This document shows, in pieces, positions 1 to 32,921 of a stretch of 32,921 nucleotides of DNA; the stretch's first letter is position 1; every line of letters starts with the position of its first letter. The DNA is taken from IMG/VR virus record IMGVR_UViG_3300020578_004200, positions 1 to 32,921 of that record; one strand, 5' to 3'. The DNA comes from a virus. Made by a program: the position numbers and the translations under genes. The notes under the pieces were generated by a model, which made no database searches, was not told where the DNA came from, and worked only from the letters and a program-made list of their open reading frames with translations.

Positions 1-153
1 CTGATTCCAGAGCTGATTCCAGAGCTGATCCTCGAGCTGATGCCCGAGCTGATCCCAGAGCCGATCCTCGAGCTGATACCCGAGTTGAGTCCTGAGCTGT
101 TCTCGAAGCTGACGCTCGTGCTGATTTGAAAGCTGATCCTTGACGCTTATCAT
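1..153 (-). CDS. QLxx-repeat protein, fifth copy, cut by the window edge
   Basis: From the ATG at 153 the frame stays open for 51 codons to the window edge, beginning MISVKDQLSNQHERQL and continuing with QLRT, QLGY, QLED and QLWN units. The ATG overlaps the TGA of the previous copy (ATGA at 150-153), so translation is probably coupled to it. The conserved core QLRTQLGYQL seen in the other copies is present. One unit reads RLWD instead of QLWD. Length and C-terminus lie outside the window. Function unknown; no family could be assigned. Confidence 0.75.
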   Translation of the reverse strand, partial: MISVKDQLSNQHERQLREQLRTQLGYQLEDRLWDQLGHQLEDQLWNQLWNQ

Positions 154-356
154 GTCTCTTCTTGAAGCTGACTCCCGAGCTGATGCGCGAGCTGAGTCTC
201 GAGCTGATTCCAGAGCTGATTCCAGAGCTGATCCCAGAGCTGATCCTCGAGCTGATACCCGAGTTGAGTCCTGAGCTGACTCCTGAGCTGATTCCAGAGC
301 TGACTCTCGAGCTGATTCCAGAGCTGATTCCGGAGCTGATACTTGATACTTATCAT
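150..356 (-). CDS. QLxx-repeat protein, fourth copy (68 aa)
   Basis: A 68-residue protein starting MISIKYQL and composed almost wholly of four-residue QLxx units, with x-x pairs such as WN, WD, RT, GY, ED, ET and AH. It ends SQLQEET. The ATG at 356 overlaps the stop of the upstream copy (ATGA), and the stop overlaps the ATG of the next copy. No signal peptide, cysteine or catalytic motif is visible. The four-residue spacing of Leu and Trp would favour an amphipathic helix or solenoid; that is inference. The codons of the C-terminal EET residues contain GAAGAG, which can serve as Shine-Dalgarno sequence for the next copy. Confidence 0.75.
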   Translation of the reverse strand: MISIKYQLRNQLWNQLESQLWNQLRSQLRTQLGYQLEDQLWDQLWNQLWNQLETQLAHQLGSQLQEET

Positions 357-580
357 GTCTCTTCTCGAAGCTGATCTCTGATTTGATTCATATGATTCCA
401 GAGCTGATTCCAGAGCTGATTCCGGAGCTGATCCTCGAGCTGATATCCGAGTTGAGTCCTGAGCTGACTCCTGAGCTGATCCCAGAGCTGATCCCAGAGC
501 TGATTCCAGAGCTGATCCGAGAGCTGATTCTGAAGCTGAATCAATAGCTGATTCCAGAGCTGATACTTGACACTTATCAT
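353..580 (-). CDS. QLxx-repeat protein, third copy (75 aa)
   Basis: A 75-residue protein starting MISVKYQLWNQL and ending DQLREET. It is made of QLxx units with one interruption near residues 61-68 (WNHMNQIRDQL), where an HMNQI segment replaces a regular unit. It contains the same QLRTQLGYQLEDQL core as neighbouring copies, at about residues 38-55. ATGA overlaps join it to the copies on both sides. The similarity of copies at DNA level suggests growth by unequal recombination or slippage. Function unknown. Confidence 0.75.
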   Translation of the reverse strand: MISVKYQLWNQLLIQLQNQLSDQLWNQLWDQLWDQLRSQLRTQLGYQLEDQLRNQLWNQLWNHMNQIRDQLREET

Positions 581-831
581 GTCTCTTCTCGAAGCTGACT
601 CCCGAGCTGACGCCAGAGCTGACTCCCGAGCTGATACCCGAGTTGAGTCCTGAGCTGATCCCAGAGCTGATTCTGAAGCTGAATCTCGAGCTGAGTCCTG
701 AGCTGATCCCAGAGCTGATTCTGAAGCTGAATCTCGAGCTGACGCCTAAGTTGAGTCCTGAGCTGATCCCAGAGCTGATTCTGAAGCTGAATCTCGAGCT
801 GAGTCCTGAGCTGATCCTTGACGCTTATCAT
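577..831 (-). CDS. QLxx-repeat protein, second copy (84 aa)
   Basis: The longest copy, 84 residues, starting MISVKDQLRTQL and ending SQLREET. Most of its length is a higher-order repeat: the block EIQLQNQLWDQLRTQL appears three times (about residues 13-28, 33-48 and 45-60), followed by the common QLGYQLGSQLWRQLGSQL tail. This internal triplication shows recent expansion inside one copy while the reading frame and the start and stop junctions stayed intact. ATGA overlaps occur at both ends. Function unknown. Confidence 0.75.
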   Translation of the reverse strand: MISVKDQLRTQLEIQLQNQLWDQLRTQLRRQLEIQLQNQLWDQLRTQLEIQLQNQLWDQLRTQLGYQLGSQLWRQLGSQLREET

Positions 832-1004
832 GTCTCTTCTCGAAGCTGGTCCCAGAGTTGAGTCCAGAGCTGACTCCTGAGCTGATCCTGAGTCCTGAGC
901 TGAGTCCAGAGCTGACTCCCGAGCTGACTCCCGAGCTGATCCCAGAACTGATCCGAGAATTGACGCTCGCGCTGATTCCTGAGCTGATCCTTAATACTAT
1001 TCAT
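828..1004 (-). CDS. QLxx-repeat protein, first and promoter-proximal copy (58 aa)
   Basis: The start is placed at the ATG at 1004 (MNSIKDQLRNQRERQ), not at the upstream in-frame start at 1052, because a promoter with -10 at 1012-1017 lies between them and position 1004 coincides with its expected transcription start. The copy is the most divergent: it has QFSDQFWD units and one break in the four-residue register (RTQDQL). It ends WDQLREET with an ATGA overlap into copy two. It is the first gene of an operon of at least five repeat ORFs. Function unknown. Confidence 0.75.
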   Translation of the reverse strand: MNSIKDQLRNQRERQFSDQFWDQLGSQLGSQLWTQLRTQDQLRSQLWTQLWDQLREET

Positions 1005-1011
1005 AATTTTT

Positions 1012-1040
1012 ATTCTAACATAAACAATAAGAAAAGTAAA
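1012..1040 (-). promoter_or_regulatory. Early-type promoter for the QLxx array, leaderless geometry
   Basis: On the minus strand, TTTACT (1035-1040), 17 bp, TAGAAT (1012-1017). The ATG of the first repeat ORF starts 7 nt after the -10 hexamer, at the expected transcription start, with no room for a Shine-Dalgarno sequence. Same geometry as the promoters at 2814, 9343, 21372 and 26980. Confidence 0.65.
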
Positions 1041-1044
1041 CGAG

Positions 1045-1067
1045 AAAGGCAAGCAATGCTCGCCTTT
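1045..1067 (-). terminator. Probable rho-independent terminator after the DUF6745-like gene
   Basis: The arms 1045-1054 and 1058-1067 form a 10-bp stem with a 3-nt loop and one G-U pair in the minus-strand RNA. The flanks are A-rich on one side and T-rich on the other, so it could work in both directions; the minus-strand U tract is short and interrupted. It separates the gene ending at 1093 from the promoter at 1012-1040. Confidence 0.5.
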
Positions 1068-1092
1068 TTCTGCATCTCAATAGAATAAAATA

Positions 1093-1977
1093 TTAAGTAC
1101 GAACTTCAGGCTTCAAAAAATCTCGAAAGTCTTCTACACCAAAAGTCCAGGCCTGAGCCTCGAGCGCGGTCTTCATGGTCGGAGGCACTGGCAGGGCAAA
1201 CGTGCGGCCCGTACCACAGAGCACCTTGAGAAAGCGCTCTCGACCGATCTCAGGGATATTAACCTCGAGAAGCTCACCGATCTCGGGATCCTCATCGCGG
1301 TCGATGGTCTTGGCCTTGAGCTCGGCTAGAACGTTCACCCAGCCCAGGATCTCGCATGCGGCGCGGCGCTGCTCGATGTTCTTCCAGGTGAGCGCGGTCT
1401 TGGCCGTGAGCGACTTCCTGTCCTTGATCCACTCGGCCGGAACTCGAGTGCCGTGCCAGGAGTAGACACCCCAGCCGTCGCGGTACTCCACGGCCGGCCC
1501 GTCCTCGCGATGGAGGCGGTTCTCGTTGTCCATCTTGGTGAACGCTGGTCGATCCGAGATGAAGCACACCTCCTCGAAGGGAGTCCACCAGCTCACGGAC
1601 TCGGAGATATCAGCCCAGAGCCGCAGGAGGCGAGAGTTGTGGCCAAAGTCAACGCCGATCTTCTCGGCAAATAGGTAGTAGGCTACCCAATATGAGTCCT
1701 GCTGGCCAAAGAACGACCCAGAGACATAGTTGTCCGAGGTGTACTTGGTCTTGCCGGAGCGTCGAGCGATCTCGGTCAGCGCGGCCTTGGGAGAAGCCAC
1801 TCGAACGAACTCGGGCTTCTTCACGCCAATTAGAGAGTAAAACTCCGTGATCGCGCGCTCGGCTCGATCGAAGTCGGCCGGATCGGCGCACAATCCCTTG
1901 GCCAGCCACTCGTTTCGAAACTCTACGAGATCTTTCTCCTGCTGCTCGGTGAGCTTTTCGATCTTCTTAACTGCCAC
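1093..1977 (-). CDS. DUF6745-like protein of unknown function (294 aa)
   Basis: The segment at residues 156-177 (HREDGPAVEYRDGWGVYSWHG) followed by RVPAEWI matches my recollection of the DUF6745 family, whose members carry a DGPA...DGWG.Y.WHG motif and have no established biochemical role. GTG start with GGAG six bases upstream. The N-terminal half is acidic and helical, with an aromatic stretch VSWWTPFEEV. The gene is visibly more GC-rich than the capsid and replication genes, with long GC runs at 1430-1520, which suggests acquisition from a GC-rich bacterium. It precedes the repeat array and follows a small conserved-looking gene. Family call moderately sure; function unknown. Confidence 0.65.
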   Translation of the reverse strand: MAVKKIEKLTEQQEKDLVEFRNEWLAKGLCADPADFDRAERAITEFYSLIGVKKPEFVRVASPKAALTEIARRSGKTKYTSDNYVSGSFFGQQDSYWVAYYLFAEKIGVDFGHNSRLLRLWADISESVSWWTPFEEVCFISDRPAFTKMDNENRLHREDGPAVEYRDGWGVYSWHGTRVPAEWIKDRKSLTAKTALTWKNIEQRRAACEILGWVNVLAELKAKTIDRDEDPEIGELLEVNIPEIGRERFLKVLCGTGRTFALPVPPTMKTALEAQAWTFGVEDFRDFLKPEVRT

Positions 1978-2007
1978 TTAAGTCTCCATGTCAAATAATT
2001 CTTAAGA

Positions 2008-2349
2008 CTAATCTTCCACGCGCCTAAAACCTTCCGGCACGTACTCTCTCTGTCGCCTGACGTGAAAAATGCCCTCGTCGAACGAGATAGTTTCGTGTGT
2101 GTCATACGAGCGCATGTGCTCGAGAGTCGCACCACTCTTCTCAATCGTCAGGAACACATCCATGATCGAGTCCGGAATGGAGTACATCTTCACTCGATCA
2201 GCCAGCATCACGTGATGATTACCTGTCTCCGAGTGAGTAACGATGCAGTATCCGTTCTCTGAGTCGACCGGCACGGCGTTCTTGGGAAGCTGGGCTACTC
2301 GCCGAATGTACACGTCGCCCTGCGCGCACACGTTCTTGAAAGTCTTCAT
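2008..2349 (-). CDS. Small hypothetical protein with a THSETGNHHVM motif (113 aa)
   Basis: Start chosen at the ATG at 2349 (MKTFKNVCAQGDVYIRRV) because AGGAG lies just upstream; the longer TTG start at 2376 has no such site. The protein reads like a small all-beta fold: GDVYIRRVAQLP near residues 11-22, then GYCIVTHSETGNHHVML near 33-49 with a His-rich motif, and a basic C-terminus. Similar GDV...THSETGHHHV proteins occur in bacteria and phages without a known function; I infer a link with the DUF6745-like gene next to it but cannot prove it. A TATAAT hexamer at 2381-2386 could be a -10, but no convincing -35 lies at 17-18 bp. Confidence 0.6.
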   Translation of the reverse strand: MKTFKNVCAQGDVYIRRVAQLPKNAVPVDSENGYCIVTHSETGNHHVMLADRVKMYSIPDSIMDVFLTIEKSGATLEHMRSYDTHETISFDEGIFHVRRQREYVPEGFRRVED

Positions 2350-2418
2350 TGCCAATCTCCTATTTGTGTTATTCAACCATATTATACTAACACTATCTAT
2401 AAGCTTTTTGCACTACTG

Positions 2419-2718
2419 CTATAGCTCGCTCTTTAGAGGCCATACAGTCGAGTGGCTGTAAATAAGGTCCAGAAGCTTTTCAAGAACCCACCGCGGCTTT
2501 AATTTATTGGCGCCATAGCTGCTCAACGCCTCCATGACCTTGCTCATCACAAGAGTTGTGTCATCGATGCCGGCACCCGAGTTTACAGCGTTTTCAAGCG
2601 CGGTGTTCAGGTTCACGGCCGCGGCATCTACACCGATCATGAGCGTGTAGAGCTGCCAGTCCTCGGCCGTGAGACTGATAGAGATGGTACTTTTGATGTT
2701 AATCTTATCGCTCAGCAT
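2419..2718 (-). CDS. Hypothetical small helical protein (99 aa) behind an attenuator-like hairpin
   Basis: Starts MLSDKINIKSTISISLTAEDWQLYTL and ends STVWPLKSEL. The start at 2718 is preferred over the in-frame start at 2763 because a terminator-like hairpin (2734-2794) covers the upstream start and AGAAGAAG lies directly before the ATG at 2718. Composition is that of a small soluble helical protein with no recognisable catalytic motif. The only visible promoter (2814-2842) is separated from the gene by a six-codon ORF and the hairpin, so expression is probably attenuated. Product function unknown. Confidence 0.6.
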   Translation of the reverse strand: MLSDKINIKSTISISLTAEDWQLYTLMIGVDAAAVNLNTALENAVNSGAGIDDTTLVMSKVMEALSSYGANKLKPRWVLEKLLDLIYSHSTVWPLKSEL

Positions 2719-2733
2719 TCTTCTTCTCTTGAC

Positions 2734-2794
2734 AAAAAAGGAGATTGAGAAAGGCCATTCCAAATATTATGGTCGCCTCGCCTCTCTCAATCTC
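2734..2794 (-). terminator. Terminator or attenuator hairpin with U6 tract directly before a gene
   Basis: In the minus-strand RNA the arms 2794-2780 and 2755-2741 form a 15-bp stem with one mismatch and a loop of about 24 nt, followed by C and six U (2739-2734). The Shine-Dalgarno region and ATG of the next gene follow within 16 nt. The 5' arm overlaps the last codons and stop of the small leader ORF at 2787-2807, which is the layout of a translation-sensitive attenuator. Confidence 0.65.
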
Positions 2795-2807
2795 TAGGTT
2801 TTATCAT
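2787..2807 (-). other. Six-codon leader ORF (MIKPRD)
   Basis: ATG at 2807 lies 6 nt after the TAGAAT hexamer at 2814-2819, so it would be at or within a base of the transcript start. The reading frame is MIKPRD followed by TGA at 2787-2789. Codons 5-6 and the stop lie in the 5' arm of the downstream hairpin. Whether it is translated is inference. Confidence 0.35.
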
Positions 2808-2813
2808 AAAGTA

Positions 2814-2842
2814 ATTCTACCATGTAGACCAGCGAATGTACA
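2814..2842 (-). promoter_or_regulatory. Early-type promoter upstream of leader ORF and attenuator hairpin
   Basis: Minus strand: TGTACA (2837-2842), 17 bp, TAGAAT (2814-2819). The ATG of the six-codon ORF begins 6 nt downstream. Same spacing and hexamers as the other early-type promoters in the window. Confidence 0.55.
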
Positions 2843-2870
2843 CCGGAGAGTTTAAAACTCTATTTTCTTG

Positions 2871-3032
2871 TCAGTGCTTGACCTCAAAAAAAGTTGCTCT
2901 CTCCAGCTCCTCCACTCGCTGCTTCCAGTATCTCTCCTCATACGTGCCGGGCTTGGCAAGCTGAAGAAAATGAAGCGCCTCGTAGTAAGCCTCGAGCTCT
3001 GTCATGGGCTTGGTATCTGGCTGGTCGCTCAT
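2871..3032 (-). CDS. Small hypothetical protein (53 aa)
   Basis: ATG at 3032 and TGA at 2871 enclose a 53-residue acidic helical protein starting MSDQPDTKPMTELEAYYEAL and ending FFEVKH. A GGGG stretch lies 8 nt before the ATG. It follows the AAA+ ATPase gene by 40 nt on the same strand and fills what would otherwise be a 350-nt gap. The plus-strand ORF here is a shadow. Heptad-like EELER/ERYWKQRVEEL segments suggest a helix. No family recognised. Confidence 0.65.
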   Translation of the reverse strand: MSDQPDTKPMTELEAYYEALHFLQLAKPGTYEERYWKQRVEELERATFFEVKH

Positions 3033-3072
3033 CACATGAACCCCACTGAATCGTAGTACTCTCTCATTTTCG

Positions 3073-3939
3073 TTATTGGCCTCTCAAGCAAGTAACTCGA
3101 GCTATGCGCTCCCACTTCTGACCATTGGCCTTACGAATGCGCGCGACCTTGATGACCATGCGTAGCGAGAGCTCGCGCAGGGTCTCGGAGTTGCTCTCGA
3201 TGAAGCTCATGACCTCGCCGGCCTCGTGCCAGTTCAGATCGGAGAGCAGGCCCTGCTTGACCACCTGGCGAATGCGGACTATATAGTCCTGCTTCGTCTT
3301 CATGGTGAGATCGACGTAGTGAGAGCGAGACAGCATGGCCTGCAGGTGAGGTGCGAGGCGAGAGCCGCGGTCGATCGCTGCGTCGAAGTCGATGTTCGTG
3401 ATGAACACGATCGAGCCATTGAAGTCGAACGACCTCGGAATGACGGCGGCCGACTCCTCGTCGATCAAGGCGGCTTCAGAAAGCCAAGAGACGCGCCGAC
3501 GCTCGGTGGTATCAGCCACAGCCTTGAGCAGGTTCAGGGCGACGTCGTCAAGGAACACCGAGTCGGCGTCGTCGAAGATGATGACCTGGCCTGGATTGCG
3601 ATATTGATACAGTAGCTTGTAGAGGCCGGTGGCCCGGGCGTAGCCGCGGATGAACACGTGGTTCTTTTCCTCAGGGTCCCACTCGCGCATCACCCTCTCG
3701 ACTGTGAACGACTTACCGAGACCGGCCGGGCCGGAGACGATAAGAGAGCGAGAGACGCCAGAGATTACCGAGTTGACGATGTCCTCGAGCACCTCGAAGC
3801 GCTCGGAGATGCGAGCGTCAACCTCGGCGTCGGTCTCGACGCGGCGATTGATCTGAACGGCTGGAAAGCCAAGTTCAGTCTGCTTCTGAGCCAGCCGCCG
3901 AGCCTTAATTGCGGTGCGGTCGTACTTGCCTCTGGGCAT
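3073..3939 (-). CDS. AAA+ ATPase of phage type (288 aa)
   Basis: A P-loop ATPase: Walker A GPAGLGKS at residues 70-77, Walker B VIIFDDAD at 119-126, a sensor-1-like FITN near residue 185 and Arg residues (RGSRLAPHL) nearby. The N-terminus is short and basic (MPRGKYDRTAIKARR). Start at 3939 is chosen because the promoter -10 (3970-3975) abuts the longer ATG at 3969, placing that ATG upstream of the transcript start, while GAAGGA precedes the ATG at 3939. Relatives are single-domain AAA+ proteins of phages whose partner is usually unknown. GC-rich like the DUF6745-like gene. First gene of the early operon read toward the left. Confidence 0.75.
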   Translation of the reverse strand: MPRGKYDRTAIKARRLAQKQTELGFPAVQINRRVETDAEVDARISERFEVLEDIVNSVISGVSRSLIVSGPAGLGKSFTVERVMREWDPEEKNHVFIRGYARATGLYKLLYQYRNPGQVIIFDDADSVFLDDVALNLLKAVADTTERRRVSWLSEAALIDEESAAVIPRSFDFNGSIVFITNIDFDAAIDRGSRLAPHLQAMLSRSHYVDLTMKTKQDYIVRIRQVVKQGLLSDLNWHEAGEVMSFIESNSETLRELSLRMVIKVARIRKANGQKWERIARVTCLRGQ

Positions 3940-3969
3940 TTTCTGTATTCCTTCCCAATTGATATACAT

Positions 3970-3998
3970 ATTCTATCATTTCTTCTTCTTAATGTAAA
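3970..3998 (-). promoter_or_regulatory. Early-type promoter before the AAA+ ATPase gene
   Basis: Minus strand: TTTACA (3993-3998), 17 bp, TAGAAT (3970-3975). The transcript should start near 3963, giving a leader of about 24 nt with GAAGGA before the ATG at 3939. This is one of the two promoters of the class that does not have an ATG at the start site. Confidence 0.7.
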
Positions 3999-4050
3999 CA
4001 AGAAATATGGGTAATAAGATATCAAAGATTTATAAGAATTTGAAATAATA

Positions 4051-4980
4051 TTATTTCTTAACAATGAACCGGCGCTGTTCGTTTATTTCAAGCACTTTCT
4101 TAAGCAGATCTTTGCTGAGAGGACCTAAATCGCTGGCTCTCGCGTTTTCTAAAACCTCACTTGCTTTCATGGCTCCGGGAATTATAGAAGTAACTTCTGG
4201 AAACGAGAGACAATATCTGAGAGCTGCAAGCTCGACATCGACTTCTCTCAATAGTTCAGCGGAACCATTTATCCAATTCTCAAGCTGGGCGCGTGACCAA
4301 TTTAATCTGTGATCACCATGTGGATAAGTTGTTTCTTTAGTAATTTTGCCGGCAAGAAAACCAAAGCACAATGGAGTACGACCGACAAATCCAATGCCTC
4401 TGCGAGCAATCTCTTCAAATAGGCCGCTGGTTATTACTCGTGTATCCATCATGTTAAAATTAGCTTGAATAACAGACACGTTATGTGATTTAAGTACCTC
4501 GAGCGCATCACTGGGAGATTTTGCTGAGATACCCCAGTATCTAATCTTACCAGCTTCTGTCAAGCTTGATAAAATCTCATGTATCTCATCCGTATCTAAT
4601 ACGGCAGGCGGCGCACCGTGCAACAGCAATAGGTCAATTCGATCTGATCTTAACCGTTTCAAACTTCTGTTTATAGACGTAACAATGCCGTTGATCGTGA
4701 AGTCTGGTCGGCCGTCCCACGCGAGATATCCGACCTTAGTTGCTAAAACCACATCTGGTGATCCATTAAATGCTTTACCGATAAGATCTTCGCTACGTCC
4801 ATATGCCGGCGCCGTGTCATATAAAGTAACACCTAGGTCGCGCGCTTTATATAAAGCTGCTATAGACTCGTTGTCATAGGTTTCTCCATACGAGGCCGAG
4901 GTGAGGCCGCCGATGCCCCAGCAGCCAAAACCGATCTCAGACACGGACAGTTTCGTGCGGCCAAGAGCTCTATACTTCAT
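4051..4980 (-). CDS. Aldo/keto reductase (309 aa)
   Basis: Full-length NAD(P)H-dependent aldo/keto reductase. The N-terminal strand MKYRALGRTKLSVSEIGFGC, the catalytic Asp/Tyr pair in YDTAPAYG (about 55-62), the Lys in ATKVGY and the His in LLLLHG give the family's tetrad. The C-terminal IIPGAMKASEV is the usual cofactor-binding segment. Its ATG overlaps the stop of the radical SAM gene by one base (TAATG), so the two are translationally coupled and probably act in one pathway. The substrate cannot be told; similar enzymes occur in sugar and polyketide gene clusters. A perfect 16-bp palindrome (GAAATAATATTATTTC, 4044-4059) overlaps the 3' end. Rare cargo for a T4-like phage. Confidence 0.88.
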   Translation of the reverse strand: MKYRALGRTKLSVSEIGFGCWGIGGLTSASYGETYDNESIAALYKARDLGVTLYDTAPAYGRSEDLIGKAFNGSPDVVLATKVGYLAWDGRPDFTINGIVTSINRSLKRLRSDRIDLLLLHGAPPAVLDTDEIHEILSSLTEAGKIRYWGISAKSPSDALEVLKSHNVSVIQANFNMMDTRVITSGLFEEIARRGIGFVGRTPLCFGFLAGKITKETTYPHGDHRLNWSRAQLENWINGSAELLREVDVELAALRYCLSFPEVTSIIPGAMKASEVLENARASDLGPLSKDLLKKVLEINEQRRFIVKK

Positions 4981-6959
4981 TAGTGGTGTCCGGCTAGCTC
5001 TAGCGGCATACCAGCTTGATAGGTCGAATACAAATACGCACCTTTCTTATTACCCCACCACACAACTTCTCTGCACCATTTCTGAAAATCGTCATAATAT
5101 CTTTCTCGACGTCGCACTAAAACTGGATTGATGTGCTCGGAAAAGATGATCTCTAGATATTCTCCAGTCTTAATGGCATTCCAATAGTCCAAGACGTTAA
5201 AGTTTTGAGATATCTCTATATCGTCCTGAACAAACGGGCGGTGAATTAGAGCCGCGTTTAATTGCATGGCGTCTTGTATCATGTGTCTCTGTTCGTAATT
5301 TAATCTATCCATTGCATTCGACGTATAGAATATAGACTGAAGTTCTTCTATAAATTCGTCAAGCTTATTATTTTTAATCAAATCAATATAGACGTATTCA
5401 TCGGCTGGCCAGAAGATACCGAGATACTCTTCAGAATATACGTATTCAGGTCCGCCGTTTTGAATGGATCGCGCTTCTCGATAAAATAAGTCAAGCACTT
5501 TATCCAGAGTTGGATATACTCCTCTCGGCTGAGTCATATACAGCTCAATAAGCTCTCGATAGGTCGCACCAGTTAGATGATTGGCGATGATCAATGGAAT
5601 CTGAAAGATCTTATCAAAATGCAGGAGAGCCGTCATCCAGCAGAATATGCGGGTCTTAACCCAATCTTCAGCCGGCATTGAGTTTGTCGCCACTACTAGA
5701 TCTTGATATTCCGGCACGTCGTCCTCTAGTTTGACTCGTTCGCCATGAATGTTAATGATTTCGGATCGTACCGTACGCATACCGTGTTGTTTTTGATACT
5801 CGGGATTTCCCATTTCTGCGTTTGGCAGAATAGATAGATTATTGAACTGAATTCGATTATGTTGGCCAGAGCTTATGAGTAGATTAACTCCATCTGCAAA
5901 GGTTTCATATGTCTCGCCTGGTAGGCCAAGAATTAGATCGGAATAGGTCTCCACACGATCTTTAGTAAAACGTTTCTGTAATTCCATGTAAGTGTCTAGA
6001 GATATATTATCGCGCTTGATGGCGACTAGCGTGGTTGGATCTACACTCTGCATCGATAGGGCAACGCCTTTATTCAATCCCGCATCAGACAGAATCTTCT
6101 GAGTTAAATAAGCGCGTTCAGTAGCGTTCTTGGTGTTTTGCACAGATAACGCCACTGGATAGCCGGTCTTATTCTTCACGTCAGCGACGTACTCAGCGAT
6201 CTCCACGTCTCTTTTCTGAATTCCAAAGTTGGCATCACAGCAAAAGACATATTCGATCTTCTTTTCGGCAAACCAATCTATCTCCCTGTAAAGCCTTTCT
6301 AGTTCGAATTTAGTAACCTTGGCCGCAGTGGCAGAACCCCAGTCGCAGAAGGTACAGCGAAATGGACAACCTCGATTGGTCTCCCATGATCCAATCCATC
6401 GCTCGTTCGGATTGGTCATCATTACTTCGTCAAAGCATCCATCGAGAAATGGCGATGGAATCTCCTCAAGATTATTCATTCGAGTCGCAGCTCGATTCTT
6501 AATAAACAGTCCATTGTAAATCATACTTATGCCGGGCATTTGAGCCCATGTACCCTCGTCGGGAAACATTTCAAGCATATGAAGAAACGTGCGCTCACCC
6601 TCATTATGAATGACTGCGGTTATTTGCGAATTATCTCTTAAAAATTGCTCGGGTTTATCCGGCACCTGTGGCCCGCCAAAAATAATTTTTACGGCTGGAT
6701 TAATCTTCTTGAGTCGTCTAGATATCTCGAGAGAAATCTGCGCATTCCATACGTATGTCGAGAATCCAACTAGATCTGCAGATTTTAATTGCTCTACCGC
6801 GTCATTGATTTTTATACGCTTATAGATAAACGGTAAAAAGTCATAGCGCTCTGGCGTCGGTGAATGAGCCTGAGCATATGACTTTAAAAGCGCGATCGAA
6901 TACGGAAGATAGTTCTGTCCGGAAAACGAATTATTGATTTGTACTAGTCCGACCTTCAC
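4980..6959 (-). CDS. B12-binding radical SAM enzyme (659 aa)
   Basis: The N-terminal 150 residues have a cobalamin-binding Rossmann layout (KVGLVQINNS..., VGFSTYVWN, IIFGGPQVPDKP). The radical SAM core follows, with the [4Fe-4S] motif C198-x3-C202-x2-C205 in GCPFRCTFCDWG, then YVFCCDANFGI and LILGLPGETYET. A C-terminal region of about 250 residues is helical and unassigned. Such enzymes do SAM-dependent radical methylations or rearrangements; the substrate is unknown. GTG at 6959 is preferred because GGAG lies six bases upstream; ATG 6965 directly abuts GGAG and TTG 6971 lacks a site. It is coupled to the aldo/keto reductase and near FkbM and GNAT genes, so I infer a glycan or secondary-metabolite role. 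Confidence 0.85.
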   Translation of the reverse strand: MKVGLVQINNSFSGQNYLPYSIALLKSYAQAHSPTPERYDFLPFIYKRIKINDAVEQLKSADLVGFSTYVWNAQISLEISRRLKKINPAVKIIFGGPQVPDKPEQFLRDNSQITAVIHNEGERTFLHMLEMFPDEGTWAQMPGISMIYNGLFIKNRAATRMNNLEEIPSPFLDGCFDEVMMTNPNERWIGSWETNRGCPFRCTFCDWGSATAAKVTKFELERLYREIDWFAEKKIEYVFCCDANFGIQKRDVEIAEYVADVKNKTGYPVALSVQNTKNATERAYLTQKILSDAGLNKGVALSMQSVDPTTLVAIKRDNISLDTYMELQKRFTKDRVETYSDLILGLPGETYETFADGVNLLISSGQHNRIQFNNLSILPNAEMGNPEYQKQHGMRTVRSEIINIHGERVKLEDDVPEYQDLVVATNSMPAEDWVKTRIFCWMTALLHFDKIFQIPLIIANHLTGATYRELIELYMTQPRGVYPTLDKVLDLFYREARSIQNGGPEYVYSEEYLGIFWPADEYVYIDLIKNNKLDEFIEELQSIFYTSNAMDRLNYEQRHMIQDAMQLNAALIHRPFVQDDIEISQNFNVLDYWNAIKTGEYLEIIFSEHINPVLVRRRERYYDDFQKWCREVVWWGNKKGAYLYSTYQAGMPLELAGHH

Positions 6960-7089
6960 TATCATCTCCAAACTAGCTGATGAGCGCCGAGCGAGTGTAT
7001 GGTAGAGAAGTGTGAAACGTTAAAAAGCTTTTAGGTATTATGTCTTGACCAAATCCGTAGCCGTTCCATAGTATAATATGAGACATATA

Positions 7090-7212
7090 TCAGCCGTCCT
7101 TGCCCTCTTCCTTCATGTACTTCTTACCAAACTTCTCAGCTTTTTTCTTATTAGTGAAAAAGTGAGTGCGGCTGATCTCGCCGTTCTTATGCAGTTTAAC
7201 CAGATAGCGAAT
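7090..7212 (-). CDS. Small basic protein, apparent AUU start (40 aa)
   Basis: In the 334-nt gap between the radical SAM and FkbM genes a minus-strand frame reads IRYLVKLHKNGEISRTHFFT followed by a Lys-rich helix and TGA at 7090. It looks protein-like and is bounded upstream by a TAA. There is no ATG, GTG or TTG in the first part; AAGGAG (7217-7222) lies four bases before the ATT at 7212. AUU initiation is known for infC in Escherichia coli. The CATAAATA late-type box at 7230-7237 stands 17 nt upstream. The plus-strand ORF over this region is a shadow. Alternatively the start codon was mutated and the gene is dead. Confidence 0.45.
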   Translation of the reverse strand: MRYLVKLHKNGEISRTHFFTNKKKAEKFGKKYMKEEGKDG

Positions 7213-7229
7213 TGCGCTCCTTTATTCTT

Positions 7230-7237
7230 TATTTATG
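7230..7237 (-). promoter_or_regulatory. Late-type promoter box (one mismatch)
   Basis: CATAAATA on the minus strand, one base from the T4 late consensus TATAAATA, 17 nt upstream of the AUU start of the 40-residue ORF and just downstream of the FkbM gene. Confidence 0.4.
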
Positions 7238-7293
7238 TCAGAAGTCTTCTGTTTATCATCAATGTCACAGATGATATCCATGCTGCATATTGC

Positions 7294-7959
7294 TCATTGT
7301 TTACACACAAATATTAGGTCATGAAATGATCGATCCACCAGATCGTATCCAAAAGACTTTAGAAAAGAAACCAAATCCGGTCCACCGGGATGATGCTCAG
7401 CAAAGATTACTGGGTGAAACTTTTCGATAGTCTCAATCGCTCCCTTCAGCGCGATTAGCTCATGCCCTTCAACGTCCAGCATTATCAGGTCACACCAGCT
7501 CAAAGCCAGGTCGTCTATCTTAAAGACCGGCACGTTAGCATAAAACGACTCCACCACCGTTCTTACGCCATAGTTTGTTTCCCAGTCATCAAACGGCTCA
7601 GTCGATACTTTTACAAGACCATGCTTATAACCAAGAGCGGCATTGATTTTTACGATATTGTCCCGCTGGCAGTTAGCGACAAGACAGTGAAAGTTAACTG
7701 GATCTGGCTCAAACGTATAGACATTCTCAAACATATCCGATAGCAGCCGCGGGTACATGCCCATGTTGCCGCCCGCCTGAACCACGACTCTCCTCGAGTT
7801 ATCAGGAACATAAAGTAAGATCTTCTCTTTATGCCCGCTCTCCCAGTCCATTTTAGGCCCGATCCAGGCATGCACGTCGGTCCGAGCCCATACCCATGGG
7901 CCTACTCCATCAACCGTGTCGTTTCGCATGTGTACTAGGTTCTGGCCGGCATATCTCAC
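7294..7959 (-). CDS. FkbM-family SAM-dependent methyltransferase (221 aa)
   Basis: A class I methyltransferase of the FkbM type: the SAM-binding start VVVQAGGNMGMYPRLL near residues 58-73, the acidic motif YTFEPDPVNF near 81-90, then IDDLAL, DLIMLDVEGHELIALKGA near 157-174 and a VIFAEHHPGG strand. FkbM enzymes O-methylate sugars or polyketides. GTG start overlapping the stop of the upstream gene (GTGA). Phages carry FkbM genes in glycan clusters; here a radical SAM enzyme, aldo/keto reductase and GNAT are neighbours, so I infer a role in modifying a carbohydrate. The substrate is not known. Confidence 0.85.
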   Translation of the reverse strand: MRYAGQNLVHMRNDTVDGVGPWVWARTDVHAWIGPKMDWESGHKEKILLYVPDNSRRVVVQAGGNMGMYPRLLSDMFENVYTFEPDPVNFHCLVANCQRDNIVKINAALGYKHGLVKVSTEPFDDWETNYGVRTVVESFYANVPVFKIDDLALSWCDLIMLDVEGHELIALKGAIETIEKFHPVIFAEHHPGGPDLVSFLKSFGYDLVDRSFHDLIFVCKQ

Positions 7960-8171
7960 TTCTTTACCTTCATTGGAGAGTTGGTTAACTTACCATCGAG
8001 AGCGTACTCGAGAAACTTCAGCATGACGCCGCCGAGCTCCTTGGCTTGGTCCTCGGTAAATGCAAACACGGCCATATCTTTGGTCTTGGTCACAAACCCG
8101 CCATACTGGCCGGAGAAGAAGTAAGTGTTCTTCTTCTCGTCGATGACTCTAGCTGCCCAGAGCTCGGTCAC
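7956..8171 (-). CDS. Hypothetical protein (71 aa)
   Basis: A 71-residue protein starting MTELWAARVIDEKKNTYFF and ending NSPMKVKK. GTG start overlapping the preceding stop (GTGA at 8168-8171), and its own stop overlaps the FkbM start in the same way. Aromatic and mixed beta/alpha in character (TYFFSGQYGGFVTK, then a helix around EDQAKELGGVMLKFLEYAL). No family recognised. Its tight coupling to the FkbM gene and the small exported protein marks it as part of that operon. Confidence 0.65.
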   Translation of the reverse strand: MTELWAARVIDEKKNTYFFSGQYGGFVTKTKDMAVFAFTEDQAKELGGVMLKFLEYALDGKLTNSPMKVKK

Positions 8172-8368
8172 TTCTTCTCACACCAGGCGTAAACCTGCTC
8201 GATCTGAAGTCGTCCGAGTCGGTTCGCCTCCTCGTTGGTATAGTTCATTCTCTCATTAATTTCTAGAGCAAACTGACGACAGTCTTTCTCTGAGAAAAAT
8301 TCATGACTATGTATTTCATAGCCGACGTTAGGAATATTTAAAAATAAAACTATTAGAAGCCATTTCAT
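8168..8368 (-). CDS. Small exported protein (66 aa)
   Basis: Starts MKWLLIVLFLNIPNVGYEIH: a short basic end followed by a hydrophobic stretch that fits a signal peptide. The remaining ~50 residues contain two cysteines (EKDC and AWCEKK), which could form a disulfide in the periplasm. The start at 8368 overlaps the GNAT stop (ATGA) and has GGAG nine bases upstream; the TTG at 8383 is less likely. Small exported phage proteins of this kind often alter the host envelope or exclude other phages, but nothing in the sequence proves that here. Confidence 0.65.
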   Translation of the reverse strand: MKWLLIVLFLNIPNVGYEIHSHEFFSEKDCRQFALEINERMNYTNEEANRLGRLQIEQVYAWCEKK

Positions 8369-8976
8369 GATTGCTTGCTCCAATGATCCTGTAAAGCGTG
8401 AGTAGGAAAGTACTCGCTGATGCTTTTGGTCTCGACAAGAGAAAACCCAACGCTTTTATATAATGGTAAAGCAGCTGGATGATCTAGACTAGTGGTGTAG
8501 ACCCATATCTTACTGGCTTCATAAGAGGCCTCGGTAAGGCATGATTTTAGAAACCTCCTACTCAGACCTTGACCAGCAAATCTAGGTAGTATACCAAAGT
8601 AAGACAAGTCGCACATTTTTTCACCAGACGTTAGGATCGAGAAACCGGCTGGCTGGCCATCTTGCATTAAAGTAATGTATTTTCTATTTGAACAGTTTAG
8701 ATACTCGTGAAGTATCTCATCAGATTTATAGTTCATATACCACCAGCCGTAAGCCCTGCCCACCGTCGAGTACATAAACTTGAAATACTCTTCTGTCCAA
8801 GACGAAGCTACTGCAAATTCTTCTCTTACTGATATTGTGATATCAATATTGTTCAAATCAGCTTCTAGCTTATAATAACTATAAGTAGTCCAGGTCTGAT
8901 CAATTTCTTGTTGATTATTCCATAGGGGGCCAAATCGAAAAGGGCCTTGGTAGAGATTATTTTCAGTAAAAGTCAT
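8365..8976 (-). CDS. GNAT-family N-acetyltransferase (203 aa)
   Basis: The acetyl-CoA binding core is at residues 130-170: DLSYFGILPRFAGQGLSRRF gives the family's (Q/R)xxGxG-type motif A, followed by WVYTTSLDHPAALPLYKSVGF, the usual motif B with an N-to-A-rich helix and a ...GF strand. The N-terminal 70 residues (a WNNQQEIDQTW stretch) are specific to this protein. ATG at 8976 overlaps the stop of the upstream gene (ATGA). Substrate unknown; with the FkbM and radical SAM neighbours an amino-sugar acetyltransferase is plausible, but a protein or antibiotic substrate cannot be excluded. Confidence 0.85.
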   Translation of the reverse strand: MTFTENNLYQGPFRFGPLWNNQQEIDQTWTTYSYYKLEADLNNIDITISVREEFAVASSWTEEYFKFMYSTVGRAYGWWYMNYKSDEILHEYLNCSNRKYITLMQDGQPAGFSILTSGEKMCDLSYFGILPRFAGQGLSRRFLKSCLTEASYEASKIWVYTTSLDHPAALPLYKSVGFSLVETKSISEYFPTHALQDHWSKQS

Positions 8977-9335
8977 GTTGCGTTTTTCTTACCCGCGTTG
9001 CGAATTACGTCTGGATCATTGCCTAAGTATTGGAGAGCGCCTTTAGAGTAATGGGGAGCGATACGCCGAGACTTGGCTCGAATAGCTTCGACAGTCTCTG
9101 GCTTCTCGTTACCTTTGCGAATTTTCTCCCAGATATCATTGACACCGGCCGTGTAGATCATGCATTGATTAATCAATGCATGCATGCATTGATTGGGCTT
9201 TGGCATCGGCTTGACGTCCCATGCGCCGAGAATCGATGGCTTGGGCTTTCTCGCCTTGATCTGAGACGGGAGAAGACCACGCTTCTCCAGCCATCGATCG
9301 TGTTCTGCTCGAGCTCTAGCTAGTCTCTTGTTCAT
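8973..9335 (-). CDS. Hypothetical basic protein containing a palindromic 12-nt repeat (120 aa)
   Basis: Starts MNKRLARARAEHDRWLEKRG and is rich in Lys and Arg. Residues around 48-59 read NQCMHALINQCM, encoded by three alternating 12-nt units (9159-9194) that look inserted into an otherwise ordinary sequence: the flanking KPMPKP and IYTAGVNDIW segments would join in frame without them. The start at 9335 is chosen because it sits 7 nt after a TATAAT -10, at the expected transcript start; an ATG or GTG further up would precede it. It heads the operon with GNAT, the exported protein and FkbM. The C-terminal PHYSKGALQYLGNDPD stretch resembles small phage proteins of unknown role. Confidence 0.7.
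   Translation of the reverse strand: MNKRLARARAEHDRWLEKRGLLPSQIKARKPKPSILGAWDVKPMPKPNQCMHALINQCMIYTAGVNDIWEKIRKGNEKPETVEAIRAKSRRIAPHYSKGALQYLGNDPDVIRNAGKKNAT
9159..9194. repeat. Three alternating 12-nt units forming a perfect 24-bp palindrome
   Basis: CATGCATTGATT occurs at 9159-9170, as its exact inverted complement at 9171-9182, and again directly at 9183-9194. Any two adjacent units form a perfect palindrome of 24 bp. Unit length is a multiple of three, so the surrounding gene stays in frame and reads NQCM-HALI-NQCM. Confidence 0.9.
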
Positions 9336-9342
9336 GAGTACC

Positions 9343-9371
9343 ATTATATAATAAGAGAAACTTAAAGTAAA
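9343..9371 (-). promoter_or_regulatory. Early-type promoter for the accessory operon, leaderless geometry
   Basis: Minus strand: TTTACT (9366-9371), 17 bp, TATAAT (9343-9348). The ATG at 9335 follows after 7 nt. The region 9336-9417 otherwise holds only AT-rich sequence after the muramidase stop. Confidence 0.7.
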
Positions 9372-9417
9372 CTTAATAATATTTTATTACATATCTAAGA
9401 GCAAGTACACCATTATT

Positions 9418-10236
9418 TTATTTCAACTCACCCTTTTTAAATGAAACTATAATTCCCTGTATCTGTCTTATATATGCGATTCCACGAATCGAGTATCTCT
9501 CCATATAATTCATGAGTAAAATCGGGTCTTTAGTGGTCTCTCTAGCTATTCTAAATCTAGCATAGGCCGGATGAGTGTTCAAGTTCATGAAATAAGCCGT
9601 TACTGATTCTCGATAAGAGGCGAACGGCTGTGGACGATCTGGACCCGGAGTCCACGGCACCGTCACGGAATGAGTACCGCGCGACTGAATCTGCCCGAAC
9701 AGAGCATTGCCTATACGAGCCGCATAGGACGTTCCCCAACCTGACTCGAGAAGCGATTGTGCCAAAGCCATGTCTACCGGAATAATATCCATGCGACGAG
9801 TCAACTCAGCTTCTGTGTTTGCGTTGTAATGTCGCATCATGTCGCTTAACCACAACACGTCTTCTGGGTCGATGTATCCAACTAAGCTTCTCGCAATCTC
9901 AATCTCAAACAGACGAATACGCTGCGCTTCGATGATTGAGTTCTCCTCACGTACCATATCGCCGACACACTTCAGAAATGTCTCACGAGTTGGAGAACAG
10001 CCGGTTCGAATCGGCTCTGTTCGAGTCACTCGCACGACTCTGGCTCGAGCGACGTTCTCGTCGAATTCAATCCTCGATAAACGTTCTATGGAATATTGAC
10101 GATGAGCATCCTCATCGCCTCTAATTCCTCTAATTGTACAGGTTATAAGAAATATGCTCAGCGCAGCGCAAAAAGCGTGCCTAATAAACCTGCTCGGTCG
10201 CGCGGCATTGATGCTGCGCGCTATATTAGAAAGCAC
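9418..10236 (-). CDS. Bax/GH73-like peptidoglycan N-acetylglucosaminidase, probable endolysin (272 aa)
   Basis: The C-terminal ~130 residues match the Bax/GH73 glucosaminidase group: MALAQSLLESGWGTSYA with the likely catalytic Glu164, then GNALFGQIQ, FASYRESVTAYFMNLNTHPAYARFR. It would cleave glycan strands of the host wall. Residues 15-37 (a basic patch, then AFCAALSIFLITCTI) form one N-terminal membrane segment, consistent with an exported or signal-arrest-release endolysin. GTG start at 10236 has no Shine-Dalgarno sequence; a better site (AAGGAG and ATG 10287) lies in the same frame but is followed by two TAG codons. A perfect late promoter box is at 10320-10327, suiting a lysis gene. Confidence 0.8.
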   Translation of the reverse strand: MLSNIARSINAARPSRFIRHAFCAALSIFLITCTIRGIRGDEDAHRQYSIERLSRIEFDENVARARVVRVTRTEPIRTGCSPTRETFLKCVGDMVREENSIIEAQRIRLFEIEIARSLVGYIDPEDVLWLSDMMRHYNANTEAELTRRMDIIPVDMALAQSLLESGWGTSYAARIGNALFGQIQSRGTHSVTVPWTPGPDRPQPFASYRESVTAYFMNLNTHPAYARFRIARETTKDPILLMNYMERYSIRGIAYIRQIQGIIVSFKKGELK

Positions 10237-10248
10237 TGTCTATGTGTT

Positions 10249-10287
10249 CTAGAGTAGAACCGCGCCGTGCGTGTACTTACGGATCAT
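10249..10287 (-). other. Upstream ORF in frame with the endolysin, closed by amber codons
   Basis: ATG at 10287 with AAGGAG seven bases upstream reads MIRKYTHGAVLL and then TAG (10249-10251), AAC, ACA, TAG (10240-10242), ACA, and the GTG start of the endolysin at 10236, all in one frame. This is the first good initiation site on the late transcript from 10320-10327. It could be a leader peptide that allows reinitiation at the GTG, an N-terminal extension reached by amber readthrough, or a decayed N-terminus. Confidence 0.5.
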
Positions 10288-10319
10288 TTAACTTCTCCTT
10301 CGTACATGTTTTGATATAG

Positions 10320-10327
10320 TATTTATA
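10320..10327 (-). promoter_or_regulatory. T4-type late promoter for the endolysin gene
   Basis: Exact TATAAATA on the minus strand. It overlaps the TAA of the upstream gene (10323). The transcript should start near 10314, 27 nt before the ATG of the upstream ORF. Confidence 0.75.
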
Positions 10328-10685
10328 AACTATCGTTGTCTTCAGCGGGTTCAATCTCGGATACCGAGTCAGTTGGTGGTCTCATAGCAATGATATACTT
10401 ACTCACTGCCGGATCCATCTCGTGATGGGCGCCGATGATATTTCTTACCTCGTGAAGCTTGTTAAACACTGCCTGCAGCGTCTCTAGGCATGTTTCATCG
10501 AGATACCCATCTCGAAGATCAGTCAGCACCGCATCGACGTTGGTGTCTACGCTTGAATCGATTGAGTACTTATCTCCAGCCACATCACGCGTGTAAAATG
10601 GTGGAAACAGAACGGCTGATATTTTCTCAAGCAGAATACTTTCTGCGGTAGGCCGTTCTATACTTTTGTTTCTCATTCCAAACAT
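10323..10685 (-). CDS. Hypothetical protein (120 aa)
   Basis: Starts MFGMRNKSIERPTAESILLE and ends in an acidic tail (SEIEPAEDNDSL). The middle is helical with LQAVFNKLHEVRNIIGAHHE near residues 67-90. It lies six bases after the regA stop with AGGA before its ATG, so it is co-transcribed with the clamp loader and regA. No family recognised. The acidic tail resembles single-stranded-DNA mimic or partner-binding tails, but the protein is not identifiable as such. Confidence 0.65.
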   Translation of the reverse strand: MFGMRNKSIERPTAESILLEKISAVLFPPFYTRDVAGDKYSIDSSVDTNVDAVLTDLRDGYLDETCLETLQAVFNKLHEVRNIIGAHHEMDPAVSKYIIAMRPPTDSVSEIEPAEDNDSL

Positions 10686-10691
10686 ATATCC

Positions 10692-11105
10692 TCACTGAGT
10701 TTTCGTGCGTCCAATATTGTATTTGCTGACAAGAACCCAATCGCTCTTATCCTTGTGAGAAATCACCTTTATTCTACTCATGGTGGCTCTCGGCTCCTTG
10801 ATCTTTTCCTGATCCATTATCTCAATTAGATTCCACTCCTCAAGCAAGGCCGCGATAGTATTCCGTCGACCCTTGTCTTCCTCGTCGAAGTTAGACTGCT
10901 TGCCGTCGAGCGAGAAGAGCTCCTTGAAGTGAATTATAGAGTATCTTCCCTGCTTATGTAGTATATGGCAGGATTGGTAAAGCTTCTTGTCTCTACTTGA
11001 CGAGACTCCTATTCTCGTGAGAGTCTCCTTTACCTTGAGAAAGTCTTCCTTGGTCTTCAATCTAATCTCGACGCCGTGCCCCGAGAATATGTCTTCATTA
11101 TCCAT
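10692..11105 (-). CDS. regA: RegA translational repressor (137 aa)
   Basis: Clear homologue of T4 RegA, an RNA-binding protein that represses translation of early phage mRNAs by covering their initiation regions. Shared segments: IRLKTKEDFLKVKETLTRIG (residues 14-33), LYQSCHILHKQGRYSIIHFKE (42-62), EEDKGRRNTIAALLEEWNLIEI (about 75-96) and the C-terminal WVLVSKYNIG. Compared with T4 (122 aa) it has a short N-terminal extension (MDNEDIFSGHG). Located downstream of gp62 as in T4, but a lipoprotein gene has come between them. Possible own promoter in the 131-nt upstream gap is not convincing. Confidence 0.95.
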   Translation of the reverse strand: MDNEDIFSGHGVEIRLKTKEDFLKVKETLTRIGVSSSRDKKLYQSCHILHKQGRYSIIHFKELFSLDGKQSNFDEEDKGRRNTIAALLEEWNLIEIMDQEKIKEPRATMSRIKVISHKDKSDWVLVSKYNIGRTKTQ

Positions 11106-11236
11106 GACGAGTCAGCCTTATTATTATGTTATAGGTCGACAGCACGGGAAACATCATAGACGTTACCGGTACTCTACTGCCTATATTTAGGCATCATGGA
11201 ACTTTACCTTAAAGCCCGAGTCCTTGTCATTGATTC

Positions 11237-11479
11237 TTAGTAATAATAGCGAGGACGATAGTAGTGTGGAGTATAGTGATAATGGTAGCGATAAGGCCTA
11301 TAGTACTGATACCTTACCACCGGTGGTGCCACATACACAGGCCTGGGTTCTACATAGGTGTAGACAGGTCCGTGTACGACACAACCGCTGAGCATAACCA
11401 GCGATCCTATCATGATTGCTCTATGAAGTAGTTTCTTCATATATGTTTCTGAAGACGAAGACTCAATAAATTTCTTCAT
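11237..11479 (-). CDS. Tyr/Pro-rich lipoprotein (80 aa, or 67 aa from an internal ATG)
   Basis: A lipoprotein signal is seen after an internal Met: MKKLLHRAIMIGSLVMLSGC, with lipobox LSGC. The mature part is dominated by Tyr, Pro, His and Arg (for example YVEPRPVYVAPPVVRYQYYR) and ends in repeated YR/YY/HY motifs. The ATG at 11479 adds 13 residues before the signal and has GAGAG upstream; the ATG at 11440 gives a classical signal peptide but a weak site. It sits between gp62 and regA in the replication cluster but carries its own late-type promoter box (11500-11507). It may act at the host envelope, such as in exclusion or lysis; that is inference. Confidence 0.7.
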   Translation of the reverse strand: MKKFIESSSSETYMKKLLHRAIMIGSLVMLSGCVVHGPVYTYVEPRPVYVAPPVVRYQYYRPYRYHYHYTPHYYRPRYYY

Positions 11480-11499
11480 GAAGCTCTCTTTGTTTTCTA

Positions 11500-11507
11500 T
11501 ATTTATT
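11500..11507 (-). promoter_or_regulatory. Late-type promoter box (one mismatch) for the lipoprotein gene
   Basis: AATAAATA on the minus strand, the same variant as the box before gene 23, lying over the 3' end of the gp62 gene and 20 nt upstream of the lipoprotein ATG. Confidence 0.5.
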
Positions 11508-11874
11508 CTATTCCGGTTGTCATCATGCGTGTTATCTCAGAGATCTGGTTCGCGCTAAGAGTTCGAGATATCTCTAGAGCCTTCCTATAGCTGCAGTTAT
11601 AGTATCGCATGATGGAGTCAATACTCTCACTTTTTTCACGCTTAAACCACTTGGAGAACCTCTTCTTCTGTCTGAGAGAGTTAAGTAAGTAATCATACTG
11701 CAGGAGGCCATCGAGATGGTGGTTGACATTCATCTCTTGAGCCTGTAGAATAGTGTCTGGATAGTAGGAGAGAGCTCGATTGACCATGAACGAGCTGTAT
11801 TCGCGCTCGTTATCGGCATCGATTACTCGCTTCTTGGTATGTGATACCGAGGAGACTATGTCAAATGGATTCAC
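11503..11874 (-). CDS. 62: Clamp loader small subunit gp62 (123 aa)
   Basis: Identified by position (directly after gp44, with an ATGA overlap) and by the segment EYSSFMVNRALSYYPDTILQ...MN, which aligns with [20 protein letters not shown]...MN of T4 gp62, and by KKRFSKWFK versus KRYGKWAK. It is much shorter than T4 gp62 (187 aa), missing the N-terminal part, as in other distant T4 relatives. gp62 works with the gp44 ATPase to load the sliding clamp gp45 onto primed DNA. The C-terminus includes a helix around ISEITRMM. Confidence 0.85.
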   Translation of the reverse strand: MNPFDIVSSVSHTKKRVIDADNEREYSSFMVNRALSYYPDTILQAQEMNVNHHLDGLLQYDYLLNSLRQKKRFSKWFKREKSESIDSIMRYYNCSYRKALEISRTLSANQISEITRMMTTGIE

Positions 11875-12809
11875 TGAAACTCACACTCCAACATAATTTC
11901 AGTAAAACATGCCATCATGTTGATCTCTGGATCAGCTGCGAAAGCTCCCTGGTATGAATACTTGGCGATGGTCAGAACCAGAAGAGGCACGCTATTGGGC
12001 TTGAGCGCATCAGTGGCTCGATCATATAGACCACGAAAAATAGCATTCTGGTCTTGATCTGAGTTTTCAGCGACCCATTTCCGAATATCAGTAAACTTCT
12101 TTTCTCTGAGAAGAGGTATCAGATCCTTTACCGAGGTGTCACGCATATCCGACAGGGCGCCGGCGTCAATGCGGCCGGTGGTGGAGTATCTCTGCAGCTC
12201 ATTCAGGGCTCGACGCCAGTCTGGAAAATACTTCTGCACTACCATGGCGACGGCTGCTTTATCATACTCGATCTTCTCAGCGTCAAGTATCTCCAAAGCG
12301 CGGCGCATAAACTGGGCCGCCATCTTAGGTTTGTCCTGCTTGCCGATTACAAAATCGATAGGTGGACACCTAGAATGCAGAGGGGTTATGATTCTATTCT
12401 TAAAGTTACATGTAAGGATAAAAGACGCATTGCCAGAATATTCCTCCATGAAGTTACGAAGGGCTGGCTGAGTCGAGTTAGCGTTTAGATAATCGGCCTC
12501 GTCGAGAATAACGCATTTACGATTACCGGTAAAAGATACAGTTGATACGAAATTTAGAATTTCATTTCTAAGAGTATCGATATTACCATTCATCGAGCCG
12601 TTTACTACGATATAATCTATATCTAGTTCGGCGCATAGGGCTTTAGCAACTGTTGTCTTTCCAATTCCCGGTGGGCCAGAAAGCATCATATTTGGCATAG
12701 TATTTTTATTGACTATTTTTTGGAAAGTATTTTTAAGAGGAATAGGCAGAATAGTATCTGCTATTGTTTTTGGTCTATAACGTTCTACCCACAACACTTC
12801 ATCCCGCAT
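11871..12809 (-). CDS. 44: Clamp loader ATPase subunit gp44 (312 aa)
   Basis: AAA+ clamp loader: LWVERYRPKTIADTILP at the start, Walker A GPPGIGKT at 45-52, Walker B VILDEAD at 100-106, an arginine-finger SRC motif at 146-148, and a C-terminal collar domain. Length is close to T4 gp44 (319 aa). It hydrolyses ATP to open and place the gp45 clamp, and with gp45 and gp55 also supports late transcription. It is followed by gp62 with an ATGA overlap and preceded by a small unknown gene and gp45, the conserved T4 order. Confidence 0.96.
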   Translation of the reverse strand: MRDEVLWVERYRPKTIADTILPIPLKNTFQKIVNKNTMPNMMLSGPPGIGKTTVAKALCAELDIDYIVVNGSMNGNIDTLRNEILNFVSTVSFTGNRKCVILDEADYLNANSTQPALRNFMEEYSGNASFILTCNFKNRIITPLHSRCPPIDFVIGKQDKPKMAAQFMRRALEILDAEKIEYDKAAVAMVVQKYFPDWRRALNELQRYSTTGRIDAGALSDMRDTSVKDLIPLLREKKFTDIRKWVAENSDQDQNAIFRGLYDRATDALKPNSVPLLVLTIAKYSYQGAFAADPEINMMACFTEIMLECEFQ

Positions 12810-12820
12810 ATGTCACTCTT

Positions 12821-13042
12821 TCAGATTAGCTCTATATCGAGAGCCTTCTTAACCTCTCCACGAACGTGGTCTCTGCCGTCATGCTCACCCATATTATACA
12901 CGGTCTGCATGAGCGTGTATACATTTTTTACAACTTCTGGTGTGTTCTCAAAGCACGGCTCATAATATCCTGCGCCGCGAAACGTGCCTCTAAACATTTC
13001 AATTTTATCGTCTGAGATGCGAAAGCGTTCATCGAACAGCAT
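12821..13042 (-). CDS. Hypothetical protein between clamp and clamp loader (73 aa)
   Basis: Starts MLFDERFRISDDKIEMFRGT and ends KKALDIELI. The ATG at 13042 follows the gp45 stop (13044) by one base; a GTG at 13051 would overlap gp45. Acidic and helical in its C-terminal half (EVVKNVYTLMQTVYNMGEHDG). In T4 the gene beside 45 is rpbA, but this protein is shorter and I see no similarity to it. Position suggests a replication or transcription accessory role; unproven. Confidence 0.65.
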   Translation of the reverse strand: MLFDERFRISDDKIEMFRGTFRGAGYYEPCFENTPEVVKNVYTLMQTVYNMGEHDGRDHVRGEVKKALDIELI

Positions 13043-13043
13043 G

Positions 13044-13715
13044 CTAGCCACCGAACTTAGAAAGCTTGTCCTCGACGGCTATGAAGTACGTAACGTCCTT
13101 GGCCTTGAATCTAGAGATGCCGCGGGCACAGATAGCCACGTCGTAATCCATCGGCATGATCTTAATGTTCTCAGCCTTGAACACCAAGCTAAAGCTCTTG
13201 TTAGTCTCTCCGACCTCTGAAGCAAAGTTATCGGTGGTGGGGTTAGAGACGTCAGCCGCACCGATTGAGATCTTACCACGCTCGCCTGTTACGACGACGT
13301 GGGGTAGTCTGAGTACGGAGACCACCTTGTTGACATCGGTCATTGTGTCATTGGTAAGCTTGAACACAACGTCCTCGCTCGGAAGACTGATATTCTTGTC
13401 TGGAGCAGACATAATCGCCTTAGGGTCAGAGAAGACGTACTTCATCTTCTTCAATCCCTCAGAGATTACAGCATGGGTGTTGTCGATCTCCAGCTCAGGA
13501 TCCTTGAACAACGACAGCGCGGCCAGAAACCGCGAGATGTCATTGATCGCAAACTCATGCTGGAACTCTTCCTCGATGCTGGCTCGAGCCATAATGGTCT
13601 TGCCTGATGAAATAGTTGATAATGTCTTACCAGGCTTAACATGAACGGACGGGTTGATCGTGGAGAAGTTCTTTAGAATCTGTACGGTATGCGATGATAG
13701 CTTCAACTTTTGCAT
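13044..13715 (-). CDS. 45: Sliding clamp gp45 (223 aa)
   Basis: Length matches T4 gp45 (228 aa), and the N-terminus MQKLKLSSHTVQILKNFSTINPSVHVKPG is typical of this clamp; so are FSDPKAI and the C-terminal ISRFKAKDVTYFIAVE. The trimeric clamp holds DNA polymerase on the template and also activates late promoters with gp55. An AGGAG site lies ahead of the ATG. A TTGACA hexamer lies in the short upstream gap, but the only -10 candidate would put the transcript start past the ATG, so no promoter is called. First gene of the 45-44-62-regA cluster. Confidence 0.95.
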   Translation of the reverse strand: MQKLKLSSHTVQILKNFSTINPSVHVKPGKTLSTISSGKTIMARASIEEEFQHEFAINDISRFLAALSLFKDPELEIDNTHAVISEGLKKMKYVFSDPKAIMSAPDKNISLPSEDVVFKLTNDTMTDVNKVVSVLRLPHVVVTGERGKISIGAADVSNPTTDNFASEVGETNKSFSLVFKAENIKIMPMDYDVAICARGISRFKAKDVTYFIAVEDKLSKFGG

Positions 13716-13753
13716 GATATACTCCTATATCCTATAGAATTGTCAAAATAGTT

Positions 13754-14596
13754 TTACTTTTTTCTCAACATTCCGACGTCAGCGGTCGCTGGTGCGCCAA
13801 TCGATGCTAGATCAGCCAAAGATCCACCGAAGATATAGGTACCGACATGGCTCATCTGCATCCATGGGCAGAACCAAGTGCGCATACCAATTTCCTGAAT
13901 CTTTTGACAGAACCAATAGTCCTCTGATAGGTAACGCTTTGACTTAGGATCGATCTCGGCCTGAAAATACTGCATGATCTCACGTGAGCCATCAAACGCT
14001 TCAGTTCGCACGTGGTCTGGCTTGTACATGTACTGCGGGAAAGCCTCTGCCATCTTGCGGAGAGTATTCTTTCGCAGCATCATAAAACCGGTGCCAATTT
14101 CAAGAACCTCAACCGGCTGATTCAGTGCGATTGTTGCCTGTCCGCCTTTGGGATTGAACACATAGTCGCCGACAAACTTCTCTAGAATATTGGCGTTCTG
14201 GTCAGCCACACCCTTGTCAACAGCATGCTTGATTTTTTCCCAGCTGATGCACTTCTTGGGATATGGACCACCGATAACATCGTACTGAGAGTTGTCATCC
14301 GACAGAGCCAGAAGAGCCAGCACGTCCTGTGGGTTAAACCCGATGTCTGAGTCGACAAACATCATGTGAGTGCACTCAGAACGCATGAACTCGTCGCAGC
14401 AATAGTTACGAGCTCGTGTAACTAATGATTCATTGAAGAGAAAATACATTTGCAGGTGAATATTGTACTTGGTGCACAACGCTGAAAGATCAGCCACCGA
14501 CTTGGCGAATAGACCAGCGCACTGGCCTCCGTACATCGGCGTAGCAAAAAATAGCTTTCTCTCTCTGAGCTTCTCCATTGGAATTTCAATATTCAT
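13754..14596 (-). CDS. GT-A-like glycosyltransferase-fold protein (280 aa)
   Basis: The sequence reads like a family-2 type glycosyltransferase domain: RKLFFATPMYGGQCAG start, MFVDSDIGFNPQDVLALL with a DSD motif (DxD-type metal and nucleotide-sugar binding, near residues 95-98), DVIGGPYPKK, IGTGFMMLRKNTLRKM and a SEDYWFCQKIQEIG acidic motif near the end. Similar proteins are frequent in T4-like marine phages, but the acceptor is not established. Its ATG overlaps the DUF3310-like stop (ATGA). Given the adjoining hydroxymethylase cluster, sugar transfer to 5-hydroxymethylcytosine or to a virion protein are both possible. Confidence 0.7.
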   Translation of the reverse strand: MNIEIPMEKLRERKLFFATPMYGGQCAGLFAKSVADLSALCTKYNIHLQMYFLFNESLVTRARNYCCDEFMRSECTHMMFVDSDIGFNPQDVLALLALSDDNSQYDVIGGPYPKKCISWEKIKHAVDKGVADQNANILEKFVGDYVFNPKGGQATIALNQPVEVLEIGTGFMMLRKNTLRKMAEAFPQYMYKPDHVRTEAFDGSREIMQYFQAEIDPKSKRYLSEDYWFCQKIQEIGMRTWFCPWMQMSHVGTYIFGGSLADLASIGAPATADVGMLRKK

Positions 14597-14886
14597 CGTT
14601 TATTTTTTCCCTTATAATGATCGTTATGTAGAGCGAAAAAGACATAGTGAAGAGTCTTCATGAGGTCGTCTTTGCTGTTACCATTCTTCTTGCCATATCT
14701 CCAGAGATACTTCATAGCTGTATTTCGAAAAGTAGGAGTGGCATCGCCCATGGCGATCCAGGCATCTAAGCATTGAATGTCCTGTTGGTCAGATTTATAG
14801 TGCTGAGTATAGGTCTTGTCGATATAGGCTTTTAGATCGGCAAGAATTTTATCCTCGGAATACTTATATTCAATTTTATTGCTCAT
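14593..14886 (-). CDS. DUF3310-like protein (97 aa)
   Basis: The pattern IQCLDAWIAM...FRNTAMKYLWRYGKKNG followed by DDLMKTLHYVFFAL (residues about 38-88) matches DUF3310, a small helical phage domain found in T7 gp1.7-type nucleotide kinase proteins and many other phages. The conserved Trp-Arg-x-Gly-Lys stretch is intact. Start ATG at 14886; the gene lies after the cytosine methyltransferase homologue and overlaps the next gene. A role in nucleotide metabolism is likely from family and neighbours, but no activity is shown by sequence. Confidence 0.75.
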   Translation of the reverse strand: MSNKIEYKYSEDKILADLKAYIDKTYTQHYKSDQQDIQCLDAWIAMGDATPTFRNTAMKYLWRYGKKNGNSKDDLMKTLHYVFFALHNDHYKGKNKR

Positions 14887-14901
14887 GATATATCTTTCTT
14901 A

Positions 14902-16092
14902 TTATTTATCTGTAAAGCTCATAATTGTATTTCTCTGATAGTCAATAATCTCATAAGTCTGCTTATGATTAGACTGCTTGAGAAGATATGCATCAACTCT
15001 TTCTCTGTTTCCCTCAAGAGCAGCTACTATCTCAGTACTCATATCTGTAGCCGTACCGACGGGAACGTTCTGGCAGATATGGTTTAGGTTCTTCTTTGGA
15101 TTTAACAGCTCGAAGTCATCTGGAAGACCCATGATCGACATACACTCTCTTACGGTGAGGTATCGATCCTCATGGTAGTGAGTCAGCGCGGTCGGCAAGT
15201 GACCGACAAAAGCGCCGATATGATGCTTGGGTACAGTAGTCTGGCGGCGCATGATCGATCTGCCCTCTGAAAGCTTTTCATGAATACGGTCGCAGCGCAC
15301 CGCGGTACGCTCCTCGCCCATCTTACGACACCACTCGGCTGCCTGAGCATAGGTATATCCCTTTGACTCAAGCCAGTCCATGGGATTTGTCGTATTGTCT
15401 ATTATATCATAGAACTGACGATGAGTAACACCCTTTTCTATCTTTTCCAGAACATATCTGTATAAAACGTCAGATTTACTAGGAGTGCGTGTATTGGTAA
15501 GATCTTGCTGAGTTGCTTGAAATGGGACAGAATCCAGCAGGCTCTCGATCGTCTTAACTGGTTTCTTGAAATAGTTCAAAAGCGGAATTCGATCTCCCTT
15601 CCAGAAGAAATAGAACGAGCGCTCGCGAACCTGGGACAGTCCGTGCAGTAGAGACTTTGTCCTATAGATCGACATGGTGTAGCCATTCATGCGCGCAATT
15701 GATAGGAGACGCTGCACTACAGGTCGTCCCATCTTTCCTGCAAACTGTGGGCTGTTTTCGCCCCAGAATACCTCAGGCTTAAGAGTCTCGAGAACGAACT
15801 CGGCCGTCTTGTACATCCACTCGTTGGTCACAGAATCAGCTGATGCGCTGGGAGACAATGTGGACAAACCTGCGCAGGGACATGTCGTTCCAATGACGTC
15901 CACTCTTTTTAACTTCGGAGTAGAATCATCTAGCATGTGATATGGGATATCTTTGTAATAGTTGACCAAATGAGAGTCATTTTCTCTAAATGGCTCATAA
16001 GACATCAGATATTCTGGTCTACTACCAAGCGCTTTTTCCTGACCAAGAACCTGACCACCGATTAAGGGAACTATGAAGGCATGAGTGGTCAT
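14902..16092 (-). CDS. DNA cytosine-C5 methyltransferase homologue with degenerate motif I (396 aa)
   Basis: Motif order is that of a C5 methyltransferase: TTCPCAGLS with the catalytic PC pair (Cys73), GENSP (111-115) for the ENV motif, SQVRERSFYFF for the QxRxR motif, a variable target-recognition region at about 180-300, RYLTVRECMSIMGLPDDF (motif IX) and CQNVPVGTATDMSTEI (motif X). Motif I is unusual: FIVPLIGGQVLG instead of the common FxGxGG. The phage also has a dCMP hydroxymethylase, so ordinary cytosine may be scarce in its DNA; the enzyme may modify host DNA, act early, or have a changed activity. ATG overlaps the preceding stop by one base. Confidence 0.85.
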   Translation of the reverse strand: MTTHAFIVPLIGGQVLGQEKALGSRPEYLMSYEPFRENDSHLVNYYKDIPYHMLDDSTPKLKRVDVIGTTCPCAGLSTLSPSASADSVTNEWMYKTAEFVLETLKPEVFWGENSPQFAGKMGRPVVQRLLSIARMNGYTMSIYRTKSLLHGLSQVRERSFYFFWKGDRIPLLNYFKKPVKTIESLLDSVPFQATQQDLTNTRTPSKSDVLYRYVLEKIEKGVTHRQFYDIIDNTTNPMDWLESKGYTYAQAAEWCRKMGEERTAVRCDRIHEKLSEGRSIMRRQTTVPKHHIGAFVGHLPTALTHYHEDRYLTVRECMSIMGLPDDFELLNPKKNLNHICQNVPVGTATDMSTEIVAALEGNRERVDAYLLKQSNHKQTYEIIDYQRNTIMSFTDK

Positions 16093-17180
16093 TAACTAGC
16101 TTCCAACACTCTAGCGATCTCACGCTGCTGAATCTTCTTATCAAGAGGATGAAGATCATACAGACACTCACGCTGTCTTTTGGCGAGAGCTGTAAGTGAT
16201 TCGTCGGTCATTCCCTCTATGTCAGATACTCGCATGTTAGTGAACGCATCGCCGTAGATCTTACCTTCCTCGGTCTCACAGAATAGAACAGAGCCGACGT
16301 CTACCACCTGCTGCACTCGAGATCTCCACCAGCCAGAACCAGCATGATAGTATACCGGCATCAGGCAGCCCCAGTTGCTCTGATAAACGCGGCACATTTC
16401 TGGTTCGGTCACGCGCAAGCTCTTATTCTTACCGCGGCGCGAGCCATAGATATTTACAGGCCAGGTCGCGTTCTTTTTTTCAAACCACCTGCGAGTCTTG
16501 TCATGCATCAGTGATGAAAACACCCATGAGCGCTCCTTGGCGGGTTCGTCGGATAGAAAAGAGTCTAGACCAACAGAGTCCTCGCCGAAGTTATTCTCTG
16601 GGCGCCGATTTAGATTGTATGGATTTGGATTGTACTGGAACATTCTGTCAGTGGGCCAGCCTGTGTTGAGCTTGGTAAGATCACCACCGGCAAAGGCACA
16701 GACCATGAGTCTGTTTGTCCTACTCATGACTTTGCTCACCGCGGCGATGTAATCAGGCTTGTGAGACATGACTTTCTCTTTGGAAGACTTGCCCACATAA
16801 AGACTGAAAATATAGTCTCTAAACGGGTCTCGAATTCCAGTCGTAAGCTCGTCGCCATATCGCTTGACATTATCAAGCACCTGATTTACTTGCCAGTCGT
16901 CAAACGCTAGGATACAATTCGGTCTGGCCGCAATGGCATATAGCCCATCATAAATGTACTGACAAAACGAATTGGTGGAGTGCAGATAAACGATTACTTC
17001 ATCGTATGAGCTTAGATCTTCGCCAAGCTCGACCGGGCGCTGTTCGACTGTCCAGCCACTGTCCTCTAGACAGTGAATTAAAGAATAGTGAGAGTTTAGA
17101 ATCTTCAATTCTTTACGAAGATAGAAGTCCCGGTTACATTGCTCTCGATTCAAACCGGTTATGAGTATTCGCTTAGCCAT
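16092..17180 (-). CDS. GT-B-like glycosyltransferase, possible DNA glycosyltransferase (362 aa)
   Basis: The N-terminus AKRILITGLNREQCNRDF is a Rossmann-type start. The C-terminal half (WVFSSLMHDKTRRWFE, VNIYGSRRGKNKSLRV, then a Y-x5-G..MP-Y..AGSGWWRSRVQQVV segment with DVGSVLF) has the layout of a GT-B nucleotide-sugar domain. It has no close similarity to T4 alpha- or beta-glucosyltransferase that I can see, but the intermediate position between hydroxymethylase, UDG-like and C5-methyltransferase genes suggests it glycosylates modified cytosine. ATG at 17180 with AGGA upstream is preferred over TTG at 17204; it overlaps the UDG-like gene by eight bases. Confidence 0.6.
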   Translation of the reverse strand: MAKRILITGLNREQCNRDFYLRKELKILNSHYSLIHCLEDSGWTVEQRPVELGEDLSSYDEVIVYLHSTNSFCQYIYDGLYAIAARPNCILAFDDWQVNQVLDNVKRYGDELTTGIRDPFRDYIFSLYVGKSSKEKVMSHKPDYIAAVSKVMSRTNRLMVCAFAGGDLTKLNTGWPTDRMFQYNPNPYNLNRRPENNFGEDSVGLDSFLSDEPAKERSWVFSSLMHDKTRRWFEKKNATWPVNIYGSRRGKNKSLRVTEPEMCRVYQSNWGCLMPVYYHAGSGWWRSRVQQVVDVGSVLFCETEEGKIYGDAFTNMRVSDIEGMTDESLTALAKRQRECLYDLHPLDKKIQQREIARVLEAS

Positions 17181-17529
17181 GAATATATTTCCTGCATAAT
17201 TCAAGCCGCTCGAGCTCGTATAGCTTGTCGTTGAGTTTTCTATTTAGTCCTGACGGGTGGGGCAGCGTGAAGTGATCGACGCCGATGCGTCTAAGAGCTT
17301 CGGACGGGAAGTTACCTAGGGCGACAACTCGATCGTGGCCGAAGCAACACTCACGCATGAAGCTATAGTCTATGTCTCTGAGGGAATACCTCCCATGAGA
17401 GTGCAGACAGTTGGTGAATGAAAATATCTTTAGACCGAGTTGGTTTGCCCATCTCGGGAGTCGAGACCAAGTTGTAGACCATCCGCTCTTAGCTGTGGAC
17501 GGGTTGATTCCGACTATTAGTACTCTCAT
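17173..17529 (-). CDS. Uracil-DNA-glycosylase superfamily protein (118 aa)
   Basis: Compact UDG-fold protein: motif A VGINPSTA at residues 6-13, a central VVALGNFPSEAL strand-helix near 68-79, and motif B HPSGLNRKLND at 91-101. These correspond to the water-activating and DNA-intercalating loops of the superfamily. At 118 residues it is shorter than typical UDGs (about 200), so it is a minimal version. UDGs remove uracil or other deaminated bases from DNA. Its position between the hydroxymethylase (ATGA overlap) and a glycosyltransferase suggests it works on modified bases, for instance deaminated hydroxymethylcytosine; that is inference. Confidence 0.7.
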   Translation of the reverse strand: MRVLIVGINPSTAKSGWSTTWSRLPRWANQLGLKIFSFTNCLHSHGRYSLRDIDYSFMRECCFGHDRVVALGNFPSEALRRIGVDHFTLPHPSGLNRKLNDKLYELERLELCRKYIHG

Positions 17530-18182
17530 TTAACTAGATGGAAGTGGCGCGCGTATACGTGTAATGACCCAACGTTCCAGTAGATAAGACCGGCCGTGAC
17601 CTTGAGCTTACTGGCTAGAAGCTCTAACACATGGCGCTGAAACGCTACATCGTTTTTATATCCAAACACTACATCATTGGAGCGCATCTGCACGTGAGCC
17701 TCAAGAGCGCCATGCCTGATCATATACTGCACCGCGTTTGTGCACATGAAGTCAGACATGCCGTCTCTGTTGTAGTCCTCCCACATCGATGGTCGATTGT
17801 AGATCATGACGGCGCGGCGCGAGTCCGGCTTCTCGCGAAGCTCATTCTCTACTCGATGAAACTGGTTGTAGTTAGCGTGCGAAAATATGCACCAGCCATA
17901 GTTTGAGTTGATTAGACCGTCCTTGGACGCGACCTGCTTCCATATCTCCGGCGTTTCACCAGGAATATCGTTGACGTTGAGAGAGCAGGACATATACCAT
18001 TCAATCTCACGCTGAATATAGTCTTTATTTGGAGTACCAAAGATTGCTGGCTCGTCAGCAATAAATGATGCAGACCGAAGCTCCAGCATCTTGCAGCCGG
18101 TCTTATCGGTAACAAACGACTCGTACTTAAGCTCGTCGATGAAGTATTGTCTTATCGTAGATACTCTGTTTCTAATTAACAT
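17526..18182 (-). CDS. 42: dCMP hydroxymethylase gp42 (218 aa)
   Basis: Strong homologue of T4 gp42, which converts dCMP to 5-hydroxymethyl-dCMP with methylenetetrahydrofolate. Shared segments include SASFIADEPAIFGTPNKDYIQ, DIPGETPEIWKQVAS, INSNYGW, GMSDFMCTNAVQYMIR with catalytic Cys147, and MRSNDVVFGYKND, where Asp178 replaces the Asn of thymidylate synthases and marks a dCMP enzyme. It aligns with T4 from MLIRNRVST, so the start is ATG 18182; the longer frame to 18254 overlaps the previous gene. It is about 28 residues shorter than T4 at the C-terminus. It predicts hydroxymethylcytosine in the phage DNA. Confidence 0.95.
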   Translation of the reverse strand: MLIRNRVSTIRQYFIDELKYESFVTDKTGCKMLELRSASFIADEPAIFGTPNKDYIQREIEWYMSCSLNVNDIPGETPEIWKQVASKDGLINSNYGWCIFSHANYNQFHRVENELREKPDSRRAVMIYNRPSMWEDYNRDGMSDFMCTNAVQYMIRHGALEAHVQMRSNDVVFGYKNDVAFQRHVLELLASKLKVTAGLIYWNVGSLHVYARHFHLVK

Positions 18183-18519
18183 TCTTGATCTTTCGATTGA
18201 GCCAGTCACGATCGGGCCGTTGACCATCGATCTTACCGCGGGAATACGCCACAAAGAACGATGAGTAATTGATTAGGTCTCGAGCTGAATCTTCTAGAGA
18301 CTCAAAATTGGGCTTATAGTTTGGATCATTGCTCATTGCCTCCATGACCGATCGCATGCGTAACAGCTTAGCGTTCATAGAGTCGAAGATACTTTGGCAG
18401 CCGTTCGGATAATAGTCTGCCTGACGAATGCTTGAGTTTGGATTCTGATAGTCGTTCGACTTGCGCAGCTGCAGGTCGATGCACTCCTGAAGTACTTTAA
18501 CGGATTCTTTGTCTGCCAT
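18172..18519 (-). CDS. Nucleotide-modification-associated (Nmad1/DUF1599-like) protein (115 aa)
   Basis: The sequence VLQECIDLQLRKSNDYQNP...IRQADYYPNG...IFDSMNAKLLRMRSVM (about residues 8-60) resembles DUF1599, also called nucleotide modification associated domain 1, with the typical Lys-x2-Asp-Tyr motif and an MxxKxxRM helix. A second helix block (DSARDLINYSSFFVAYSRG) follows. ATG at 18519 with GAGG five bases before it is preferred to GTG 18525. It overlaps gp42 by 11 bases. The domain is known for association with phage nucleotide and base modification, without a firm activity. Confidence 0.65.
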   Translation of the reverse strand: MADKESVKVLQECIDLQLRKSNDYQNPNSSIRQADYYPNGCQSIFDSMNAKLLRMRSVMEAMSNDPNYKPNFESLEDSARDLINYSSFFVAYSRGKIDGQRPDRDWLNRKIKNVN

Positions 18520-18526
18520 AATCACC

Positions 18527-19096
18527 TCACCTAATAGCTACACAGTGGTCGTTCTTAATCGCAGATTGATGATCAAATTCATTCTTCAACCAATCTTCTT
18601 TCTTGCCAGATAGCTTTATGTACTCGTGAATATGCTTAGCGTCGACCATATATTTTGGTATGCAGCGAAACACGACGTCGTACTTATTTCCTACCTGCTC
18701 GCGGGATACTATTACAAAAAGTCTGTTAAATGACTGGCAGTCTAAGATAGACTGCCTCTGGCTGTCATTGAAGCGATAGTAATTTGTGCTGTGGTACATG
18801 CTCTTGGCCTCACAGATCACGCCTTCGCACTTTAGATCGGTCTTTCGCTTTTTATAGGAAATACCCACGGCACCAGCTGTAATTTTAGCAGTAGACTTAA
18901 AATATCCAGTACTCTCCAAAGCCTTCTCACAGCACATGCCCATGGCCGTATGCCATCTCACGGTCTTGAAGTCTCTGCGAAAACCCCTCTTCTTTTGTTC
19001 CTGCTCCCAGTTGTTCTGTACCATCGTGTCAAAATCTTCCTTGAACCTGGGATCGTTCATATCGACTACGACGTCTAGCTCACGCAGCGCGTCCAT
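18527..19096 (-). CDS. PD-(D/E)XK nuclease-like protein (189 aa)
   Basis: The middle part contains KTDLKCEGVICEAKSMYHST (about residues 85-104), which fits the D-x(6-10)-E-x-K active site of restriction-endonuclease-like nucleases, with an upstream helix MGMCCEKALESTG providing the usual Glu. The remaining part (RFNDSQRQSILDCQSFNRLFVIVS) fits the following helix and strand. It may be a host-DNA or unmodified-DNA nuclease or a Holliday-junction-like enzyme; no closer match. ATG 19096 is chosen because the ATG at 19120 overlaps the promoter -10; no clear Shine-Dalgarno sequence precedes either. First gene of the nucleotide-modification run. Confidence 0.5.
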   Translation of the reverse strand: MDALRELDVVVDMNDPRFKEDFDTMVQNNWEQEQKKRGFRRDFKTVRWHTAMGMCCEKALESTGYFKSTAKITAGAVGISYKKRKTDLKCEGVICEAKSMYHSTNYYRFNDSQRQSILDCQSFNRLFVIVSREQVGNKYDVVFRCIPKYMVDAKHIHEYIKLSGKKEDWLKNEFDHQSAIKNDHCVAIR

Positions 19097-19118
19097 TATT
19101 GGTTGGCTGAATATAAAC

Positions 19119-19147
19119 ATTCTATCACTGTTTGGTAAAAATGTAAA
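19119..19147 (-). promoter_or_regulatory. Early-type promoter before the hydroxymethylase operon
   Basis: Minus strand: TTTACA (19142-19147), 17 bp, TAGAAT (19119-19124). The longer ATG at 19120 overlaps the -10, so it should not be in the transcript; the ATG at 19096 gives a leader of about 16 nt. Confidence 0.65.
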
Positions 19148-19150
19148 CTA

Positions 19151-19567
19151 TTATTTTATCCATTGCTCTAGAAAGACAAAGTCTAAAAGAGATTTATCTT
19201 TGTTATGATCTGGTGCCTTCCATCCCTCGGGCTTAATAAGGTCTGGCAGACCAAGTGGGTTAGGGCGCGACTCCTTTATGCCGACTTTCTTGCTCATGTT
19301 TGCGGCTAGCACTCTATCCCATGCCGCGTGAGCATCGACGTCAAAGGCGTCTAGAGTGCCGATAGCTACTACACATAGATCGATAAGAGCATCAATCGCT
19401 TCGTTTGGGTCAGCGGCGTTATTAAGCTCATTGAGCTCCTCGGCTAGAAACTCAACTCTAAATTTGTAATATTCAACCAGCTGCTTCGCGGTCATTTTAG
19501 AGATGGCCTTATGGAAGCCATAGTGAGAATGCATCTCACCGATATCTTTTACCCAGTTGTCACTCAT
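19151..19567 (-). CDS. MazG-like nucleotide pyrophosphohydrolase (138 aa)
   Basis: An all-helical MazG/PRA-PH-type core is visible: YKFRVEFLAEELNELNNA with the E-x2-E-type acidic motif, then AIDALIDLCVVAIGTLDAF, VDAHAAWDRVLAANMSKK with further Asp and Asn residues. These enzymes hydrolyse (d)NTPs to monophosphates, cleaning nucleotide pools or altering alarmone levels. The start at 19567 (MSDNWVKDIGEMHSHYG) is chosen over the long frame to 19708, which lies inside the upstream gene; it overlaps that gene by eight bases. It fits a phage that changes its dCMP pool. Confidence 0.8.
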   Translation of the reverse strand: MSDNWVKDIGEMHSHYGFHKAISKMTAKQLVEYYKFRVEFLAEELNELNNAADPNEAIDALIDLCVVAIGTLDAFDVDAHAAWDRVLAANMSKKVGIKESRPNPLGLPDLIKPEGWKAPDHNKDKSLLDFVFLEQWIK

Positions 19568-20096
19568 GTATCCACTCCGGTGTTTCACGATTGGTCCAGC
19601 GATGCATCTTTTTCTTCGCCACTCGATAGTACTGACGATAGTTTTCAACTGGATCGTCAGAGATTTTATATTCATCTGGCATTGCGCACAGCATCTTGGT
19701 CTTGTCATACTCCTTCAGATTAAATGGAGGTGACTGAAGCGGGTAGAGAAGAGCGCCGGACTTATGCTTCTTGCCATAGCGGTATGTATATTCGTCGAGA
19801 AGAGCAGCATAGTGCTCGACCAGCCATAGGTAGTTCTCAACCGAGGTACGAGTCCATACTGAGCTGGGGTGATTTATATGTGTAGCCTTGTATAGCACTG
19901 GCTCACGATTGTCATCCAGTACCCATTGCTTCATTTTACGGCCATTGTCGTTCTGAGCGGCAAGCATTCTGCCATCTAGATAGCGATGTGCAGTAGATAA
20001 AAGCTGTGCCGACTCAAGAATCATTTTTACGACATGCTTATCGACCATCCATTGTGCGGCTTGAACGGGGTCATCAGAAATATAGAAAATATTCAA
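19560..20096 (-). CDS. Conserved phage protein of unknown function (178 aa)
   Basis: Starts MNIFYISDDPVQAAQWMVDK at a TTG (20096) that overlaps the preceding stop (TTGA) and has GGAG six bases upstream. Hallmarks are DKHVVKMILESAQLLSTAHR, THINHPSSVWTRTSVENYLWL, EYTYRYGKKHKS, AMPDEYK and YRQYYRVAKKKMHRWTNRETP. This pattern is widespread in T4-like phages of aquatic bacteria, to my knowledge without an established activity; the conserved His, Tyr and Trp residues suggest an enzyme acting on nucleotides or DNA. Confidence 0.75.
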   Translation of the reverse strand: MNIFYISDDPVQAAQWMVDKHVVKMILESAQLLSTAHRYLDGRMLAAQNDNGRKMKQWVLDDNREPVLYKATHINHPSSVWTRTSVENYLWLVEHYAALLDEYTYRYGKKHKSGALLYPLQSPPFNLKEYDKTKMLCAMPDEYKISDDPVENYRQYYRVAKKKMHRWTNRETPEWIHE

Positions 20097-20857
20097 ATCT
20101 TTCTCCAAACCAGCGGTTTATTGTTCCACATGCCACATTTGATGCTCTCATATCCAAGAGACCTGACGTACTTATTGAACTCACGCCCGGCTTCTTTTTG
20201 ATCAACTACTCGCCCATCAAAGTAATATTCGTTAAAATGACCGATAGCCCAGACATTAAATGAATTAGCGATCACCATATATTTTGGCTTAAGACTGGTA
20301 ACCACCTGACGAACGTGAGCGATCGGGTTCTCGAGATGTTCATAAAACTCAGAGGCAAATACTAGATCTACATCGCTCTCAATCTCTTTGACATCTCCCA
20401 CTAGCTTGAAGTCATACGATTTAGACATGGCATCGCAGAATGTCCATTGCTTTGTACCACGAAGATTTACAGCATATGCTTGAGCCGCCGGAAATATCTG
20501 CTTGAGTGCGCAGGTGCTATAACTTAAACCACAGCCGATGTCAACAAACGATCTGATACTCTTCATCTCATTATAGATCTTGTTCTTAGCCAGCTGTCTG
20601 ATATAAACTCGGCTATAGGTCTTAAAGCACTGAAAGATATCAATGAAGTAGTAGTCATCATTATACACACTGAATGCTCGATCCATCTCTCTCGAGAGAA
20701 GATGGTCATACCACTTGACTGTAAGCTTCTTGAACAGCTCATCAGTCTTTACCAGTCTCAATGCTTCAGCACGATCGATGTCATTGAGCGATGTATAGTC
20801 GGCCAGAACTTGCTCAAACATCTGGCGAGGTCTGTCCTTGAGAAAGTCAATTACCAT
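20093..20857 (-). CDS. SAM-dependent methyltransferase domain protein (254 aa)
   Basis: A class I methyltransferase core lies at about residues 95-190: RSFVDIGCGLSYSTCALKQI (motif I, DxGxG), AYAVNLRG, then VDLVFASEFYEHLENPIAHV (motif IV/V region with EHLE) and LKPKYMVIANSF. The N-terminal 90 residues are helical and family-specific. ATG at 20857 overlaps the deformylase stop by 11 bases; a TTG at 20890 is an alternative. Target unknown: it could act on DNA, a tRNA or a small molecule. Next to gene 46/47 and deformylase it belongs to the early operon. Confidence 0.7.
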   Translation of the reverse strand: MVIDFLKDRPRQMFEQVLADYTSLNDIDRAEALRLVKTDELFKKLTVKWYDHLLSREMDRAFSVYNDDYYFIDIFQCFKTYSRVYIRQLAKNKIYNEMKSIRSFVDIGCGLSYSTCALKQIFPAAQAYAVNLRGTKQWTFCDAMSKSYDFKLVGDVKEIESDVDLVFASEFYEHLENPIAHVRQVVTSLKPKYMVIANSFNVWAIGHFNEYYFDGRVVDQKEAGREFNKYVRSLGYESIKCGMWNNKPLVWRKI

Positions 20858-21365
20858 TCTGAGGCCATTTTTTCTTAAGCTGTCTTTCAAACTTCTTTAA
20901 TCGATTCATGGCCTGGTGGCGATGATAATCCGTAGCGTGGCGATAGAACACTAGACCATCCATATGATCCATCTCATGCAGGAAGCATCGAGCAGACATG
21001 CCCGTGAAAGTCTCGGTGCGCGTTTCGCCGTTTGGTGTCTGAAAACGAACACGTACATGCCGCGGTCGCTTAATCTTGACAAAGAGACCTGGGTAACTTA
21101 AGCAACCTTCGTCTAGATAAATTGTCTCATCGGATTGGTTAACCACCCTAGGATTAATACAGACAAAGTTCTCGGGAGATCCACGCATGGCGAAGATGCG
21201 ATATCGAACTCCGACCTGATTGGCCGAAAGACCAATGCCATTGTTCTCATACATGCACTTGACCAAATCTTGAGCAAACTCGGTCAAATTAAATGGCGGA
21301 TCAGCAAAATCTACCGGATGGCAGATTGCCGAAAGCACTTGATCAGTTTTTGGCACCAGCTTCAT
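20847..21365 (-). CDS. def: Peptide deformylase (172 aa)
   Basis: All three deformylase motifs are present: GIGLSANQ (43-50, for GxGLAAxQ), EGCLS (86-90) and HEMDH (130-134), giving the metal ligands Cys and two His plus the catalytic Glu. The enzyme removes the N-formyl group from nascent proteins. Phage deformylases are known from cyanophages, where they may favour turnover of host or phage proteins. ATG 21365 is chosen since it lies 6 nt after the -10 TACAAT, at the expected transcript start; the ATG at 21371 abuts the -10. The C-terminus is basic with a KKFERQLKKKW tail. Confidence 0.93.
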   Translation of the reverse strand: MKLVPKTDQVLSAICHPVDFADPPFNLTEFAQDLVKCMYENNGIGLSANQVGVRYRIFAMRGSPENFVCINPRVVNQSDETIYLDEGCLSYPGLFVKIKRPRHVRVRFQTPNGETRTETFTGMSARCFLHEMDHMDGLVFYRHATDYHRHQAMNRLKKFERQLKKKWPQNGN

Positions 21366-21371
21366 AGTCAT

Positions 21372-21400
21372 ATTGTATTATATTTCTCAATAGATGTAAA
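21372..21400 (-). promoter_or_regulatory. Early-type promoter for deformylase, leaderless geometry
   Basis: Minus strand: TTTACA (21395-21400), 17 bp, TACAAT (21372-21377), followed directly by ATGACTATG. The second ATG (21365) is 6 nt from the hexamer. The promoter lies just after the gp46 stop. Confidence 0.7.
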
Positions 21401-21403
21401 CCA

Positions 21404-23113
21404 TTAAGCCACTAGCTTCGAGAAGTTTTTTACCTTACTAAAGCGCAATACTGACTCAAACCTGTCGACCATGGCATCAGTCCTGTGTGATATAACAAAG
21501 CAGTTTGTCTCTTCGGTAAGACTAGTAAGCATCTTCATGAATTCATCGGCGCCGTTATAGTCGAGAGAAGAGTCGAATACCTCGTCGAGAACCAGAATAT
21601 TTGTATTGATGGAGTTGCGCATTTTAGCGATAGCTCTCCAGGCGAAGAGTATGGCTAGATTAAGTCTGAGCTTTTCTCCTTCTGAAAAAGACTCATATGA
21701 GAACTCGTCACGAAACCTAGACTTGATCGTCTCATTAAAGTTTTCATCTAGCTCAAACTGTACGAAAAAATCCAAAGCCGAGAGATACTTGTTAATAAGC
21801 TGATTCATTACTGGAATATACTGCTTGACGATCTTTGACTTGATTCCACCGTCCTTGAGCATTAACCCGCTCAGACTTAAGATCTCTCCTGCTTCTGATA
21901 GTTCGGTCAGTTTCTTATCGATCTGAAGCAGCTGCTTCTCCAGATCACTGATGTCCTCAAAGACAGAGGTTCTCTTTCTATTCTTAATGTCGTCTATTTC
22001 TCTCTTAGTTCTGGCTATGTAGTCCTTATATGTGTCTGTCTGCGAGTCTATGGTAGATAACTTTACTCTAATATCACCGATGCTATTCTTAGTCTGGCCG
22101 ATCTTATCAACTGCTTCTTGAGCCTGATCTAACTTCTTCAAGAGATCTGGCATAGAGGATTCGATCTTGCTGACTTTTTCTTTCTTCTCATGCACGTGTT
22201 TCTCTCTGAACTCTGGATCGATTTCCTGAGAGCAGGTGGGGCAGGTAGTATTCTCATCGAAAAATTTAATCTCAGTGCTTAAACTAGTCGACCTAATCTC
22301 TAGCTCGTGCTTAAGCCTACCGATCTTTTTAACAGTCTCTATCGCTGACTTCTCATCACAGATAGAGGCTAGAAGCTTCTCAGCGTCTCTGACCAGACTC
22401 TCGCGTCGAGCAACAGCTTCATCTATCTGCTTTTTCGTGGAGTCAATGGCCTGCTCTCGGTCCTCTATAACCCGGCGATCATCTTCATCACGCTCGGCAG
22501 TATGTTTCCTCACTATCTTTATCTTTTCGTCGAGAAGCTTCCTGCTATTCTCTGCGTTTCGAATGTCCTCTGTGTTTAAATACATTCTATCCTTGAGCAG
22601 GTTGTTCATGACCGTGAATACTTGTAGGTCGAGAAGATCCTCAATGATCTCCCTTCGCTGCCCGGTAGGTAGCTGCATGAATGGCACGTATGACGCTGAA
22701 CCTAGTACGACCACCTGGCAGAATGACTTGTAGTTAACCTTGAGTATCTGCTTTTCTAGAATCTCCTGATAGTCTTTTGACTCGGATGACTGATCCATCA
22801 GGTCGCCATTGACATAGATCTCAAATACATTTGGGCGTATACCACGCACTACCTTGTATTTTTTGGTACCTATCGAGAACTCTACCTCAATAAGCATGTT
22901 CTTTCGAGTCATTGAGTTGACAAGCTGTGATTTGTTAATTTTTCTAAACGGCTTACCAAATAATGAGTAAGTCAGTGCCTCTAGAAACGTAGATTTTCCA
23001 GCTCCGTTTTCACCAACTATCAACGCGGTCCGTAACTTGTCTAGATCAATTTGTATAAACTCATTGCCGGTCGACAACAGGTTTTTCCATCTTATAGTGT
23101 GAAACTTGATCAT
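21404..23113 (-). CDS. 46: Recombination endonuclease subunit gp46, Rad50/SbcC-like (569 aa)
   Basis: SMC-type ATPase: Walker A GENGAGKS at 34-41, two coiled-coil arms with a zinc-hook CPTC at 291-294, the ABC signature SFSEGEKLRLNLA near 480 and Walker B NILVLDEVFD. It is the size of T4 gp46 (560 aa). With the gp47 nuclease it resects DNA ends for recombination-dependent replication and degrades host DNA. Its ATG overlaps the gp47 stop (ATGA), the same coupling as in T4. Confidence 0.96.
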   Translation of the reverse strand: MIKFHTIRWKNLLSTGNEFIQIDLDKLRTALIVGENGAGKSTFLEALTYSLFGKPFRKINKSQLVNSMTRKNMLIEVEFSIGTKKYKVVRGIRPNVFEIYVNGDLMDQSSESKDYQEILEKQILKVNYKSFCQVVVLGSASYVPFMQLPTGQRREIIEDLLDLQVFTVMNNLLKDRMYLNTEDIRNAENSRKLLDEKIKIVRKHTAERDEDDRRVIEDREQAIDSTKKQIDEAVARRESLVRDAEKLLASICDEKSAIETVKKIGRLKHELEIRSTSLSTEIKFFDENTTCPTCSQEIDPEFREKHVHEKKEKVSKIESSMPDLLKKLDQAQEAVDKIGQTKNSIGDIRVKLSTIDSQTDTYKDYIARTKREIDDIKNRKRTSVFEDISDLEKQLLQIDKKLTELSEAGEILSLSGLMLKDGGIKSKIVKQYIPVMNQLINKYLSALDFFVQFELDENFNETIKSRFRDEFSYESFSEGEKLRLNLAILFAWRAIAKMRNSINTNILVLDEVFDSSLDYNGADEFMKMLTSLTEETNCFVISHRTDAMVDRFESVLRFSKVKNFSKLVA

Positions 23114-24163
23114 GAAAGAGAAACAGCTTCCTGGTAAAGGTTTACCATTAAGTTCTTGATCTTATTCTTGCTGACACCGCCAGTCTCGGTCTGATCAATG
23201 AACTTGGTGAAGATATCGATAGTGGATTCGGCCTCATCGATAATAGAATTATCGTCTTGAATGTCTAGATTCAAGTGATCCTCGACCACCTGCATCTCAA
23301 TCACGCCCTGCTGTTCGATCTTCTCGATAAATTGATCGAACATATACGGATTGGTTTTATTCTTTACCACAACCTTTACGATCTTATCTTTAAACACAGT
23401 GAAGTCTAAATCCATGTGTTTGCTATTGAGAGAGTCGTCGTAAAAGGCTTTCTCAAATATTCTGATCGGGCTGTTGACAAACTCTAGCTCTCCAGTCTCA
23501 GTATCAAATATAGCTATGCCTCTAGGATCACCGGCATCAGACCACGTGTACTCCATCGCCGCTCCGATATACTGAATGTTACCGGACTTGGACCTGTGAT
23601 GGTAGTGCCCTGAGCATACCAGATCAAACTTCTTAAAGTCATCCGGTGACGTACCACCGTGCGACGGGAGACCTTTGTACATCTGGAATCCGTTGAACTC
23701 CAGATGGCCAAAGCAGTATAGAGCGTTAGTCTTCTTGATGAGATTAAACGTACTTTCTCGATTTTCGTCGCAGATCCATGGGACAAACAATATCTTGCAG
23801 CCGTCGTACATTTTCTCCGTGGCCTGCCGATACGAGTTGCAGCTGCCGAGAGACACTATGTCGAAAGAGTTAATATCGTTTGTATTTTTATAGTAACAGT
23901 CATGGTTGCCCAATATTACGTCTAAATGTATGCCGCGATCATGTATTTGATCAAAGAAATATTCTCTAACACAGTGAGCCGTGTAGATATTAACGTATTT
24001 ACGACGATCCATTAGATCGCCCATGTGAATGATTTGTCTAATACCGCGTTTTTCTAATTCTGGAAAGAAAAATTCTAAGTAATACTTACGAAAGTACTCG
24101 AGAAACTTGACGTTATCGCCACGTACACCGAAAGTGCGTATCAGTTATAAGAGCTATGCGCAC
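23110..24163 (-). CDS. 47: Recombination nuclease gp47, Mre11-like, with a +1 frameshift near the N-terminus
   Basis: Mre11/SbcD-type phosphoesterase: HMGDLMDRR, LDVILGNHDCYYKN, CFGHLEFNGF, CSGHYHHRSKS and IQYIGAAMEYTW provide the metal-binding motifs and match T4 gp47 (339 aa). The main frame has no good start upstream of MGDLM at 24024, which would lose motif I. Reading GTG 24163 (GGAG seven bases before it) gives VRIALITDTHF in one frame, and after the TTT at 24131-24133 the +1 frame continues GVRGDNVKFLEYF into MGDLMD, restoring the DTHFG motif and a 350-aa protein. TTT-C allows tRNA-Phe to slip +1. Programmed frameshift, mutation or a one-base error are all possible. Confidence 0.88.
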
Positions 24164-24197
24164 ACTGATTCTCCTTTTTCAAAAATAATAATATAAC

Positions 24198-24383
24198 CTA
24201 AGCGCGCTTCTTGGTCTTGTTTGGTGTAGTTATTGTTCGACCGAGAGCAGTATTGCAAGCATCACGAATAGTTCTAACTTGAAGCTCATATGCCAGACGC
24301 TCGTTCTGACTTGTAGCGTTTATCATCTTGATTATTAGCTCCTTGATTATATCCGGAACTAGATAGGTAGTATTACTACTCAT
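24198..24383 (-). CDS. Small hypothetical protein (61 aa)
   Basis: Starts MSSNTTYLVPDIIKELIIKM and ends in a basic tail (TTPNKTKKRA). Helical, with an NERLAYELQVRTIRDACN stretch. Its ATG overlaps the gp55 stop (ATGA) and it ends 34 nt before gene 47, so it is co-expressed with the late sigma factor. No family recognised. Confidence 0.65.
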   Translation of the reverse strand: MSSNTTYLVPDIIKELIIKMINATSQNERLAYELQVRTIRDACNTALGRTITTPNKTKKRA

Positions 24384-24910
24384 ATGAATATCTCCAATCC
24401 TTTCTTTTTGCTGGATTTCTTTTTCTTTTTCTTGCTGGCCTGCAGCTTGTCCTCAAAGTTTTTAATGATATCGTCAGACTTCTCGTCACCAGAATTGGCT
24501 ATATTAAACTCTGCGAGAATCTCGTCGGTTACGTAGATGTTCTGCATGTTTTTATGCTTTATATATGTCTGCTTTTTCTCGCGCTGAATTCGTCTGATGA
24601 ATGCATTCCACGCTATCATTGTGAAGTAAGCAAACGGGTTGTTCGACTTGCGTGGGTCAAAGTTGTCTATAGCCACGATACAGTTTTCTATGCCGTCAGA
24701 TATCATCTCGTCTCGCCACGTATAGCCAGAAAACTGAGGCTTTAGCGACAGCTTGTTGCATATAAGATATAGACACTCTCCAATATACTCTGGAATGCGC
24801 GGTGGCTCAATCTTCTCGCGCTTAGATTTTCGTACCGCCCTGATGTACACTTTCATAACTTCATACATCTGCTTGTTGTTGACGTAGTGAACCGTGTTCT
24901 TTTTCTTCAT
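24380..24910 (-). CDS. 55: Late-transcription sigma factor gp55 (176 aa)
   Basis: Homologue of T4 gp55 (185 aa), the small sigma factor that directs RNA polymerase to TATAAATA late promoters. Shared features: HYVNNKQMYEVM at the start, FSGYTWRDEMISDGIENCI (sigma region 2-like core, T4 FSGYTQSWKQEMIADGIE), FDPRKSNNPFAYFTMIAWNAFIRRI, and a C-terminal hydrophobic clamp-binding tip LEIFI like T4 SLDFLY. A Lys-rich run (KKKKKKSSKKK) precedes the tip and is unusual. The matching late boxes in this window support it. ATGA overlaps join it to uvsW and to a small gene. Confidence 0.93.
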   Translation of the reverse strand: MKKKNTVHYVNNKQMYEVMKVYIRAVRKSKREKIEPPRIPEYIGECLYLICNKLSLKPQFSGYTWRDEMISDGIENCIVAIDNFDPRKSNNPFAYFTMIAWNAFIRRIQREKKQTYIKHKNMQNIYVTDEILAEFNIANSGDEKSDDIIKNFEDKLQASKKKKKKSSKKKGLEIFI

Positions 24911-26349
24911 TTTATAGATATCCTATAGATTCGATATGGAAACTTTTCCTCGCTGTAAATTTTTATTCTTTCTAAAAAATGAAGCAGCGTATAATTCTTT
25001 CTTTTCTTCCAAGTCATATCATCAGCGATATCATATAGTACCGCTGCGGTCTTGGTCTCTGATCTACGAAGACCTCTACCAATTGACTGAAGATTTCTTA
25101 TTCTAGACTTTGAAGGTGAGGCAAATATAACATTGGTTAGATTACGTATGTTGACACCAGTACTGTAGACACCATATGAAGCCACTATGATGGAGTCAGA
25201 CTCAGTCTCGACTATCTTTCGTACCAGCTCGCGTTCCTCACCATCTACACCACCGTGGACAAAGAATATCTTTCTATCTCCAGCTGAGCGTAGAAGAAGA
25301 TCGTGCAATATATTACCATGTTTCTCGACGTATTGAAACAACAAAAGCGTGTTGCCGCTGAGAGAAAGCGCTAGGTTTCTTATGAATTTGTTTCTAGCAT
25401 CGTTCCTTACCAAGAAGTCTATCTCATCCTGATAAGAAGCCTTGGCCATGACTTTGCGGGTGTCGTCGTTGTAGCTGAGTACTAGGGACTTTACCTGAAA
25501 ATCTGCGAGATGCTGCTGTTCGATTAACTCGGCCGTGGTGGTTACCTTACGAATAGGACCGAACAGACCCTGTAGTATCAACTCATGACACTGAGCGCCA
25601 TCGAGAGTTCCAGTAAATCCAAACTTATACCTGCAACCGCTCATCTTTTCCATGATTGACATCATGGACTTGGCCTTGAATAGATGAGCCTCATCACCAA
25701 TAACTACTTGAAACTGGTTAAACCAGGTCTTGGGTAGCTTGTATATGCTCTGCCATGTAGTTACTACAATACGAGCATCGGTCTCATTGTTTTGCCCACC
25801 GTGAATCTTATGACAGTCCTCTTTGACGCCGGAGTAACTCTCAAAGTCTGATACCATCTGGTGCACCAGAGATATCGTAGGTACTACGATTAAAGTTCTG
25901 GCATTATAATATCTCTGCATCAGATATATGATTAGAGACTTTCCTGACGCGGTAGGTGACAAGAACAGAGCTCTACCCTCGCGTACTCCAGACACAAAGG
26001 CTTTCATCTGATAGTCTCTAGGCTTCATGGTTAGGCCCAGAGAGTCTACAAACTTCTCTCCCTCTACCAGAGAGAACTCGGTATGAGAGGTATCAAAATC
26101 ATATTCTATGAGATAGCTTCGCTCGCGGCAGAACACCTCGAGCTTAGAGCGCAGGCCGCAGTACAGCAGCCCGTGAATCATCTTGTATAAGCGATACTTA
26201 CCGTCCCAGACCTTGTTCTTAACGGCTGGCATGAAGTGAGCGCCAGGAACCTCGAACGTAAAATAATCGTTTAGTTCCTGGCCCACGCCTGGATCGCAGA
26301 CTATTCTGTCATAAGTCTCGTCAAATTTCTCTACGCGTATGACGTCCAC
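24907..26349 (-). CDS. uvsW: RNA/DNA helicase UvsW (480 aa)
   Basis: Superfamily 2 helicase: motif I SPTASGKS at 131-138, DEAH box at 219-222, GFTGTL (motif III), and the C-terminal lobe with VASYGVYSTGVNIRNL and QSIGRGLRR (motifs V and VI). T4 UvsW unwinds R-loops and branched DNA and switches replication from origin- to recombination-dependent mode. GTG start at 26349, one base after the stop of the Hc1-like gene. Length agrees with T4 (about 500 aa). Confidence 0.94.
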   Translation of the reverse strand: MDVIRVEKFDETYDRIVCDPGVGQELNDYFTFEVPGAHFMPAVKNKVWDGKYRLYKMIHGLLYCGLRSKLEVFCRERSYLIEYDFDTSHTEFSLVEGEKFVDSLGLTMKPRDYQMKAFVSGVREGRALFLSPTASGKSLIIYLMQRYYNARTLIVVPTISLVHQMVSDFESYSGVKEDCHKIHGGQNNETDARIVVTTWQSIYKLPKTWFNQFQVVIGDEAHLFKAKSMMSIMEKMSGCRYKFGFTGTLDGAQCHELILQGLFGPIRKVTTTAELIEQQHLADFQVKSLVLSYNDDTRKVMAKASYQDEIDFLVRNDARNKFIRNLALSLSGNTLLLFQYVEKHGNILHDLLLRSAGDRKIFFVHGGVDGEERELVRKIVETESDSIIVASYGVYSTGVNIRNLTNVIFASPSKSRIRNLQSIGRGLRRSETKTAAVLYDIADDMTWKKRKNYTLLHFLERIKIYSEEKFPYRIYRISIK

Positions 26350-26350
26350 T

Positions 26351-26536
26351 TCACTTTGCCGGAGCGAGCTTCTCGGCCTGAATCTCCTTGCGTCGCTCGC
26401 CTGCTAGCTTTCGCAGCTCTCCAAGCGCTTTGCGAGCACGGGCGGCCGCGGCCTTCACTCCCTTGGTGGTGAACCTCTCGTTCTCAGCGAGATAGGTTTC
26501 CCACTGAAGCTTCATCTGATCATTAATATTACTCAT
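26351..26536 (-). CDS. Small basic Hc1/histone-H1-like protein (61 aa)
   Basis: Sequence MSNINDQMKLQWETYLAENE then FTTKGVKAAAARARKALGEL and KLAGERRKEIQAEKL. The F..KG.KAA..RARKAL.EL.KLA.E.RKE.Q pattern resembles the N-terminal domain of bacterial Hc1-type histone-like proteins. It is very rich in Lys, Arg and Ala and should form two basic helices able to bind DNA. Located between uvsY and uvsW; its ATG overlaps the uvsY stop by one base. A DNA-compaction or recombination helper role is inference. Confidence 0.6.
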   Translation of the reverse strand: MSNINDQMKLQWETYLAENERFTTKGVKAAAARARKALGELRKLAGERRKEIQAEKLAPAK

Positions 26537-26973
26537 TAGTTAGCTCCCATTGTAAACTTGATAAAATCAAGAGCCGTCTTAAGCTGATAGCCACGACTCA
26601 TGACACTTCGTATGATGGAGTCAAGCATCTCCACCTTCTCCTGATGTGCTCCGATCTTGAGCGACAGATTGACGATCTCTCGATCGGACTCCATGTATAT
26701 AGGCACGTCTGGTTTGAGTATCATACCTCGCGCCGGTATGTCCCATCCCTTGTCCCTGTGCTCCTTGGTGGGACCCATGGTGTACATCTCGTGCTTTTCA
26801 CGCTTAAGCGCCTTCATCTCAGACTCAAGTACGCGCAGCCTGATGCTTTCCTCTGTCCTGATGCGAAGGTACTTGGCGTGAAGTCTTGAGATTTTTAGCG
26901 ACTCAGCGCTGATGTCAGTGCTGTCGATCTCGGCGTCGCGAGACCACTCTTCTATTATCTCTTCTATCTTCAT
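26536..26973 (-). CDS. uvsY: Recombination mediator UvsY (145 aa)
   Basis: Recognised by size and segment order relative to T4 UvsY (137 aa): MKIEEIIEEWSRDAEIDSTDI versus MRLEDLQEELKKDVFIDSTKL, a Lys/Arg-rich middle, and SIIRSVMSRGYQLKTALDFIKF versus ALDAIKSRGFAIKHIQDMRAF. UvsY loads the UvsX recombinase on gp32-covered single-stranded DNA. The ATG at 26973 lies 6 nt after the promoter's -10, so the mRNA would be leaderless. It precedes the Hc1-like gene and uvsW; in T4 uvsY and uvsW are also neighbours. Confidence 0.88.
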   Translation of the reverse strand: MKIEEIIEEWSRDAEIDSTDISAESLKISRLHAKYLRIRTEESIRLRVLESEMKALKREKHEMYTMGPTKEHRDKGWDIPARGMILKPDVPIYMESDREIVNLSLKIGAHQEKVEMLDSIIRSVMSRGYQLKTALDFIKFTMGAN

Positions 26974-26979
26974 GCTTAT

Positions 26980-27008
26980 ATTATACCATAACTTTACTCA
27001 ATAGTAAA
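26980..27008 (-). promoter_or_regulatory. Early-type promoter for uvsY, leaderless geometry
   Basis: Minus strand: TTTACT (27003-27008), 17 bp, TATAAT (26980-26985). The uvsY ATG begins 6 nt later. Confidence 0.75.
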
Positions 27009-27023
27009 AAAACTTATCTTATT

Positions 27024-27052
27024 TGTACAACGTTAAAAATGTGTGGTATAAT
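27024..27052 (+). promoter_or_regulatory. T4-early-like promoter on the plus strand, antisense to late genes
   Basis: Plus strand: TGTACA (27024-27029), 17 bp, TATAAT (27047-27052) preceded by GTGG, the GTGGTATAAT form typical of T4 early promoters. It diverges from the uvsY promoter and points into the 3' end of the tail-tube-like gene (27066-27587). No plus-strand ORF with a start follows. Confidence 0.5.
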
Positions 27053-27065
27053 AGATCTACTGATC

Positions 27066-27587
27066 TTAAATCTTCTCTATTCTATACAGCTTGTATTTAA
27101 ACGTAGCGTTTGCTGTAACATACTGAACGTCCTCTAGAGTGGTGTCAAACTCTACCTCACCTAGGCTGGTGGGAAAAGCATCCTCAAAGACTACAGCATA
27201 GTTGGAGCTCCGCTTAGAGCTTAGCACCTCGAGCTCAATTTCTGCATATATGCCTTCACCAGACATCGGTGACTTATTCTGTATCTCGACATACTGCTCA
27301 GAGTCTCTAGATCTGGCCATCTGCACCAACCAGTTATATATCTCCATATAATTTTTGAGATCTTCGTCAACCTTAAAAGTAATACTTAGCTCACTAAAAG
27401 TCAGATGATCGCCCGGCTTCGGTATAAATGTGAACGGATTCTGCTGATCAAATGACGGTAAGCTCAGTCTCGGTATAGTCACTTTCTGAATAAAGAAATT
27501 GATACCAGGCGCCTTCTTTATCTTGAACTTGAAGTTAATCGGTGATAGAAAATTGATGTTCTGCGGCGTTTCGCTTATCGCTGTCAT
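27066..27587 (-). CDS. Tail-tube-like virion protein (gp19/gp54-type fold, 173 aa)
   Basis: The segment FPTSLGEVEFDTTLEDVQYVTANATFKYKLYRI at the C-terminus lines up with LWPTNVGELQLDWDSNNEIQTFEVTLALDYW of T4 gp19, and PKPGDHLTFSELSITFKVDEDLKNYMEIYNWL lines up with VAGDRTFDDWTVTVMNDEAHDARQKFVDWQ. Length (173) is close to gp19 (163). It may be the tube protein itself, a baseplate adaptor or a tube paralogue; gp18 and gp54 are not in the window. The ATG overlaps the Usg-like stop (ATGA). Virion role is inference from similarity. Confidence 0.7.
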   Translation of the reverse strand: MTAISETPQNINFLSPINFKFKIKKAPGINFFIQKVTIPRLSLPSFDQQNPFTFIPKPGDHLTFSELSITFKVDEDLKNYMEIYNWLVQMARSRDSEQYVEIQNKSPMSGEGIYAEIELEVLSSKRSSNYAVVFEDAFPTSLGEVEFDTTLEDVQYVTANATFKYKLYRIEKI

Positions 27588-27826
27588 TTAATAACCTTTT
27601 CGAAGTCTACCTTGGTCCATTTGCCGCTGTGACAATAAGCCATTACGACCTCTGATATCACGGCGTTTATGTTCTCACGCCAGAAAGTCATGAACATATT
27701 TACCCTTTTAAAGTTAGGGTATGTGTCGTCTGTCTGCCAAAGAAATTCATTTATCAAGTGTGCGCGCGCCGGCATGTAGTAGTATACATCAAGCGTTACC
27801 AGCACTTTCTTTGGTATCACTATCAT
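27584..27826 (-). CDS. Usg-like protein (80 aa)
   Basis: The stretch VYYYMPARAHLINEFLWQTDDTYPNFKRVNMFMTFWRENINAVISEV resembles the alphaproteobacterial Usg family (EILYxMPDHPHLLQxFxWQxxDxxPxFPxLxxFLxFWxxxLDxxLxSV), a small protein coded near trpF in Caulobacter and related bacteria whose function is unknown. The match of MP..HL...WQ..D..P.F.....F..FW is specific. ATG at 27826 is only 4 nt from a late promoter box, so the mRNA may be leaderless. It is coupled to the tail-tube-like gene. Probably acquired from an alphaproteobacterial host; role in the phage unknown. Confidence 0.65.
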   Translation of the reverse strand: MIVIPKKVLVTLDVYYYMPARAHLINEFLWQTDDTYPNFKRVNMFMTFWRENINAVISEVVMAYCHSGKWTKVDFEKVIK

Positions 27827-27830
27827 CAGA

Positions 27831-27838
27831 TATTTATA
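27831..27838 (-). promoter_or_regulatory. T4-type late promoter for the Usg-like and tail-tube-like genes
   Basis: Exact TATAAATA on the minus strand, directly after the terminator of the homing endonuclease gene. The expected transcript start (about 27825) coincides with the ATG at 27826. Confidence 0.7.
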
Positions 27839-27867
27839 TAAAAAAAACGGGGAGCACTTGGCCCCCC
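27839..27867 (-). terminator. Rho-independent terminator after the homing endonuclease gene
   Basis: In the minus-strand RNA GGGGGGC (27867-27861), loop CAAGU, GCUCCCC (27855-27849) forms a 7-bp stem with one G-U pair, followed by G and eight U (27847-27840). Confidence 0.8.
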
Positions 27868-27897
27868 CTAGTCCATATTCATTTTTATGCGCGCAGT

Positions 27898-28557
27898 TTA
27901 TTTATACAATGCAGAAACTTCGCGTATACCATACTTGGATACCGAAGAACCTTTCTGGCTGGCTCGAGCCAATGATATGTAGGGTATACCGCGCTCCTCG
28001 GCGTACTTCTTTAGACCGTAAACCTCAACCATGTCTCCATTACTCATAGTTATAAGATATCTCTTGTACTGAGCGCTCTTGTTATTGGCAGCGTGTTCTG
28101 GAGTAAACTTATAGCCCAGCTCAGCCTGTCTTCTAGCAAACGACTCACGTTTTGCCTTGGAGATCGCCTCACCGATAGATGGATCTCGTGGTCCTGTCTT
28201 CTTGCCTTTCTTAGAGGCTGAGATCTTTTGACCTATTGTCTTACGAGTTTCATCATCGTTATGCCAGTTCTTCCATGTTTTAGTGTTAAGATTATAGTAA
28301 CGTGGACTTGAATTTTTTGGCTTCATCTCTTCTTGTTTTATCATTGAGAGATATCTATTTTCTTCAGTCAATAGATCTATTCTAGAAGTATCAATTCTTT
28401 TTATGATACGTCTTTTGAAATCTTGTGGACGTCTCTTATAAGATGTTCTCATCCAGTTAGATGAGCAGATATATCCATCATCTTCGGTTCCCCAGTGAGA
28501 ACCTATGTAGTAACGCTTGTGCTTACGATCAAACCAAATATAAATGAATCCAGACAT
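27898..28557 (-). CDS. GIY-YIG homing endonuclease with NUMOD-type DNA-binding repeats (219 aa)
   Basis: The GIY-YIG module is at the N-terminus (FIYIWFDRKHKRYYIGSHWG, then an RTSYKRRPQDFKRRI stretch and EENRYL with the catalytic Glu). NUMOD3-like basic repeats (IGQKISASKKGKK, IGEAISKAKRESF) follow at about 109-142, then a C-terminal helix-turn-helix (EVYGLKKYAEERGIPYISLARA) of the NUMOD1 type. Such free-standing enzymes cut a related phage genome and are copied into it. It sits directly after gene 23, as T4 segD lies between 23 and 24. Its Shine-Dalgarno GGAGG is buried in the gene 23 terminator hairpin. Confidence 0.88.
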   Translation of the reverse strand: MSGFIYIWFDRKHKRYYIGSHWGTEDDGYICSSNWMRTSYKRRPQDFKRRIIKRIDTSRIDLLTEENRYLSMIKQEEMKPKNSSPRYYNLNTKTWKNWHNDDETRKTIGQKISASKKGKKTGPRDPSIGEAISKAKRESFARRQAELGYKFTPEHAANNKSAQYKRYLITMSNGDMVEVYGLKKYAEERGIPYISLARASQKGSSVSKYGIREVSALYK

Positions 28558-28561
28558 TAAA

Positions 28562-28589
28562 AAACCTCCGAAGTTTCCCTCGGAGGTTT
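28562..28589 (-). terminator. Terminator of gene 23 that also sequesters the next gene's Shine-Dalgarno
   Basis: The RNA AAACCUCCGA (28589-28580), loop of 8 nt, UCGGAGGUUU (28571-28562) forms a perfect 10-bp stem; the U-run (six U including the stem end) leads straight into AAUG of the homing endonuclease. GGAGG in the 3' arm is that gene's Shine-Dalgarno, 7 nt from the ATG. Confidence 0.85.
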
Positions 28590-28595
28590 CTTATC

Positions 28596-28614
28596 GCCGA
28601 GGTTGTTCCTCGGC
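28596..28614 (-). promoter_or_regulatory. Second hairpin, able to compete with the terminator hairpin
   Basis: GCCGAGG (28614-28608), AACAA, CCUCGGC (28602-28596) is a perfect 7-bp stem. Its 3' arm CCUCGG can instead pair with CCGAGG (28583-28578) inside the 5' arm and loop of the terminator hairpin. The late transcript from 28615-28622 would lack most of this hairpin's 5' arm. Confidence 0.7.
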
Positions 28615-28622
28615 TATTTATA
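28615..28622 (-). promoter_or_regulatory. T4-type late promoter before the homing endonuclease gene
   Basis: Exact TATAAATA on the minus strand between the gene 23 stop and the two hairpins. The expected start near 28609 falls inside the 5' arm of the first hairpin. Confidence 0.75.
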
Positions 28623-28635
28623 TACCTGTGTGTTT

Positions 28636-30018
28636 CTACATCAGGTTGGCGATAATCATCTTACGGTAGTAGACGTTGCTGTTGGTTGACAGCGTGCCAG
28701 AACCCTTCGTTAGGCCTTCAGCAAACGGATTGGCCACAACACCATAACGTGTCTTGAAGCCGATCTTTGGCTGGAAGGTCGCCTGGTCTACAGCGCGGAC
28801 CATCTGCAGCGGCACGTACGGGCAGTAGAACACGCCGGCGTCGAACGCCGAAGAGCCCTTATAGCCGACCGTGGCGTAGTTACCACCGATCGCATACGGA
28901 TCGATGTAGACGCGGAAGCGACCATTGAGCACACCGGCGAAAGTGTTGCCTGTGTCGTCAACGGCCAGGTTATTGCTGTTCAGAGCAGGCGCGTAGTCAA
29001 GAACGCCAGCCATCTGCAGGGCCGAAGCTACGTCGGACGAGCAGAGGATGATGTTACCCTTACCACGGCGTGTCTCACGAGCGATGCGGTTAGCCTCACG
29101 CTCCAGCTGGAACATCAGACCCTTGAACTTCTCAACTGACCAGCGGCCGTTTGAGTCAGTGTCGAGGTCGAAGACACCGGCTGTCGTGACGTTGTCCTGA
29201 GCACCAACCTTGGCGGTGATGTTGATCTCACGGACGATCTCACGGTTGATCTCGGCCAGAATCTCAGCCGAGAGAATATTCGACAGCTCTGTCTCGGCGT
29301 CTAGACCATGAATGGCCTTGAGGTCCTGAGCCAGTTCCATCGTGTACTCGGCCTTGAGGGCGCGAGACTTAGCGGTTACAGTCACCTTCTCGATCGTGAA
29401 CGCCATCTGAGCGAAGGCTGAACCCGAGTCGACACCGAGCGCTTCAGCGTTGGCCGTGCTCATACCGAAGTTGGTGTTATAGAACGCGGTGTTGACCATC
29501 GCAGACGTGTTCGTCTGACCTGGGATAGAGGCAGACGGGCCCGTTCCAGAAGCCTGTCCAAACGTCGTGTTACCAGCCGTGAGCGTCGAGAACGCGGTGT
29601 TGCTCTCGTTGTAGAACGCCTCACCGCCAGCATTCGCTACGGTCGCGTTGGAATACTGAGAGCGCATCGCGAAGATCAGGCCAGTTGGGCCCGTCATCGG
29701 CTGCACGCCGCAGATGTCATAGGCGATCAGATTCGGCATCGCGCGGCGAACCAGCGAGATGAGAACCGGATCAAACGTGTCGATGTTGCCGGAACCGGCT
29801 GTCGATGACGATGAACCCATCGCGTTGACTGGAGTCAGCGACGAGGTTTCTGACAGAGTCTGGTAACCGTTGTGAGCTGAAGCTTCGCGCAGAGCAGACT
29901 CGGTATTCTCCAGCATCATGGCTGTGACGCCGCGACGCAGAGGATCCTTAATCTTGCCTAGAGCCTCGTGATCGAGGACCGCGGCCCACTTCTTCTGAAT
30001 CTCTTCCTTAAGGAACAT
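28636..30018 (-). CDS. 23: Major capsid protein gp23 (460 aa)
   Basis: T4-type major capsid protein with HK97 fold: FDPVLISLVRRAMPNLIAYDICGVQPMTGPTGLIFAMRS (about 84-122), FTIEKVTVTAKSRALKAEYTMELAQDLKAIHGLDAE, REINITAKVG, and the C-terminal VPLQMVRAVDQATFQPKIGFKTRYGVVANPF. It is shorter than T4 gp23 (521 aa). Likely gp21 cleavage of the N-terminal peptide at an LxE site, for example after LRE near residue 45. AAGGAG precedes the ATG; the late-type box is at 30048-30055 and a terminator follows. Codon use is GC-richer than in its neighbours, as expected for a highly expressed gene. Confidence 0.97.
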   Translation of the reverse strand: MFLKEEIQKKWAAVLDHEALGKIKDPLRRGVTAMMLENTESALREASAHNGYQTLSETSSLTPVNAMGSSSSTAGSGNIDTFDPVLISLVRRAMPNLIAYDICGVQPMTGPTGLIFAMRSQYSNATVANAGGEAFYNESNTAFSTLTAGNTTFGQASGTGPSASIPGQTNTSAMVNTAFYNTNFGMSTANAEALGVDSGSAFAQMAFTIEKVTVTAKSRALKAEYTMELAQDLKAIHGLDAETELSNILSAEILAEINREIVREINITAKVGAQDNVTTAGVFDLDTDSNGRWSVEKFKGLMFQLEREANRIARETRRGKGNIILCSSDVASALQMAGVLDYAPALNSNNLAVDDTGNTFAGVLNGRFRVYIDPYAIGGNYATVGYKGSSAFDAGVFYCPYVPLQMVRAVDQATFQPKIGFKTRYGVVANPFAEGLTKGSGTLSTNSNVYYRKMIIANLM

Positions 30019-30047
30019 TATTGTTTCTCCTTGAATCCTTGTTTCTT

Positions 30048-30055
30048 TATTTATT
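30048..30055 (-). promoter_or_regulatory. Late-type promoter box (one mismatch) for gene 23
   Basis: AATAAATA on the minus strand, one base from TATAAATA, 29 nt upstream of the gene 23 ATG and directly after the gene 22 stop. Confidence 0.65.
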
Positions 30056-30060
30056 AACTA

Positions 30061-31137
30061 TTAGTTCTTAACCGTTCTCGAGATAGCCTTTACGTAGTTA
30101 GCTACGCGCGGGTCAACAGTCTCGGTAAGAGCAGTTTGCTCTTCGCCTTCGAATGTCTCTTCCTCGATGTTTGACTTGGCTGGCTTCTCGTCCTTGAAGT
30201 ATGTATCTTTGACGATCTCCAACTTCTTCGTGAAATTATCAATGTCTCCGTCGAACTCAATCTCCTCAGCCAGAGACTTGAACTTCTCCCGCTGTGTCAT
30301 CGCCATGCTGGCTGCAAGCTCCTCAACGACGTCAGACAGTTGAGAATTCATCAGCGCTTCTTTGAGCGATGAATTCTCATCAATGATTTCGTCCAGTTTC
30401 TTCTCGAGTTCCTCGACCTTGTCAGCCATATGCTCGACGACCTCAACCTTCTCTTCTGGAAGATCGATATAATGCTCGGCGAACAGCTTCTTCAGACCAT
30501 CGATGAAGTCATTGGTGAGCTCTGTACGGAGAGAGGACTCAATGGCTACCTCGTTATCCTTCATCCACTCCTCGACCACGTAGTCGAGATACTTGTCTAG
30601 ATTCTCTGTTGTCTCGGTTTCGATGCGCTCGATCTCTTCAGCCAGCTTGGTCTCAAACTGCTCATGAAGCTCCTCACGAGCCAGGATTACCTGAGAGACT
30701 ACAGCCGCCTCGAAGATCGCGGCCGCCTTTTCCTTAAACTCTTCGGTAAGATCTTCGGTGCCGAACAGCTCGGCGACGTCTTCCTTCATCGACTGACCTG
30801 GAGTAATTGAAGCGATCTTTGGCATCGCTTCCTTGGTCTTTGGTCCTGATCCAGTCTTCATGTCTACAGATGACTGATTCTTACCAGAATTATCGCCGAC
30901 CTCGTCGGCCTCATGACCAACCAGAGCCATGGCTTTATTAAACCACTGAGTCATGTCTTCCTTGTCCATGCCTGAGGCGGCGTGCAGCATGGTCTTCATC
31001 ATCGATACCTTTGAGGCGTCGAGCGCCTTTGGATCGACTACAGACCGAGCGGCCGGCTTCAGAGAGTCACCAGCAACGGTCTCCTCTTTCACGGTCTCCA
31101 CCTGCTCCTCGTTAATTTCCTTGCTCTTCTTAGTCAT
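30061..31137 (-). CDS. 22: Prohead core scaffold protein gp22 (358 aa)
   Basis: Position between gp21 and gp23, a strongly acidic, Glu/Lys-rich and coiled-coil composition (LREELHEQFETKLAEEIERI-type stretch, EKVEVVEHMADKVEELEKKL) and many L-x-E sites for gp21 cleavage identify the scaffold. The N-terminal ~110 residues (with GDNSGKNQSS and KTGSGPKTKE) look disordered. It is longer than T4 gp22 (269 aa). It shapes the prohead and is degraded during maturation. AAGGAG before the ATG; exact late promoter at 31164-31171. Confidence 0.9.
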   Translation of the reverse strand: MTKKSKEINEEQVETVKEETVAGDSLKPAARSVVDPKALDASKVSMMKTMLHAASGMDKEDMTQWFNKAMALVGHEADEVGDNSGKNQSSVDMKTGSGPKTKEAMPKIASITPGQSMKEDVAELFGTEDLTEEFKEKAAAIFEAAVVSQVILAREELHEQFETKLAEEIERIETETTENLDKYLDYVVEEWMKDNEVAIESSLRTELTNDFIDGLKKLFAEHYIDLPEEKVEVVEHMADKVEELEKKLDEIIDENSSLKEALMNSQLSDVVEELAASMAMTQREKFKSLAEEIEFDGDIDNFTKKLEIVKDTYFKDEKPAKSNIEEETFEGEEQTALTETVDPRVANYVKAISRTVKN

Positions 31138-31163
31138 ATGGATTATCTCCTTGAAACTTGATT

Positions 31164-31171
31164 TATTTATA
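31164..31171 (-). promoter_or_regulatory. T4-type late promoter for genes 22 and 23
   Basis: Exact TATAAATA on the minus strand, immediately after the gene 21 stop codon and 26 nt before the gene 22 ATG. Confidence 0.78.
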
Positions 31172-31837
31172 TTAGATTGTCTTTAGAGAATTGATGAAGC
31201 GGTTAAATCTAGCCAGCTTCTGCTCCTCGATCTGTGCAATAGACAGAGTGCGAATCTCTTTCTTTTCGTCCTCAAGCTTTTGCTCTAGCCACGTACCCTT
31301 GACCGTGTCATAGACAAATTCTACATTTTCCATAATTCCTTTGACATAAGCGTCAGGAGCAGACGGGTCAGCTACGATATCAGCGGCTGTAGCTAGACGA
31401 AAGTCGTCCTGAACTTCCATTATTCCGTCTTTAGTTGGCTTGAGAGTGCCAAGACCTCTTGAAGAAACACCCAGACCAGCACCGGAGAGCAGAAGACCTT
31501 TTGCAATATTGCCCATGGGTGTATCTGTCAGCTTGGCTTTTCCAACGAAGTTATCACCATCACGCTTGAGCTCAGTTATGATATGGGACACTCGATCTAG
31601 ATTAATCTGTGGACCCTGTGGATGACCGAGCTCACCATAGGCGCGGTTGTGAGCCATCACTTCATTGATATATCGATGAACCTCGCGCTCCATGACTTTT
31701 ATGGGATAGATGCGACCGTTCCGATTCTTCTTGTTGGCCTGAAGGAATACACCCTCGATGAAGTGTTCCTTGTCTCCGTTCTCCTTTACCTCTGAGAGGT
31801 AAGAGACTTCTTCGTTTAGTTCTGTAAATAAGCGCAT
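31172..31837 (-). CDS. 21: Prohead core protease gp21 (221 aa)
   Basis: Serine protease of the T4 prohead protease type. Conserved blocks: GVFLQANKKNRNGRIYP (29-45), AYGELGHPQGPQINLDRVSH (66-85) with the active-site His72, GLGVSSRGLGTL (121-131) with the active-site Ser, and VADPSAPDAYVKGIME (155-170) carrying a candidate Asp. It cleaves scaffold and capsid proteins at L/I-x-E sites. Similar in length to T4 gp21 (212 aa). Its ATG overlaps the stop of the small virion gene by one base (TAATG). Confidence 0.95.
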   Translation of the reverse strand: MRLFTELNEEVSYLSEVKENGDKEHFIEGVFLQANKKNRNGRIYPIKVMEREVHRYINEVMAHNRAYGELGHPQGPQINLDRVSHIITELKRDGDNFVGKAKLTDTPMGNIAKGLLLSGAGLGVSSRGLGTLKPTKDGIMEVQDDFRLATAADIVADPSAPDAYVKGIMENVEFVYDTVKGTWLEQKLEDEKKEIRTLSIAQIEEQKLARFNRFINSLKTI

Positions 31838-32079
31838 TAGTACTTCCAGGCTATTGGAGTCGCGAGCATATTGGTTCCCTGCAGGGTATCTGATGCGCTC
31901 TTCTGAACTACAACATACTGAGCGTTAGATACCGTAAGGTTAGCGTATGTTACTCCGCTATTAGCAAACGTTAAAACACCCGTCGCACCGGTATTGATTA
32001 CTCTTACTAGTGTCGAATTAGCTACCGTAGAATTAGCGCTTAGAGCTATCTCGACGCCCTGTGGTTTTAAAATTATCAT
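31837..32079 (-). CDS. Small beta-rich putative virion protein (80 aa)
   Basis: Starts MIILKPQGVEIALSANSTVA and contains LVRVINTGATGVLTFANSG, VTYANLTVSNAQYVVVQKSA and a PIAWKY end: alternating beta strands with Asn, Thr and Gly turns, like small capsid-associated proteins found in T4-like marine phages. It overlaps its neighbours (ATGA upstream, TAATG downstream) in the capsid operon. T4 has no direct equivalent; T4 genes 67 and 68 occupy this place but are dissimilar. A structural role is inference. Confidence 0.7.
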   Translation of the reverse strand: MIILKPQGVEIALSANSTVANSTLVRVINTGATGVLTFANSGVTYANLTVSNAQYVVVQKSASDTLQGTNMLATPIAWKY

Positions 32080-32921
32080 ACATTTCTACCCGTGTTAACA
32101 TCAGCGCTGAAGTTTGGCAGCGTGATCGGTGTTACTGCTGGAGCAGATTGCTCCATCTTCTTCTTTTTCTCATTCTTAGTGAGATTCTTCGCCGCCGGCG
32201 GCTGTGCTAGATCTTCTTTCATCGCTTGCTTGGTGGCGGCTGCATACATCACGTTCTTGGCGCGCTTGCCGTAGCGTGCTCGAAAGTCGCTGAGCTTCTT
32301 CTTCATTCCCTTGACAATGCGCTCGCGCTTCTCCATCTCGGCATCAGACATCTTACGATCGCCAAGTTCGCTAGATTCTTGACTTAGGGTCCGATATTGA
32401 AGTGACTTCACCGGATTATCTAGCTTTTTTAAAGCGCGATTTACGCCCTTCGCGCGGTTTTGCATCATGCGATTTCTAATGTCAGAAGCTTCAGGATCAT
32501 CTGCTATTTTTACTCTTTTTAAACTATCATGTTGTTTTCTAGCTGAGCTCGCATAACGATTAAGTTTATCGGCAGATAGTTCGTTGATCACTTCTTCCTC
32601 AGCGAGATCATGAATCTTAGGATCGTACTCAGACTTCTTGATGCGCGTGACGCCACCACCAGTCTTCGTGTTTTTGACGCGATCTTTCTTCATCGTTACG
32701 AGCATAGTCTGTTTGCTCTTGGCAATACTTCCAAGTGGTCTAAGCATATGCTTAGACCACTTATCTAATTCTGATTCACCGATGTGTTTCTTAGCTGCAG
32801 CAATCTCGTCTATCTGTTCGACTTCCTCGGTAGCCTTTACTCTTGGTTCAGCCATACCGAAATTCTTATCGCCCGACTTCTTTTTAAGAGCTAATTCTCT
32901 GCCAGCTTTGTGCTTCTCAAC
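32076..32921 (-). CDS. Basic helical protein of the prohead region, 5' end outside the window
   Basis: The frame is open through the right edge: upstream of the Met at 32855 the codons read VEKHKAGRELALKKKSGDKN, so the real start is outside. The visible part is Lys/Arg-rich and helical, with EEVINELSADKLNRYASSAR, a motif of the ELS-x-x-x-L-x-x-Y-x-x-A type seen in structural proteins of T4-like phages, and AEPRVKATEEVEQIDEIAAA. The tail (residues SAPAVTPITLPNFSADVNTG) may be extended. Likely a prohead core or portal-associated protein by position; not identifiable more closely. Confidence 0.7.
   Translation of the reverse strand, partial: VEKHKAGRELALKKKSGDKNFGMAEPRVKATEEVEQIDEIAAAKKHIGESELDKWSKHMLRPLGSIAKSKQTMLVTMKKDRVKNTKTGGGVTRIKKSEYDPKIHDLAEEEVINELSADKLNRYASSARKQHDSLKRVKIADDPEASDIRNRMMQNRAKGVNRALKKLDNPVKSLQYRTLSQESSELGDRKMSDAEMEKRERIVKGMKKKLSDFRARYGKRAKNVMYAAATKQAMKEDLAQPPAAKNLTKNEKKKKMEQSAPAVTPITLPNFSADVNTGRNV

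Follow-up and report, generated by a model that had tools for sequence, protein, structure and literature searches.

The first kilobase of the DNA studied here raises the question of what a phage gains from a row of short, overlapping genes built of a four-residue repeat, Q-L-x-x. The window (the whole stretch analysed, 32,921 nucleotides, 32.9 kb) belongs to a T4-like phage, in which PHROGs recognises a major head protein, a tail tube and UvsY. Its array consists of five successive ORFs on the minus strand: ORF 1 at 828-1004 (ATG at 1004, stop at 830-828, 58 aa, MNSIKDQL...REET, matched by our profile of such ORFs), ORF 2 at 577-831 (84 aa), ORF 3 at 353-580 (75 aa), ORF 4 at 150-356 (68 aa) and ORF 5 at 1-153, cut by the window end with 51 aa visible. 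A sequence-only reading had already described this layout, and most of it stands. Neighbouring ORFs overlap by 4 nt (ATGA) at all four junctions, and the internal triplication reported for the second copy is real, a block of four units, EIQLQNQLWDQLRTQL, being present three times in ORF 2. The common start that it proposed, MISVK or MISIK, holds for four of the five ORFs, the first beginning with MNSIK; the REET or QEET C-terminus is found in all four copies with a visible end, that of the fifth lying beyond the window; and QLxx units prevail overall, with the exception of broken units in ORF 1 (for example RTQDQL). Tandem Repeats Finder reports a period of 12 with 83 copies (score 444), and a 20-bp motif occurs four times at the junctions, with at most one change each. 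As an array marker, the junction motif GAAGAGACATGATAAG was discarded, having matched eight contigs without an array of the window kind. Upstream on the same strand lie a promoter-like site at 1012-1040 (TTTACT, 17 nt, TAGAAT, with TG; a weak consensus match, one found against 0.4 expected in shuffles) and, at 1045-1067, a terminator-like hairpin (z -3.4, under the threshold of the terminator scan), which is stronger at the equivalent position in L009, the closest relative of the window locus.

Is the array coding at all? Selfish or non-coding repeat DNA, either slippage-prone or resembling a guide-RNA or CRISPR array and open in one frame by accident, would account for the 12-bp tandem units and their gain or loss, and also for the open stretches seen in several frames and on both strands of the window array. 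However, the QL/QV frame contains no stops where 5 to 67 would be expected. In the 57 window units, in which the codon of the first variable residue (x1) is usually NGG, 0 stops were observed against 4.9 expected with independent bases, and stops at x1 number 0 against 6.7-10.5 expected in QL arrays and 36-67 in the related QV arrays; stop-broken relatives, which the sequence-only reading had named as grounds for abandoning its coding claim, were looked for and not found. The 104 free-standing ORFs of 29 loci (median 63 aa) have conserved starts and overlapping stop/start junctions, nearly all of the 49 measured gaps between neighbours being overlaps, most commonly of 4 or 8 nt, and their Q and V/L codons are preserved at the amino-acid level. 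No stable fold was found at a window array junction, and the 12-bp units are continuous within a stop-free coding frame, unlike those of a CRISPR or guide-RNA array. The openness of the QL/QV frame exceeds chance and the frame is coding, which makes an accidental reading frame very unlikely.

The products match no established family, as the sequence-only reading had supposed. Pfam returned nothing over the cut-off for the QLxx ORFs, which carry the repeat alone and no DUF6745 domain (see below); the best PHROGs match had an E-value of 0.016 in low-complexity sequence and does not place them in a family, and we dismissed the weak matches of the repeat to both libraries as low-complexity noise. 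PADLOC models matched none of the window proteins (the library leaves out counter-defence families), PDB searches by sequence and by fold found no match, and in a viral fold library the only matches were DUF6745 and uncharacterised proteins. The polar helix foreseen for the product agrees with AlphaFold, which predicts a single polar helix for ORF 4 (residues 2-67, pLDDT 91.5, pTM 0.45), for a simple repeat weak evidence by itself. Such a long regular helix, together with the wide variation in repeat number among arrays, is what one would expect if the repeats were a structural or assembly element whose helices bundle or form filaments, the sequence of each copy being of little importance. We consider this improbable, since a structural repeat that assembles with itself would not usually combine conserved Q and L/V with such strong variety at the variable positions, and the strict period of four, with a hydrophobic residue every four, does not fit a heptad coiled coil. 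The same strict 4-residue (12-bp) period separates the array from pentapeptide repeats.

A more informative clue comes from the next gene upstream of the array, at 1093-1977 on the minus strand. Its 294-aa product has no internal repeat and belongs to DUF6745 (Pfam PF20530), a domain-of-unknown-function family found in bacteria and phages; the match covers residues 89-283 (E-value 6.5e-34, 117.5 bits with a cut-off of 27). In related phages the period-4 repeat of the window array also sits within the DUF6745 protein itself, an arrangement that we call cis, as opposed to free arrays of separate ORFs. The top GenBank phage match to the array, gene 38 of prophiGD102-1, encodes a DUF6745 protein with about 46 internal QLxx units, and loci L013 and L014 likewise have a repeat run inside DUF6745. 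In the alignment, the cis repeat lies between the N-terminal part and the DUF6745 domain, a place taken in the window protein by a short linker (about residues 70-90); for the cis protein of L037, AlphaFold predicts the domain well and the helical repeat with low confidence. Bacterial genome loci are mostly cis (lag-4 identity before the domain of at least 0.54 in 15 of 19), and L127 adds a further, degenerate repeat run beyond those 15. The sequence-only reading was right about a coding repeat, a polar helix and the lack of a family, and missed this tie to the adjacent DUF6745 gene and its internal repeat. The roles that it suggested, a decoy, envelope or anti-defence protein, gained no support in the analysis. 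QLxx-type arrays occur in dozens of other phages and the cis form in bacteria.

These free arrays were located through DNA patterns; direct searches of viral contigs with a QLxx ORF gave no confirmed relative, and matches in a Staphylococcus phage and in Delylah were rejected as unrelated perfect repeats, in which the annotated or main frame differs. The motif of a free array follows the built-in motif of its lineage: free ATxx arrays stand beside DUF6745 in L022 (2525-3082), L083 (4520-8276) and L081 (4243-6502), whose cis relatives L082 and L019 carry ATxx. L069 and L073 have large free ALxx arrays (with starts like MLGESLNNKF) beside a repeat-less DUF6745. In L009, whose DUF6745 protein is 82% identical to that of the window, the QLxx ORFs overlap by 14-16 nt and end in EEDHDEFS or EEDQDAFS. 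Because array copies are similar within one phage and unlike between phages, separate amplification in each lineage is suggested. Within the first 800 bases of L221 (minus strand), the long QV repeat of a cis DUF6745 gene moves through three frames, by frameshifts within the repeat or by sequencing errors.

How the two arrangements are distributed was surveyed in 80 IMG/VR DUF6745 loci plus loci from other searches, clustered at 92% into 63 clusters and scored for lag-4 identity before the DUF6745 domain and for 12-bp periodicity outside the gene. The first count gave 24 cis clusters, 29 with a free array and 10 with neither. No cis cluster of this IMG/VR survey had a free array (0/24; Fisher exact, 9.4e-10, for the first 29 free clusters and ignoring ancestry). 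Three of the 29 (L030, L045 and L063) have a single weak ORF each, and a profile search confirmed all three. For four of the ten remaining clusters, a free array turned up elsewhere on the contig or in a relative of the same cluster (L011 and L070 themselves; L032 via L029; L020 via the ATxx array of L022), so that 33 of 39 repeat-less DUF6745 clusters have a free array on their contig or on that of a close relative, and six have no detected array. We restrict the Fisher value to the first count because the four extra arrays came from looking further. A search of 12 whole cis records found QL/QV repeats nowhere outside the DUF6745 ORF. Several apparent exceptions dissolved on inspection: what looked like free QL ORFs in the cis loci L014 and L082 is the cis repeat read in antisense, the periodicity noted in L014 (703-799), L096 (2141-2504) and L021 comes either from the cis repeat or from other sequence, and the seemingly free ORF of L165 belongs to the cis protein. 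The stretch in L096 is a separate and unrelated repeat of short period, RARAIA-like in one of its frames, some 2.5 kb away from the cis DUF6745. The DUF6745 tree requires nine cis/non-cis changes and offers only three independent pairs on well-supported branches, all in the expected direction or neutral and not significant. As the clusters share ancestry, the exclusion is well supported by count and only modestly by independent events.

The association was also approached from the opposite side, by collecting contigs through the QV repeat DNA pattern alone and then checking them for DUF6745, which 17 of 32 carry, including all five contigs of at least 100 kb (one of them cis). As a rough base rate, a DUF6745 pattern scan, itself not exhaustive, confirmed 275 stretches in 2.9 million contigs. 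The 156-kb contig of L034 has 23 free copies, all but one of them no more than 5.3 kb from DUF6745, and five loci show an overlap of 1 or 4 nt between DUF6745 and a free ORF. In the other 15 contigs DUF6745 is absent from the record (one is 60.7 kb long; all may be fragments). Those 15 would be readily understood if the free ORFs were real proteins related to the DUF6745 repeat that have become independent, for instance multi-copy decoys or inhibitors of variable host proteins, and that lie near DUF6745 mainly through ancestry; the many divergent paralogues with varied x positions would also fit an arms race. We regard this as a serious though less likely explanation, which leaves unexplained why a cis DUF6745 is never accompanied by free arrays, and no known defence family was matched.

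Finding a domain fused to a protein in certain genomes, and encoded next to it by a gene of its own elsewhere, is classically taken as evidence that the two interact (the Rosetta stone principle). The repeat and DUF6745 stand in this relation, and we therefore favour the explanation that the QLxx ORFs encode arms acting in trans for a repeat-less DUF6745 hub, to which we assign a probability of roughly 0.55. The ORFs would be translated into helical repeat proteins of about 60-85 residues, each a detached version of the arm built into other DUF6745 proteins, which most likely dock in trans on the repeat-less protein, the window's 294-aa product being the proposed partner. A single hub would then draw on several different arms encoded by tandem duplicates; in each, the fixed Q-L (elsewhere Q-V, A-T or A-L) would keep the scaffold, and the contacts that the arm makes would presumably depend on the two variable positions per unit. 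That the arms physically bind DUF6745, as well as their target and biological role, is what we infer from this arrangement, which suggests that the variable arm of one protein was split off and multiplied into interchangeable parts. The DUF6745 gene without a detected array in the complete genome of Ma-LMM01 counts against the hub-and-arm explanation, as do the six clusters that likewise have none and the 15 repeat contigs, possibly fragments, that lack DUF6745.

The pattern of variation is consistent with trans-acting arms. Most of the changes fall in the first two codon positions of x1 and x2, the third varying little, and pN exceeds pS at x1/x2 in 13 of 14 arrays (comparing paralogous units, with few synonymous sites). 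Free arrays have 7.7 distinct x1x2 pairs per 10 units versus 4.5 in cis repeats (p 7e-6). The arm set would be renewed by gene duplication and by adding or dropping 12-bp units. Contigs L040 and L041, whose 7.37 kb of common sequence differs only in one 12-bp unit in a free ORF (assembly error possible), bear out the earlier proposal of a recombination-prone coding repeat. A diversity-generating retroelement or similar mutator rewriting the variable positions might produce the same concentration of changes at the first two codon positions. We think this extremely unlikely, as a reverse transcriptase (RVT_1) was detected in 0 of 32 records, which are incomplete, with positive controls, and no consensus has A at every varying position.

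A second gene travels with DUF6745. In the window it lies at 2008-2349 on the minus strand, carries an HSETGxHH motif (phrog_27831), and its relatives occur near DUF6745 in 57 of 63 clusters, with cis as well as with free repeats; it is probably part of the DUF6745 module and may be a core component. Elsewhere on the minus strand, a B12-binding-domain radical SAM protein adjoins an aldo/keto reductase (4051-6971), a pair unusual in a T4-like phage; an FkbM-type methyltransferase (7294-7959) and a C-5 cytosine DNA methylase (14902-16092) are also encoded.

Taken as a natural experiment, the built-in arm and the multi-copy separate arms predict a specific interaction, and the switch between them points to the variable residues as the working surface. 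More broadly, and at somewhat less than even odds, we propose that phages have a widespread system, so far undescribed, with DUF6745 as a hub that uses tandem, rapidly renewed and separately encoded helical arms as interchangeable recognition modules, the repeat domain of the hub having been split out more than once. It would offer a repertoire system in phages that is open to testing and apparently involves no reverse transcriptase. Neither the libraries nor the papers searched describe a phage system of this layout, and the papers make no mention of DUF6745, PF20530 or such arrays; one half of it, DUF6745, is already a known family.

The closest known counterparts are the cis DUF6745 proteins (PF20530) of prophiGD102-1, a Mycobacterium prophage, and of Mesorhizobium, Pararhizobium and Aminobacter, which share with the window the repeat (Q-L-x-x or a variant such as A-T-x-x), the 12-bp unit and the gene neighbourhood. 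They have a single internal run with few unit types, whereas the window has several separate overlapping genes, more varied units and a DUF6745 protein without the repeat. Microcystis phage Ma-LMM01 shares the pairing of DUF6745 with a gene of the TGxH(H) companion family (gp174-gp175); its DUF6745 protein has no internal repeat, and no QL/QV array was found in the complete 162-kb genome. There gp175, beside gp174, resembles the HSETGxHH family. Phage diversity-generating retroelements are similar in appearance, with amino-acid variation concentrated in a repeated scaffold, but in the window system no reverse transcriptase was found and the variation is spread over many tandem genes. Finally, pentapeptide-repeat proteins are short-period repeat proteins of phages and bacteria with a period of five and a beta-helix, in contrast to the period of four and the predicted alpha-helix of the window array.
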